From Desulfuromonadaceae bacterium (GTDB lineage: Bacteria > Desulfobacterota > Desulfuromonadia > Geobacterales > Pseudopelobacteraceae): DNA of 64,000 bases. The stretch spans positions 1 to 64,000 of the forward strand of contig JAQTRC010000004.1 of assembly GCA_028712665.1 (NCBI GenBank). The letters are read 5' to 3'. Made by a program: the position numbers and the translations under genes. The notes beneath the pieces were generated by a model. It did no database searches. It had not been told where the DNA came from and saw only the letters and a program-made list of their open reading frames with translations. This document shows positions 1-64,000 of the stretch, piece after piece; position 1 is the first letter of the stretch; every line of letters begins with the position of its first letter.

Positions 1-9
1 AGGTATCCC

Positions 10-963
10 ATGTCTCTCGCAGAACAGGTATTAGAAGGCAACATCCGTGCCGCCGCTCGACTGATGCGCGACATCGACGATGGCCGCCCAAATGCGGTTC
101 AGGAGTTGAAACAACTCTATCTCCATACCGGGAAAGCTTATATCATAGGCATTACCGGCCCGCCCGGCGCCGGGAAATCGACGCTGGTAGACCAACTGGT
201 CGCCTCGTTTCGCAAAAAGGGGAATAAAGTCGGCGTGGTCGCCATCGACCCGACCAGCCCCTTTACCGGCGGTGCGATCTTGGGCGACCGGATCCGAATG
301 AACCGGCACTCCTGTGATGAGGGGGTTTTTATACGCAGTCTGGCCACCCGTGGCGCCTTGGGCGGGCTCTCCCGCTCCACTGCCGATGTGGCCCTGGTGA
401 TGGACGCTCTGGGGATGGACATTGTCATTATTGAAACGGTCGGAGTCGGTCAGGACGAAGTGGATATCGTCAAGGAAGCCCACACTACCTGTGTCGTGAT
501 GGTACCCGGACTAGGTGACGACATTCAGGCCATCAAGGCCGGCATTCTTGAAATCGGCGATGTATTTGTCGTCAACAAAGCCGATCGTGAGGGAGCAGAC
601 CGGACAGCCAGGGAACTTGGCGCCATGCTGGAAATGCGTCATGCGGCAGAAGGAGCCTGGAGTCCGAAAGTGTTAAAGAGTGAAGCTCAACGCGGCGCCG
701 GCATTGATGAACTGACCGGCGAAATACTGGCCCACCGCGATTTTTTTCTGTCAAGCGGAACCATGGACAACTTTCTTTTTAAACGGAACGAGCGCCATTT
801 TATGACTATCCTGCGAGATACACTGTTGAAAAAGGCGCTGTTGTTCATGGCCGGGGATAACTCTCTCGACAGGGTTATTACAGGCATGAGCGACCACCAT
901 ATCGACCCTTATTCGGCAGTGGAAGAGATCGTCGCGAAAATAATGCCGGATAGTACTGATTAA
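10..963 (+). CDS. meaB: Methylmalonyl-CoA mutase-associated GTPase MeaB (ArgK family)
   Basis: 317-aa ORF with GITGPPGAGKSTLVD Walker A, AIDPTSPFTGGAILGDRIRM and NKADREGADRT motifs typical of MeaB. Confidence 0.93.
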   Translation: MSLAEQVLEGNIRAAARLMRDIDDGRPNAVQELKQLYLHTGKAYIIGITGPPGAGKSTLVDQLVASFRKKGNKVGVVAIDPTSPFTGGAILGDRIRMNRHSCDEGVFIRSLATRGALGGLSRSTADVALVMDALGMDIVIIETVGVGQDEVDIVKEAHTTCVVMVPGLGDDIQAIKAGILEIGDVFVVNKADREGADRTARELGAMLEMRHAAEGAWSPKVLKSEAQRGAGIDELTGEILAHRDFFLSSGTMDNFLFKRNERHFMTILRDTLLKKALLFMAGDNSLDRVITGMSDHHIDPYSAVEEIVAKIMPDSTD

Positions 964-973
964 AGTTTAGACG

Positions 974-1001
974 TTGAATTTTTCCCGAATTGCTCTATAC
1001 T
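974..1001 (+). promoter_or_regulatory. Putative sigma70 promoter upstream of the DUF948/YtxH pair
   Basis: TTGAAT - 16 bp - TATACT directly upstream of the ORF at 1120. Confidence 0.5.
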
Positions 1002-1119
1002 TTGTTTAGCCCTGATAAACAGGGAAAGTAAGTTTCAGAAATTATTTCTGCCTGAAAAAGGCGGCAAACGATTTGTAACTTGACTTGAGAGCGTCTGATT
1101 ACCAAAACGGAGAAGAACG

Positions 1120-1515
1120 ATGTCACTGACTGAAATCGCCCTGATAATAATAGCTATAGCGCTTACTATTCTCGTACTTACCATGATCCCTGCCATTTTG
1201 AGTATTAAACGGACATTTGAATCGGTCGGCACTTTGAGCGAAATGGTTCATAAAGAGCTGAGACCCACGATTCAGGAGTTGACCGTGGTTCTGACTGAAC
1301 TGAAGACGGTCGGTGGCGGAGTAGCGGAACATACCGATGATGTCAGGCGCTTTATGACGGCATTGGGAGAAACCGGCACCAACTTAAGCACCATCAACCG
1401 TTCTTTGGGGGCTGTTACGAATGTTCTCAGCATCACCTCGGTCTGGGCGACCGGGGCCAGAGTCGCAGGGAAATATATCATTGATTATTATCTAAAAAAA
1501 CGGGGAGGTAGGTAG
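1120..1515 (+). CDS. DUF948-like membrane-anchored protein
   Basis: 131 aa, N-terminal TM helix followed by amphipathic coiled region; adjacent to a YtxH-like gene. Confidence 0.6.
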   Translation: MSLTEIALIIIAIALTILVLTMIPAILSIKRTFESVGTLSEMVHKELRPTIQELTVVLTELKTVGGGVAEHTDDVRRFMTALGETGTNLSTINRSLGAVTNVLSITSVWATGARVAGKYIIDYYLKKRGGR

Positions 1516-1517
1516 CC

Positions 1518-1823
1518 ATGTCTGAAGAGAGAGGTGTATGCGCAGGTACGGTACTTGTATCATTTGTGGCCGGAGCGGCGATCGGGGCTGTGCTGGCTTT
1601 GTTGTACGCCCCCAAGAGCGGCCAGGAAATGCGTGAGGACATCGCAGACCTGACTGAAGATGCCGTGGACAAAATCAAGGAGTACGCTAAAGAAGCCCAG
1701 GAAAAGATAAAGACCGCCCTTGAAGAGGGGAAGGAAACCATCGTAGAGAAGAAATCGATCCTTGCTTCGGCCATCGAAGCCGGACGCGAAGCGATGCAAA
1801 AGGAACGTTCTTCGGTACAGTAG
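1518..1823 (+). CDS. YtxH domain-containing protein
   Basis: VSFVAGAAIGAVLALLYAPKSGQEMREDI is the YtxH signature. Confidence 0.85.
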   Translation: MSEERGVCAGTVLVSFVAGAAIGAVLALLYAPKSGQEMREDIADLTEDAVDKIKEYAKEAQEKIKTALEEGKETIVEKKSILASAIEAGREAMQKERSSVQ

Positions 1824-1844
1824 CCACTTTGGCGCCAAAGTTAT

Positions 1845-1873
1845 TAAAGCCCACTCCGGTGGGCTTTTTTTTG
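1845..1873 (+). terminator. Rho-independent terminator
   Basis: AAGCCCAC TCCG GTGGGCTT stem-loop followed by T8. Confidence 0.9.
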
Positions 1874-1886
1874 TGAGAGACCCCGT

Positions 1887-2828
1887 ATGACTTTCCTTCA
1901 GAGGCAAAAGAAGAAAGCGTCCATCGCACCCCCTGCAAGCCGTGATAACCGCGTTAACGAAAAAAATTTCTGCAACACTCTGCAGAAAAAAATTTCTAAC
2001 TTACTAAAAAGTTTGGCGGTCAAATTTTTTGACGATCGCTGCCCGATTTTTGCAGCGGCGCTCTCCTTTTCAAGCATGCTCTCGATTGTACCGTTCCTGG
2101 CCATTGTCTTTGCAATCTTGAAGTCCATGGATCTCCACACTTCGCTAACCCCCGTAATTCTTTCAAACGTTGCGGCCGGCTCTCAAGAGATAGTTTCCCG
2201 CATCCTGCACTACATCCACAATACAAGGGTTGCTTCAGTTGGAGTTATCGGCACGGTAGCCCTCCTGTTGACGGTTATGGCTACGCTGGATACAGTGGAA
2301 GAGGCCTTCAACAAAATCTGTAATCTTGATCGGGAAAAAGCTTATCATCACAAACTGCGCGACTACATGGTAGTGATCTTCGGTATCCCTCTGCTGATAG
2401 CCCTTTCAGCCAGCATAACAACCAGCCTGCAACACCAGGATGTCATACGATGGTTTTTAAGACTGCCAGGTTTCGGTCGCCTCGTACTAATGCTGTTCCG
2501 CTTGACTCCCTACATCAGCATCTGGATCGCACTGGTCTGTCTCTTCAAGTTTATCCCCAATACCCGCATAAACATCCGTAACGCCCTGATCGGAGGGATG
2601 CTGTCCGGCACCATATTGCAAATGGCTCAGTGGCTTCACATCCATTTTCAATTCGGTGTCTCCCGCTATAATGCCGTTTACGGGACGCTGGCTCTGCTGC
2701 CTGTTTTCATGATCTGGATATATATCAGTTGGGTGATCGTGCTGGCTGGAATGGAGATCGTCTGGTATTTGCAAAAAAACTGTGACTCCACCACCCCGCT
2801 CAAAGAAGCCCAGCACAAAGAGCAATAA
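1887..2828 (+). CDS. YihY/BrkB family inner membrane protein
   Basis: Multi-TM protein with AAALSFSSMLSIVPFLAIVFAI and NAVYGTLALLPVFMIWIYISW motifs. Confidence 0.88.
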   Translation: MTFLQRQKKKASIAPPASRDNRVNEKNFCNTLQKKISNLLKSLAVKFFDDRCPIFAAALSFSSMLSIVPFLAIVFAILKSMDLHTSLTPVILSNVAAGSQEIVSRILHYIHNTRVASVGVIGTVALLLTVMATLDTVEEAFNKICNLDREKAYHHKLRDYMVVIFGIPLLIALSASITTSLQHQDVIRWFLRLPGFGRLVLMLFRLTPYISIWIALVCLFKFIPNTRINIRNALIGGMLSGTILQMAQWLHIHFQFGVSRYNAVYGTLALLPVFMIWIYISWVIVLAGMEIVWYLQKNCDSTTPLKEAQHKEQ

Positions 2829-2901
2829 TCCAATAAGCCTATTTTACAGGGGTTTTAGCGCCATTGACTTTCAGAACTGCTTACTTTATAATTCTCAACC
2901 T

Positions 2902-4395
2902 ATGAAATCAGCTGGATTCCGGATAGATGTCCTCATCACTTTTCTCGTACTGGCTTTTGCGCTTCCCGCCAGTGCTACAGAACCGATTCAACCGCTGCTG
3001 GCAGAGTTGATCCGCCCCAATGCACCGCTGCTCGGTTCTCTCGAACCGCAAGCGCTGTTACCATCCGACGATATCACAGCAAACGAGTCAAATGCGCACG
3101 CTAGGCGGACAGTACTGTTTACCCTTGAAGAGCTGCGAGACAAAAATGACGATTACGGAGATCTGGCTCTGCCGGACATAGACCTGCCTGCCTCCGACAT
3201 TCCACTGACACTCAACAGCAAGGTAGAATACTTCCTCTATTATTTTCAGACAAAAGGCAGACCGGCCTTCTCACGCTGGCTTTCACGTTCCTCACGCTAC
3301 GTCCCGATGATGAAGGAGATTTTTAAGCGAGAAGGAATGCCGGAAGATCTGGTCTATGTGGCCATGATCGAGAGCGGTTTCCAATTGCATGCCCGCTCCT
3401 GGGCCAATGCCGTTGGCCCATGGCAGTTTATGTCCGGCACCGGCAAAAACTACGCCTTGAGAATTGACGAGTGGGTTGACGAACGGAAGGATCCTGTAAA
3501 GGCGACCACCGCAGCTGCGATGTATCTGAAAGAGCTGTACGGTATTTTCAACGGAGACTGGTATCTTGCCGCCGCCGGCTACAACGCCGGAGAGAACAAG
3601 ATCCTGCGCGCCATAAATAAATACAAAACCAGCGACTTCTGGGAGATTTCCAAAAAGTCTTATTTAAAGAGAGAAACCAAGGAGTACGTGCCCAAACTTC
3701 TGGCAGCAGCCTTCATAGCTAAAGATCCGGCCCATTACGGCTTTGCCGATGTGACTTATATGACGCCTATCGAATTTGATACCGTCACGATACCGTCACG
3801 CACAGATCTTGAACTTGCAGCCAGGCTGAGCGGGACTACTAAAGAGTCCATTAAGGAATTAAACCCCGATTTGAGACACTGGTGTACCCCACCCAATTAC
3901 ACTGATTATGTACTTAAGATACCCAAGGGCGCCAAAAAACTGTTTGAAACTGAATATGCGAAGATCGCCGAGGATCAGCGATTCACAGAGAAGGTACTCT
4001 ACACTCGCTATAAAGCAGGTAAAAAGGATTCTCTCAAAAGCATTGCACGCCGCTTTGGCATATCAGCCTCCATGTTGGCCGAGTTGAACGGCCTGAATAC
4101 AAAGGGCCGAATTACCGGAAAGTCTCTTCTTGTGCCGGTTAAACAGACGGTAGATTTCAGTATGGAGGGACGGGCAACCGACAGCGCAGATAAAAAGGAT
4201 GGCTATGCCAAATACTATACCGTTAAAAAGGGTGACACTCTCGATTCACTATCCAAACGTTTCAAAACATCAGCCAAACTTCTCACCGCCTGGAACAAGT
4301 TGAAAGACAAGGTTGCTCTGAAGCCGGGTCGGCGCATCATAATCGCAAAGTTTACCAAAAATAATGGCGAGATGGTTCCAGCAGAAAAGAGCTGA
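2902..4395 (+). CDS. Lytic transglycosylase, MltD-like, with C-terminal LysM domains
   Basis: SLT motif ESGFQLHARSWANAVGPWQFM and AAGYNAGENKI; LysM-like YYTVKKGDTLDSLSKRF; signal peptide after ATG at 2902. Confidence 0.9.
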   Translation: MKSAGFRIDVLITFLVLAFALPASATEPIQPLLAELIRPNAPLLGSLEPQALLPSDDITANESNAHARRTVLFTLEELRDKNDDYGDLALPDIDLPASDIPLTLNSKVEYFLYYFQTKGRPAFSRWLSRSSRYVPMMKEIFKREGMPEDLVYVAMIESGFQLHARSWANAVGPWQFMSGTGKNYALRIDEWVDERKDPVKATTAAAMYLKELYGIFNGDWYLAAAGYNAGENKILRAINKYKTSDFWEISKKSYLKRETKEYVPKLLAAAFIAKDPAHYGFADVTYMTPIEFDTVTIPSRTDLELAARLSGTTKESIKELNPDLRHWCTPPNYTDYVLKIPKGAKKLFETEYAKIAEDQRFTEKVLYTRYKAGKKDSLKSIARRFGISASMLAELNGLNTKGRITGKSLLVPVKQTVDFSMEGRATDSADKKDGYAKYYTVKKGDTLDSLSKRFKTSAKLLTAWNKLKDKVALKPGRRIIIAKFTKNNGEMVPAEKS

Positions 4396-4438
4396 CTCTC
4401 GCTTGCCCGATTTTTACAGGGAATGAAAGGAATACCCG

Positions 4439-5179
4439 ATGTATAACCTTCTTATCTCCTCAGCAGCTTCAATTTCAGTGTTGCTGATACTTGATTTTGT
4501 ACTCAGAACTACATGGTGGTTAGCGCTGATTCTCGCCCTGATGATATTCATGATGATCTTTGTCCTGTTTTCCCGCATCATCATGAAGAAGGTAATGGCA
4601 TCGATCGAAACCGCGGGTAAGGATCTGCAAGCCCAGCCGCCACGTTTCGAGAAAGCTGTCCGCGAACTGAAGGATGCCCTGCAGTACGGCAAATGGCAGC
4701 TTTTTGTAGGTGGGCAGCTAAACTCGCAGATCGGCATGATCTACTACATGAAACGCGACTTCTCCAACGCCTTTCCATATCTGGAGAAATCGTTTTTCAG
4801 AAACTGGGTGGCTCTGGGGATGCTGGCTGTTTCTTATATGAAGCGCCAGAAAAAAGAGAAGATGATCAGTACATTTGATAAAGCGGTGCAATGGAACGGG
4901 AAGGAATCGCTTCTCTGGAGCCTTTACGCCTATTGTCTGAACGAGTGCGGTGACAACGTAAGAGCGAAAGAAATCATTGCCAAAGGATTAAAGAAAATTC
5001 CAGGTGACGAAAAGCTGAAGGACAACCTGGAGTGTCTGGAAAAAGGTAAGAAGATGAATATGCGCGCCTATGGAGATTTATGGTTTCAGTTCCACCTGGA
5101 AAGCCTTGGCGCCCTGCAGAAGCATCAGATGGCATCCTTGGGTGGCCGTATGCAGCGCCGGATGTCCGTCAGGAAGTAA
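4439..5179 (+). CDS. Hypothetical membrane protein with TPR-like C-terminal half
   Basis: Two N-terminal TM helices, then helical repeats (LYAYCLNECGDNVRAKEIIAKGLKKIPGDEKL). Confidence 0.6.
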   Translation: MYNLLISSAASISVLLILDFVLRTTWWLALILALMIFMMIFVLFSRIIMKKVMASIETAGKDLQAQPPRFEKAVRELKDALQYGKWQLFVGGQLNSQIGMIYYMKRDFSNAFPYLEKSFFRNWVALGMLAVSYMKRQKKEKMISTFDKAVQWNGKESLLWSLYAYCLNECGDNVRAKEIIAKGLKKIPGDEKLKDNLECLEKGKKMNMRAYGDLWFQFHLESLGALQKHQMASLGGRMQRRMSVRK

Positions 5180-5212
5180 CCCTTAATACAGTGTTCAAAA
5201 GCTCCATGCAAA

Positions 5213-5241
5213 GGAGGGGATTCCGCAGAGGAATCCCCTCC
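5213..5241. terminator. Strong hairpin, probable terminator
   Basis: 12-bp perfect stem GGAGGGGATTCC-gcaga-GGAATCCCCTCC just after the stop at 5179; T-tract is weak. Confidence 0.65.
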
Positions 5242-5542
5242 TCTCGTTTTCGGCGACAGCTATAATCTGCTTGAATAAGATGACTCGGCGCCTTTGTATC
5301 CGGCTATTTTTATCGCCATCCGGACTCTCCCTGCCACGGTACAAGTTACCATCAGTAAATGTCCATAATTTGCGGATAAAGTATTTATGATTCCGTAATC
5401 ATCCCGGCAGATTAGATTGACAAAATATGACTTGCCAAAAGATGCTCATAGGTATTTATTAGAATAAAAGGTATGTTTACCTGGTTTTCATCCGTAAATT
5501 CGTGATGGAAACCGGATATCGACATCAGTACGGAGGACGACC

Positions 5543-7597
5543 ATGGCTCCCCATGAAAAACTGTGCCAGCATATTGTTGCACTGAAAGAAGGTGAAAGGG
5601 TATTCGAGAACTCCTTTCAGTCTGTGGCGAGGATGATTCTCGGAGCGGGATTCGCAAAGGTGGTAGTGAACGGCAGGACCACCTACGATTTCAAGCTGTT
5701 CCGTAGCGGCAGGAAACACACTATCGGGATGTTCGACGAGATCAACAGCTTCGTCTCCTACGTGAAGGATGCCGCAGAGGGGGGCTCCAGCAAAGAGATG
5801 GCCTTTGTGCTGGTAGGAGAGCCGGGAAACGGCAAGACCTTTTTCGTAGAGTTCCTCTGTACCCAGTACCGGGCCTTTCTGTCGGAGTCGAAAAACCGCC
5901 GCTACACATTTCGCTTCAGCGGCCTAGCTCAACTCGGAAGCTACGGCAAGATCAACGTCGTAGACTCGCAGACATTCGAGGATCCGATGATTCTGGCGAT
6001 GAACTTAAGTGATGAAGCAGCAGACAATCGCCGTTTTCTGGCGGAACGGGGGGGCCTTGACGATGCCGCCATTGACCTCCTCTACGAGAACTACCGCCCG
6101 CTTGGCGCCTGCAGCGGTTACATCTGGAATAATATCCGCGATTTTTGCGACGGAGAGCTGGAGCGGATGCTCGAATTCATCGAGGTTGTCCCGGTGCCGA
6201 TGAGCGAGAGCCTCGGGACCGTAACCGGTAAATATCCTGCAAAAGACAAGATTACCTCATCCTCGGTGGACCTCTTGGGGGAAGAGTCGATCCAGCGCCT
6301 GCTGCACATCTCCGACACGAACAATCCATACCGCTTCGATCTGCGCCGCGGCGCCCTGGCGCGGGTCGCAGGGGGCGGAATCCACTTCTCCGACGAGATA
6401 TTCAAGAACAAGAAGGATCTGGTCCAGGTCTATCTGGGAGTTATCCAGAACCGGGCCATAGAGATCGACGGCTACAAGTGGCCGATCGACTCTCTGATCA
6501 TCGCAACAAGCAACAACTCCGAATTCAACCATTTCCTGGCCGAAAAGGAGGAAGCTCCGATCGTCGATCGCTGCCGGATCTGCTATGTCTCCCATAACAC
6601 CAACTACCGGCTTCAGGAGGGGCTCACCTCCTATGCCATAGGTAGTGAATCCAAAACCACCCTGACCAAGGAGGCGTTGCATCAGGACCCGAATCTGAAC
6701 TATGCGGCATCTGTCGGCGTAGTGTTGACCAGACTTCCCCGATCGGAGAAACTAACCTCCATTGAAACAATGAAGTTGGCCGCAGGCGAGGTGGCCGGTG
6801 AAAAGAGCATAAAGGCGCTAGCCGAGGTAATAGACACCCTGGGACAGGACCCCGATATCACCAAACGTTTCGGACAGAAGGGACTGGGACATCGCAGCCT
6901 CGGCCGCTCGATACAGCTCCAGGTGGAGAATTCCGAAACAAACGAGGGACGTTGCATGTTCGCCTACGATGTGTTCAGGACACTGGAGCGCGTCGTGCTC
7001 GACTACGTGGTCGACACAAATGACCGGGCCAAGTACCTGGAAGATCTCAAGATTGCCAAGGGACTTTACCGCGAACGTATCATGACCGAGATGTTCAATG
7101 CCTATATGGATGAACCATACGCCATCCGCAAAGACGTAATGAACTACGTGAACATGATAATCGGCATCGATGCAGAGAACCTCGGGCCTGACAGGATGTG
7201 GAAATACAAGGATCCACAGTCTGGAGAGCTGCGGGCGCTGAAGATTGATGAGCGTTACGTGAAGAGTGTGGAGGAGAGAATAGGGCTCAAGACCGAGGAG
7301 CAGCGGGACTCCTTCCGTACCTCCGTCCGCAAGATCTACGGTCAGAAGATTTCGATGGATCCCAATTATGACTTTATGGATAACCTGGAATTGGTCAAAG
7401 CTATCACGGATGTACGTCTTAAGTCGGATATCGCTGGCGCCGGCAGCCTGATCGGCGCTCTGGCCAACCGGACTAACGAGGAGAACCAGAAACTTTACGA
7501 CCGGATGATCACGACCATGCTTAACAAGTTGGGATACTGCCGTACCTGCGCGCAGAAGACTATTGAGTATTTCTGCACACAGGAAGATGAAAACTAG
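5543..7597 (+). CDS. PrkA-family serine protein kinase (AAA+ domain plus PrkA C-terminal domain), copy 1
   Basis: GEPGNGKTFFVEFLC Walker A, IHFSDEIFKNKKDLVQVYL, IATSNNSEFNHFLAEKEEAPIVDRC; followed by DUF444 and SpoVR genes as in yeaG-yeaH-ycgB. Confidence 0.88.
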   Translation: MAPHEKLCQHIVALKEGERVFENSFQSVARMILGAGFAKVVVNGRTTYDFKLFRSGRKHTIGMFDEINSFVSYVKDAAEGGSSKEMAFVLVGEPGNGKTFFVEFLCTQYRAFLSESKNRRYTFRFSGLAQLGSYGKINVVDSQTFEDPMILAMNLSDEAADNRRFLAERGGLDDAAIDLLYENYRPLGACSGYIWNNIRDFCDGELERMLEFIEVVPVPMSESLGTVTGKYPAKDKITSSSVDLLGEESIQRLLHISDTNNPYRFDLRRGALARVAGGGIHFSDEIFKNKKDLVQVYLGVIQNRAIEIDGYKWPIDSLIIATSNNSEFNHFLAEKEEAPIVDRCRICYVSHNTNYRLQEGLTSYAIGSESKTTLTKEALHQDPNLNYAASVGVVLTRLPRSEKLTSIETMKLAAGEVAGEKSIKALAEVIDTLGQDPDITKRFGQKGLGHRSLGRSIQLQVENSETNEGRCMFAYDVFRTLERVVLDYVVDTNDRAKYLEDLKIAKGLYRERIMTEMFNAYMDEPYAIRKDVMNYVNMIIGIDAENLGPDRMWKYKDPQSGELRALKIDERYVKSVEERIGLKTEEQRDSFRTSVRKIYGQKISMDPNYDFMDNLELVKAITDVRLKSDIAGAGSLIGALANRTNEENQKLYDRMITTMLNKLGYCRTCAQKTIEYFCTQEDEN

Positions 7598-7598
7598 A

Positions 7599-7720
7599 TG
7601 GGAACGCTCCTTTTCCGCCCTGTCTGCGTAAGTCTTCGAAATTACTTGTGCGACGTAGCGGTGCTACGTCTCCGCGCAATTCCTCGACAGCCTTGCCAGG
7701 ACACAAAAATCGCGTTCCCA
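7599..7720. repeat. Intergenic palindromic repeat element between prkA1 and the DUF444 gene
   Basis: Terminal arms TGGGAACGC / GCGTTCCCA and central GACGTAGC-ggt-GCTACGTC hairpin. Confidence 0.75.
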
Positions 7721-7745
7721 ATATAACACACAATAAGACGAATTT

Positions 7746-9131
7746 ATGCGAAGCGACCTGCTTACATACCTGGAAGAGCTGAAGGCGCGTGGTCTTTCAC
7801 CCGAGCGTGAGGCCAGGATTCGTGCCGAGTTGGCGACAGAGGCGAACGGTCACGGCCTCCCTCCTGACAATCCACCTCTGAACGGAGAGTTGGCAGGGTT
7901 CAACCGCAACATATACGCGGATGGTGATCTTTTAGTTCTGCGGCAGGCGGTGGCGCCACATCTCACTGCAGCCGGGCTGGCAAAATCCCTTGATGAGCTG
8001 CTGGAGCGCGACCGTCAGAGGGAACAGGACGGTTTTCCTCGCAAGATACAGCTGGGGAAACTGGTTAAACCGGGTCGGGGTCAAAAGGGGAAGGTGGTTG
8101 TCGTTCCGACCACGGTAGAGGAAAAATTCTTTCATGACCCGACCGTACGTCCCCCCGGCGAGGGGGGCGCATCCGGCGGGACCGGAGAAGGCGAGGAAGG
8201 CGAGGTCATCGGAGAACAACCTGTCCGCGAAGAGGGGGAACAACCCGGAAGCGGTCCCGGGCAAGGAGAGGGAGAGAATCATGAAATGGAGTCCTCCGCC
8301 TATGACCTTGGTAAGACACTGGCCGAAAAATTCCAGTTGCCTAACCTTAAAGACAAGGGGAAGAAACGTTCATTCACCCGTTACACCTACGATCTGACCG
8401 ACAAGAATCGTGGTTTCGGCCAGTTGCTGGACAAGAAGGCAACCCTCCGCAAAATAGTGGAAACGAACATCGCCCTGGGAAACCTCCCCGATGTGGCGGA
8501 CATCGACCCTACCCGTTTTCTGATCGCGCCGCGCGATAAAGTTTACCGGGTACTTTCACGGGAAAAGGATTATGAACCGCAGGCCATGCTCTTCTTCCTT
8601 CGTGACTATTCCGGTTCCATGGCCGGCAAGGTTACCGATCTGATCGTATCCCAACATGTAATGATCTACAGCTGGCTGCTCTACCAGTACGGCGGGCAGG
8701 CCGAATCCCGATTCATCCTGCATGATACGGAGGCCAAGGAGGTGCCGGACTTCTACACCTATTACAACTCCAGGGTCGCGGGTGGAACACAGGTTTCCAG
8801 CGCCTACAAGCTTGTCAACGAGATCGTGGAGAAGGAAAATCTGACAAAGGATTACAACATCTACGTTTTTCACGGCACCGATGGGGATGACTGGGACGAG
8901 GGGGGCGAGAAGGCGATTCCGGAGCTGGAAAAGATCCTCGGCTATGCCAGTCGGGTGGGCGTAACCATCGCCGAACATGGACATGGGGATTCCGGCGGAA
9001 CCGAGGTTGCGCGTTACCTGAGAGCTTCGGGATTGTTGCAGGACAAAACAGAGTTGCTCAGAATGGACGTCATGGCGGAGGATGCGGACGAGACGCGGCT
9101 TATCGAGGGGATCAGGAAGCTTATTTCATGA
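7746..9131 (+). CDS. YeaH/DUF444 family protein (VWA-like)
   Basis: DYSGSMAGKVTDLIVSQ MIDAS-like motif, YTYYNSRVAGGTQVSSAYKL, FHGTDGDDWDEGG; position between PrkA and SpoVR. Confidence 0.92.
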   Translation: MRSDLLTYLEELKARGLSPEREARIRAELATEANGHGLPPDNPPLNGELAGFNRNIYADGDLLVLRQAVAPHLTAAGLAKSLDELLERDRQREQDGFPRKIQLGKLVKPGRGQKGKVVVVPTTVEEKFFHDPTVRPPGEGGASGGTGEGEEGEVIGEQPVREEGEQPGSGPGQGEGENHEMESSAYDLGKTLAEKFQLPNLKDKGKKRSFTRYTYDLTDKNRGFGQLLDKKATLRKIVETNIALGNLPDVADIDPTRFLIAPRDKVYRVLSREKDYEPQAMLFFLRDYSGSMAGKVTDLIVSQHVMIYSWLLYQYGGQAESRFILHDTEAKEVPDFYTYYNSRVAGGTQVSSAYKLVNEIVEKENLTKDYNIYVFHGTDGDDWDEGGEKAIPELEKILGYASRVGVTIAEHGHGDSGGTEVARYLRASGLLQDKTELLRMDVMAEDADETRLIEGIRKLIS

Positions 9132-9165
9132 GCTTCAGGTTCAGATTTTAGTTCGCTTTGCTCAC

Positions 9166-9223
9166 AGGTTGAGATCAAGGAAAAGCTAATGAGCTTAACC
9201 TCAACCTTAATCTTAACCTCAAT
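9166..9223. repeat. Degenerate CTYAAY hexamer tract with inverted arm, upstream of spoVR
   Basis: AGGTTGAGATCAAGG (9166-9180) pairs with CCTTAATCTTAACCT (9205-9219); CTTAAC CTCAAC CTTAAT CTTAAC CTCAAT. Confidence 0.6.
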
Positions 9224-9235
9224 CTGGATGTTATT

Positions 9236-10864
9236 ATGGAACTAATCAATCAACATACCAAACGTATAATGGAGGGATGCAAGGAGCGCGCGCGCGCCTC
9301 AGGTCTTTCCTTTACCGACGAGAGCCTGGAGTACGTCGTCACCAACCGCGATCTTCTGGAACTCTCACCCAAGGTGATGATCCCGACGCTTTACGACTAC
9401 TGGGTTCACGACGTGGAAGTGTTGCGGGAGAAGGGCAAATACGAACTCTACCCGCATAATCCGTACGAAACGGTCATCAATACCAGGCCGCCCATCTCGT
9501 TCTATAACGATAACAACCCGGACTGGTTGAATGTCATGATTTTCTATCACGTCCTGGCCCACATAGATTTTTTTCAGAACAACCTCTATTTTCGTCAAAC
9601 CTGGGACTACGATTTCACCGGTCAGGCTCTCTCGGACAAACGGGTAATCGCTAAACTGCGAGCCGAGAAGGGACACTGGGTTGACTATGTGATCGAATTT
9701 GCACGCGGAATCGACAATCTGGTAGACTTTCATGGTGATCTGGCGGATTTTTTCACCCCCCCGGAGGCGGAGTGTTCGTCCCGGCTAGATTACTATTTCG
9801 ATGTTTTTCTCCAAACGGAGAAAATGCTCTCGGTCAGTGAGTACATCAAGGAGGTCAACCGTTACAATGAATGTCTGAAGGCATTCGGCGATCAGGGTGA
9901 GAAGACCTTTTTCGGCGAGGCGGAGCGGCGCTATCCGGAACTGGAAACGCATTTTTCCCGTTCGGGAGAGGCACAGAGCGCCAGGAAGAGCGATCTGCTC
10001 CGTTTTATGTTGGATAATTCGGAGTTTCTTGCCAGGGACGAGAACATCTGGATGCGGTCAATTCTGGAGATAGTTCGCAAAACTTCCCTTTTTTTTCAGC
10101 CGCAGATCAGGACCAAAATTATGAACGAAGGGTGGGCCAGCTACTGGCACGAACGCCTCTTTCTGCAGGATGACCGCATCAAGGGGCATGAGATTGATTT
10201 TGCCAGGGTCCATGCCGGCGTTACCTCCATGCCCAGGGTTGGGATGAACCCCTATGCATTGGGGATGAGACTCTTCAACCATGTTCTGGAACAGGCCGAC
10301 AAAGGACGCCTCTCCTTCGCATTCCAGCGGATTCTGGATGCAGACAGGCGCAAACATTTCGATACCGGAGCTGCAACGGGCCGGGATTTCATCTTCACGG
10401 TGCGTGAAAACCTCTGCGATTATCTCTTCTTGAAAAACTATCTGGATCAGGATTTTATGGACCAGCACAAGTTATTTATCGCAGGCAAACGTCTCGACCA
10501 GCAACGAAAGGTCTGGCAGTATTACGTAAAAAGCCGCAAAGCCCGGGATTATCAGCAGATGATGCTGAACTCCCTCTACCATCCCCCGGTCATCAATGTT
10601 GATCTGACCAAAGGGATAGAGGGTTCGCTTTACCTGAATCACAAATTTGAGGGCAAACAACTGGTACAGGAGTATATCGCCAATACGATGGTGGGTATTG
10701 AGTACCTCTGGGGCAATCCGGTTCTTCTGGAGACCAGCGAGGCTAAAGCGGTGGCCGCGCCCTCATCCTCGGCCAGACAGGAAGAGCCAAGGGAAGAGGA
10801 AATCACCTGGCAGCGGGTGCTGTATTCGATGAACGCGAAGGTTCTGTCAAAAAAGAATCTCTAA
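9236..10864 (+). CDS. SpoVR family protein (YcgB-like)
   Basis: ISFYNDNNPDWLNVMIFYHVLAHIDFFQNN, NEGWASYWHERLF, HAGVTSMPRVGMNPYALG motifs. Confidence 0.95.
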   Translation: MELINQHTKRIMEGCKERARASGLSFTDESLEYVVTNRDLLELSPKVMIPTLYDYWVHDVEVLREKGKYELYPHNPYETVINTRPPISFYNDNNPDWLNVMIFYHVLAHIDFFQNNLYFRQTWDYDFTGQALSDKRVIAKLRAEKGHWVDYVIEFARGIDNLVDFHGDLADFFTPPEAECSSRLDYYFDVFLQTEKMLSVSEYIKEVNRYNECLKAFGDQGEKTFFGEAERRYPELETHFSRSGEAQSARKSDLLRFMLDNSEFLARDENIWMRSILEIVRKTSLFFQPQIRTKIMNEGWASYWHERLFLQDDRIKGHEIDFARVHAGVTSMPRVGMNPYALGMRLFNHVLEQADKGRLSFAFQRILDADRRKHFDTGAATGRDFIFTVRENLCDYLFLKNYLDQDFMDQHKLFIAGKRLDQQRKVWQYYVKSRKARDYQQMMLNSLYHPPVINVDLTKGIEGSLYLNHKFEGKQLVQEYIANTMVGIEYLWGNPVLLETSEAKAVAAPSSSARQEEPREEEITWQRVLYSMNAKVLSKKNL

Positions 10865-10866
10865 TA

Positions 10867-11074
10867 CCGATTTCAAATCAAGGGAGCCTCGTGCAAACTC
10901 TTACAAAAACGTTCCCCCTCCCTTTGACGGGAGGGGGTTAGGGGGTGGGTGAAGCTGCAACATGTTGATATCATGGCAACCTCCCCCTCACCCTAACCCT
11001 CCCCCGCAAGGGGGGAGGGGACTGTTTGTGGCATTTTTGGACTTATGCAAGATAGCGCCTTGATTTGGGATTGG
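10867..11074. repeat. Composite nested palindromic element between spoVR and prkA2
   Basis: Outer arms CCGATTTCAAATCAAGG / CCTTGATTTGGGATTGG enclose two inverted G/C-rich hairpins CCCCCTCCCtttgaCGGGAGGGGGTTAGGGGG and CACCCTAACCCTCCCCCgcaaGGGGGGAGGGG. Confidence 0.8.
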
Positions 11075-11089
11075 AATAATTGGTGACAC

Positions 11090-13381
11090 ATGTCGGATAT
11101 CGATAAAGCCATACTGCACTTGAATCGCAAGATCAGCGAACGGGAACACAACCAGACCATCTCTTTCGATGATTTTCTGAAGATACTGACCTTGCGGCCG
11201 GCGTCAGTCGTGCGCAATGTTTTTCAGACCTTCCATGACATGATCCGGACGTACGTCGGCGAAGGGAGCGACGAATATCCAGACGATCCGGAGTCGATCA
11301 ATTATGTGAATTACGACTGTCGCAACCTCTTTGTATATGATACGGACCACCCCTTCTTTGCCGACAGGCTGTTTGCCAACCGCCTTATAAACCACGTTGA
11401 TGAGATGAAGGGGAGCGACCGTCAGAACAAGATCTATATCTTCGAGGGCCCTCCCGGTTCCGGCAAGAGCACCTTCTTGAACAATCTGCTGCTGAAATTC
11501 GAGGAGTATGCCAACAGCGATGCGGGAACACGTTACGAGGTTGTCTGGAGGCTTGACAGGAGGATACTGGCGCAGATCAACGAAACTCAGTTGTCGTCGT
11601 TCGTAGACCGGCTCACCAACCTGCTGGATGAATACGAACTGGGGCAGGCGGAACTGGCTGACATGAAGAACTCCATGCTCCGGAGCGGTGATTATGTGGA
11701 GGTCACCTGCCCTTCCCATGACAATCCACTATTACTGATTCCCAAGCGGGACAGGCGCATGTTTTTCGACGACCTTTTCAAGAACGACGAGTTCAAGTGG
11801 AAGCTTTTCACCGACAAGGAGTATGAGTGGGTCTTCCGCGAGACTCCATGCACGATCTGCAGCTCGATATTCGACGCGCTGATCCAGCGCCTCCCCACCC
11901 CCGGAGACATCTACGGCATGATCCATGCGCGCCCCTACCGCTTTAACCGCCGCCTCGGAGAGGGGGTCACTGTTTTCAATCCGGGCGACAAACCGATGAA
12001 GCAGAATGTCATGACCAATGAGTTGCTGCAACACAAGATAGATATACTGCTTGGCGACAGCAACGCAGTAAAGTACCTCTATTCCGGCTTTGCCAAAACC
12101 AACAACGGCATTTATGCCCTGATGGACGTGAAATCCCATAACGCCGAGCGGTTGCTCGAACTGCACAACATAATCAGCGAGGGAATCCACAAGGTCGAGG
12201 ATCTGGAGGAAAATGTCAGGTCGCTCTTCATTGCCCTGATGAATCCGGAGGACGAGAAGACCATCGAGGGTTTTCAATCTTTCAGTGACAGGATCGAGTT
12301 AATAAATATCCCCTATGTCATGGATCTGAACACCGAGGTGGAGATCTACCGGAACATCTTCGGCAAGCATATCGACGAGAGTTTTCTCCCCCGCGTGCTG
12401 CACAACTTCGCCCGTACGATCATCTCAACACGCATGAACATTACCTCCGAGGCGCTGCTTGAGTGGATCGGCGATCCTATGAAATACGGCCAATTCTGCG
12501 ATGAAAACCTGCTGTTGCTAAAAATGGAGATTTATACCGGCCATATCCCCTCCTGGCTTTCGGAGGAGGATTGCAAACGTCTCAATGCCAAACGACGGCG
12601 ACGAATTATTGACGAATCTGAATATGAGGGGGTCACCGGCTTTTCGGGGCGGGATTCAATCCGGATCTTCGGCGAGTTTTATGGAGCCTATGCCCGCAAG
12701 GACAGCCTGATCTCCATGTCCAGTCTAAAAAGCTTCTTCACAAAGTGGTTCTCTGATCCCAAGGAGACGGTGCCGGAAGGATTTCTGGATTCGCTGCTGA
12801 GAAACTACAACTATACCGTTCTGCAGGAGGTCAAGGAGTCGCTTTACTACTACAACGAGGAACATATTGCACGGGAACTGCTAAATTATATGTTTGCGGT
12901 CAACTTTGAAACCGGATCCGTGGCGGTCTGCCGATTTACCAACGAAAAGCTTGAGATCAGCGAGGAGTTCCTGCGCGCCGTAGAGGGGAGACTTCTCGGA
13001 ATCGTTATTGGTGATAATGAGCGCCGCGTGTTCCGCCTGGAAACCCAGAAGGAATATGCTTCCAGAACCTTGACTCAGGAGATTCTTGCGGAAGGGAAAG
13101 ATCCCACAGAAACAGGTCTCTATAAATCTCTCCATGAGCGCTATGTTCACAACCTTAAGGGAAAGGTGCTGGAGCCGTTTCTCGACAACGCCAACTTCCG
13201 CCGTGCTATCAAGGACTTCGATACGGAGGCTTTCAAAACGTATGACAAGCGGATCCGTGACGATGTCTCATTTCTGATCAACAACCTTTGTACTGCCAAG
13301 TATCACTACACCAAGCAGAGCGCAAAGGAGGTCTGTGTCTATGTGATCGACAACGATCTGGCCCGCAGGTTTCCGTCGTAA
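11090..13381 (+). CDS. Second, divergent PrkA-type serine protein kinase (AAA+), copy 2
   Basis: 763 aa; FEGPPGSGKSTFLNN Walker A, CPSHDNPLLLIP and ETPCTICSSIFDAL Cys motifs, PrkA-like C-terminal region; same strand and cluster. Confidence 0.8.
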   Translation: MSDIDKAILHLNRKISEREHNQTISFDDFLKILTLRPASVVRNVFQTFHDMIRTYVGEGSDEYPDDPESINYVNYDCRNLFVYDTDHPFFADRLFANRLINHVDEMKGSDRQNKIYIFEGPPGSGKSTFLNNLLLKFEEYANSDAGTRYEVVWRLDRRILAQINETQLSSFVDRLTNLLDEYELGQAELADMKNSMLRSGDYVEVTCPSHDNPLLLIPKRDRRMFFDDLFKNDEFKWKLFTDKEYEWVFRETPCTICSSIFDALIQRLPTPGDIYGMIHARPYRFNRRLGEGVTVFNPGDKPMKQNVMTNELLQHKIDILLGDSNAVKYLYSGFAKTNNGIYALMDVKSHNAERLLELHNIISEGIHKVEDLEENVRSLFIALMNPEDEKTIEGFQSFSDRIELINIPYVMDLNTEVEIYRNIFGKHIDESFLPRVLHNFARTIISTRMNITSEALLEWIGDPMKYGQFCDENLLLLKMEIYTGHIPSWLSEEDCKRLNAKRRRRIIDESEYEGVTGFSGRDSIRIFGEFYGAYARKDSLISMSSLKSFFTKWFSDPKETVPEGFLDSLLRNYNYTVLQEVKESLYYYNEEHIARELLNYMFAVNFETGSVAVCRFTNEKLEISEEFLRAVEGRLLGIVIGDNERRVFRLETQKEYASRTLTQEILAEGKDPTETGLYKSLHERYVHNLKGKVLEPFLDNANFRRAIKDFDTEAFKTYDKRIRDDVSFLINNLCTAKYHYTKQSAKEVCVYVIDNDLARRFPS

Positions 13382-14686
13382 TCAGTTTTTGATAAGTTCT
13401 CTCAACGCCCGGTAACATCCTCGCGGTGTGCTGTCGAAAACTGCGACCCTGCAGCCGGCCCGCCGTTCCAGCTCGGCCAGCGAGACATCATCCAGAAAAA
13501 TCCCCACTCCCTCTTTCAGCATGACATCCGGCACCAGCAGAGCCATGCCTGTTTCATGTTCAGCCAGCGCGGCAATTATATCCTTGCCGGACAGAAGCCC
13601 GCTGACGGTAACAGTTGATCCGAAGAGACGATTTTCAACCGCCAGCGGCGCGAGATCGAGACCGGTCTTCTCACCCAGCTTCTCCAGAAAATCAGCCACG
13701 AATCCAAATGACGAGACACCGGTGACGACTGTTGCCCGGAATTTTCCGATTGGCCTCGCTCTTCTAACCACCTGCGCGGCTTCCTTCATGAAGAGCGGCG
13801 CCATGCCGACCCCGTTTTCAATCTGCGGGTAATCGCCGTACTCAATGGTGCGGGGAAACGGTTGGCCGGCCTTTAGGTAGAATTCATCCGCCAGAAAGAG
13901 GAATGCCCCCCCAACTCTCTTGCGCAAGGCTCTCGCCTTTGGCTCCCAGGTCGCGACGAATTCAGCGGCATAGACGGCATCCACGGCTGTCAGACGCGGC
14001 AGGTTCCGGCGATGACGGGTCAGCCCCAGAGGAACCACAGCCAGCGAACGAACGGATGGGTAGAGAGCGGCCAGATCGGATACGGTCCGTTCGAGTTCGA
14101 CGCCATCATTCAGAGCGGGGCAAAGAACCACTTGAGCGTGCATTACTATGCGGGCCGAAGCCAGCTTCTGCAACTGATCCAGAATAGGCGGAATATTTTT
14201 CTTCCCCAGCAGCTGTTCGCGCAGTATTGGATTGGTGGAGTGAACTGAAATATACAGAGGGGAGAGATGCTGTTCCGCTATGCGGAATAACTCGGAGTTT
14301 TCAAGGTTTGCAAGGGTAACGTAGTTGCCGTTTAAAAAGGAGAGGCGGTAGTCCTCGTCCTTGACATAAAGCGGTTTTCTCAGCCCCTTGGGAAGTTGAT
14401 GGACAAAACAGAATAGACAGTTGTTGGCGCAGCGGGCCGGTTCCGGAGCTGGAAACAGGAGTCCGAGCGGCTCTCCCGGCTCACGTTCTACCTCCATCTC
14501 CCAAAGTTCACCATCAGGTTTTTCGATCTCCAGCAACAGTTCTTCTTCGGAGGCCGTGTAATAGCTGTAATCGATAATGTCGCGCAGGAGTTGTCCGTTG
14601 ACAGCCAGCAATCGATCACCAGCCTTGACATCCATCCTGTCGGCAATCGATCCGGGCGAGACAGCCTCGATAAAGAGCCCCTTCAT
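13382..14686 (-). CDS. PDZ plus radical-SAM-like DUF512 protein
   Basis: N-terminal PDZ-like GLFIEAVSPGSIADRMDVKAGDRLLAVNG, CANNCLFCFVHQLP cluster motif; start taken at MKGLF (internal Met of the ORF-track entry). Confidence 0.85.
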   Translation of the reverse strand: MKGLFIEAVSPGSIADRMDVKAGDRLLAVNGQLLRDIIDYSYYTASEEELLLEIEKPDGELWEMEVEREPGEPLGLLFPAPEPARCANNCLFCFVHQLPKGLRKPLYVKDEDYRLSFLNGNYVTLANLENSELFRIAEQHLSPLYISVHSTNPILREQLLGKKNIPPILDQLQKLASARIVMHAQVVLCPALNDGVELERTVSDLAALYPSVRSLAVVPLGLTRHRRNLPRLTAVDAVYAAEFVATWEPKARALRKRVGGAFLFLADEFYLKAGQPFPRTIEYGDYPQIENGVGMAPLFMKEAAQVVRRARPIGKFRATVVTGVSSFGFVADFLEKLGEKTGLDLAPLAVENRLFGSTVTVSGLLSGKDIIAALAEHETGMALLVPDVMLKEGVGIFLDDVSLAELERRAGCRVAVFDSTPRGCYRALRELIKN

Positions 14687-15822
14687 CAAGCACCCCGAAA
14701 AAACTCGGACTCCCTGTAATACTCGGCCAGTGTGCGCATGAAGACCTGCAACACTGCTGTGACCGGCACCGCCAGCAACATACCGGCCAGACCAAAGATC
14801 TGTCCGCCAATCAAAAGGGCCACAATCGCAACCAATGGGTGCAGACCAACGGTGTGGCCGACTATCCTGGGCGTGATAATGGCGCCTTCCAGCAGTTGGA
14901 TAAATCCGAACCACCCGAGACAGAGCAACGGGTGAAGGATGTCGTTAAATTTGAGCAGCGCCATCGCAACCGAAAGACAGATGCCGATAATCGTGCCTAC
15001 ATATGGGATGATAAAGGCAGCGCCGGCCAGTGTGCTGATGGCAATCGCCAGGTCTATGCCGATCACGTACAGGCCGGCACTGTAGAGGATCGCCAGAATT
15101 GCGCATACTGATAACTGGCCCCGGACAAAACCGGACAGCACTGCATCAACTTCCTTCAGTTTATTGGTGTACGCCGGACGAAAACGTTCCGGGATATACG
15201 ATTCGATGAAGGTTTTCAGTTGTGGCAGGTCTAACAGAAGATAGAACAGATAGACCGGTATGATCAGGTAGCCCAACAGTGAAAGGAGTACACCTACCGT
15301 CGAAGTGAGAGCTTTCTGCGCGAATGTCAGCAGTGGCTTGAGAAGATCAGGGGCGGCGCTGCGGGCCTGCTGCAAAATTTCGTTAAGGCGCTGTGCAAGT
15401 TTGCCGGTCGTTTCAACCCCCAGATAGCTCTTCAGTGAAGCGGGAGTTATTTCGTAGAGATGCTGGACATAGGCCGGCAGATTGAGCTGCATGTTTGAAA
15501 GTTCGCCGGTTATGGAGACGAACAGAAAAACTGCAAAACCACCTGAGACAATGACAGTCAAACAGAAAACGATCATAATCCCATACAGTCGCTTTATCCC
15601 TTTGCGCTCAAGAAACTTGACCGCCGGGTTCAGTATATAGGCCAGCGCAAAAGCGATGAAGAGCTGCAAAAAAACCGCGCCCGAGTAATAGAGTGCCGAC
15701 GCCGACAGAATGCAAAGCAGAAGCGTTGTTCCGAGGAGAATTTTCGTACTTTTTGGCATCGGTAGTTTTCTTGAAGCCGCTCCGGAATCCGGTCGAGCCT
15801 GAAGTGGCGACCTGTCGGTCAC
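14686..15822 (-). CDS. AI-2E family transporter
   Basis: Multi-TM; AFIIPYVGTIIGICLSV and TPRIVGHTVGLHPLVAIVALLIGGQIFGLAGMLLAVPVTAV; GTG start overlaps the hfq stop. Confidence 0.92.
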   Translation of the reverse strand: MTDRSPLQARPDSGAASRKLPMPKSTKILLGTTLLLCILSASALYYSGAVFLQLFIAFALAYILNPAVKFLERKGIKRLYGIMIVFCLTVIVSGGFAVFLFVSITGELSNMQLNLPAYVQHLYEITPASLKSYLGVETTGKLAQRLNEILQQARSAAPDLLKPLLTFAQKALTSTVGVLLSLLGYLIIPVYLFYLLLDLPQLKTFIESYIPERFRPAYTNKLKEVDAVLSGFVRGQLSVCAILAILYSAGLYVIGIDLAIAISTLAGAAFIIPYVGTIIGICLSVAMALLKFNDILHPLLCLGWFGFIQLLEGAIITPRIVGHTVGLHPLVAIVALLIGGQIFGLAGMLLAVPVTAVLQVFMRTLAEYYRESEFFRGA

Positions 15823-16043
15823 TGATGCAAGCGGAATGAACCATCCGCCGATGTGATGGTGGAGATGGCGTGTTTGTAGATAAGGATGTCGCCGTTAGAG
15901 TCAAGCAATACCGAGAAGTTGTCGAACGATTTGATAAAACCTTCCAGTTTATCACCCGACATCATGATAACCGCTACCCGCACCCTCTCCTTGCGAGCCT
16001 GGTTAAGATACTGATCCTGAATATTAAAAGGTGCCTTAGCCAT
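15819..16043 (-). CDS. hfq: RNA chaperone Hfq
   Basis: 74 aa: FNIQDQYLNQARKERVRVAVIMMSGDKLEGFIKSFDNFSVLL ... YKHAIST. Confidence 0.97.
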   Translation of the reverse strand: MAKAPFNIQDQYLNQARKERVRVAVIMMSGDKLEGFIKSFDNFSVLLDSNGDILIYKHAISTITSADGSFRLHQ

Positions 16044-16048
16044 TGTAT

Positions 16049-17137
16049 TTACTCCTCTCGTCGATCAAAAAATTCAATTGCATTCTGCAAAAGGGTACCA
16101 AACTTTCCTGGATATTCAAACCATAATATATCCGGATCAGCTTTGAACCAGGTCAGCTGGCGTTTGGCATAGTGCCGCGTGTTTCGTTTTATCAGTGTAA
16201 CCGCTTCCTCCAGATTGATCTCTCCACTTAAGAAGGCGGTGGCCTCTTTGTATCCGATAGAGCGCATAGACTTTAATTCACGCCCGAAACCGGACAACAG
16301 AAGCCTGCTCACCTCGTCCAGAAGGCCTTCCGCGAGCATCCGGTCAACCCGCTCTTCAATACGTCTGTACAGCTCGCCCCGTTCGACTGCAATGCCGATC
16401 TGCAGGCTTTCGTAGCGTCTGACTGCAAAGGCGTGTTCCCGCTGTTGACGGGAAAGCGGAATGCCGGTAAGTTGCTGCACCTCCAGTCCCCTGATGATGC
16501 GGACCAAATTATTGGGGTGCAGCTCGGCAGCCAGTTCGGGGTCAACCCGCCGCAGTCGCTCCAGCATCGCCTCGCTCCCAATCCTGCGAGCCTCTTCCCG
16601 CAATTCGGAGCGCACATCTTCTGCGGCGCTGGGAGAATCCGCCAGACCTTTCAGCAACGCACGAATATAAAGACCGGTACCACCCACTACAATGACCCGT
16701 TTACCTCTGGCTGAGATATCCCGGATAACATCACCTGCGGCATCTGAGAAATCGGCGGCGGAAAAGAGGGCGTCAGGAGCAACTATATCGATCAGATGAT
16801 GTGGAACTTCGGAGCGCTGCAAACGGGTCGGCTTGGCTGTGCCGATATCCAGGCCTCGATATACCTGCATCGAGTCGGCATTGATGATCTCGGCATTTAG
16901 TTCATGGGCCAGCCGCAGGGCAAGTTCACTCTTGCCTGATGCAGTCTGACCGGAGATTACCAGAATTTTTGGACGTTTAATGCTCAGATCACCCAATTGG
17001 AAATTCCATTCCTCGCAGGCGCTTTTTGAAAAAACATACTGACAATTCTCCAACAGCTTGGGGAAAGAATCGGGAGTGACATTATTTTCATGGTAAAATT
17101 CCGGTTCTGAAAGTGATGATACCCACTTTGCGGGCAA
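16049..17137 (-). CDS. miaA: tRNA dimethylallyltransferase MiaA (start may be internal)
   Basis: ISGQTASGKSELALRLA, NADSMQVYRGLDIGTAKPT, GGTGLYIRALLKGL; immediately upstream of hfq. Confidence 0.95.
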   Translation of the reverse strand: MPAKWVSSLSEPEFYHENNVTPDSFPKLLENCQYVFSKSACEEWNFQLGDLSIKRPKILVISGQTASGKSELALRLAHELNAEIINADSMQVYRGLDIGTAKPTRLQRSEVPHHLIDIVAPDALFSAADFSDAAGDVIRDISARGKRVIVVGGTGLYIRALLKGLADSPSAAEDVRSELREEARRIGSEAMLERLRRVDPELAAELHPNNLVRIIRGLEVQQLTGIPLSRQQREHAFAVRRYESLQIGIAVERGELYRRIEERVDRMLAEGLLDEVSRLLLSGFGRELKSMRSIGYKEATAFLSGEINLEEAVTLIKRNTRHYAKRQLTWFKADPDILWFEYPGKFGTLLQNAIEFFDRREE

Positions 17138-17342
17138 ATTTTGCCGGCCAGTATATCATTGAAAAGGGTAAAGGCAAGGGTTCTGATAACCGGCATAATG
17201 AAATGGAATAGATGGATGGGGAGCAGCTCGTTCAAACTTTAAACACTCATGGTCAAATGTGAAGAATGCCGTCCATTCAGATTTGGCAGCAGATGCGGCG
17301 AGAGTTGATCCCGCCACGCTATCCGCTACTGGAGGGGTTGAT

Positions 17343-18116
17343 TCAGGGCTTTTCCCCGAGCTTGTCAAAGACCTTCATCAGCTCAATGGGGAGCGGGAAA
17401 ACGATCGTGCTGTTCTTCTCCACGGCGATCTCTGTAAGGGTCTGCAAATAGCGCATCTGCATGGCAGCGGGGTTCTGGCTGAGGGTGTTGGCGGCTTCAA
17501 GGAGTTGCTGGCTGGCCAGCAGTTCACCTTCGGCCGCAATAACCTTGGCGCGCTTTTCACGTTCAGCTTCGGCCTGCTTGCCCATGGCTCGCTGGATCTG
17601 TTCTGGCAGATCCACGCTCTTTAGTTCGACGGCGGAGACTTGGATACCCCAAGGTTCGGTGGAGGAATCGATGATCTCCCGGAGTCTCACACTTAGCTTC
17701 TCGCGATCCGCCAGCAGCTCGTCCAGAGTTACCTCACCGAGAATGGATCGTAGCGTGGTCTGCGCGATCTGGCTGGTGGCGTAGTTGTAGTTCTCAACGC
17801 CTAGAATGGCCTGTTTGGCGTCCATCACCTTGAAGTAGACGACAGCGCTGACCTTAAGGCTCACGTTATCGCGAGTGATAATATCCTGGCTCGGCACATC
17901 GAGCACAACGGTACGCAGACTAATCCGAACGGCCGTCTGAAAGGGGCGGAAGACAAAGACGAGGCCTGGACCTTTAGGATCCTTATTCACCTTGCCCAGC
18001 GTGAACACCACCAGTCGCTCGTACTCGTTCACCACCTTGAGGCAGCTCACAAACCAGACAAATGCGATAAAAATGAATGGCGCGAAACCGAATACCATGT
18101 TGTAGAGTGCCAGCAT
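17343..18116 (-). CDS. Slipin/SPFH (stomatin-like) family protein
   Basis: KVVNEYERLVVFTLGK, RISLRTVVLDVPSQDIITRDNVSLKVSAVVYFKV, GIQVSAVELKSVDLPEQIQRAMGKQAEAEREKRAKVI. Confidence 0.93.
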   Translation of the reverse strand: MLALYNMVFGFAPFIFIAFVWFVSCLKVVNEYERLVVFTLGKVNKDPKGPGLVFVFRPFQTAVRISLRTVVLDVPSQDIITRDNVSLKVSAVVYFKVMDAKQAILGVENYNYATSQIAQTTLRSILGEVTLDELLADREKLSVRLREIIDSSTEPWGIQVSAVELKSVDLPEQIQRAMGKQAEAEREKRAKVIAAEGELLASQQLLEAANTLSQNPAAMQMRYLQTLTEIAVEKNSTIVFPLPIELMKVFDKLGEKP

Positions 18117-18356
18117 GCTCTCCTCCGGAGATATGGATGGAATTTACTGCTTCATCGTGGATACAATACAACTTGTTGTGCAAGAATGCAAAGAAGTTGG
18201 AGGTTGATTGAAAAGCGTCCCGCAAATGACAAAGGGTTACAGAGTTATCAGCAACCCTCCTTTGTATATATGGAGCACTACCCGAGCTGAAGATGAGTAG
18301 CTATTTTCATTTAGCCCATCCGGTTTTGTCCGGCTTGCCATATCTGTCAACAGTTA

Positions 18357-18375
18357 CAAAAGTTCCACACTTTTG
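18357..18375 (-). terminator. Hairpin after the sensor gene
   Basis: CAAAAGT-tccac-ACTTTTG, 7-bp perfect stem just after the stop of the 18388-19323 gene. Confidence 0.4.
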
Positions 18376-18387
18376 CAAATGGCTCAT

Positions 18388-19323
18388 CTACATGTTTTCA
18401 ATTTCCTTCATCTGGATATCATAGCACTCGGGGCATATTCCGTGGCTGAACGTGGCTTCGGAATGGTTCGAGATGTACTGCTCCAGTTGATGCCAACTCT
18501 TCTCGTCGTCACGTATTTTCTTGCACCAGGAGCAGATTGGGATGATCCCTTCAAGCTGCTTGACGCTTGCCAGCGCATCTTCCAGTTGCTCGACCTTTTC
18601 GGCAAGGCTCTGTTGAACTTCTTTTATGAGTCCGGTCGCCTTTCTGATCACCAGGTAAGAACAGGCAAAAACTAACAACAGGATAGCAGTCAACCAAATC
18701 AGCGTAACCGCGACGATATGGAGGATCTCTTTCCTGTAGTCGGTAACATCTGTGTATATCTCGAAGACACCGATTGTCTTGTTTCCAGGACTAATGGGAA
18801 TGTATGTCTCGACCACTGAGACATTGAACTTAGCCTCTTCCGACAGGTCGAGCATCCGGTCTTTTTTTTCCATGTGGGAATCAACCTCTCCCATCAAGGC
18901 CCTTTTTAATCGCCAGTTGTCGCTATCGACCATGCCCATTATCTTCGGATCGGAGCTGTAAATAATTTCTTTGGATGGAGAATATATCTTGATTTTGAGG
19001 ATGTCGAAGTTACGGAGATAGCTCCGAAAATATCGATCGATCAGAGGTGTGTTCGCTTGAACCGAATGCAGCAATCGATATTTCCCGTCGCTGTCCAAGG
19101 AGGCCAGAGCATCTCTCTGTTGCTCATACATCACCCGACTGACCTTTATGGCGGTTTCCCGGGCGTCCCGTATAACCTCCTGTGAAGATATCTGGTAGAC
19201 GGCAATCGTCGAAAGTGTCAGGATGACCATTATGGAGGCGCTGGCTATACGCACTAAAGCGGGGAGCAATGCATCCGGATCGTTAAAATTCGGGAACTTG
19301 AAAATACGCCGGGCAAAAAGCAC
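18388..19323 (-). CDS. Periplasmic-sensor membrane protein ending in a CxxCKKIRDDE...GICPEC module
   Basis: Two TM helices flanking a periplasmic domain; C-terminus IIPICSWCKKIRDDEKSWHQLEQYISNHSEATFSHGICPECY; GTG start with AGAGGA SD. Confidence 0.75.
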   Translation of the reverse strand: MLFARRIFKFPNFNDPDALLPALVRIASASIMVILTLSTIAVYQISSQEVIRDARETAIKVSRVMYEQQRDALASLDSDGKYRLLHSVQANTPLIDRYFRSYLRNFDILKIKIYSPSKEIIYSSDPKIMGMVDSDNWRLKRALMGEVDSHMEKKDRMLDLSEEAKFNVSVVETYIPISPGNKTIGVFEIYTDVTDYRKEILHIVAVTLIWLTAILLLVFACSYLVIRKATGLIKEVQQSLAEKVEQLEDALASVKQLEGIIPICSWCKKIRDDEKSWHQLEQYISNHSEATFSHGICPECYDIQMKEIENM

Positions 19324-19391
19324 TATGATTCCTCTAAAATGTAAGCTTCTTTTGATACGATCCCATGTTACCTGCCAGTTTTATAAAAGCT

Positions 19392-19580
19392 TCATTCTCG
19401 AGTAACGTAAAATTTCAAGGCTTCACGCATGATGTCAGAGACACTCTTCCGGTTGTACTCCATAAGAGTCTCCAGATGCCTTCGACTCTCCTCGCTGATT
19501 CTTATGGAGATTACATTGTACCTTGGCTTCCGGCCCGATTTGCCCATCGGTTTGCGCTTATCATTAGTCACGGATTCCAT
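19392..19580 (-). CDS. Ribbon-helix-helix (CopG-like) small DNA-binding protein
   Basis: 62 aa: RYNVISIRISEESRRHLETLMEYNRKSVSDIMREALKFYVTRE. Confidence 0.75.
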   Translation of the reverse strand: MESVTNDKRKPMGKSGRKPRYNVISIRISEESRRHLETLMEYNRKSVSDIMREALKFYVTRE

Positions 19581-19581
19581 G

Positions 19582-19677
19582 CTATTCGTTCTGTTTTTTA
19601 TAGTAGCTTATATACTGAAAACCGAACACGATAAGGCCCACAGCCACCAGTGCCAGAAATCCATATACCAATATCAT
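19582..19677 (-). CDS. 31-aa single-pass transmembrane microprotein
   Basis: Manual translation MILVYGFLALVAVGLIVFGFQYISYYKKQNE*; stop TAG is 1 nt from the RHH start; below the ORF-track cutoff. Confidence 0.6.
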   Translation of the reverse strand: MILVYGFLALVAVGLIVFGFQYISYYKKQNE

Positions 19678-19730
19678 TGCATCAACCCCGCTTTTATCAT
19701 TTCGATTACGGCCACGTCAGTAACCGGATA

Positions 19731-19823
19731 TCATGGCTGCCCGTTTCGGTAAGTAAAATAACAGTAGAACTGGTAAGCAGAGACGGCCCCGGCGAACAGT
19801 GACACAATTCCAAAAACAATCAT
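19731..19823 (-). CDS. 30-aa single-pass transmembrane microprotein
   Basis: Manual translation MIVFGIVSLFAGAVSAYQFYCYFTYRNGQP*; upstream AAAGGGAG Shine-Dalgarno; below the ORF-track cutoff. Confidence 0.6.
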   Translation of the reverse strand: MIVFGIVSLFAGAVSAYQFYCYFTYRNGQP

Positions 19824-19847
19824 TTTAAGGCTCCCTTTCGTCCAAAA

Positions 19848-20063
19848 TTATTGCACTGCCACATCAATATTTTCTCTCTTTTTACGGTATATATTGCAGG
19901 ATTTGTATTCACCCGCGCAGAAGGCAAGCATTTTGGGGATTTTCATGCTTGAAATATTCACACAGTAACACTCAGGGAATTGTCTCCCCATAAATGTGCA
20001 CCAACTGGAGTAACCGGGATCGGTAAATTCCGAGTCGATCGAGACATCTGCTCTTCTGCTCAT
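19848..20063 (-). CDS. 71-aa Cys-rich small protein
   Basis: MSRRADVSIDSEFTDPGYSSWCTFMGRQFPECYCVNISSMKIPKMLAFCAGEYKSCNIYRKKRENIDVAVQ; AGAGGA SD; sigma54 promoter upstream; start is internal to the ORF-track entry 19848..20171. Confidence 0.65.
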   Translation of the reverse strand: MSRRADVSIDSEFTDPGYSSWCTFMGRQFPECYCVNISSMKIPKMLAFCAGEYKSCNIYRKKRENIDVAVQ

Positions 20064-20110
20064 AATTTTCCTCTGATACGCATCTTTAAAAAACAGCTGC
20101 TCAATTGCTG

Positions 20111-20126
20111 AGCAAAAGGGATGCCA
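20111..20126 (-). promoter_or_regulatory. sigma54 (RpoN) -24/-12 promoter
   Basis: On the minus strand TGGCATC-CCTT-TTGCT matches TGGCACG-N4-TTGCW with correct GG/GC spacing; predicted start ~20100, 37 nt before the ATG. Confidence 0.75.
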
Positions 20127-20177
20127 TGCCAGTTTCATATTGAAATAACTGCATATTTTCAAATTTACCAAATTGTG

Positions 20178-20224
20178 GGGTATGCAAAATGCGCAGCAGG
20201 AGAGTGCAAAGGGTAGGCAAAATG
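20178..20224. promoter_or_regulatory. Candidate enhancer (UAS): two 14-bp direct repeats for an NtrC-type activator
   Basis: GGGTATGCAAAATG (20178-20191) and GGGTAGGCAAAATG (20211-20224), 33 bp apart, 50-100 bp upstream of the -24/-12 element. Confidence 0.55.
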
Positions 20225-20231
20225 ATCAGCT

Positions 20232-20399
20232 CTAGGAGTCTGACGGACTTAGGAAATCGTAGCGAAAATCAGGCTGGGCGAGAGCAGATTTTGTCGGTTT
20301 TGAAGGTCAATAGCCGTTCTATTGACCGATAAAGCGGCGAAATATGATCCGTTCAGACGGATTTGCAGTAGATTTCTCCTAAGTCCGACAGGCTCCTAG
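20232..20399. repeat. 168-bp MITE-like palindromic element
   Basis: Imperfect terminal inverted repeats CTAGGAGTCTGACGGACTTAGGAAATC ... GATTTCTCCTAAGTCCGACAGGCTCCTAG, internal GGTCAATAG-ccgtt-CTATTGACC hairpin; CTAG at both ends. Confidence 0.75.
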
Positions 20400-21745
20400 A
20401 TGTTGTATCTGGCAAGCATCCGCTTGAAACTGCTGTAATCGACATCCAAGAGGCGGGCGGCTTCCATTTTCTTGCCGCCGGAGGCGGCCAGAGCCTGTTG
20501 AACGGCCTGGCGTTTGATCTCTTCAAGTGTCTGCAGGGTCAAAGCTTGATCTTGGGACGCTGCCGGACGGAATTTTTCAAGTATATTGTCCAGATCTTTG
20601 CAAGTGATGGCTTCACCTGCAAAGAGAACAGCGCGTTTAATGACGCTCTTCAATTCCCGCACATTCCCTGGCCACTTATGGCGGCTAAGCAGCATGATCG
20701 CGTCCGGGGTTACGCGGGGAGGAATCCGGTCCAGCTCCAGCGAGGCCTCATTGAGAAACGCCCTCGCCAGAACCGGAATATCTTCAACTCTATCACGCAG
20801 AGGCGGTAATGTGATCACAAGGCCGCCAAGCCTGTAATAGAGGTCCTCCCGGAAATTTCCCGTTCTCGCCTCATGAAGGAGTTCGCGGTTGCTTGCTGCG
20901 ATGATGCGTATATCGGCAGCGACCGGCTTTATCCCGCCGACGGGGTAAAATCGTTTCTGTTCGACGGCATAGAGAATCTTGGCCTGGATAGCTGGCGGCG
21001 CGCAATCGACATCGTCAAGAAAAAGCGTTCCGCCGCCGGCTTCCTCGAAAAGACCTCTCTTGGCTGAAACCGCACCTGTGAAGGCCCCCTTGACATGCCC
21101 GAACAATTCACTCTCAACCAATGATTCCGGAAGAGATCCCAGATTGACTGTAATAAATGGCTGATGCCTTCGCCGGCTTAATCCATGTATCAGAGATGCA
21201 AGATGGGATTTGCCCACACCGGTTTCACCCTGAAGGATTAGTGAATAATCAGTTGTCGAGATGCGCTTCGCCTGCTCGATGACATCCAGCATTGCAGGGC
21301 TGTTCCCGAGCAGCAGTTCCAGCGACGCCTGTTCGCCCTGCCTCGCCTTGTCCAGTTCGGCTCTCTGAAGAATAGGGGTAGCAGCCCGTGAGATCGTCTC
21401 GACTAGTTTTCTGCAATCAATCGGCTTGCGGACATAAGCTGATACTCCGAGTTCGATAGCTTTGAGAAGATAATCCGTCTCCGTGAAGGCGGTGCAGAGG
21501 ATTACCGGCGTATCCGGAGCTATTTTACGGATCCGCATTGTCATGTCGAGGCCGTCCATCAGTGGCATCATTATGTCGCTCACGACGACATCGGGGCGTT
21601 CCCTGGAAAAAATATCCAGAGCCTCATTGCCGTTGGCAGCTGTAAATACAGGCTCAAAGCGCATCGAAAGCACAATTGCGATCCGTTCCCTAAGTTTCGG
21701 TTCATCCTCAACATAAAGAATTTTCAACCGGATTTTGTCAGTCAT
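20396..21745 (-). CDS. NtrC-family sigma54-dependent response regulator
   Basis: REC domain (VVVSDIMMPLMDG), AAA+ with GETGVGKS and ELFGHVKGAFTGA, C-terminal Fis-type HTH. Confidence 0.96.
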   Translation of the reverse strand: MTDKIRLKILYVEDEPKLRERIAIVLSMRFEPVFTAANGNEALDIFSRERPDVVVSDIMMPLMDGLDMTMRIRKIAPDTPVILCTAFTETDYLLKAIELGVSAYVRKPIDCRKLVETISRAATPILQRAELDKARQGEQASLELLLGNSPAMLDVIEQAKRISTTDYSLILQGETGVGKSHLASLIHGLSRRRHQPFITVNLGSLPESLVESELFGHVKGAFTGAVSAKRGLFEEAGGGTLFLDDVDCAPPAIQAKILYAVEQKRFYPVGGIKPVAADIRIIAASNRELLHEARTGNFREDLYYRLGGLVITLPPLRDRVEDIPVLARAFLNEASLELDRIPPRVTPDAIMLLSRHKWPGNVRELKSVIKRAVLFAGEAITCKDLDNILEKFRPAASQDQALTLQTLEEIKRQAVQQALAASGGKKMEAARLLDVDYSSFKRMLARYNI

Positions 21746-23678
21746 CTGCCTCCACCTCTTCCGGAAATTCTTTCGGGATTTCTATCCTGAATACAGTGCC
21801 GTCAGGCCCGCTTCTGAAGCTGAGCTCTCCTCCCATGCTCTCTTCAATGATAAGTTTGGCCATGTACAGTCCTATGCCGGTCCCCTTATCCGCCTTGCTG
21901 GTGAAATAAGGCTCAAATACCTTGTCGTAATATTCCGCCGGTATTCCTCCCCCATCATCTCTTACTTCGACAACAATATTCTCTCCTTCGACTGAGAGGC
22001 GGATCAAAACCTGGCCAATGAAACCATCCCGTTTTATATTTGAGCGTTTATCGATTATCGAATCGAATGAATTACTGACGAGATTGAGAACCGCCTGTTT
22101 GAATTCATTCTGATACCCACTGATCTCCAATACACAATCCCCCAAATTATCAATTATTTCAATGCGTACACCGGAGTTTGCAAACTGTGGAGACACAAGC
22201 AACACAGCCTCTCCAACCTTTTCTTTGAGCTCGAATCGCTCAATTGTTTTTTCGAGGTTAAAGAAATTCCTGAAATCCTCAATGGTATCCGACATATACT
22301 CTAACTGCATTTGCGCATCTGACTCGGCATTTTTCAGGAATTCGTCATCAATGCACTTCTCCTCCCAGGCCATTCTGATACCCTGAACCGTTGCCCCGAG
22401 CGTTGCCAATGGTTGACGCCACTGATGGGCAATGGCCCCGATCATCTCGCCAATCGCTGCAAGGCGGTCATGGCGCGCCAATATCCGCTCATGTTTCAGG
22501 CGCTTCTCCATTTCCAGTTCGACCCTGTCCAGCAGTTCCTTGTTCAAATCTTGAAGCTCTCTCTCGCTTCTGCGAAGAGCAAATTCTCTTTCGGCCAGTT
22601 GAGCTGCCATTTCGTCAAAAGAGCGGGCCAATTCTCCCAACTCACCTCCTTTGACAATCTCAAAAACCCTGACGTTCAGATCGCCTGAAGCGAGAAGCCT
22701 TGAAGCCTCCTGCAATTTATTTATACGTCGAACGAAGCAATAATTGCCGATCGGTATGGCCAAGGCAATTGCGGCCAACAAATAAAGGAAGAGAGTGGCA
22801 ATGCTTTTATGCTGGGCGCTTCTTGCTTTATCAAGCAGTCCCTGAAGAGGGACGCTCGCACGAATGTATATGTAAGGAGATTCTTCACCAGACAACTGCA
22901 GCTTGCGATAAGAGACAACCCGCTTTTCATTGTTAATATCGAAATCAATGAACGTGTCTCTATCCTTGCCATTTTTCATCCTGAGAAACCGCTCTCTTGC
23001 GAGTTCAGTTCCAATCAATTTATCAGGATTCATGTTGCTGTATATGATTAAACCGTTGTGGTCTATGAAGTTGAGGGATACTCCTTTCGGAGTATCCTGC
23101 TGTTTTAGCAAGTTGTCGTATATATTGAAATTTAAATTGCAGGCAATGACTCCGTCAAAAACTCCGTCAACGTTATAAACGGGATAACCAAAACCTATGG
23201 TGGCTTTGGCCGAAATGCTCCCTACAACATATTCCCCGGATGAGAACCGCCTCGTTTTCAAAACATTATTGAAAGTGCGTCTCTTCTCCAGGGAAAATGA
23301 TTTTGTCATCGGCAATGCTGAAGCCCATACATTTCCCTTCCGGTCGGTTATGACGATATTGCCGAAATGTCGGCTCTTCAAGTTTATGTCCCGCAGCAGA
23401 ACAGTGGTAGTGGTTTCGTTATGTCTTTTTATATCAGGTATTTGCGCCAACGTAGTCATCAATTGTTCGGCATTGCCGGCCAAATCATACTGCGTCATGG
23501 CAATATTGTAGGCCAGTCTTCTCGCTTCATTAAATCCTCTCCTGACAGCATCGTCGCGCTGTATTGTTCCGGTATGGATAATCAGGCCGATGGCAGGGAG
23601 GGCTATCAGGAGTGCAAGGAGAAGCAGGTGTGTTCTCAGTGGGAGGGACAAATAATAAATGAGCAATGATTTTCTCAT
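21738..23678 (-). CDS. Sensor histidine kinase (dCACHE-HAMP-HisKA-HATPase)
   Basis: Periplasmic CACHE-like region, HAMP, IGEMIGAIAHQWRQPLATLG H-box, VRDDGGGIPAEYYDKVFEPYFTSK; overlaps the regulator gene by 8 nt. Confidence 0.93.
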   Translation of the reverse strand: MRKSLLIYYLSLPLRTHLLLLALLIALPAIGLIIHTGTIQRDDAVRRGFNEARRLAYNIAMTQYDLAGNAEQLMTTLAQIPDIKRHNETTTTVLLRDINLKSRHFGNIVITDRKGNVWASALPMTKSFSLEKRRTFNNVLKTRRFSSGEYVVGSISAKATIGFGYPVYNVDGVFDGVIACNLNFNIYDNLLKQQDTPKGVSLNFIDHNGLIIYSNMNPDKLIGTELARERFLRMKNGKDRDTFIDFDINNEKRVVSYRKLQLSGEESPYIYIRASVPLQGLLDKARSAQHKSIATLFLYLLAAIALAIPIGNYCFVRRINKLQEASRLLASGDLNVRVFEIVKGGELGELARSFDEMAAQLAEREFALRRSERELQDLNKELLDRVELEMEKRLKHERILARHDRLAAIGEMIGAIAHQWRQPLATLGATVQGIRMAWEEKCIDDEFLKNAESDAQMQLEYMSDTIEDFRNFFNLEKTIERFELKEKVGEAVLLVSPQFANSGVRIEIIDNLGDCVLEISGYQNEFKQAVLNLVSNSFDSIIDKRSNIKRDGFIGQVLIRLSVEGENIVVEVRDDGGGIPAEYYDKVFEPYFTSKADKGTGIGLYMAKLIIEESMGGELSFRSGPDGTVFRIEIPKEFPEEVEADD

Positions 23679-23786
23679 GCGAGCTTTCCTGAAAATCCGA
23701 CTGCGGAATAATATGCTAGACAGCTGTTTATTTATTAATCAGAGCGATTCAACTGGACTAATTTGGTCACTAGGTTACAAGGCCGC

Positions 23787-26054
23787 TCAGCCAGAAATGC
23801 CCTCCATGACCGCTCGGCTCAGGTCTATCATGTTATATGGTTTCTTTATGAATCCCTTTGCGCCAAACTCAACAAGTTCCTGGGTTGTTCCCTCACGGTG
23901 AAATCCGGAGCAGATCAGCACCCGCACATCCGGGTCTATTTCCAACAGCTTAAGATATGTTTCTTTCCCATTCATTTTGGGCATGATCATGTCAAGTATC
24001 ACCAGGGAAATCAGATCTCTGTGATGAGCGTAAAGCTCCAGAGCCTGATAACCATCTTCAGCCAAATAAACAGTGTAGCCGAGTTCCGTAAGAAGGTCAT
24101 GGCCCATACTCCGAATCATCTCTTCGTCATCAACCAGTAAAATACAGCTGGTACCGTGGACAACCCCTTCTTTCGACAGCGCAGCCTCTGACTCTGCACT
24201 GCTGAGCGGGATGAACACATTGAATACAGTCCCTTGGCCAGGCTCGCTGCAAACATTGATGCTTCCGTTATGATCCCTGACTGTGCCGTAGACAGCTGCC
24301 AGACCCAGTCCAGTGCCTTTGCCTGTTTCCTTGGTTGTAAAAAATGGTTCAAATATCCGTTCTATGATCTCTTTTGGTATGCCTACTCCGGTATCCGACA
24401 CTGAAATCTGCAGATACCTTCCGGGGGTAACAGAACCCTGGTTATATTTGCAGTAAGCATCATCCAGAGTAACTTCCGAAGTGGAGTAGGTGAGAGTGCC
24501 CCCTTCCGGCATCGCGTCACGGGCATTGACTCCCATATTCAGCAGCGCATTCTGCAGGAGCGTTGAATCGCCAATGACGGTCGGGTTTGCAGCATCCAGT
24601 CTGGTTACAAGATCGATACGTTTATCGATGGTTCGCTCCAGAAGGCCGATAACTGCGGCTATCACCTCATTGATATCAACCGGGATGTTCTCGGTTTTCC
24701 CTTTTCGTGAGAAGGCCAGCAGATCCATTGTAAGTTCTGCCGAGTGAGTGGCTGCGTTCAGAATTGTATCGACCATTTTCATATTTCTGTCTTCGTCTGA
24801 CAACCGGAACTTCAATAGTTCCGCCGCCGACATGATAGCGGTCAGCATGTTGTTGAAATCGTGAGCAACCCCACCTGCCAACTGGCCAAGAACATCCATC
24901 TTTTGAGTATGGCGCAGCTGCTCTTCCGACCGCTTTCGTTCGGTGATATCCTGAAAGCTCCAGATAGAACCTTCCTCCAGATTCTGAGGGTTTACCGCCT
25001 GACCGACAAGATTGCACCAGAACAGTGCACCGTCCTTCTTTTTCATCATCAGATCTTCTGAATAGATGCTGCCTAATGCAATTGTTGAATACGCTTTTTC
25101 TCCTGTATATTCAAACGATTCGTTGTCAACATAGTACACCGAAGTATCCATATATTGTGTTTCTCCGACTTCATAGGCAAACATCGAACAATGTGCAGGG
25201 TTGGCCCAGAGCACTTTTCGGTTTTTGACAAAGATGATCCCGACGGAAGAGCTGTTCAGAATTATCTGCTGCTCGTTTGCCAGCTTCCTGTACTTTTCCT
25301 CGCTATCTTTCAGTAACTTACGGCTGGCCTCGTAATCTTCGATCTGTACGCGCAGCATCTCTTCGGTCACCAGAAGTTCATCATTTTGATCACGCAGTGA
25401 TTCTTCGTTAACCTGCAACTCTTCATTCTGTTCCTGAAGCGTCTCCTTGAGCTCAAGCAACTCTTCTCCAATGCGATGTCTTCTCTGTCGGCCAGCGATC
25501 AGGCTTCCCAAAAGTGCGGTACATACGGGATAGATTATTATGACCGGCAGGGTTAGGGTGCTTATGGTTTTTAGAATGGATCTCAGTGGCAGCAGGATCA
25601 TGCATATAATCATGGCGATATGTACTACCACGCCAAACAGGTACAATTCGGAGAGCGACAACTCTTTTGAATCGCGTAATCGGAAATGTCTCCAGACCAG
25701 ACCAATCAGTCCGGAAGAAATTATGGTGGCAACACCCATGAGCGCACCTCCGCCTCCGAGACTTAGCCGGTAGGCGCCGGTTATTGCTATTACCAGGAGT
25801 GTGGGTATTGCACCGAAGAAAAGTCCTGTCAGTCCGAGGAGGATGGTGCGGGCATCAAAAATAATGCCGGCTTCCCACTTGACGGGAGTAAGCATGAGGA
25901 AAATGGCTATGCCGCCGATTATAAGTCCGGCGGTTATCTGGTTCAGGAGAGGGGCAGTTGTTCGCTTCTCGCGGGAGAGAATATCGTAAATCAAGCCGAG
26001 AGACAAAAGCAGAGCGGCATTGTTGATAAGACCTATGAAAATGTTTTCGTTCAT
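23787..26054 (-). CDS. Hybrid histidine kinase (5TM-5TMR_LYT-like N-terminus, PAS, HisKA, HATPase, REC)
   Basis: Multi-TM N-terminus, [75 protein letters not shown]. Confidence 0.92.
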
Positions 26055-26236
26055 TTATATTACCAGGACACGATAGATATTTATCTGCGTTAGCATAAAA
26101 TAAAGATATTTAACAACTATACCATTTTTAGGATACAGTAAACTTGATTGTTTTAGATTGAAATGAATGCAAGTTATTTTTATCATTCATAAAACAAAAA
26201 CACCCACAATTAATCATTGTAAGTGTCTGTTATTAT

Positions 26237-26305
26237 TGGTGCACACTATAGGACTCGAGCCTATCACCTGCCAGCTAAGTAATTCAGCACTAAAATCATG
26301 CTGCG
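26237..26305 (-). pseudogene. tRNA remnant (3' half: T-arm, acceptor 3' strand, CCA)
   Basis: Minus strand ...GATAGGCTCGAGTCCTATAGTGTGCACCA: intact T stem-loop and 3' acceptor-CCA, but no matching 5' acceptor strand about 75 nt upstream. Confidence 0.5.
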
Positions 26306-26389
26306 ACCGCTTGAACCAGCGCTATTCCGGAATGTCCCAAATTATTATCTGATGATATCAGTCTAATGCTTCAGCCAGCCAAGATCATA

Positions 26390-27265
26390 TCATACTTTGT
26401 TGCCGATCCGGAAAAGTAACATCTTCCCTTCAAGGTCATTAACAAACTGCAGGGCGGAACGGCCGCTCCTTCTGGCGGTAAACCTTGCCCATTGCAAAGC
26501 CTTTACGCACAATTCATCATCTGGCAGCGCAAGTTTTCTCCGCGTTGCATACTCTCGGACCACGGCCAGGTACTCGTCCTGATCGAGGCTGTAAAAACCG
26601 AGCGACAGACCGAAACGATCCGACAGAGCCAGCTTTTCTCCCACCGCCTCCTCCGGATGAATCTCCAGTTCACCGCTGTTTTCGCTCATCCGCTCCGGCA
26701 TGAGGTGTCGGCGGTTTGAGGTGGCGTAAATAAGAATGTTCTCGGGACGTTCCTCGATGTCTCCGTCAAGCAGGGTTTTCAGCGCCCTGAAATCACCCTC
26801 CCCCTCATCGAAAGAGAGGTCGTCACAGAACAGTATGAAACGATTCGGCACATCTCGCACTATCGACATAATGAGTGGCAGAGACATGAGATCCCAGCGT
26901 TTCAGCTCAATGATCCGCAACCCATGCGCCCCGAACGGCTTCAACAGGCCTTTGACCAGTGAAGACTTACCACAGCCTCGTTCACCCCAAAGCAATACGT
27001 TGTTGGCTGGAAAACCTTTGACGAACTGGCTGGTGTTCCGCATGACCTCATCTCGGATGTCATCAATCCCGACAAGATCATCCAGATCAAACAGGTGCGG
27101 GTGCGTCACCGCCGTCAGCCTGCCGCCGTTTTCACCTGAGCGCTCCCAGCGAAAGGCAAGGTTGGCATTAAAATCGGGTCCCACGATCTCAACAGGAGTG
27201 AGGCTGTCAAGAAGCCGCTCCAACTTATCAAGCAAGAGATTATATTTGTCATCATTGCTGTTCAT
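26390..27265 (-). CDS. DUF815 family AAA ATPase
   Basis: LLWGERGCGKSSLVKGLL, LFCDDLSFDEGEGDFRALKTLLDG, YATSNRRHLMPE. Confidence 0.88.
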   Translation of the reverse strand: MNSNDDKYNLLLDKLERLLDSLTPVEIVGPDFNANLAFRWERSGENGGRLTAVTHPHLFDLDDLVGIDDIRDEVMRNTSQFVKGFPANNVLLWGERGCGKSSLVKGLLKPFGAHGLRIIELKRWDLMSLPLIMSIVRDVPNRFILFCDDLSFDEGEGDFRALKTLLDGDIEERPENILIYATSNRRHLMPERMSENSGELEIHPEEAVGEKLALSDRFGLSLGFYSLDQDEYLAVVREYATRRKLALPDDELCVKALQWARFTARRSGRSALQFVNDLEGKMLLFRIGNKV

Positions 27266-28679
27266 TAAATACGCCTCCTTGGTTGGTCATGCCTGCAGGT
27301 TCGATGAGGATGATCTGGAGGTCCATAACGTTCGTACCGGTGGGACCCGTGACAAATAGGCCGCCTGTCTCCCTGAAGAAGTTGTAAGAGTCGTTATTGG
27401 CAAGATACTTTTCCGGATCATGGCCAGCACTACGTGCACGACCTGCGGTTTCCCAGTCTGCAAAGGCTCCAGCCGCATCCGTTGGACCATCGGTGCCGTC
27501 TGTTCCTGCAGACAATAGCGTAATTCCAGGGAGTCCTTCCACTTCCAACGCGAAGGCAAGGGCCAGCTCGGTGTTACGGCCACCCTTCCCCTCCCCGCTT
27601 ACGGTTACAGTCGTCTCACCACCAAAAATCAGGCATATCGGGCGAATGGAAGGGTGGGCTGCAAGTGACGACCTGGCAACTTCTTTGGCTTTTGCTGCAA
27701 GCTCTTTTGCGATGACACGGGCTTCACCCTGCAATTCCGATGAAAGGACGGTGGTATCAAATCCCATTTCAAGGGCTGTTTTCCTGGCAGCTTCTGTAGC
27801 CTTCCCGTTACTCCCCACAATGATGTTCTCTACCTGGTCGAAGATTGGGTTTCCCTGTTTTGGAGTTTCTGGCAACCTTCCAGCTGCACCGCAGTCGAGG
27901 AGGTTCATTACGGATGCCGGTATCCTCCCTGGCAGACCATATTTCCTGATCACCTCAAGGGCATCAGAAAAGGTGGAATCATCGGGTGCCGTGGGACCCG
28001 ACGCGATAACATCAAGTCTGTCCCCTATCACGTCGGAAAGGATGAGGGAGATAAGCCTGGCCGGATATGCAAGCTCGGCGAGACGCCCCCCCTTCACCAG
28101 CGAAATATGCTTTCTCACGGCATTGAGTTCTTCAATGCCAGCGCCCGCCTTAAGGAGAAGAGTAGTTACCTCCTGCTTTTCGGCGAGCGTCACGGGGGGG
28201 CAGGGATCCACAAAAAGGGCTGAACCCCCGCCAGAGATGAGGCAGAGGACAAGGGTATTTGCGTCAGCGCTCTTCAACAGGTCCAAAACGTTTCCGGTTG
28301 CAGCCAGCCCGTTTTCATCAGGCACAGGATGGCCGGCTTCAAAGAGTTCCACCATTGGAGAAAGGGGCGCTTCCTGCATGTGGCCGTATTTGGTGATAAC
28401 CATGCCGTGGCTCACGGTTTGGCGCATCTGGTCACTCACCGCCTTGGCCATCAAATAGGCTGCTTTCCCGAAGCTCACAAGGAAGAGTCTTTCAAAACCA
28501 CCCTCACGGAAAGTCCGGGAAATGTGACCGACATGGTGCGATACGCATTCATAAGGGTTTGCGGCGCCGAGAGCTGCATGGAAAATGTCGGTTAATAATC
28601 GGTTATGAGTGTGGATCACTATTCCCTCAAATTCATTCCCTTGATGTATCGACTGAAACCAACCCGCATCATACTTCAA
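27252..28679 (-). CDS. Glycerate 2-kinase / DUF4147 family (GckA/TtuD-like)
   Basis: LISGGGSALFVDP, SDVIGDRLDVIASGPTAPDDSTF, GGRNTELALAFALEV, AGTDGTDGPTDAAGAFAD. Confidence 0.92.
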   Translation of the reverse strand: MKYDAGWFQSIHQGNEFEGIVIHTHNRLLTDIFHAALGAANPYECVSHHVGHISRTFREGGFERLFLVSFGKAAYLMAKAVSDQMRQTVSHGMVITKYGHMQEAPLSPMVELFEAGHPVPDENGLAATGNVLDLLKSADANTLVLCLISGGGSALFVDPCPPVTLAEKQEVTTLLLKAGAGIEELNAVRKHISLVKGGRLAELAYPARLISLILSDVIGDRLDVIASGPTAPDDSTFSDALEVIRKYGLPGRIPASVMNLLDCGAAGRLPETPKQGNPIFDQVENIIVGSNGKATEAARKTALEMGFDTTVLSSELQGEARVIAKELAAKAKEVARSSLAAHPSIRPICLIFGGETTVTVSGEGKGGRNTELALAFALEVEGLPGITLLSAGTDGTDGPTDAAGAFADWETAGRARSAGHDPEKYLANNDSYNFFRETGGLFVTGPTGTNVMDLQIILIEPAGMTNQGGVFNEQQ

Positions 28680-29502
28680 TCGGTTTGAAGATCAGCACTA
28701 TGCCCATGACCACAAATACCATGGTTTCTGCTGCGGGACCCCAGAACCTTCCCGTTATGGCCATAACCATCCCCAGCACAAAGGCAGAAATGAATGTCCC
28801 CTTTATGTTGCCAAGCCCTCCTACCAGAACCACGGCAAAACTAACGAGAAGGACCATCATTCCCATGTAAGGATGAACTGAAGTGATAGGCGCGTAGAGC
28901 ACGCCTCCAAGGGCGGCGAGAGAACTTCCTATGACAAAGACATAGGTAAAATACTTTTCCACACTGATTCCCAAACCTCTTACCGCATCCTTATCCTCAA
29001 GGGCCGCAATAACGATCTTTCCCACCATGCTCTTCTTGAAGAAGATTGAGAGGGCAAAGAAGATGGCAATGGCGAGCAGAATGATGATGAGCCTGTACAG
29101 GGGCAGTGTGATGCCGATAAAGTTCACATCTATACCCACAGGGTCGGAAAGGGGTATGGGTGAGGCGCCCCAAATCCATTTTATGGCATCTATGCCGATC
29201 AGAACAACGGCATAGGTCGCGATGATGGCATAGTCAATAGAAACTCCGTAGAGTTTTCTTATAACAAAACGCTCTATCACGTAGCTTATGGGTATGACCG
29301 CAAGGACTGCGATTAAAGCCCCGAGGATGAAGTTGTTCCTGACAAATGGAAGGATGCTTACGAGAAGGTATGCGCCGATCGTATATACGAGACCGTGGGC
29401 AAAATTCACAATTCTCATCGTTCCGAAGGTAAGCGACAGACCAATACTGATAATGAACAGGATGGCGCCGATTGTCAGCCCATAGGCAATTGTGTTTATC
29501 AT
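28669..29502 (-). CDS. Branched-chain amino acid-type ABC transporter permease (LivH family)
   Basis: LTFGTMRIVNFAHGLVYTIGAYL and FVIGSSLAALGGVLYAPI motifs. Confidence 0.94.
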   Translation of the reverse strand: MINTIAYGLTIGAILFIISIGLSLTFGTMRIVNFAHGLVYTIGAYLLVSILPFVRNNFILGALIAVLAVIPISYVIERFVIRKLYGVSIDYAIIATYAVVLIGIDAIKWIWGASPIPLSDPVGIDVNFIGITLPLYRLIIILLAIAIFFALSIFFKKSMVGKIVIAALEDKDAVRGLGISVEKYFTYVFVIGSSLAALGGVLYAPITSVHPYMGMMVLLVSFAVVLVGGLGNIKGTFISAFVLGMVMAITGRFWGPAAETMVFVVMGIVLIFKPIEV

Positions 29503-30488
29503 GACGTCCTCACCGGCACTGCTTTGGCACTACCCTTAAACTTTTCGCAAACGTAGCCCCAGACACCTGTTCTGAACCGGAATACAACGATCAGGAGGGT
29601 AAAGCCCAGGAACATCTCCCATCTTGGTATATATGATGCGAGGTAGTTGCTGATGGCCATGTAGATGACCCCGCCGATTATGGCTCCGTAGAGACTCCCT
29701 GCGCCGCCGATAAGGGCGGCAAAAATGACTTCAACAGCCCTGGATGGATCAATGAAACTCGGCGTCACGTATCCGTAATTGAGTATGGAGAGAGCGCCCG
29801 CAAAGGCGGAGAGCGACGTGGAGATGATGAAGGTGATCCACTTGTAGAGAAACGTATTGTAACCCAGGAACTTGACTCTGGTTTCATTCTCCTTGATGGA
29901 CTTTATGAGCACCCCGTATGGAGATAAGGTAAACTTCCTGAGGAGATAGTAGGTGAGAAGGAGGCAGAAGAGGACAAAACCGAATTTGAACGGTTTGTTG
30001 CTGAAGTCAAGAAATCCGGTCTTAGTGAAGGAGACTGACATACCGTCCTCTCCACCGGTGTACTTCGAAAAAGCCACAACAACAAGAAAATAGCCGACCT
30101 GATTGAAGGCCAGGTTGATAAGAGCAAAACAGGCGCCCGTGGTTCTCACGATAATCGGGCCCAGAATGGCGCCAAGAAGCGCTCCCGCGCAGATGCTCGC
30201 AATAACGGCCAGGAAGGGGTTATGGGAAACATGCTCGGTGAAAAGGGTAATCCCGTAAGCCCCGCACCCCAGGTAAAGCATGTGTCCAAAGGAGAGCCTC
30301 CCCATGAAACCGTAGAGGATGTTAAAGCCCAACACGAAAATGGAGAAGATAATGAAATCGGTGGTCCTGTTTATGCCCAGTACGGGCATGATAGCCAGGA
30401 ATCCGGCGGCAATAAAGAGAATATCACGGAAACTTCTTAATCCGGTGCTGTTCTTATTGACCAATGTATCGCTCCTCTCCCTCTTCAT
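29499..30488 (-). CDS. Branched-chain amino acid-type ABC transporter permease (LivM family)
   Basis: Multi-TM LivM; start taken at MKRERSD because the upstream extension runs through a hairpin. Confidence 0.92.
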   Translation of the reverse strand: MKRERSDTLVNKNSTGLRSFRDILFIAAGFLAIMPVLGINRTTDFIIFSIFVLGFNILYGFMGRLSFGHMLYLGCGAYGITLFTEHVSHNPFLAVIASICAGALLGAILGPIIVRTTGACFALINLAFNQVGYFLVVVAFSKYTGGEDGMSVSFTKTGFLDFSNKPFKFGFVLFCLLLTYYLLRKFTLSPYGVLIKSIKENETRVKFLGYNTFLYKWITFIISTSLSAFAGALSILNYGYVTPSFIDPSRAVEVIFAALIGGAGSLYGAIIGGVIYMAISNYLASYIPRWEMFLGFTLLIVVFRFRTGVWGYVCEKFKGSAKAVPVRTS

Positions 30489-30520
30489 CCTGCCCTTGCC
30501 TATTCCGCCAGAACGGTAGC

Positions 30521-30550
30521 CCCGGAGTGCCGTGCGTTTGGCACTCCGGG
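30521..30550. other. Intra-operon hairpin between hydrolase and livM genes
   Basis: CCCGGAGTGCC-gtgcgttt-GGCACTCCGGG, 11-bp perfect stem, no T-tract. Confidence 0.7.
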
Positions 30551-30579
30551 ACGAACGTGGGGAACGGGGATTACCCTTT

Positions 30580-31242
30580 TTAATTGAGGCTCGCAAGGAA
30601 ATCTTTAGACTTCATGACCTTGCCTATTTTCGGGAATATCCATTTTTCAGCGTAATTCTGTTCTTCATCCGTGTCAGTACCGGTGCAGTCGCCGATCACA
30701 ATAACATTGTACCCCTTGTCGTAGGCGGACCTGGCAGTTGATTCCACGCACCAGTTGGTGTGGAAACCAACAATTGCCACAGTATCAACCATGTTAACCC
30801 GGAGTGTATAGTCGAGGGCGGTGGACCAGAAGGCATCGAGGGTCTTCTTGCCTCTCACGATAATATCACCCTTTTCCGGGGTAAGTTCCGGTATGATCTC
30901 GGGGCCGGGAGTCCCCGCCACCCACGCGCCGCTCACCGGCTTCCCGTCAATCTTCCAGCCAGTGGGCATATCGATTTCAAGACCTCTCAATCCCCCCATG
31001 CCGGGCCCCTTTTTGTCGATCTCCGGGAACCCCGGTTCAAAGGCTTCGAACGGAACATAAATGATCTTTTTCACTTTACTCCTTGCCGACTTTACGAGGT
31101 TAACCAGGTTCGGTATTACCTTCCGTTTTTCCAGCTGTTCCGCGATGAACTGGTACATGGAACCGCCCGGTTTGAGGAAATCGTACTGGGGTTCGATCAA
31201 AACAATTGCCGTCTTTGCTCCCTCAATCTTCTGCTTTGCCAT
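30580..31242 (-). CDS. Isochorismatase-like cysteine hydrolase
   Basis: TAIVLIEPQYDFLKPGGSMY, GKKTLDAFWSTALDYTLR, VDTVAIVGFHTNWCVESTARSAYDKGYNVIVIGDCTGT. Confidence 0.9.
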   Translation of the reverse strand: MAKQKIEGAKTAIVLIEPQYDFLKPGGSMYQFIAEQLEKRKVIPNLVNLVKSARSKVKKIIYVPFEAFEPGFPEIDKKGPGMGGLRGLEIDMPTGWKIDGKPVSGAWVAGTPGPEIIPELTPEKGDIIVRGKKTLDAFWSTALDYTLRVNMVDTVAIVGFHTNWCVESTARSAYDKGYNVIVIGDCTGTDTDEEQNYAEKWIFPKIGKVMKSKDFLASLN

Positions 31243-31307
31243 GTTTAAATCCTCCTTCTTTAGTAGGTTCGTCTCAGCGCATCACGGATGACGCGTCACA
31301 GGTTGAT

Positions 31308-31997
31308 TCATAGATAGCTTTCCATTGCCATCTTGTCGTTAATCTCCGCCTTCTCCACAATCTCTTTCATGATCTTGCCTTCCTTGACCATGTAAACCTT
31401 GTCTGCAAGCATACCGACTACGGAAAGGTTCTGTTCCACTATTACCATCGAAACCTTGCCCCTCATGAGCGAGAGTACGTTAAGGACGTCGTTTATTGTT
31501 CCGGCAGCAAGGCCTTCGGTCGGTTCATCAATCAGGAGGAGCTTGGGATTCCCGATCAGCGCCCTGCCGATAAGCAGTATCTGCCTCTGTCCGCCGCTCA
31601 GACTGCCCGCCCTCAGGGAGAGGAACTTTTCCATTTTGGGATAGATCTGGAGCACCTTGTCCACAGCATCTTTCATATTCTCCTTCACTGGATAGGCGGC
31701 AAGTTCAAGGTTCTCCCTCACTGTCAGGTTTGAGAAAACCCGCTTGTCCTGAAATATATACCTGATGCCAAGGAGAGCCACCTTTTCGGGCGGGAGCCCC
31801 ACTATGCTCTTTCCCTCGAACAGAACTGCGCCTGAGCTCGGTTTCAGAAATCCCGCTATGGACTTGAAGAGCGTAGTCTTTCCTGCGCCGTTCCGACCAG
31901 CCACAAAGACCATCTGTCCCTGTTCAACCTCCATGGAAATTCCATGCAGTACCATGGCGTTTCCGTATGCAACATCAAGGTTTGTCACACTGAGCAT
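31308..31997 (-). CDS. ABC transporter ATP-binding protein (LivF family)
   Basis: GRNGAGKTTLFKS, LSGGQRQILLIGRALIGNPKLLLIDEPTEGLA. Confidence 0.94.
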   Translation of the reverse strand: MLSVTNLDVAYGNAMVLHGISMEVEQGQMVFVAGRNGAGKTTLFKSIAGFLKPSSGAVLFEGKSIVGLPPEKVALLGIRYIFQDKRVFSNLTVRENLELAAYPVKENMKDAVDKVLQIYPKMEKFLSLRAGSLSGGQRQILLIGRALIGNPKLLLIDEPTEGLAAGTINDVLNVLSLMRGKVSMVIVEQNLSVVGMLADKVYMVKEGKIMKEIVEKAEINDKMAMESYL

Positions 31998-32764
31998 GCA
32001 AGACCCTCCTCTTTTCCCCAGTAAACCTCTCTCACGAGGGGGTTCGAGAGAACCTCGGCCGGCACGCCTTCCGCAATGAGCCTTCCTTCATGCATGACGC
32101 TCAAACGTTGCACAAGATCGACGATCCTGGATATCTTGTGTTCGATGATGATGAAGGAAAAATTTTCCTTGACCCTCCGGATGATGGAGGAAACCTCTCC
32201 TATCTCAAGATCGCCGAGACCGGCAAAAGGCTCGTCAAGGAGGAGTATCTTAGGCTTTAGGGAGAGGGCGACAGCAATCTCGAGCTTTCTCTTGTCGCCG
32301 TATGAGAGTTCGGAGGTCATCAGATTTGCCTTGTCTTCTATACCCATGATTGTCAGGGCCTCTTCGCAGGTTTTTAGGACGGATGGGTGGCGGGCATCGG
32401 CAAAGAAAAAACCTCCTTTGGGGCGCCGATCTTCACGAAATCGCACCACAGACAGTATGAGATTGTCCACAACTGTGAGGGAATCAAACACCGAAACAAG
32501 CTGGAAGGTCCGTACCATGCCCATCATGACCCGCTTGTGAGGAGGCACGCGGGTAATCTCCTTCCCGTCGTAGAATATGGCTCCGCTTGTGGGTGGAAAC
32601 AGACCGGTGAGAAGGTTGAAAAATGTGGTCTTACCTGCGCCGTTGGATCCTATGATGCCGACGGCTTCTCCCCTCTTCATGGAGAAGTCCACTCCGTCCA
32701 CGGCAACCAGCCCGTTGAACTGAATAGTGACCCCTTTAGTTTCTATTATGTTCCCTTTTTCCAT
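31985..32764 (-). CDS. ABC transporter ATP-binding protein (LivG family)
   Basis: GSNGAGKTTFFNLLTG, LSYGDKRKLEIAVALSLKPKILLLDEPFAGLG. Confidence 0.94.
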   Translation of the reverse strand: MEKGNIIETKGVTIQFNGLVAVDGVDFSMKRGEAVGIIGSNGAGKTTFFNLLTGLFPPTSGAIFYDGKEITRVPPHKRVMMGMVRTFQLVSVFDSLTVVDNLILSVVRFREDRRPKGGFFFADARHPSVLKTCEEALTIMGIEDKANLMTSELSYGDKRKLEIAVALSLKPKILLLDEPFAGLGDLEIGEVSSIIRRVKENFSFIIIEHKISRIVDLVQRLSVMHEGRLIAEGVPAEVLSNPLVREVYWGKEEGLACSV

Positions 32765-32790
32765 ACATCCTCTCCCCGGAAGGGGCTGGG

Positions 32791-32815
32791 GGGCGGGACA
32801 TTCTATCCCGCCCCT
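32791..32815. other. Intra-operon hairpin between livK-like and livG-like genes
   Basis: GGGGCGGGA-cattcta-TCCCGCCCC, 9-bp perfect stem without T-tract. Confidence 0.7.
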
Positions 32816-32823
32816 GATCTAAA

Positions 32824-34077
32824 TCAGTACCCTGATGCGGAGAGCGCCGGCAGGTAATCTTCACCCGTATAGGCGCCGATAATCTTTACCAGATCCCATT
32901 TTTTGTCTTTTCTTTCCTTTGCGCCCTTGCCGATAACGACATAAGCGCCGTACTTGAAGATAGGTTGATGATCCGCTCTCCAAATACCCTGTCCTTTCAT
33001 TGAATCAAACTTGGGACTTGCCATGAGAGCCTTTGCCATTGCCTTGCCGTCCGTGGACTGAGCAAGCTCCATGGCCCGCACCGCTTCCATGACACCTTCG
33101 TAGGCCATTGCGGAGTAAGGATCGGGCGGATATTTATACTCCTTGATAAATTTCTTCGTGAATGCGTCAGATGCCTTTACGATTGCTGCATCCTGAAAAC
33201 CCTTCATATCGTAGTACCAGGACATGAGGGAATAGACACCTTCAAGAGCTTCAGGCGGAACACCGCTGCCGAAGGAGTTGGTCATCCAGTCAAACCATAT
33301 CTTGCTCTTTTTCTTGAGGCCGGTTTCATAGGTCTGTTTCAGTACGTTAACTGCGTCTACGCCCCAGTGAGCCAGCATCACGATGTCAGGTCTCTTCTCC
33401 CCGATCTTCGTCAGGTAGGAGGTGTAGTCGCTCGTGCCAACCGGTGATTCTACGTATTCCACCTTGACACCACGTTTATCGAAGGCAGCCTTGGCGCCTG
33501 CCCACTGGTCACGACCAAAGGCGTACGCCGGGCCGAAAAACACGATGTTTTTGTATCCAAGTTTGTCCACTATGTACGCAGCTCCTGCGTAGCCGATAGA
33601 GTACGCAGCCCCGTGAATGGCAAATGTCGTTTCGGCCATCTCGGCCTTTTGAAACATATTGATAGCCACCACATTCACAGGGAAATAGGCAACCGGAGTC
33701 TTCTTCACCTCTTTATTCAGAGCAGCTGAAATCGGTGCGAATGTCTGCCCGACTATTACATGGACCTTGCTCTCTTCTACAAGTTCCCTGAATCTCCGGA
33801 TTGCGACATCCGGCTTAGACTCATCATCCTTAACTAAAGCTTCGATCGGAACCTTCTTTTTCCCGAACTTCACACCACCAGCCGCGTTTATCTCCTTGAC
33901 GGCAAGCTTCGCGCCATCAAGCTGAAGCGGTCCTATAGGAGATGCCGCACCCGTCAAACCAAACATTAGGCCGATCTTTACCTTGTCTGGGGCCTCGGCC
34001 CGCGTCTCACGGGGTAAAAGGAAACCAAACATTAATACTCCAACAATCATAAGACAAAAAACTGACTTCTTGCTCAT
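32824..34077 (-). CDS. ABC transporter periplasmic substrate-binding protein (LivK family)
   Basis: Signal peptide MSKKSVFCLMIVGVLMFGFLLPRETRAEA; DKVKIGLMFGLTGAASPIGPLQLDGAKLAVKEINAAGGV. Confidence 0.94.
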   Translation of the reverse strand: MSKKSVFCLMIVGVLMFGFLLPRETRAEAPDKVKIGLMFGLTGAASPIGPLQLDGAKLAVKEINAAGGVKFGKKKVPIEALVKDDESKPDVAIRRFRELVEESKVHVIVGQTFAPISAALNKEVKKTPVAYFPVNVVAINMFQKAEMAETTFAIHGAAYSIGYAGAAYIVDKLGYKNIVFFGPAYAFGRDQWAGAKAAFDKRGVKVEYVESPVGTSDYTSYLTKIGEKRPDIVMLAHWGVDAVNVLKQTYETGLKKKSKIWFDWMTNSFGSGVPPEALEGVYSLMSWYYDMKGFQDAAIVKASDAFTKKFIKEYKYPPDPYSAMAYEGVMEAVRAMELAQSTDGKAMAKALMASPKFDSMKGQGIWRADHQPIFKYGAYVVIGKGAKERKDKKWDLVKIIGAYTGEDYLPALSASGY

Positions 34078-34142
34078 TGCAAATCCTCCTTCCGTCATCT
34101 TAGTTTTTTTATTCCCGCTGATCGTTAGTTCCAATACTCTAC

Positions 34143-34880
34143 TTACAGCCTGCCATTTCCTGCTGGCGCCGTGGGCGGAAATGCAGTGCTCTGGCTTCTC
34201 TTCCCGGCCCCGTTCTCCCCCTGCACCTCCTCCCACTCGTCGGGATTCATGGACTGTTTTATCTGTTCGATCATCTTAAGGTTATGATTCCGGAATGCCG
34301 CCTCCGCCCTGTCAGCATCTCTCTCCTTAAAGGCCGCCAGTATCTCCATATGATCCTCCAGAAGTCTCGAAAGTATGGGGGTGACCTGTAAAGAAATGGG
34401 ACGCATCTTGTTTTTCACGGCGCCCAGAATTTCCAGAAGGGTGCGGTTTCCGCTCAATTCGTAGACAAGGGCATGAAATTCGTAATCGAGTCGGGAGTAT
34501 CCCACCAAATCTTCCTCCTCCACCATTTTACGCTGGTCATCAATAAGCTTGGCCATCTTCTTGAGCACCCGCTCATTTACCCTCGGCACTGCGTGACGTG
34601 CAGCGAGACTCTCAAGGGCTTCCCTGACAACATAGAGTTCAATTGCCACCTTTGGGGTCAAGGCCAACATAAAAACGCCACGATTGGGAATGTTCTCCAG
34701 CAAACCTTCCTGTATGAGGCGGTGAACCGCCTCCCACACGGGGGTGCGGCTCGCGCCAACCTCCTTGGCAATCTGTTCCACGTTGATGCGGGCGCCGGGG
34801 CTGAACCGGTAATCCGCAATCATTTTTTTCAGAATGTCATACACCTGGTGGCTGAGTCTCTGTTTGTTTACTTTTGTCAT
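34143..34880 (-). CDS. GntR-family transcriptional regulator (FadR/FCD subfamily)
   Basis: N-terminal wHTH VYDILKKMIADYRFSPGARINVEQIAKEVGASRTPVWEAVHRL; FCD-type C-terminal domain. Confidence 0.92.
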   Translation of the reverse strand: MTKVNKQRLSHQVYDILKKMIADYRFSPGARINVEQIAKEVGASRTPVWEAVHRLIQEGLLENIPNRGVFMLALTPKVAIELYVVREALESLAARHAVPRVNERVLKKMAKLIDDQRKMVEEEDLVGYSRLDYEFHALVYELSGNRTLLEILGAVKNKMRPISLQVTPILSRLLEDHMEILAAFKERDADRAEAAFRNHNLKMIEQIKQSMNPDEWEEVQGENGAGKRSQSTAFPPTAPAGNGRL

Positions 34881-34918
34881 GGGGGAAATCTAGTAATAAC
34901 CGGGGGGTTTGTCAAGAT

Positions 34919-34951
34919 ATTTCGTGAAATATATTTCGTATTTCATGAAAT
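34919..34951. promoter_or_regulatory. Candidate GntR operator: two ATTTCRTGAAAT palindromes
   Basis: ATTTCGTGAAAT (34919-34930) and ATTTCATGAAAT (34940-34951), 21 bp centre to centre, upstream of the GntR gene. Confidence 0.65.
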
Positions 34952-35256
34952 TATTACAGGAGTATCAGGGCGAAGCTTTTGAGAATAAACAGGGTCTGAG
35001 CTATCAAGCTGTTGAGTAAATAACAGGGCGACACGGGGATGTTCGACAAATCCGGTCTGGTGAATAGGCCTCAAGAAGGCGGGTCGAGAGAGAATAGACC
35101 CATCATAAATAACGCTCGGGCAACTTTGATATTGTCTCTTTATGCAAAGGGAGTATCACGAGAAGTGATCCGCTTTAGGGGGTATTGTGGGGCGGCGGAA
35201 CATGCACAAAACGAAAACAGGGAGCTACGCAATGCTGCATAACCCCCTTGAATATT

Positions 35257-35333
35257 TGGCGCGCCCGGTAGGACTCGAACCTACGACCTACGGCTTAGAA
35301 GGCCGTTGCTCTATCCAGCTGAGCTACGAGCGC
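35257..35333 (-). tRNA. tRNA-Arg (anticodon TCT)
   Basis: GCGCTCGTAGCTCAGCTGGATAGAGCAACGGCCTTCTAAGCCGTAGGTCGTAGGTTCGAATCCTACCGGGCGCGCCA folds as a full cloverleaf; loop CTTCTAA. Confidence 0.95.
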
Positions 35334-35624
35334 ATAAGGATTTCAAACTCTCTTATTTTTGCACTCATACCACACTCCATAAGTAAAGTCGAGAATGTAT
35401 GTAATAAGTTTCATGTGCAATCGTTTCATGTTGACGCTACCCCCACGTGGTGATAGCATCCGCTCGACGTTTATGCCTTTCCCGCAACATGATTTCTGTC
35501 ACTACTCTGCCACATCGTATTAAATAAAATTATACGCGCTGCGGAAGCGGCTTTTTCTGACATATATTCTGAAATCCCGATAATTTCTCCAGTACTAAAA
35601 CCATGCCGCCAGAAGGCGGAGAAC

Positions 35625-37931
35625 GTGGGTTTCTCCATGGGCACCAAAAGCATATCAAATGAAATTCTTCTTGTTGTGCTTTTTGTAACAGCATTAAGCC
35701 TGACGGTCTGGGGAGCTTTCGACTATTACAAAAACATGGGGGATGCTGAAAACGAGCTGCAAAACGGGCTCGTTCGCAAGACAAACCGGCTTTCCCACAG
35801 TATCGTCTACCCTGCGTGGAATATGAACCAGGAAGAAATCGAAAAGAGTATCCTCAACGAAATGAGCGATGAGAATACACTGGCTATTATTCTTCAAAAA
35901 GATGACGGCGAGATCATCATTGGCAAAATAAAGACCAATAACGATAAAATCAGCACCTACCAGGGGAGTGAAGCAGACCTGCAGATCCTCAACTCCAGTT
36001 TTGCAAGACATATGCAGCCTGTTTTAAAAAACAGGATGACCATCGGCAATATCATCGTCTACTCTACCGATTTCCGGATAAGAGAACACATTCGAAGTCG
36101 CATGCTTTACATTATCCTGCAACTGGTAAGCCTTTTGATCGTAATCTCATTCTCAATCTATTTCATCCTTAAACGACGCATCACAACACCGCTGAACCTC
36201 CTCGAGAGTTCAGTCAGGACTGTCTCTCCTGAAAACCTTTCCCCCGATGTTTCAGTAAAACGAAATGACGAAATCGGAGAGCTCGCAAAATCTTTCATTC
36301 AGATGGGGGAAACTCTCCAGCTCAGTTTTTCAAAACAGGAAACCCTTACCGGAGAAATCAGAAAGCGGGAAGAGCAGTTCCGGGCTATTGCTTCAAATGT
36401 TCCGGGAGCCATTTACCGAATTGTCGGAGACATTCAACAGACCGTGCTCTACGTTAGCGATCATATCGAAACTATTTCCGGGATTATGGCTGCTGACTTT
36501 ATGGGGAGAAGCATGGGACGTTTCAGGGAAATGGTCGTAGACAGCGATCAAAAAATGCTTGTGGAGGCCATTCAAAATGCTATTTCGGATAAATCTCCTT
36601 ACGATGTGAAGTACCGTATCGCAGATCTACAGGGAGCCATTCACTGGATTCATGAAATCGGGCAATGCAGCCGCCTTAATGGCACATGGCTGCTAGATGG
36701 CGTAATGATTGATGATACTGAGCTGCATGAAAAAGACAGCCTGCTGATGCAGACACAGAAAATGGAAACCGTAGGAGTGCTGGCAGGTGGTATCGCCCAT
36801 GATTTCAATAACATACTTAGCGGCATTATGGGGGCTGTATCGATGCTGAAAATAAAGCTTGCCGCTCTTCCAAAGGGTTCTCATGACAATATTGACAAAT
36901 ACGTCTCCATGATCGAGAGATCTTCCCTTCGGGCATCCGAGGTGACAAACCAACTCATGTCCCTGGCAAAGCCGCAAGAGTTGAAGCTGGTACCGGTAGA
37001 TTTGAGCTTGTCCATTCAACACGTGCTCCAGATTTGCCAGAACACCTTGGACAAGTCGGTCGTCATCATAGCGGAATCGCTTGGCGAAAATGCTCTTGTG
37101 AATGCCGATATTGTGCAGATCGAGCAGGTTCTGCTTAATCTTTGCGTCAACGCGGCCCATGCCATGACCATTATGCAGCCGCCGTCCCAGCCCTGGGGCG
37201 GCGAAGTTCGCATATCACTCAAAAAAATTCATCCCGAGAAATCCCTCTGGATGCCTCACCCGGATGCGAAGGAAATCGATTATTGGGAATTGACGGTCAG
37301 CGATTCAGGGGTCGGCATTGAGGCAAAAAATCTGTCAAACATTTTCACCCCGTTCTTCACGACCAAGGAAAAGGGGGCGGGTAGCGGCCTCGGTCTCACC
37401 ATGGCCTATACCATAGTTTCGCAGCATAAAGGTTTCATGACCGTACATTCTAAGTCAAACAAGGGTTCTGAGTTCAAAATCTGCCTCCCGGCTCTAATCG
37501 GCTCTGTTGAAATGTGCGACGCGGCAGCTATCGAGGATCGGTTTCCGCACGGTACGGGGACAATCCTTGTCGTGGATGACGAGGAGATGCTTCGGGAAAG
37601 CGCTGCAGAAATACTTCTCCAATGCGGTTTCAAAGTGATATCAGCGCAAAATGGAGAGGAAGCTCTGCAGCATATGGAGGCGCATGGAGACGAGATCCGG
37701 CTCGTGCTCCTGGATATGGTCATGCCGGTACTTTCCGGAAGAGAGGCCTTTTTCCGAATAAAACAGATCAGGCCGGATGCCAGAATTCTGCTTTCATCCG
37801 GCAACAGGCAGGATGAGCGTGTGCAGGAACTTCTGGCGGCCGGAGTTGATGATTTCATTGCGAAGCCTTACTCCCTGCTGGAGCTTGCAAGAAAAATTAA
37901 TACCCTCGTCCAGTCCGATCAGCAGACATAG
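35625..37931 (+). CDS. Hybrid sensor histidine kinase (periplasmic loop, HAMP, PAS, HisKA, HATPase, REC)
   Basis: GGIAHDFNNILSGIMGAV, SDSGVGIEAKNLSNIFTPFFTTKEKGAGSGLGL, REC VLLDMVMPVLSGREAFF. Confidence 0.92.
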   Translation: MGFSMGTKSISNEILLVVLFVTALSLTVWGAFDYYKNMGDAENELQNGLVRKTNRLSHSIVYPAWNMNQEEIEKSILNEMSDENTLAIILQKDDGEIIIGKIKTNNDKISTYQGSEADLQILNSSFARHMQPVLKNRMTIGNIIVYSTDFRIREHIRSRMLYIILQLVSLLIVISFSIYFILKRRITTPLNLLESSVRTVSPENLSPDVSVKRNDEIGELAKSFIQMGETLQLSFSKQETLTGEIRKREEQFRAIASNVPGAIYRIVGDIQQTVLYVSDHIETISGIMAADFMGRSMGRFREMVVDSDQKMLVEAIQNAISDKSPYDVKYRIADLQGAIHWIHEIGQCSRLNGTWLLDGVMIDDTELHEKDSLLMQTQKMETVGVLAGGIAHDFNNILSGIMGAVSMLKIKLAALPKGSHDNIDKYVSMIERSSLRASEVTNQLMSLAKPQELKLVPVDLSLSIQHVLQICQNTLDKSVVIIAESLGENALVNADIVQIEQVLLNLCVNAAHAMTIMQPPSQPWGGEVRISLKKIHPEKSLWMPHPDAKEIDYWELTVSDSGVGIEAKNLSNIFTPFFTTKEKGAGSGLGLTMAYTIVSQHKGFMTVHSKSNKGSEFKICLPALIGSVEMCDAAAIEDRFPHGTGTILVVDDEEMLRESAAEILLQCGFKVISAQNGEEALQHMEAHGDEIRLVLLDMVMPVLSGREAFFRIKQIRPDARILLSSGNRQDERVQELLAAGVDDFIAKPYSLLELARKINTLVQSDQQT

Positions 37932-37971
37932 TACAATTTTGAATCAGATTGACTTTCAAGAGGTGATCGTC

Positions 37972-38718
37972 ATGAGAATCGGTTTTCTGGCTGTAATTTT
38001 GCTGACACTGCACTTCATGCCTTCTCCATGCCGTGCCGAGACCTTTCCTCTAACCTTTCTGACGGAGGAGAATCCGCCGTTCCACTTCACTGAAAACGGT
38101 GTGCTGAAAGGGATGGCAGTAGAGATTCTGTACCGGATCTGGGAGAATACCGGAGAACCTCGCAGGGAGATAACGGTCATGCCCTGGACACGCGCTTACG
38201 AAGCGGCCCAGAACACGCCTGGAGCCGTGATCTTCGTGACGGCCAGGCTGCCGGAACGTGAAAAGCTTTTCAAGTGGGTCGGGCCGATAACAATGTCAAG
38301 GCTTGTTCTATTAACCACACGTGGCAACACCATCAAATTGAAATCCGACGACGATATCAAAAAATATCGGATCGGTGTGCTGAACAATGATGTCGCCGAA
38401 TTAATTATGCGGAAACTTGGGGTGCCTGACGAAAAACTGGACATGGCCCCCGACCACAAATCAAGTGTCTTGAAACTGATGGCGGGGCGTATCGACATGA
38501 TGGTGAAGGGGGAAAAATCGCTGAATGAGTTTCTGAAAGGAATCGGCCAGAACCCGGAGGATTTCAGGGTGCTCCGAAAGGTTGCCGGCGTGCAGGTCTG
38601 CTATGCCTTCAACAAGGATACTCCGGACAGAGTTATAAAGAGATACCAGGGGGCGCTGAATGCTCTTAAGGCCGACGGGACTCTCAACAGAATCATCAAG
38701 CGGTACCAGCCGGATTAA
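37972..38718 (+). CDS. Periplasmic SBP_bac_3-like protein 1
   Basis: Signal peptide; LTFLTEENPPFHFTENGVLKGMAVEILYRI, FKWVGPI; ATG at 37972. Confidence 0.85.
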   Translation: MRIGFLAVILLTLHFMPSPCRAETFPLTFLTEENPPFHFTENGVLKGMAVEILYRIWENTGEPRREITVMPWTRAYEAAQNTPGAVIFVTARLPEREKLFKWVGPITMSRLVLLTTRGNTIKLKSDDDIKKYRIGVLNNDVAELIMRKLGVPDEKLDMAPDHKSSVLKLMAGRIDMMVKGEKSLNEFLKGIGQNPEDFRVLRKVAGVQVCYAFNKDTPDRVIKRYQGALNALKADGTLNRIIKRYQPD

Positions 38719-38747
38719 CAGTACGGAATTTGTTTTTTTGTAAAGTA

Positions 38748-38768
38748 CCCCTCCCTTGACGGGAGTGG
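38748..38768. repeat. G/C-rich REP-like hairpin
   Basis: CCCCTCCCttgaCGGGAGTGG, closely similar to the left hairpin in the 10.9-kb element. Confidence 0.55.
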
Positions 38769-38817
38769 ATTGATTTTCGCGATGGTGAAAAAATTACAGC
38801 CACAAAGAGGAATTGCC

Positions 38818-39573
38818 ATGAATAAGATGTTGACAGCAGTTGCGACAATGGCAACGATCTGCCTGCTGAAGGGGGGCATTGCAGAGGCAACCCCATATGA
38901 ATACAACTACGTAGCAGAGGATGCCGCCCCTCAAAATTACCTTGAGCAGGGAGTGCTTAAAGGGTATGCCGCCGAATTGATTATGGCTATCTGGAACCGG
39001 ATGGGGATAAAACCAAAAAAAATCCGTTTTTTACCTTGGGACAAGGCTTACCAGTTAGCTCTCACTCAGCCCAAAACAATTCTTTTGACCACTGCGAGAC
39101 TTGACGAGCGCGAAGCACTATTCAAATGGGTAGGGCCTATCAACACCCCCCGATTCAGCCTGTTTGCCGACTCTGCACGCAATATAAAAATTTCAGGCAT
39201 CGAAGAGGCCAGAAAATATCGAGTCTGTACAGTCATAAATGACGCCGCAGAGATGCTGCTCCTGAATCGGAAATTTCCAAAGGAGCGACTCGACCGCTCC
39301 CACGACGTCAAAACCGCGCTTGGGAGGATTCAGGAACGTAAATGCGAGCTTTTTGCCTACTCCGAAGCGAGCATGAAACATTCCCTGAAGCTGTTCGGTC
39401 TTGATGCGGCTCGATACGTCAACGTTTTTCCGATCGCCGGATCACCTGTGTTTTTCGCCTTCCACAGGGACACCCAGGATAGTGCCGTAAAGGAGTTTCA
39501 GGATGCCCTGAATGCTCTGAAGAAAGATGGAACGTACAAAAAAATCAAAGAAAAGTACGGTTTTTCAGATTAG
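38818..39573 (+). CDS. Periplasmic SBP_bac_3-like protein 2 (tandem paralogue)
   Basis: Signal peptide; YVAEDAAPQNYLEQGVLKGYAAELIMAIWNRMG, FKWVGPINTPRFSLF; ends ...LNALKKDGTYKKIKEKYGF. Confidence 0.85.
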   Translation: MNKMLTAVATMATICLLKGGIAEATPYEYNYVAEDAAPQNYLEQGVLKGYAAELIMAIWNRMGIKPKKIRFLPWDKAYQLALTQPKTILLTTARLDEREALFKWVGPINTPRFSLFADSARNIKISGIEEARKYRVCTVINDAAEMLLLNRKFPKERLDRSHDVKTALGRIQERKCELFAYSEASMKHSLKLFGLDAARYVNVFPIAGSPVFFAFHRDTQDSAVKEFQDALNALKKDGTYKKIKEKYGFSD

Positions 39574-39586
39574 CCCCCCTATTAAT

Positions 39587-41422
39587 TCATGTCCGTTTAA
39601 ATATTTTCTCAAGCTCCGCCAGCCTGATGACGTGTGAGACCGGTCTGCCATGCGGACAACTGGCGCTAAAGTCGGTTTCATCCATGCTACGCAACAGTTC
39701 GCCTATCTGGCAGGCTTCCAGCGGATGGGCTCCACGGACGACCGAGTGGCAGGCAATCCTGGAAAGCAGTTCATCCAACACATCCTGAAAGGCTGCGCTG
39801 ATGCCAAGCTCGACGAGATCGGCCAGAATATCCCGCAGCAGACTGATCGCGTTTTTTTCTGCGACCAGACGAGGAACTGCGGCAACCATGAGGGTATTAC
39901 CGCCAAAAGGTTCCAGTTCGAAACCGATACCGGCCAGTTCGGTTAGAAAGTGTGAGGCAACTGCAACTTCGCTGAAAGAGAGTTCCACTGTATCGGGGAA
40001 GAGCAGCCTTTGAGATTCAACCTTGCCGGCTAGAAACTGCTGTTTCAACCGCTGGAAGAGTACCCGTTCGCTGGCGGCGTGCTGGTCGATTATCATCAGT
40101 TCCGATCCCGACTGGCAGAGAATGTACTCGCTGTGAAACTGTCCTATGATTGCAAGAGAGGAGAAGTAACCGGCGCATTCAGAATCTGCATTGTGTGCTG
40201 TAAAGTGGGTTGTCGGCTCGCTGACTGTCGGGAGTTCATCTCCCGTTTGAGAGAGAAACATTGCAGCTTCCGCTTTGTTGCTTTCGGCAGCCGGAAAAGT
40301 ATAGGAATTGCCATGTTCTTCACGTCGGGGCATGGAGAGTGAAGCCTGTGCTGCAGCCGCAATCCGTTCGCGATAAGCCTCTCCTGTCTGGATTTTCGAA
40401 GGAAGCGGCTCCGCCGTTTTGTTGACCAGCCAGGGGGAGCCGCGCAGTACACCCTCCACCGCCGCCTGGATGGCGTCGTGTACGGCGGATTGGCGGCGGA
40501 AGCGCACTTCGTGCTTTGTGGGGTGAACATTGACATCCACGTCTCCCGGGAGAATCTGAATAAAGAGCGCTACGACCGGATAACGGACACGGTCGATCAC
40601 GCCTCGATATGCCTGCATGACTGCGTGTTGCACTAATTTGTCACGGACATATCGGCCATTGATATAGGTGTACATCCCCTGCAGGCTTGAGCGTACCAGT
40701 GACGGCCCAGAGACAAATCCGCTGACGGAGACGTAATTATCGTCATAGCAAACCTGATGCAGTTCTGCAGAGGTATTTTTACCGGCAACTTGTGACAATC
40801 GTCGCTGCAGATCACTCCGCTGCACCTTAAGAATATCCCGCCCATCGCTTCTGTATGAAAAGGCAACCGCCGGGCGGGAAACCGCCATACGCCCCACTAG
40901 ATCCGCTACATGACCTGCTTCCGTTTCGGCGCTTTTCATGAACTTGAGGCGTGCAGGGATATTGAAAAAAATCTGCTCTACGCTGATGACCGTTCCCGGA
41001 GCCATCCCGCAGGCCTTTACATCTCGAACTCGCCCCCCTTCCACCATGATCTCGGTCCCTTCCAGGCTGCCTGGCTCGCGGGTGGCCAGGCGGAAGCGGG
41101 AGACAGAGGCGATCGATGGAAGCGCCTCGCCTCGAAAACCGAGGGTCAAAATGCCGTCCAGATCCTCTTCATTTCTGATCTTGCTGGTTGCATGCCTCTC
41201 CAACGAGAGCAGTGCATCCTCGCGCGACATGCCGTGACCGTTGTCCGCGAGACGGATAAGCCGCCTGCCGCCGTCGGTTATCTCTACAGAAATGTCTGTG
41301 GCTCCGGCATCCAGCGAGTTTTCTATCAACTCCTTTATGACGGAGGATGGCCGTTCGACCACCTCACCTGCAGCGATCTTGTTGGTTAGGGTCTCCGGCA
41401 GGATGATAATACGATGTGACAT
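39587..41422 (-). CDS. mutL: DNA mismatch repair protein MutL
   Basis: IAAGEVVERPSSVIKELIENSLDAGATDI, DNGHGMSREDALLSLERHATSKI, GFRGEALPSIASVSR. Confidence 0.97.
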   Translation of the reverse strand: MSHRIIILPETLTNKIAAGEVVERPSSVIKELIENSLDAGATDISVEITDGGRRLIRLADNGHGMSREDALLSLERHATSKIRNEEDLDGILTLGFRGEALPSIASVSRFRLATREPGSLEGTEIMVEGGRVRDVKACGMAPGTVISVEQIFFNIPARLKFMKSAETEAGHVADLVGRMAVSRPAVAFSYRSDGRDILKVQRSDLQRRLSQVAGKNTSAELHQVCYDDNYVSVSGFVSGPSLVRSSLQGMYTYINGRYVRDKLVQHAVMQAYRGVIDRVRYPVVALFIQILPGDVDVNVHPTKHEVRFRRQSAVHDAIQAAVEGVLRGSPWLVNKTAEPLPSKIQTGEAYRERIAAAAQASLSMPRREEHGNSYTFPAAESNKAEAAMFLSQTGDELPTVSEPTTHFTAHNADSECAGYFSSLAIIGQFHSEYILCQSGSELMIIDQHAASERVLFQRLKQQFLAGKVESQRLLFPDTVELSFSEVAVASHFLTELAGIGFELEPFGGNTLMVAAVPRLVAEKNAISLLRDILADLVELGISAAFQDVLDELLSRIACHSVVRGAHPLEACQIGELLRSMDETDFSASCPHGRPVSHVIRLAELEKIFKRT

Positions 41423-41462
41423 TGTCCGCTCCATGCAACTGTATGAACAGAAATTTACGAAA

Positions 41463-41486
41463 AAAGAGCGGGGAATCCCGCTCTTT
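41463..41486 (-). terminator. Rho-independent terminator of the 41590-42255 gene
   Basis: AAAGAGCGGG-gaat-CCCGCTCTTT with U-rich tail on the minus strand. Confidence 0.8.
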
Positions 41487-41589
41487 AGTAAGTTAGATAT
41501 AATTTAGAACGGATTCCGGCAAGAAAATAATTCCGCTAAAGTACCTGTCCGGTTTATCAGGGTCAGGTTGTGAGTCGTTATCCCTACGG

Positions 41590-42255
41590 CTACTTTCCGT
41601 CACTGTCGTTAGCGGCGCCAAACAGGCTGTCAAATTCATCGCTGCCGCTCTGCTCCTCACTGGTATCGACAGCTTCCGCTGTCTCGTCCCAGGAAAAATT
41701 TTCAAGATCGAACTCGCTCGAGTCTGAAGTAGTGGCTTCAGGCTTTGCCGGTGGAGCGGTGGAAGCAGCCGCTAATGTCGCGAACGGATCGTCGCCGATC
41801 TGTGACGACGATTGAAGGAGATCCGCAAAACCTCCATCCTCAATTTTGGACTGCTGAGGCGCGGCTTCCGGAAGATCCTCATCAAAATCAAACGGATCGC
41901 CATTTTGTGATGCAACGGCAGGAGAAGACGGAGGTGACGCAGGCAGATCCTCCGGCAGGTCGTCAAAGTTGAACGGATCATCATTTTGTGGAGCGGCAGC
42001 AGGAGAAGATGGCGGTGTTACGTCCTCCGGCGGATCGAACGGGAATATATCGTCATGCGCATCAACGTTTTCAACAGGCAGTTCATCCTTGGATGAAGCG
42101 CTATGGAATTCGCCGCCCTTTTTCTCCCTGGCCTCTGGCGGAAGGACAATCGAAGTGATATTATATGTCCGCTTGTAACTGCCCAAGTCACCGGAGCACT
42201 TTTTACAGCTGTCGTGGTACTCAAAACTGTTGTATCCGCACTTGGGGCATTTCAT
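41590..42255 (-). CDS. Zinc-ribbon N-terminal, acidic low-complexity hypothetical protein
   Basis: MKCPKCGYNSFEYHDSCKKCSGDLGSYKRTY followed by DDPF/PPSSPA-rich segments. Confidence 0.7.
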   Translation of the reverse strand: MKCPKCGYNSFEYHDSCKKCSGDLGSYKRTYNITSIVLPPEAREKKGGEFHSASSKDELPVENVDAHDDIFPFDPPEDVTPPSSPAAAPQNDDPFNFDDLPEDLPASPPSSPAVASQNGDPFDFDEDLPEAAPQQSKIEDGGFADLLQSSSQIGDDPFATLAAASTAPPAKPEATTSDSSEFDLENFSWDETAEAVDTSEEQSGSDEFDSLFGAANDSDGK

Positions 42256-42304
42256 GGGCGGCTCCTCGATTTAGCAGGTTATCCAGTAGCAGGGTCCGGT
42301 ATTA

Positions 42305-43051
42305 TCATATTTCTCCCCACACATACTGCATTATCGCCATAATAGCAATACTTGACGTTTCGGTCCGGAGTATTCTGGAACCCAGAGAAACCGGCATAAA
42401 ACCATGTTGCGCAAAATGACGCACCTCCAGGGGATCAAAACCACCTTCCGGGCCAATAGCAACTACAACTGACGCCGGTTTTACCTGGGCGGCAAGCGTT
42501 TCTTTTAATGAACGTTCCCGTTCACCTTCCCATAGTATCAAGCGGAGTTCCTGGCCGGAATCATTGGCCGTTTCAACCGCACTGGACCTCCACGAAACTG
42601 CCGGCACATCATTGCGGCCGCATTGCCGTGCAGCTTCGGATGTAATCCGATTCCAGCGTTCAAGCTTACTATCCAGCTGGTCGTCGCGTATCCTGGCAAC
42701 CGAACGCCGTCCGCCGAAAAGACGAAAATCATGGGCGCCCAGTTCAGTACCTTTTTGCAGAATCAGATCTATCTTATCGCCTTTTGGAAGAGCCTGACAG
42801 ATCGTAATTTGCGGAACGGTGGAATCAACGTCAGAGGCGGCCTGAGTTGACGATATCTTGACCGCGACCCACTCCTTTGCCACCTGATTGATCACCCCGT
42901 AGTAGACGACCCCTTTTTCATCCGCAAGCTGGACAAAGTCACCGGTAACCAGGCGGAGAACGCGCACCATATGGTTATAGATATCTCCGTCAAACGAGGC
43001 ATAACCGTCGCGAACCGTGCGGGAGTTTATCATGAAACGGCGGGCACTCAT
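42305..43051 (-). CDS. rsmE: 16S rRNA (uracil1498-N3)-methyltransferase RsmE
   Basis: QALPKGDKIDLILQKGTELGAHDFRLF, AIGPEGGFDPLEV, LGSRILRTETSSI. Confidence 0.93.
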   Translation of the reverse strand: MSARRFMINSRTVRDGYASFDGDIYNHMVRVLRLVTGDFVQLADEKGVVYYGVINQVAKEWVAVKISSTQAASDVDSTVPQITICQALPKGDKIDLILQKGTELGAHDFRLFGGRRSVARIRDDQLDSKLERWNRITSEAARQCGRNDVPAVSWRSSAVETANDSGQELRLILWEGERERSLKETLAAQVKPASVVVAIGPEGGFDPLEVRHFAQHGFMPVSLGSRILRTETSSIAIMAIMQYVWGEI

Positions 43052-43974
43052 GAGTTGACAAACCTCCGGTACAGCATTGCAACCCATTCACCGGCAAAAC
43101 TGGTTTCAACGAACTGTAGCGGCAATGAAACAAATCCCTGGCGGACCAGTTCTTCCTTCTCGGCAAGTATTCCTGAAAGTATCAATGTCCCCCCTGGATT
43201 CAGGCGGGCCGCCAGCCATGGAGCCAGTCTCAGAAGTTCTTCGGCCAAAATATTTGCCAGAATTATATCGAAATTTTCCTCCAGTGATTCAAGCGGTATT
43301 GTATCGCATACAACTGTTCCGTCCAACCCGTTCATTGCAAGATTTTCCCTGGCCACTTCAATCGCATCGGGGTCAATATCAAGCGCCAGAACCCGGCCTG
43401 CCCCAAACAGAGTCGCAGCCATAGCCAGGATACCGGAGCCTGTGCCCAGGTCAAGCAGAGAGGGGGGGAGAGGCGAAATAGAATTCATGCTCTTTTCCAG
43501 CAATTCGAGACAGAGCCTGGTAGTTTCATGTCCGCCAGTGCCAAAGGCCATACCCGGGTCAATACGAAGCAGCAGGTCATCCTGCAACGGCACGGCTTCT
43601 TCCCAGGTAGGGACGATCAAAAGCCTCCTGCCTATTCGCAGCGGTTTAAAGTGAACCTTCCAACTGCTGCTCCAATCCTCGGAACGAACAGCTTTAATTG
43701 TTGGGGGGACAAAACAAGCATCCGGGTGGCGGGCTGACAATTCCTTAAGATACAGTTCCAGTTCAACCATTTTGGGGGTTAAATCAACTTCTGCCGGAAG
43801 GTAGGCCTTGATAGTCATGCGAGGAGAATCAGGAATTTCGCTGATGGAAAACGCATCAACGCAGAGGTTTTCCACACAGACTCCGTTTCCTGAAAGAGCG
43901 GTCATGAAGGATGATATAACATCCGCAAACTCTGCAGGAACATCGCAGGCGATTTCAACCCAGTTTTCATCCAT
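43048..43974 (-). CDS. prmA: Ribosomal protein L11 methyltransferase PrmA
   Basis: RIDPGMAFGTGGHETTRLCLELLE, DLGTGSGILAMAATLFGA, ANILAEELLRLAP; start MDENWVEI. Confidence 0.94.
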   Translation of the reverse strand: MDENWVEIACDVPAEFADVISSFMTALSGNGVCVENLCVDAFSISEIPDSPRMTIKAYLPAEVDLTPKMVELELYLKELSARHPDACFVPPTIKAVRSEDWSSSWKVHFKPLRIGRRLLIVPTWEEAVPLQDDLLLRIDPGMAFGTGGHETTRLCLELLEKSMNSISPLPPSLLDLGTGSGILAMAATLFGAGRVLALDIDPDAIEVARENLAMNGLDGTVVCDTIPLESLEENFDIILANILAEELLRLAPWLAARLNPGGTLILSGILAEKEELVRQGFVSLPLQFVETSFAGEWVAMLYRRFVNS

Positions 43975-44114
43975 CAGACAACCTTCGTTAAAAATATACC
44001 GACGCTGAAAGTTAGCAGAACAGCCATAACCTTGCAATAAAAAAGCCGTATCATGGTTATTTCGTCCCAACCGGGACAATTTTTTGTTCGGTCGGTATTA
44101 AAATGTTATTTTTC

Positions 44115-44144
44115 TTGACCGCGAAAGCGCCGTAACGCTATAAA
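44115..44144 (+). promoter_or_regulatory. Putative sigma70 promoter upstream of cysM
   Basis: TTGACC - 18 bp - TATAAA. Confidence 0.5.
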
Positions 44145-44256
44145 CTCTCTATCATCGCGGGATTTTTAGTGGATTATTCATTCTCAATATTTATTATCGC
44201 CCCGAACGTACCAACCCGGTACTGTAAGACGTGATATAAGGAAAGGCTCTGTAATT

Positions 44257-45174
44257 GTGAGAGGAGATAGCTTGCTGGAATCCATAGGTAATACCCCGCT
44301 TGTCCGGCTGTCATCCATCAACCCGAACAGAAACGTCACAATCCTTGCGAAACTTGAGGGGAATAACCCCGGCGGTTCAGTTAAAGATCGTCCGGCCCGT
44401 CAGATGATACTTGCAGCAGAAGCCAGCGGCGAGTTGACTGTTGATAAGATCATCCTGGAACCAACTTCCGGCAATACCGGCATAGCCCTGGCCATGATCG
44501 CAGCGGCGCGCGGCTACCGGATCAAACTGGTCATGCCGGCCTGCGTCAGCATGGAAAGACGTAGCGTACTGGAAGCCTACGGTGCGGAGATTCTGCTTTC
44601 GCCCGGCTGCGAGGCCACAGATGGCGCAATACGCCTGGCGTACAAAATCTACGAGGAATTGCCTGATGTATACTATATGCCCAATCAATACGCCAATCCC
44701 AACAATATGCTGGCCCACTACAAAACAACCGGGCCGGAGGTCATGATTCAGAGTGAAGGGAACATTACCCATTTTGTAGCCGGAATGGGGACCAGCGGCA
44801 CCCTGATGGGAGCGGCGCGCTACTTCCGCGAGGTTAAACCGGAAGTCCTGATTGTTGGAGTGGAGCCTGTTTTGGGGCATAAAATTCAGGGACTGAAAAA
44901 CATGTGCGAAGCCATTGTACCACCCATTTATGACGAGGCGGCCCTGAACAGCAAAATCGTTGTCGAGGACGATCTGGCATTTGAAACTGCACGTAAACTG
45001 GCGATACAAGAAGGAATCTTCTGCGGCATGTCTGGTGGAGCTGCCGTAGCCGCTACGTTGAAGCTGGCTTCCAATCTCGAATCAGGCACTATTGTCGTCA
45101 TCATCCCCGACCGTGGCGATCGCTACCTGAGCACCAACCTGTTTAAATCCGTATGCGCCAACTGCCCTCCCTGA
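44257..45174 (+). CDS. cysM: Cysteine synthase (CysM/CysK family)
   Basis: IGNTPLVRLSSINP, EGNNPGGSVKDRPA, LEPTSGNTGIALAMIAAARGY. Confidence 0.92.
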   Translation: MRGDSLLESIGNTPLVRLSSINPNRNVTILAKLEGNNPGGSVKDRPARQMILAAEASGELTVDKIILEPTSGNTGIALAMIAAARGYRIKLVMPACVSMERRSVLEAYGAEILLSPGCEATDGAIRLAYKIYEELPDVYYMPNQYANPNNMLAHYKTTGPEVMIQSEGNITHFVAGMGTSGTLMGAARYFREVKPEVLIVGVEPVLGHKIQGLKNMCEAIVPPIYDEAALNSKIVVEDDLAFETARKLAIQEGIFCGMSGGAAVAATLKLASNLESGTIVVIIPDRGDRYLSTNLFKSVCANCPP

Positions 45175-45265
45175 AACGCGCAGCCTTGACCGAATCATTT
45201 TTTACTGCTACTAGATATGCATTTATCAGTTAAGATTTTTGCATTCCCCATTTGGAGGTACACTC

Positions 45266-46144
45266 GTGACATTTCAGGATCTTATCCTCTCATTGCAAGG
45301 CTACTGGGCCAATAAGGGTTGCATCATTCAACAACCCTATGACACCGAAAAAGGCGCAGGGACTTTCAACCCGGCCACGTTTTTGCGAGTACTTGGCCCG
45401 GAACCATGGAACGTTGCCTATGTGGAACCATCCCGGCGCCCTACCGACGGACGCTACGGCGAGAACCCCAATCGCCTGCAACACTACTATCAATTTCAAG
45501 TCATCATGAAGCCTTCTCCTCTTAACATACTCGATCTATATTTGGATTCCCTACGTTCGTTCGGCCTCGACCCTGCCAGGCACGATGTCCGTTTCGTAGA
45601 AGACGACTGGGAATCGCCGACTCTAGGCGCATGGGGATTAGGGTGGGAGGTCTGGCTGGACGGTATGGAGATCACACAGTTCACTTACTTCCAGCAGGCC
45701 GGCGGAATTGACCTGAAGCCGATTCCGGCCGAAATAACCTACGGCTGTGAACGCATTGCGATGTATCTGCAGGGGGTGGACAATGTGTACGATCTGGAGT
45801 GGGTCAAGGGGATTAAATACGGCGACATTCACCATGAAAGCGAAGTCGAGTTCTCCCGTCACAACTTTGAAGAGGCTGATGTTGATATGCTGTTGCAGCT
45901 CTTTTCCATGTATGAGAAGGAGTGCCTGCGCCTGGTTGAAAAGGAACTGGTTCTTCCGGCCTACGACTATGTCATGAAATGCTCGCATACATTCAATCTG
46001 CTGGATGCCCGCGGCGCCATTTCCGTTACCGAGCGTGCTTCATACATCGGTCGTGTTCGAGGCGTAGCCCGCGTCTGCGCCGAGGGATATCTGCGGATGC
46101 GCGAACGATTGGGCTTTCCGCTCTTGAAAGGAGGTGCCGCCTGA
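45266..46144 (+). CDS. glyQ: Glycine--tRNA ligase alpha subunit
   Basis: [50 protein letters not shown] start with GGAGGT SD. Confidence 0.97.
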
Positions 46145-48207
46145 TGAGCACTAAAGAACTTTTTCTTGAAATCGGCTGCGAAGAAATTCCTGCCGGGTTT
46201 ATACCGCGAGCTACTGCGGAAATGAAGGCAATCATCACCAAAGAACTTGCCATTGCCCGTCTCTCTTTCACCGAGATAAAGACGCTGGCAACTCCTCGCC
46301 GCCTGGTGCTTGTTGTTCAGGGAATTCCAGCAGTACAGCCGGACGCCGAGATAACGGCAACCGGCCCATCGCTAAAAGCGGCCTATGGTGCCGACGGCAA
46401 ACCAACCAAGGCAGCCGAAGGTTTTGCCCGCGGACAGGGTGTTGATGTTTCAGCTCTGCAGACAATTACCACCGACAAAGGTGAGTACCTGTTTGTCAGC
46501 AAACATGAAACCGGTCGCCCAACTTACGAAATCCTGACAGAACTGCTTCCGGCATTGGTCACAAACATCCCTTTCAAGAAATCAATGCGCTGGGGGGATG
46601 GCGATGTGCGTTTTGCAAGGCCGGTTCACTGGATAGTGGCGCTGTTCGACGGCGCAATTGTCCCATTTTCATTCGGCTCGGTTGAAAGCGGTAAAGTCTC
46701 GCGCGGTCACCGCTTCATGGCAAGCACCCCCTTCCCGGTAAACAATTTTGCCCACTATCTGGAAGAATGTGAACGCCATTTTGTTATTCCAGATCCGGAA
46801 AAGCGCAAGGAGATCATCCGTCGAGAAACGCACCGCGTGGCCGTAGCTGCCGGCGGCCACCTGTTACCAGATGAAGAGTTGTTGGAGCAGGTAGCCTATC
46901 TGGTCGAATATCCAAGCGCCGTTCATGGCACCTTCTCCTCCGAGTTCCTGAAGGTCCCAAAAGAGGTGCTGATTACCTCAATGCGCAGCCACCAACGCTA
47001 TTTTTCGATAGTAGATGCCAACGGAGGGTTGCTCCCCGGCTTTATTACCATAAACAACACCCTGACCGAAGATCCCTCTGTCGTCGTCAAAGGGAACGAG
47101 CGTGTGCTGCGCGCCCGTTTATCCGATGCCCGCTTTTTCTTCGAGGAGGATCAGAAAGTTCGTCTGGATGACCGGGTGGAATCGCTCAAGAAAGTCGTGT
47201 ACCAGCAAAAACTGGGCACCTCCTTTGAGAAGATGGAGCGTTTCAGTGCGCTGGCTGAGGGACTGGCCGATCAGCTGAATCCAGCTGTCAAAACTAAGAC
47301 CTCACGCGCTGCCAGGCTATGCAAGGCCGATCTCGTCTCCGGAATGGTCGGAGAGTTCCCGGAGGTGCAGGGGGTTATGGGGCGTGAATACGCCTTGCTG
47401 GAGGGGGAAGATGCTGCTGTGGCCAATGCCATCGCCGAACATTACCTGCCGACTCAGGCGGGGGGCGAACTGCCGCCATCAGACATTGGCGCTTTTGTTT
47501 CGATAGCCGATAAAATGGATACTATCTGCGGTTGTTTCGGAGTCGGTTTGATTCCCACCGGTGCTGCCGACCCCTACGCACTGCGGCGTGCCACCATCGG
47601 TATTATCAGCATCATTCTCGAAAAGGGATACCGTCTCTCGCTCCCCTCCCTGATCGACAGGTCACTGGAGCTTCTGGCAACTAAACTGACCCGCCCTAAG
47701 GCAGAGGTGGCAACTGATCTGCTCGAATTTTTCCGCGCACGCTTCATAAACCTGCTGGGGAATACGTTTGCGGCGGATGCCGTAGAGGCCGCCATCGCAC
47801 CCGGCTTCGACGATCTTGTTGACGTAAAAGCCCGCATCGTTGCGCTGGCCAAATTCAAGAGTCATCCGGACTTTGAACCGCTGTCAGTTGCATTCAAGCG
47901 GGTTGGAAACATCATCAAGGGGGGGATTGACGCCACTGTTGACCCATCACTGTTCGGGGACATTGCTGAAGGCGCGCTGTTCGAGGCGCTTCAGGCTGTG
48001 AAGAGTTCAGTTGATCAAAAAGTTGTTTCCGGCGCCTGGCTGGACGCCCTTGCCGAGATAGCCACTCTGCGCGGCCCGGTGGACAACTTCTTCGACAAGG
48101 TTATGGTCATGGCTGAAGATCCGCGTGTACGCAACAACCGGCTTGCGCTGCTGACAGCCATCTCTCGCATGATCGGCAAGATTGCCGATTTTTCCAGAAT
48201 CGCTTAA
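46144..48207 (+). CDS. glyS: Glycine--tRNA ligase beta subunit
   Basis: ELFLEIGCEEIPAGFIPRA, LATPRRLVLVVQGI; ATG overlaps glyQ stop. Confidence 0.97.
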   Translation: MSTKELFLEIGCEEIPAGFIPRATAEMKAIITKELAIARLSFTEIKTLATPRRLVLVVQGIPAVQPDAEITATGPSLKAAYGADGKPTKAAEGFARGQGVDVSALQTITTDKGEYLFVSKHETGRPTYEILTELLPALVTNIPFKKSMRWGDGDVRFARPVHWIVALFDGAIVPFSFGSVESGKVSRGHRFMASTPFPVNNFAHYLEECERHFVIPDPEKRKEIIRRETHRVAVAAGGHLLPDEELLEQVAYLVEYPSAVHGTFSSEFLKVPKEVLITSMRSHQRYFSIVDANGGLLPGFITINNTLTEDPSVVVKGNERVLRARLSDARFFFEEDQKVRLDDRVESLKKVVYQQKLGTSFEKMERFSALAEGLADQLNPAVKTKTSRAARLCKADLVSGMVGEFPEVQGVMGREYALLEGEDAAVANAIAEHYLPTQAGGELPPSDIGAFVSIADKMDTICGCFGVGLIPTGAADPYALRRATIGIISIILEKGYRLSLPSLIDRSLELLATKLTRPKAEVATDLLEFFRARFINLLGNTFAADAVEAAIAPGFDDLVDVKARIVALAKFKSHPDFEPLSVAFKRVGNIIKGGIDATVDPSLFGDIAEGALFEALQAVKSSVDQKVVSGAWLDALAEIATLRGPVDNFFDKVMVMAEDPRVRNNRLALLTAISRMIGKIADFSRIA

Positions 48208-48245
48208 ACATCTTGCTGAAGTTACAGGAGTAAAAGGAGCTTCAA

Positions 48246-49802
48246 ATGTCATATACCACTCGTATCCTTGCCGGAAACGCTCTGGGGATAGTTTTGACCG
48301 TAGCAGCCATGGCGATCCTTAATCAGAAGGGTGATCTTCTCATTTCTATTGCAATCGGCGTAGCGCTTCTGATTGTCACGTCGATCATCCTCTGGATGTT
48401 GGGTAACGGTGCATTCAAGCCTCTGGCCGGTATTGTGGCAGCACTCGAAAAGGCGGCTGCAGGCGATCTGTCAGTCCGGGCAGAGGTGACTGGTGATGGC
48501 GATTTTGCCCGTCTTGCAAACGCCTTCAACAGCATGATGAACGATATGAACAGGGCCATGCGCCAGTTCTTCTCGGTAGCTGATACGGTGCGAGACTCGG
48601 TCGTGATGGTACGTTCCACAACCGATGCCATGGCTTCTGCAGCTGAAGATGTTGCCGTTCAGGCCAGCACCATCGCCACTGCAAGTGAAGAGATGTCTGC
48701 TACATCCGGAGATATCGCCCGTAACTGCCTGTATGCAGCGGAGAGTGCCCAGAAAGCTACCGATCAGACACACAGTGGTTCCCAACTGGTCCAGAACAGC
48801 TCCCGTTTGATGGAAGGTATCGCCCAGCGGGTAAATATTTCATCCCGTACAGTCGAAGGACTGGGGCAGCGCTCCGATCAGATCGGCGCCATAGTCAACA
48901 CCATCCAGGACATTGCCGATCAGACTAATCTGCTGGCTCTGAACGCAGCCATCGAAGCGGCCCGGGCCGGTGAACAGGGACGAGGTTTTGCGGTCGTTGC
49001 GGATGAGGTTCGGGCTCTGGCAGAGCGTACCACCAAGGCAACGAAAGAGATCGCAGCAATGATAAAGGCAATTCAAAGTGAAACCCAGAGTGCTGTCAAC
49101 TCCATGTCGGAAGGGGTAGATGAGGTCAAGCGGGGTACAGCCGAGTCCACCCGCTCCGGAGAGGCTTTAGAGGATATACTTAACAAAATCAATGAATTGA
49201 CGATGCAGATCAGCCAGGTTGCAACTGCAGCTGAGGAGCAGACCGCCACGACGCAGGAGATAACCAACAACATCCAGATGATAACCGACGTTGTTAATCG
49301 CAATGTAGAAAATGCACGCAGCACGACCCAGGCGACCACCACGCTTGCCAAACAGGTTGATGGGCTGCATGAACTTGTCGGGAAGTTCCGCCTATCAAAA
49401 GCGCTGGAGTGGGATCCATCATTTGCAACCGGCGTTTTGAAGTACGATGAGCAGCATAAGGTGCTTTTCAACATGGTTAACGACCTGGCCGATGCCATGC
49501 AGCAGAAAAAAAGTAAAGAGGCGGTCGGTCGGGTACTGAATGGTCTGGCAGAATATACCGTCAATCACTTTGCCGACGAAGAGCGGAGCTTCGCCCACTC
49601 CCGCTACCCGGAAGAGAGCGAGCACAAAGCACTGCACAAGAAACTGGTCGACCAGGTTGTTGCTCTGATCGGTAAATTTAATGCCGGTGAGCCACTCATA
49701 ACTCAGGACGTAATAAATTTTCTGCAGGATTGGCTGATCAACCACATCAAGGGAGTCGATAGGCGTTACGGACCACACCTCAACAATAACGGCATCAAAT
49801 GA
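48246..49802 (+). CDS. Methyl-accepting chemotaxis protein with C-terminal bacteriohemerythrin domain
   Basis: MCP hairpin [38 protein letters not shown]; hemerythrin ligands [13 protein letters not shown]...[12 protein letters not shown]...EHKALHKKL...[13 protein letters not shown]. Confidence 0.93.
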
Positions 49803-50422
49803 TTGCAATCATCGACTATGGCATGGGCAACCTCCGTTCCGTTCAGAAAGGATTCGAGAAGGTGGGAGCAGAAGCGGTGGTTACCGCCGACCCGAATAAA
49901 ATTCTGGAAGCCGACCGGATAGTGCTGCCCGGCGTAGGCGCTTTTCGAGACTGTATGAGCAATCTGGAGCAAGCCGGCTTCGTCGAACCGATACTTAAGG
50001 TTATTGCCGAAGGAAGACCGTTTTTGGGCATATGTGTTGGAATGCAACTGCTCTTCACCGACAGTGTCGAATTTGGTAAGTACAACGGCCTGAATCTGAT
50101 ACCAGGCCACGTCCTCCGTTTTCCAGACAAGATGACCGTAGCGGGTGAGAAACTGAAAGTGCCGCAGATGGGCTGGAACCAACTTCATTTCCAACATCGA
50201 CCGCCTGTTTTGGAAAGTATCGAAGAAGGCAGCAACGTCTATTTTGTCCACTCCTATTACGTTATACCGGATGATAAAAGCGTAATTGCAACCACAACCG
50301 GCTACGGAGTAGAGTTCTGCTCGTCGGTCTGGAAGGACAATATCATCGCCACCCAGTTCCACCCTGAAAAATCCCAGGGGGTGGGACTGCGGATACTCAA
50401 AAATTTTGCGGAGCTAAAATGA
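49799..50422 (+). CDS. hisH: Imidazole glycerol phosphate synthase subunit HisH
   Basis: [39 protein letters not shown]. Confidence 0.96.
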
Positions 50423-51156
50423 TCGTCATCCCTGCAATAGACTTAAAGGAAGGAAAATGCGTCCGCCTCGAGCAGGGGTTGATGGATAGAGATACGATCT
50501 TCAACGATGACCCGGTCGCTCAAGCTCGTGCCTGGCGGGACCAGGGGGCCGAACTGCTGCATATCGTAGATCTTGACGGCGCCTTTGCCGGCCAACCGAA
50601 GAACCGCTCCGCGATCGAGGCTATTCTCAAGGGCATCACCATCCCGGCCCAACTTGGGGGCGGCATCCGCGACATCACCACCATTGAGGCCTACCTGTCG
50701 CTGGGGCTCGCGCGCGTGATCATAGGTACAGCAGCCCAGCGCAATCCGGAACTGGTACGCGAAGCCTGCAATAAGTTTTCAGGACGGATCGTAGTCGGCA
50801 TCGACGCCAAAAACGGCATGGTCGCTGTGCAGGGGTGGGCTGAAGTTACTGATATCAAGGCTGTTGATCTGGCACGCAAGTTCGAAGGTTTCGGCGTTTC
50901 TGCCATAATCTATACCGACATCAGCCGCGACGGCATGTTACAGGGACCAAACCTGGAGGCTACGAAAGCGCTGGCGGAAGCCGTTTCAATCCCTGTCATC
51001 GCATCAGGGGGAGTATCGTCTCTGAAGGACATAGAAAACCTGATGGCCATCGAATCCAGCGGCGTGACAGGAGTAATTACCGGCAAGGCTATTTATTCCG
51101 GGGCGATCAGGTTGGCCGAGGCTATTGCGATGACAAGAAAAGCGGGTAGAGGTTAA
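50419..51156 (+). CDS. hisA: HisA isomerase
   Basis: [49 protein letters not shown]. Confidence 0.97.
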
Positions 51157-51184
51157 GGTAGAGTTTTCCTCAATCTCAACCTTT
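51149..51184. repeat. Short inverted element at the hisA-hisF junction
   Basis: GAGGTTAAGGTAGAG-tttt-CCTCAATCTCAACCTTTT, same word family as the element at 9166-9223. Confidence 0.45.
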
Positions 51185-51219
51185 TATTGCGTTTCCGAGA
51201 AGTTTTACGGAGAAGTTTT

Positions 51220-51981
51220 ATGTTGACGAAACGAATAATTCCCTGCCTGGATGTCAAAGGTGGTCGCGTCGTCAAAGGGGTCCAGTTTCTGGAACTGCGG
51301 GATGCCGGCGACCCGGTGGAGATTGCCGAGATGTACGACCAGCAGGGTGCTGACGAGCTGACCTTTCTGGACATCACCGCTTCCAGTGACCAGCGGGATA
51401 TCATCATTGACGTTGTGCGCCGCACCGCTGAGCGCGTATTCATGCCACTCACAGTCGGCGGCGGCATCCGCAACGTGGATGACATCCGGCGCCTGCTGAA
51501 CGCAGGCGCCGACAAAACTTCCATCAACACCGCTGCTGTCAATCGCCCGGAATTTGTAAAGGAGGCCGCCGAGCGGTTCGGTTCTCAGTGCACCGTTGTA
51601 GCGATTGATGCTCGCCGGGTGCCGGGAGAGCATCGCTGGGAGGTCTACACCCACGGCGGCCGCAACCCGACCGGCATTGATGTCATCGAGTGGGCGATCA
51701 GGATGGAAGGGTACGGCTCCGGCGAAATACTACTGACAAGTATGGATTGCGACGGAACCAAAGATGGTTACGACCTCGAACTGACCCGCGCGGTGGTGGA
51801 TGCGGTCTCCATCCCGGTCATCGCTTCAGGTGGAGTCGGCAATCTTGAACATCTTTTCGACGGTTTCACCAAAGCCGGCGCCAGCGCCTGTCTGGCAGCA
51901 TCCATATTTCACTACCGGGAATACACGATCGGCCAAGCTAAAGAGTATTTACACGACAAGGGAGTGGCGGTACGCTTATGA
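51220..51981 (+). CDS. hisF: Imidazole glycerol phosphate synthase subunit HisF
   Basis: [52 protein letters not shown]. Confidence 0.98.
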
Positions 51982-52316
51982 ACGAACGTGAAGACATTCT
52001 TCAGACAGTTTATCAGGTAATCCTCGATCGCAAGGCCAACCCTGGGGAGAACTCTTACACCTCCTCACTTATCCAGAAGGGTATTGACAAGATTCTTAAA
52101 AAAATCGGCGAGGAAGCAACAGAGGTTGTCATCGCATCCAAGGGTGGCAAGCATGACGAGATCGTTTATGAGACTGCCGATCTAATCTTTCACTTGCTGA
52201 TCATGCTGGGGTATCATAGCATCCCCCCAGCAGAGGTTTACGACGAACTCCGACGGCGATTCGGAACCTCCGGTCTGGCAGAAAAAGCCGCCCGATCATC
52301 GACCTTTCACTCTTGA
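51978..52316 (+). CDS. hisE: Phosphoribosyl-ATP pyrophosphatase HisE
   Basis: [48 protein letters not shown]. Confidence 0.96.
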
Positions 52317-52345
52317 CCCCTGGTCTTTTTATTGTATTTTGCCTA

Positions 52346-52373
52346 TTGACAAAGTTGCATGGTGTGTTATTCT
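52346..52373 (+). promoter_or_regulatory. sigma70 promoter of the rpsU block
   Basis: TTGACA - 16 bp - TATTCT upstream of rpsU. Confidence 0.65.
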
Positions 52374-52450
52374 ACGCAACTCTCAAATTTGTCTATTTTA
52401 CCAATATATTAGTCTGCTTATAAATCGTAAACGTTGGGGGGTGATTTTAG

Positions 52451-52648
52451 ATGCCGGGAGTAAAAATCAAAGACAGCGAACCGTTTGAAATGGCGCTGAA
52501 GAAGTTTAAAAAACAGTGCGAAAAAGCTGGAATTCTTTCCGAAGTTCGAAAGCGGGAGCATTTCGAAAAGCCAAGCATCAAGCGCAAAAAGAAGGCTATC
52601 GCAGCCCGTAAGCGCGCCCTCAAGAAACAGCGCAAAATGATGGATTAG
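52451..52648 (+). CDS. rpsU: 30S ribosomal protein S21
   Basis: 65 aa basic; [33 protein letters not shown]. Confidence 0.96.
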
Positions 52649-52668
52649 CAAGGGCAAGGACACACTGC

Positions 52669-53112
52669 ATGACGCTGAAAGAACAACTGACTGATGCGAT
52701 GAAAATTGCCATGAAGGCGCGGGACAACCTGCGCCTTTCGGCTGTTCGCATGGTATTGTCAGCGATAAAAAATCGAGAGATCGATCAACGGAAAGAGCTC
52801 GATAATCAAGGCATAACAGAAGTTATTTCTACACTGGTAAAGCAGCGCCGCGAATCTATCCGGCTCTATAAGGAAGGGAACAGACCCGAACTGGCCGAAA
52901 AAGAAGAAGCGGAGATGAATATTCTGCTTGGATTCCTGCCTGTCCAGATGTGCCAAACGGAAATCAATGAGCTTGTAACCAGAATAATTCATGAGATCGA
53001 CGCCCATGGGATCAAAGACATGGGGCGTGTTATGAAAGCCGTTACTCCGTTGACAGCCGGCAAAGCAGACGGTAAAGTTGTCAGTGATGCCGTCCGGAGT
53101 CAACTGGCCTGA
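52669..53112 (+). CDS. yqeY: YqeY/GatB-like protein
   Basis: LKEQLTDAMKIAMKARDNLRLSAVRMVLSAIKN, GFLPVQM, DMGRVMKAVTPLTAGKADGK. Confidence 0.93.
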   Translation: MTLKEQLTDAMKIAMKARDNLRLSAVRMVLSAIKNREIDQRKELDNQGITEVISTLVKQRRESIRLYKEGNRPELAEKEEAEMNILLGFLPVQMCQTEINELVTRIIHEIDAHGIKDMGRVMKAVTPLTAGKADGKVVSDAVRSQLA

Positions 53113-53119
53113 GCTTTCA

Positions 53120-53253
53120 TACCAATTCCGAATAAAGGACGCCCTGATTTGGAATTGGGGTTAAGCATACGGCTTGCGTTACCCACACAACAAAGGGGCT
53201 TTCATGTAGATGGCCCCTTCTTTGCGGACATGGGGCTCAACATAGTCAGGGCG
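53120..53253. repeat. Nested palindromic element between yqeY and cvpA
   Basis: CCAATTCC/GGAATTGG (53122/53151), CGCCCTGA/TCAGGGCG (53140/53246), AAGGGGC/GCCCCTT hairpin. Confidence 0.65.
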
Positions 53254-53258
53254 CTTCG

Positions 53259-53750
53259 ATGAACCTTATTGACATCATCATTCTGGTGATTCTCTGTTTT
53301 TTTGCAATCAAGGGTCTGGTTCGCGGACTTGTCAATGAGGCCGCTTCGCTGGCGGGGCTGGTTGTGGGCGGTTTTCTTGCATACCGTTATTACCCATCAC
53401 TGGCCGTACCTGTAAAGAGCCTCCTCCACCTGCCCGCACATCTGGCTTCGTTTCTGGCTTTCATTGTTATACTGCTTCTTACCGGGATCTGCGCCCACAT
53501 AAGCGGCAACATAATAACGGCCGCCCTTCGTTTCGTCATGCTTAGCAGCCTTAACCGGCTTGGAGGAGTTCTGATTGGAACTGCCGAGGGAGCGCTTCTT
53601 TTGTGCATGGTTTTCAGTATTGCTGTATCAGATTTCATGCCCGGACAGATCCGGCAGAAGATCCGATCCTCCGAGCCGGCAAACCTGCTGGCAATAACCG
53701 GTGACCTTTTTCTTTCTGAATGGCGGAACAGTACCGCCCGGAAACCATGA
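53259..53750 (+). CDS. CvpA family protein
   Basis: IDIIILVILCFFAIKGLVRGLVNEAASLAGLVVGGFLAYRYY. Confidence 0.92.
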   Translation: MNLIDIIILVILCFFAIKGLVRGLVNEAASLAGLVVGGFLAYRYYPSLAVPVKSLLHLPAHLASFLAFIVILLLTGICAHISGNIITAALRFVMLSSLNRLGGVLIGTAEGALLLCMVFSIAVSDFMPGQIRQKIRSSEPANLLAITGDLFLSEWRNSTARKP

Positions 53751-55495
53751 TTCCGGAGGAGAAGGTACGCGAGGTAGCTGAGCGGATTTCGATTGTCGAG
53801 GTTGTTTCAGAGTACGTTCAGTTGCGACGCTCCGGAGGCAACTTTTTGGGCCTTTGCCCGTTTCATGGTGAGAAAACACCATCTTTCAACGTAAACCCGG
53901 CCCGTGAAATATTCCACTGTTTCGGCTGCGGTGCCGGCGGCAATGCTTTTTCTTTTTTGATGAAAATAGAAGGGGTCAGCTTTCCTGAGGCGGTCAAAAT
54001 TCTGGCCCGTAAATCCGGGGTCGAGATCGAGGAGCGCCAGCTCAGCCAGGCCGAGAAGCAGGCCCAAGACGAGCGTCAGCAGTTTCAAAAAATCAACGAA
54101 CTGGCAACCAACTACTACCGTTCAATCCTTACGAAAGGGCAGGAGGGGGAGCAGGCTCGCCAGTACCTTGCAAGACGCGCAGTTGAAAGCGATATTTCCG
54201 AGGCATACCGCCTCGGTTTTGCTCCTGATCGTCGCGATGGACTTGTGAAGCATCTGAATAGTAACGGCGCCGTGCTGGAGGTTGCACTTAAGCTGGGCAT
54301 CATCCGTAAAGGGGACGCCGGCTGGTTTGATCTCTTCAGAAATCGTCTGATTTTTCCGATATGCGACGCCAGAGGACAAATCATTGCGTTTGCCGGACGC
54401 GTGCTGGACAGTTCTCTGCCCAAATATATCAACTCCCCGGAATCACCGCTCTACCACAAGAGTTCGGTGCTTTTCGGACTTGACATGGCACTACAGTCGA
54501 TAAGGAACGAAAACGCAGTTATCATCGTGGAGGGTTATTTTGACCACCTGGCTCTCTACCGGGCGGGAATAAGGAACGTGGTTGCCACCTGCGGCACTGC
54601 TTTGACCCCCACCCATGCCGCCTTGATCAAGCGGCATGCCGAACGGGTCTATACCCTCTTCGACAGTGACAGTGCCGGCAAGAAGGCCACAATACGCTCG
54701 ATGGAACTGTTTCTTGAACAACGGATTCCGGCAGATGTCATAATGTTGCCCGCAGGTGACGATCCGGACAGTTTTCTCTCAAAACAGTCGACTGAGGCGT
54801 TTTTTGAACAGCGTGACAAGGCACGTCCAATATTCGACTTTTTTGTTCGTTCATTGCTTCAGGAAACCCCCCCAAGCAGTGTCAGCAACAAGGTGAAAGT
54901 AATCAACGAACTTTCGCCATGTTTTAAAAAGATTGGTGATACTGCAGAGAGAAGTCTCTATGAAAAAGAGATCTGCCGTTTACTGGACATACGTACCCAT
55001 GAATTCCGTAAGCAGTTGGGTGGATTATCACCTGCGAGGAGTCATCAGGCTCCTGTTGTCAATGGGAATATACCGGTAATTGACCGTTCCCAGGAAATGC
55101 TTTTAGCCCTTATGGGGAACTTTCCCGAAGCACTCGAAACTATCAGGGGGCAGGGGGTCGGCACGCTGTTTGAGGGAGACTACCTGACTCTTGCCGAGAC
55201 AATTCTTAAAGAGACAGCGAACATAGATTCTCCAGACTGGAGTGCTATGATGGGACGATTGGACAAACAGGAATTGAGAGATATGCTTTCACGACTGCTT
55301 TTTAGCGCGAGCCAGCTTGAAGGTATGGACTGGCAGATAGCATTTGATGATTGTAGGCAGGCGCGAATAAAAAAACAGCTTACCACAAAAAATATCAGCC
55401 TGCGATTGGCAGTTATCGATCCAGATAGCGAAGAGCATGCAGCCCTGCTGAAACTGGCTGATGAAGAACTGCGCACCAGAAAATCTAAGTTTTAG
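53747..55495 (+). CDS. dnaG: DNA primase DnaG
   Basis: Zn-binding [52 protein letters not shown]. Confidence 0.98.
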
Positions 55496-55535
55496 CCGTT
55501 TCCTTTTCGGACGACGGCCATATCGAGGTGAATGC

Positions 55536-57284
55536 ATGACAAAGAAAAACATGGACGATGTTAAGCAGCTGATTGACATCGGCAAGGAAAAAGGATTTCT
55601 CACCTTCGACGAAGTAAATGACATGCTGCCCCCCGATATCGCCACCGATCAGATCGACGATGTTATGGGTATGTTCGGTGACATGGACATCGAAATTGTT
55701 GATTCTGCACAAAAAGTCAAGATTCCAAAAATGAAAATTGATCTTGAGGAAGATGATGAGGCCGAAGGGGAGTCGGAAGAAGTTGAATTTGAGCCTGGCT
55801 CGATCGGTCGGACCAGTGACCCCGTCCGCATGTATCTACGGGAAATGGGTTCTGTTTCGCTTTTGACCCGGGAGGGTGAAGTCGAGATTGCCAAGCGGAT
55901 AGAAGATGGAGAGCGCGACGTTGCCGGGGTTATACTTAACACACCGATCACGGTCAAGGAGGTTCTGTCGCTTGGTGAGCGGTTGCGCAAATTCCAGATT
56001 AATGCCTCTGAGGTCAGCAAGGAAGTCGAAGAAGAGGAGTTGGAGGATGACGAGGAGGACGTCCAGAAAGTCAGGATACTGGAGGTCATAGATTCGATTG
56101 CCGCTCAGGATCTGTTGTTGACAGAAATTATCGAAGCAGTTGCGGCCGCAAAGTCTGCTACAAAGAAAAAGGAGCAAGAAAAGAAATTAAGCCAGGCGAA
56201 GGACCATCAGGCAGAACTCCTCAAGTCCCTGAGGCTCAAGGACCGGCACATCAACAAGGTGGCTGAACGCCTAAAGGAATTGTCGATAAAGGTCGAGAAG
56301 ATGCAGGAGGAACTGGCCGATCTGCACAGGCTGATTCCGATTGATAAACTAAAGGCCCTGGTCGATAAACTTCAAAATGACGAAGAAAAAGCCACGGCAG
56401 AATTCAAGAAGCTGAAACTTGATGAAGAAGAAACTCATAAACTGGAAAAGCGATTACGTAGCGCGGCGCGCAAACTTCAGAAGGTCGAGCAGGAATCCGG
56501 TTTTAAAGCGAGTGATCTTTCTGCAGCACTCAAGGCTATCGAGGAGGGTGAATGCAAGGCCCGTATTGCAAAAAGCGAGCTGATCGAAGCCAATCTGAGA
56601 CTTGTGGTCTCGATAGCTAAAAAGTATACCAATCGAGGACTGCAGTTTCTTGACCTGATCCAGGAAGGTAATATCGGATTGATGAAAGCTGTGGACAAGT
56701 TCGAATACCAGCGCGGCTACAAGTTTTCAACATACGCCACTTGGTGGATTCGTCAGGCGATAACCCGCGCCATAGCAGACCAGGCCCGCACCATCCGTAT
56801 TCCGGTTCATATGATTGAGACAATAAACAAGCTGATTCGCACCAGCCGTCAGCTCGTACAGGAAAATGGCCGGGAACCGTCACCGGAAGAGATCGCCGAG
56901 CGTATGCAACTACCACTCGACAAGGTGCGCAAAGTACTCAAGATTGCCAAGGAACCGATTTCACTGGAGACTCCTATTGGCGAAGAAGAAGATTCGCACC
57001 TTGGTGATTTTATCGAAGACAAGGGCGTTATTTCACCAATCGATGCGGTTATAAAAGCAAACCTTTCCGAGAGCACGGCCAAGGTGCTGGCAACATTGAC
57101 CCCCCGCGAGGAAAAAGTTTTGCGTATGCGATTTGGAATCGGCGAGAAGAGCGACCATACTCTGGAGGAGGTTGGCCAGGACTTTGAGGTTACTCGTGAG
57201 CGTATCCGTCAGATCGAAGCCAAGGCTTTACGGAAATTGCGCCATCCCAGCCGAAGCAAAAAATTGAAGAGTTTCGTGGATTAA
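55536..57284 (+). CDS. rpoD: RNA polymerase sigma-70 factor RpoD
   Basis: [78 protein letters not shown]; region 4.2 [37 protein letters not shown]. Confidence 0.98.
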
Positions 57285-57288
57285 TGCT

Positions 57289-58581
57289 ATGAGATTTATT
57301 ACCGTACTCATAAGGGCTGCTATTTTAGGCTTGATTGCGATGCTGTTGGGGTCAGGGTTCGTCTATGCATCTGAAATTGACGATGCAACAGTTTTTGTAG
57401 AAGCCTTCAATGCCTTTCAGAAAAAGGATTATCTGCTTGCCCTTGAAAAGACGTCCCAGATCAATCAGGTTTTTCCGGACTCTCCTTTAAGGGATCTCAC
57501 CCTGCTTCTAATTGCACGTTCGAGCATTAAATCAGGTGATAATCAACTTGCCGCTATAACCATAAATAAATTTATGGACGAATTTTCAGACAGTGCCCTA
57601 AAAAGCACTATTGAAGAAGAGTTGTTGGCATTAGGCTCAAGACTCAAGAAGGGCGAATCGCTTCAGCCTAACAAGCAACTGCAGGAGGCGGCGCTGAAGA
57701 TAAAAAATGACCGTCTGCTGCTGGAACGCGCCGCTGCCCTAAAGCTGGAACAGGAGAAACTTGCAAAAGAAAAGGCCGAGAGGGAGCGCTTAGCGTTTGA
57801 AAAGGCCGAATCAGAACGCAGGGAGCGTGAACGCCTGGCAGCCGAAAAAGCCGAAAAAGAGAGCATTAAAACCGTCATTACGCTTCTAGATAGCGGCTCT
57901 TATGTTGCGGCCGGGCAGAATGGAAACATGCCGATTGAAATTTCCAATCGAGGTAAAAGCAGCCAGGAGTTTCTGGTTGAAGTTTCTGCGGCGCCCGAAT
58001 ATGCCGTTTCTCTGGTGTCGGCAGGCAAACCGGACGAAACCGTCGCACAGATCAAACTGGCCGCCGGTAAAACGTTCAATGGCAAAGTTCTTTTCAGAAT
58101 GCCAGCCGACAAGGTCGATGGACATCGGGCTTCTCTGACAATTAAGACCATATCGAGCAAATTTAGCGATGTGATCCAGGTGAAAAATACTCATCTAGTC
58201 GCTTCAGCGCCGCTGGTGCGTGTCGTTGCAAAGCTGGCCAAACCGCAAGTTGCACCTGGCGAACAATTGCGCTATCGGGTGACGGTACTTAATATCGGGT
58301 CTCAGGCTGCGCAGGATTTGACTGTGAGAGTTCAACTCCCGCCTCAACTGGATTTTATGAATTCTCCGGATTTGAAATTTCAGAAGGAACAGGATGGTAC
58401 TCTGGTTTTCAGAGTTGAACGGATAGAGACCGGCAAACTGGCAGAGATCAGTCTGGATGTGAAGGTGAGAGGAAACAGCCGTATTGGGGAGGAACTGCGA
58501 GGCCGGATTGAAGTTCTTGATGGCCAGCTTCATCGCAAGGATATCTTTACAACAAGCGCCAGCGTGGTTCAGCCAAAATAA
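57289..58581 (+). CDS. Secreted protein: TPR-like N-terminus, EKAE coiled-coil, DUF11/CARDB-like C-terminal region
   Basis: Signal peptide, EKAERERLAFEKAESERRERERLAAEKAEKE, VRVVAKLAKPQVAPGEQLRYRVTVLNIGSQAAQDLTVRVQLPPQLDF. Confidence 0.65.
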   Translation: MRFITVLIRAAILGLIAMLLGSGFVYASEIDDATVFVEAFNAFQKKDYLLALEKTSQINQVFPDSPLRDLTLLLIARSSIKSGDNQLAAITINKFMDEFSDSALKSTIEEELLALGSRLKKGESLQPNKQLQEAALKIKNDRLLLERAAALKLEQEKLAKEKAERERLAFEKAESERRERERLAAEKAEKESIKTVITLLDSGSYVAAGQNGNMPIEISNRGKSSQEFLVEVSAAPEYAVSLVSAGKPDETVAQIKLAAGKTFNGKVLFRMPADKVDGHRASLTIKTISSKFSDVIQVKNTHLVASAPLVRVVAKLAKPQVAPGEQLRYRVTVLNIGSQAAQDLTVRVQLPPQLDFMNSPDLKFQKEQDGTLVFRVERIETGKLAEISLDVKVRGNSRIGEELRGRIEVLDGQLHRKDIFTTSASVVQPK

Positions 58582-58608
58582 GAAGTTGAACCCGATTGGA
58601 TGCCCATT

Positions 58609-59730
58609 TTACAGAATAACCAGATTGTCGCGATGAACAATCACATCTCCGTAGTAATATCCGAGAATGGCTTCTATTTCTGAACTTTTTCTGCCGGCAA
58701 GTCTGGCAATTTCAGTGCTGGAATAATCAGAGAGTCCACGGGCGAACTCTTTCCCGTCTGCTCCGCATATTCTCACGCTGGCGCCCCTTTCAAAACGACC
58801 CTCTGCTCTTGCCACCCCTGACGGCAGCAGGCTTTTACCCTTCTTAAGCAGCACATCACGCGCGCCGTCATCCACAAAGATTCTGCCGACCGGCTTAAGG
58901 GTAAATGCGATCCAGTGCTTGCGGCGGTTAAGACCATCCCGCGATGGGAGAAAAAGAGTACCGACCTCCTCTCCTCGCATAGCAGCCAGGATAATACGCT
59001 CCCGTTTCCCTGATACTATAATGGTTGCGACACCGTTTCTGCCGGCTTTCCTGGCGGCAGCCACCTTGGTGGCCATACCTCCGGTACCGAGAGTGGACCC
59101 GCTCCCTCCGGCTGCTCGCTCAATTTCGCGAGTAATGCTTCTGACCAGAGGGATGAGTTTTGCATCCGGAACGGTGAACGGGTCCGCGCTGTAGAAACCT
59201 TCGATGTCTGTAAGGATCAACAAGAGTTGGGCTTCGACCACGTTGGTTACCAAAGCCGACAGGTTGTCATTGTCGCCGAACTTGATTTCATCCACCACTA
59301 CGGTGTCGTTCTCGTTGATGATCGGAATAATGCCGAAACCGAGCAGGGCATCAAGGGTGGCGCGGGCATTCAGGAAGCGCTGCCGGCTCCCCAGATCTTC
59401 GCTGGTCAGAAGCAGTTGCGCCGCCTTGAGATTGTGCGGCGACAGGGCTTCCTCGTAAGCCCTCATCAGGCGGGTTTGCCCCACTGCTGCTGCGGCCTGC
59501 TTGTGAGGTATGGTTTTCGGCTTATCCGTCAGCCCAAGTTCGCTACGACCGGCGGCGATTGCACCGGAGGAGACCAGGACGATCTGCAGCCCCTGCTTGC
59601 GCAAGGCGGCGATATCCAGACAGATCCGTCCAATAACCTCCATATCCAAAGTGCCGTCTGTATCAGTCAACACACGGCTGCCAATCTTTATCACAACCCG
59701 TTTTACGTTTTTAAGTATCTCCTTGCGCAT
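58609..59730 (-). CDS. proB: Glutamate 5-kinase
   Basis: [45 protein letters not shown]-terminal PUA domain. Confidence 0.96.
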
Positions 59731-60746
59731 CACCAGACCTCTTTACTCTTCCCCCACAACCTTCGGGCGATCTCATCCAGAAGTGATTCGACTCCTGCAC
59801 CGGTTACGGACGATATTGGGAAGACCTTAATGCCGCGCTTTTCAAACCACGCCTGGATACCAGGAAGTTCATCCTGCGTTTGCGGCAGGTCGATCTTCGT
59901 GATCACCACCACCTGTTCTTTAGCCGCCAACTCCGGGCTGAACATCGCCAACTCATGGTTGATCGACTCGAATTCGGCCAGCGGGTCACGATCCGGCATC
60001 CAGGATATGTCCACGAGATGCAATAATATACCTGAACGATCCAGATGTTTCAAAAAACGATGCCCCAGTCCGGCTCCATCATGTGCTCCCTCTATGATAC
60101 CGGGTATATCTGCCATCACGAAGGATCGGTAATTTTTATAGGGGACAACCCCCAAAGATGGGACCATTGTAGTGAAAGGGTAATCTGCAATCTTGGGTCT
60201 GGCGGCCGAAATTTTGCTTATCAGGGAAGACTTGCCTGCATTGGGCAATCCCAAAAGTCCTACATCGGCCATCAGCTTGAGTTCCAGCCTAAGTTTGCGC
60301 TCTTCCAGATCCTCACCCGGCTGGGCGAACTTGGGCGCCTTGTTGGTAGCACTCGCGAAACGGGCATTGCCCTGCCCACCACGCCCACCCTTCAGCAACA
60401 CAATTGATTGACCCTCCTCCGTAAGATCGGCCAGATCATCGCCGGTTTCGGCATCCTTGATGACCGTCCCGACCGGCACCTTGATAACGAGATCCTTACC
60501 TCCGGCGCCATGACGGTTCTTCCCCATGCCGTTATGACCATTCTCAGCCTTCTGGTGCGGTTTGTGCCTCAGTTCCAGCAAAGTGGAGAGGCTGGAGGTT
60601 GCCAGGAAGATCACGTCGCCACCTTTGCCGCCGTCGCCGCCGCTGGGACCGCCAAATTCGATAAACTTCTCGTGTCTGAATGCAACACAACCGGCGCCGC
60701 CATGGCCTGAAGAGGCAAACATGGTTACTTCATCAATAAATTTCAT
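59730..60746 (-). CDS. obgE: GTPase ObgE/CgtA
   Basis: [81 protein letters not shown]. Confidence 0.97.
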
Positions 60747-60750
60747 TACC

Positions 60751-61920
60751 TTATTTTCCTTCCAGCCATGCCTGAACAGAGTCCAAACGCCCACCCCATG
60801 CATCGCCCAGGCGCTCCGTGAGAAAAGAAACAAACAGGCTGTCGAAGAGCTGTATACCCTGCTCCATCAGGAACATCCGTTCAAAAAAAACTGACTCCCG
60901 TTCACTCATCTGATCCACGGTGGCATCCTTTTCAATCCGCACCTGGGGACATTTGAAGGAAGCAAAACCGAAAGTATCACCCTTCAGTGTCAGTTTCCAG
61001 GTATTCTCGTCCTTCTCAATACAGACCGTGGCACTGGTAATTCGTTTGCCCCCCTTGAGGGCCGATATGGCTTCCAGATAACTGTCCTGGGAACCGGAGA
61101 CGGTGACCTTCTGGATACCCCCTTCTTCGCCGCCACCCTGAAATTGAATCCGGTCGTCTATCCATGCTGCAAAGCTCTCGCCGGAGGCAAAATGTCCTGG
61201 ACGACAGATCGAAAAATCCCCCTCGCCGCCGACGCCGCGCTGCAGCAGCCAGAGCATGAACTCCCACCCCAGCCACTGATTATCTCTGATCAACGCTACC
61301 ACCGAGTCGGAACCGGCCTGGTTGGCAGCCTCCAGTTTCTCACGCATCTCCCCTTCCGTAAGTATTCTGGCCCGGGCAAAGGGGTGAATTATCACCGGAC
61401 TGAAACCTTCAAAGGTCTTGCGGAAAAAATCCTCAAATCGTTCTATTACCTTGCTACTAATAGTGTAGAGGGTCAGTATTCCACTCCTCAGGTCCCAGAC
61501 AACGTCCGCACTGTAAGGGACCGGGAGGCATCTGGACAGCAACCGCAGTTGCACCTGTTCCTTAATCTCCTCACGCTTTTTCTTCGGAGTACGGCGCAAA
61601 TTGGGATGCTGTGCCAGAAAAGCAGACTCATCTCGCACGGAATGTGACTTTAGTACTGCGGCTGGGATTTTGCGCTGGTCACGGCGCAGCGAGAACAGCA
61701 GATAATTATCACGCCAGAAATCGGACTGGGCTTCGAATGAGGCATCATCTGGGGAGTCAACCTGGGTCCACCCCTCCGAAAGCTCTTCGGCAGACTCTTC
61801 GATTGATTGGAAACCCCGGTCGGACAGTTTTTTTGAAAACCATTGAAATTGATCGTTTTTAGGCAGGTCACCGGTTATGAAAAATTGAGTGATGCTGACA
61901 GTGTTGGCATAAACTCCCAT
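60751..61920 (-). CDS. RdgC-like recombination-associated protein
   Basis: [47 protein letters not shown] and [11 protein letters not shown] resemble RdgC. Confidence 0.7.
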
Positions 61921-61938
61921 AATTGTGTTTCCTTTCGT

Positions 61939-62913
61939 TTACTTGCCCAGCAGGCGGACATAATCTTCAAGGGCTATGGCGGTTCTCCAATGTCCGCTTA
62001 ACTTTCCGACTACCGTACCGCTCCAGAACAGAAGTACAACCAGCAGCGCAAATAGAGCGCCAGACAATGAGAATCTGCCGAAGGCACGCATGGAAAGCGC
62101 CTCGTTAAAGCGGCAGTGGCTGATGCATCGCCAACAGCCGATACATTCGGGAGAGTCCACGCTATGCTTGTTCATAACATCAATGTAGGTCGGACAGACC
62201 TGGCTGCAGATTCCGCATGAAACACATCTGTCGGTGTCACGTGTGACTCGTAGCGGCGAGAGCGTTGCGATCAGACCGAGCAGCGCTCCGTAGGGGCAGA
62301 GATAACGGCAGAACGGATTACGCAGCACAATTGACAATGCCAGTAGAATGAATATTACGCCCAGCGCAAACGGGGTTAAATGAAGAAAAAAACTCAGCAG
62401 GCGCTGATCGGCAATTTTGTGGTAATCGGACTGGATGAATTCTTCCAGCGCCTTGGACGACATCGCGATAACTATGGAGTAAATAAAGAATGCCATCAGC
62501 AGGTATTTCAAACCACGCAGTGCAATATCCAGCCAGAGCGGCAGTTTAAAATTCCTCCGGAAGATCCTGAAACCGGACTTCCAGGAAAACTCGGATACTG
62601 CAGCTACAGGGCAGATCCAGGAGCAGAAGGAGCGCCGCAACAGCAGCGCCCCAACCAGCACTGTGACAAAAACCACTACCGCAGCCGGGTGAATCGAATT
62701 AATGCCGTTCCCTTTGAGCCAGGAAGCGCTCCCCAACAACCCGGATATGGGCAAGAATGCCTCTATTCCATCGGGGCGCGCAGCAAACGCAGAGGTCCCG
62801 GCGGAACTGATGAATTGAACAAATTGATAAAACCGCAGGCCCAGCCAAAGCATGAATCCGAGAAAACAAAACTGGATTAGAATGCGTAGCGGCTGCATAT
62901 AGCTGGCGGGCAT
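61939..62913 (-). CDS. Polytopic 4Fe-4S ferredoxin-type protein (NapH/NosR C-terminal-like)
   Basis: RSFCSWICPVAAVSEF, NPFCRYLCPYGALLG, CVSCGICSQVCPTYIDV, CIGCWRCISHC. Confidence 0.88.
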   Translation of the reverse strand: MPASYMQPLRILIQFCFLGFMLWLGLRFYQFVQFISSAGTSAFAARPDGIEAFLPISGLLGSASWLKGNGINSIHPAAVVVFVTVLVGALLLRRSFCSWICPVAAVSEFSWKSGFRIFRRNFKLPLWLDIALRGLKYLLMAFFIYSIVIAMSSKALEEFIQSDYHKIADQRLLSFFLHLTPFALGVIFILLALSIVLRNPFCRYLCPYGALLGLIATLSPLRVTRDTDRCVSCGICSQVCPTYIDVMNKHSVDSPECIGCWRCISHCRFNEALSMRAFGRFSLSGALFALLVVLLFWSGTVVGKLSGHWRTAIALEDYVRLLGK

Positions 62914-62920
62914 TGCTGAT

Positions 62921-64000
62921 CTATTCTACTTTGAAAGCCACGTAATGTACACTGCCATCTGGCCTCCTGAGAAGAAGTCTCACGACATCACCTTTTTTGA
63001 GCTTGACGATCACGGAGTTGAAAGCAGAAAGCCTCTCCGGACGCTGCCCGTTAATCTCGATAACAATTGTGCCGGGCATTACGCCGGAATCTTCTGCCGA
63101 TGATCCTGGTTTTACCTCGGTGATAACTAACCCTTTCGTATCGCGGACACCCAGCCGATCTGCCGTTTCTTTGTTAAGTTCCTCAACTGTAATACCCAAC
63201 CTGTCACTCTCACGACCGCTACCCGGCGGAGAAGTTTTGTCTCCGTCTTTCAACTGGCCGACAACAAGAGATATATCCTGTTTCTTTCCATCGCGGAAGA
63301 TTACCAGTTTGACTTTCTTGTCAATCGGCGTAGCAGCGACATAACGTGACAGTTCATTCCCTTCATTGATTAATCTGCCGTTAAATTCCAGAATGACGTC
63401 TCCCGCCTTAAGTCCAGCCCGCTCAGCCGGAGTATTCTTCTCAACGCTGGCTACCAGGGCACCCTTCTCGGAATCGAGCCCGAATGATTTGGCAAGATCT
63501 GCGGTCAGAGGCTGAAAACGTACTCCAAGATAGCCACGTGTAACCTTCCCTGAGTCACGCAACTGCTTGACAACCGTCTTTGCCATGCTGATAGGGATCG
63601 CAAAACCGATACCACCGCCCCCCCCGGCTATGATTGCTGTGTTGATACCGATCACCTTTCCCTGAGAGTTGAATAGCGGCCCGCCCGAATTCCCGGGGTT
63701 GATTGAGGCATCTGTTTGAATGTAATCGTCATAGGGGCCGTTGCCGATGACGCGACCTTTTGCGCTGACAATGCCTGCAGTAACGGTATGGGACAGGCCG
63801 AAGGGATTGCCGATAGCCATGACCCACTCCCCGACCTCAAGGGCATCACTGTCACCCAGTTCGGCAAAAGGCAATTTCCCCTGATCATTGATCTTGATCA
63901 GTGCAAGATCAACCTTTTCGTCCACCCCCTTGATCTCCCCTTTGACTTCCCTCCCATCAGACAGTTTGACCATAACCTCGTCGGCTCCGCTGACCACGTG
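62921..64000 (-). CDS. Do/DegP-HtrA family serine protease, 5'-truncated by window end
   Basis: [37 protein letters not shown], two PDZ domains; N-terminus lies beyond 64000. Confidence 0.95.

Follow-up and report, generated by a model that had tools for sequence, protein, structure and literature searches.

A conserved, putative single-target sigma54 circuit with a five-cysteine protein and membrane microproteins as predicted products in a Desulfuromonadaceae bacterium

Control of the bacterial exterior has been put forward as a role of sigma54 (PMC3162934). The known system closest in logic to the locus described here is the PrsK/PrsR PEP-CTERM regulatory system (Haft et al. 2006; PMC1569441). 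The two have in common (i) a histidine kinase and an NtrC-type regulator, (ii) a -24/-12 promoter preceded by an activator motif private to the system, and (iii) discovery by comparative genomics, together with an envelope theme. They differ in output: PrsR regulates many PEP-CTERM genes (PMC1569441), whereas here there is one promoter in the genome, with a cysteine-rich protein and microproteins as products. The kinase and regulator of our locus fall short of the PrsR/PrsK equivalog cut-offs (TIGR02915, 323.3 against 502.6 bits; TIGR02916, 57.4 against 300 bits), and a search of the operon products for a PEP-CTERM motif found none. A second comparison is offered by MgrB, a 47-aa membrane protein that inhibits its sensor kinase in PhoQ feedback (PMC8404706, PMC10576120). 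Like MgrB, the microproteins of our locus are small membrane proteins that would be made under a two-component system; unlike it, they are predicted to be sigma54-controlled, and they match no Pfam small-protein family at threshold, so that MgrB serves as a functional analogy only. Lastly, the promoter consensus of the Geobacter sulfurreducens RpoN regulon, TTGGCACGGTTTTTGCT, fits the type of element found here, and a search of the main text of that paper (PMC2725144) found nothing on an operon of this type. The initial annotation of the locus recognised no described system, and our search of the open-access literature likewise found no description of one.

The window (the whole stretch of DNA analysed, 64,000 nt) carries, in order on the minus strand, genes for a histidine kinase and an NtrC-type regulator, a -24/-12 promoter, a 71-aa ORF with five cysteines, two micro-ORFs, a ribbon-helix-helix (RHH) gene and the gene for a 311-aa membrane protein. 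The initial annotation had described a sigma54-driven mini-operon beside its own kinase–regulator pair, and we find the promoter, the 30- and 31-aa membrane ORFs and the RHH gene where it had placed them. To these we add three features absent from that annotation: a tandem pair of putative activator sites, a palindromic repeat near the end of the NtrC gene, and the gene for the 311-aa protein. The upstream pair is also as it had read it: a 646-aa dCache sensor histidine kinase (23678–21738, minus strand; dCache_1, HAMP, HisKA and HATPase domains in Pfam) and a 449-aa response regulator (21745–20396, minus strand; REC, AAA+ and Fis HTH domains), with PF00072, PF00158 and PF02954 all above the Pfam cut-off and GAFTGA read in the sequence. 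The last helix of the regulator's HTH domain, the presumed recognition helix, is YSSFKRML. An Rfam scan of 17–24 kb of the window gave no match.

The regulator was compared across 141 genomes of the order, mostly draft metagenome assemblies in which several loci are cut by contig breaks. NtrC orthologues at 65% identity or above, which define family A, occupy 23 loci in 20 of these genomes; the next relatives seen, at ~45%, form sister family B. Some of the locus counts given here rest on ORF patterns, which diverged copies may escape. Nearly all family-A NtrC genes have an orthologue of the kinase upstream, and 18 of the 23 loci show the order kinase–NtrC–promoter–Cys, with the Cys gene directly downstream of NtrC. 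At one family-A locus (G110, contig C22) the Cys and microprotein genes instead sit just upstream of the kinase–NtrC pair, while four (L140, L141, L142, L143) are without a five-Cys gene. Relatives keep the -24/-12 element and, at a minority of loci, the micro-ORFs alongside the pair, the conservation on which the initial reading depended. Judged from sequence, the kinase–regulator–small-gene arrangement is a real control circuit, conserved in related bacteria. Some relatives have HU/IHF-type genes within or behind the Cys operon (L040 1648–1920; L043 7905–8186).

Other genes found downstream in family A encode a glycosyltransferase (L049), a methyltransferase (L091) and a GNAT-type transferase (L142). 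They would suit an exopolysaccharide or surface regulon of the PrsK/PrsR type. On that view, surface genes would be the main targets of the regulator family, with the microproteins carried along incidentally. PrsR ranks among the top NCBIfam matches, and the proposed sigma54 control of the exterior (PMC3162934) points the same way. We consider this explanation improbable given that the PrsR and PrsK cut-offs are not reached, that the window operon holds no surface-type gene, and that the microprotein is conserved between operons and under purifying selection.

The promoter element, TGGCATCCCTTTTGCT, reads at 20126–20111 (minus strand), and transcription is predicted to start ~37 nt ahead of the ATG (20063). 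It is the sole match in the window; 0.14 matches are expected per shuffle, and at least one was obtained in 12 of 100 shuffles, making the lone match modest evidence. Conservation makes the evidence for this predicted promoter strong, because a composite pattern of activator site, 38–68 nt and promoter matches 15 times in the 141 genomes—always at family-A or -B loci or before a Cys gene—while the reversed control matches 0 times. Of the 23 family-A loci, 17 carry the strict form TGGCAY-N5-TTGCT and most others a near-consensus form; with GG and GC at -24 and -12 and TGGCAY-N5-TTGCW conserved across orthologous loci, the element has the sequence expected of a sigma54 promoter. In 12 loci the promoter begins 104–125 nt past the NtrC stop. 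In the window this distance grows to 269 nt, owing to a ~170-nt palindromic repeat (a MITE/REP-like long inverted repeat, 20231–20400) located at the NtrC stop codon, which it apparently supplies; without the repeat, the spacing is normal. The repeat, of which the genome has two further ~89% copies (contigs C164 and C89), separates NtrC from the activator sites, whereas in relatives 7–9 nt lie between the stop and the first site.

These putative activator sites are two tandem copies of CATTTTGCNYACC upstream of the promoter, 33 nt apart: CATTTTGCCTACC at 20224–20212 and CATTTTGCATACC at 20191–20179 (both minus strand). A motif search of the 3.55-Mb genome finds exactly two occurrences of CATTTTGCNYACC, both at this locus. 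The first site is kept in relatives, and site pairs at 32–33 nt spacing are found in 13 loci, some with one base changed. The helix YSSFKRML accompanies CATTTTGCCYACC sites; proteins with YRRFKRML (L042, L058, L143) or YRKFKRML (L062) have no CATTTTGCCYACC and CATTWTGG-like sites instead. Because the motif thus changes together with the recognition helix of NtrC in relatives, CATTTTGCNYACC is very probably the regulator's own predicted binding site and the circuit would have one target. Of all the evidence that the regulator would bind the promoter downstream of its own gene, this co-variation is the strongest. In G115, a genome whose main operon is without a microprotein, a single additional tandem-site promoter lies on contig C92, where it precedes a 50-aa two-helix membrane ORF. 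A separate feature of the window is a perfect inverted repeat, TGCTCA-N5-TGAGCA (20114–20098), that overlaps the -12 element and the start region. It is a possible operator; we make no claim of an RHH operator here, since the repeat was not seen in relatives when these were inspected by eye.

The initial annotation proposed that the outputs are membrane microproteins plus a small DNA-binding protein. Both kinds of product are encoded, yet they occur at 9 and 8 of the 23 family-A loci, respectively, and so are dispensable to the arrangement; the most constant product of the circuit is the Cys protein. This 71-aa protein (20063–19848, minus strand) contains exactly five cysteines, as had been noted, and the alignment shows all five (C22, C32, C34, C49 and C56) to be invariant. 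An HMM of the protein matches in 64 of the 141 genomes of the order (E up to 1e-3) and in only 8 of 396 genomes sampled across the phylum (E up to 1e-6). The protein has no match at threshold in the Pfam, NCBIfam and PHROG libraries and none among plasmids, and its profile has none among PDB sequences. An AlphaFold2 model from eight sequences was uninformative (pLDDT 50.7) and was set aside as a basis for fold comparison.

The settings of other Cys genes are varied. The Cys domain is fused to a HisKA_3 kinase in L045; Cys genes follow bacteriohemerythrin-like genes in L046, L079, L081 and L085 (significant matches, of which one exceeds the TIGR02481 cut-off and the others fall below it) and a CheW gene in L066, and elsewhere adjoin chemoreceptor-like genes. 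Together with cytochrome neighbours, described below, these associations suggest envelope signalling of a redox or metal type. A single genome (G129, L079–L085) has nine Cys-gene matches, several directly behind hemerythrin-like genes, and in L082 a Cys gene is followed by a tatA-like and a sigma54-activator-like gene. The window's own genome has two more family-B-type Cys genes at contig ends (L075 on C41, L076 on C60), one copy lying behind a kinase–NtrC pair with TGGCACTGTCATTGCT. Matches at contig ends had raised the idea of a mobile-element origin for the Cys gene. These two contigs share their last ~169 nt and each stops within the same Cys gene, a pattern that a duplication of sister loci would fit.

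Downstream of the Cys gene, the two micro-ORFs (minus strand) read MIVFGIVSLFAGAVSAYQFYCYFTYRNGQP (30 aa, 19823–19731) and MILVYGFLALVAVGLIVFGFQYISYYKKQNE (31 aa, 19677–19582). Both encode predicted single-TM proteins, and the second is a paralogue of the first: a model built without microprotein 2 recovers it with E 3e-7. The microprotein alignment has an invariant Q18, a nearly invariant Y22 and basic C-termini. Given their length, and the weak Shine-Dalgarno site of microprotein 2 (that of microprotein 1 is GGGAG), they could be chance ORFs in the transcribed leader of the RHH and sensor genes. Such an origin is exceedingly unlikely and already largely refuted, firstly by the comparison of synonymous and non-synonymous changes that the initial annotation had proposed: between L043 and L044, 16 of 20 changes are synonymous and 4 non-synonymous (pN/pS 0.08; 0.49–0.56 for other pairs). 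Secondly, a model leaving out both window copies places them first and second among 1776 frames (E 1.2e-8 and 1.7e-7; its rows were drawn from an alignment that had included both). Thirdly, relatives in other genomes occur as tandem, coupled copies with Shine-Dalgarno sites under sigma54-like promoters. One tandem array (L231 1649–2150, reverse-complement coordinates; G032) consists of four tandem, overlapping membrane micro-ORFs of 28–49 aa belonging to this family, and one array precedes a PhnD-type sensor gene under a -24/-12-like element. Neither microprotein matches a Pfam or NCBIfam family at threshold, known Pfam small-protein families included. At the level of sequence, the coding nature of the micro-ORFs is clear: they are real, and define a new predicted QxxxY microprotein family missed by gene finders.

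The RHH gene (19580–19392, minus strand) starts 1 nt past the preceding TAG, as initially described, and overlaps the upstream membrane ORF by 14 nt in L036/L039. Its 62-aa product scores 26.4 bits against the Pfam RHH_1 cut-off of 20.5, which places it in the CopG/RHH_1 fold family, and has syntenic homologues; PDB sequences returned only weak matches to CopG regulators. It differs from described CopG/RHH_1 repressors in being encoded together with microproteins. Short hydrophobic ORFs so closely spaced with an RHH gene, whose product also has a weak RelB-like match, recall a toxin–antitoxin-like cassette in which membrane toxins and a type II antitoxin or autorepressor would be placed under signal control. 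Yet the RelB score is 18.8 against a cut-off of 50, and PADLOC gives no match; toxin–antitoxin and defence readings were rejected on these grounds. Microproteins also occur without the RHH protein (L035, L090, L209, L221, L224) and the RHH protein without a microprotein (L062), a conserved, predicted requirement for a sigma54 activator is atypical of such cassettes, and the Cys protein has no plasmid match. A cassette of this kind is thus very unlikely.

The 311-aa membrane protein (19323–18388, minus strand) starts 68 nt after the RHH gene and is probably encoded by the last gene of the operon. Its middle part looks extracytoplasmic, and its C-terminal ~90 aa form a CSWCKKIRDD...HGICPEC domain with no match in Pfam. 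Similar domains end the PhnD/PAS sensors of L039 and L228, as well as an upstream protein in L052; in L039, it is this different sensor that follows the RHH gene. The PhnD-type sensor behind the microprotein array has a C-terminal CSYC...CPEC domain of the same kind.

The main rival explanation is a respiratory or envelope output: the microproteins would serve an electron-transfer or envelope complex in the membrane, either as small subunits or in its assembly (CydX- or FixQ-like), the Cys protein would help to mature cofactors, and the circuit would tune respiration to an external acceptor. Family-B operons do have porin-like and c7-type multihaem cytochrome genes after the Cys gene, and in L229, L232, L233 and L236 the neighbours of microprotein relatives are genes for multihaem cytochromes and not for sensors. 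However, the window operon and most microprotein-bearing family-A loci have no cytochrome or oxidase gene, and the microproteins match no small-subunit family in Pfam or NCBIfam at threshold. On balance, we regard a respiratory role as rather unlikely.

The best explanation, and in our view the probable one, is a self-contained, essentially single-target sigma54 circuit with the Cys-protein and microprotein operon as its output. The dCache histidine kinase would sense an extracytoplasmic signal and phosphorylate the NtrC-type regulator, which would then bind the two tandem sites; these would lie on one face of the DNA, because 33 nt is about three helical turns. Bound regulator would activate sigma54 polymerase at the -24/-12 element ~50 nt downstream, a step with strong sequence evidence from which RpoN dependence is presumed. 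The operon would then yield a cytoplasmic five-Cys protein, a pair of paralogous microproteins that cross the membrane once and keep their C-termini in the cytoplasm, the RHH protein and, probably, the membrane sensor-like protein. The dedicated, signal-responsive circuit proposed in the initial annotation is thereby supported by the conserved gene order and -24/-12 element, the private, co-varying tandem site and the purifying selection on the micro-ORFs, and its architecture appears conserved and essentially single-target.

The roles that we favour for the products are tentative: the Cys protein may be a metal- or Fe-S-binding, redox- or metal-responsive signalling partner, the microproteins may bind to, and modulate, the membrane-spanning region of a sensor or envelope complex, and the RHH protein may limit expression. 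A more specific version, in which the QxxxY microproteins, often encoded in tandem and expressed from dedicated sigma54 circuits, act directly within the membrane on either the dCache kinase of their circuit or the sensor protein transcribed with them, with the five-Cys protein as redox partner, is possible though doubtful.

This work assigns two protein families without library models, the five-Cys proteins and the QxxxY microproteins, to a circuit that has a single promoter and a binding site predicted from sequence; each step is therefore testable by one gene deletion or by mutating 13 bases. Sister operons tie the Cys protein to porin–cytochrome genes, and the locus suggests that two-component systems of metal-reducing bacteria can have, among their main outputs, membrane proteins so small that gene finders overlook them. 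Should the microproteins indeed act directly on a sensor, the QxxxY/Cys module would be a self-adjusting sensor module beyond all described small-protein regulators.
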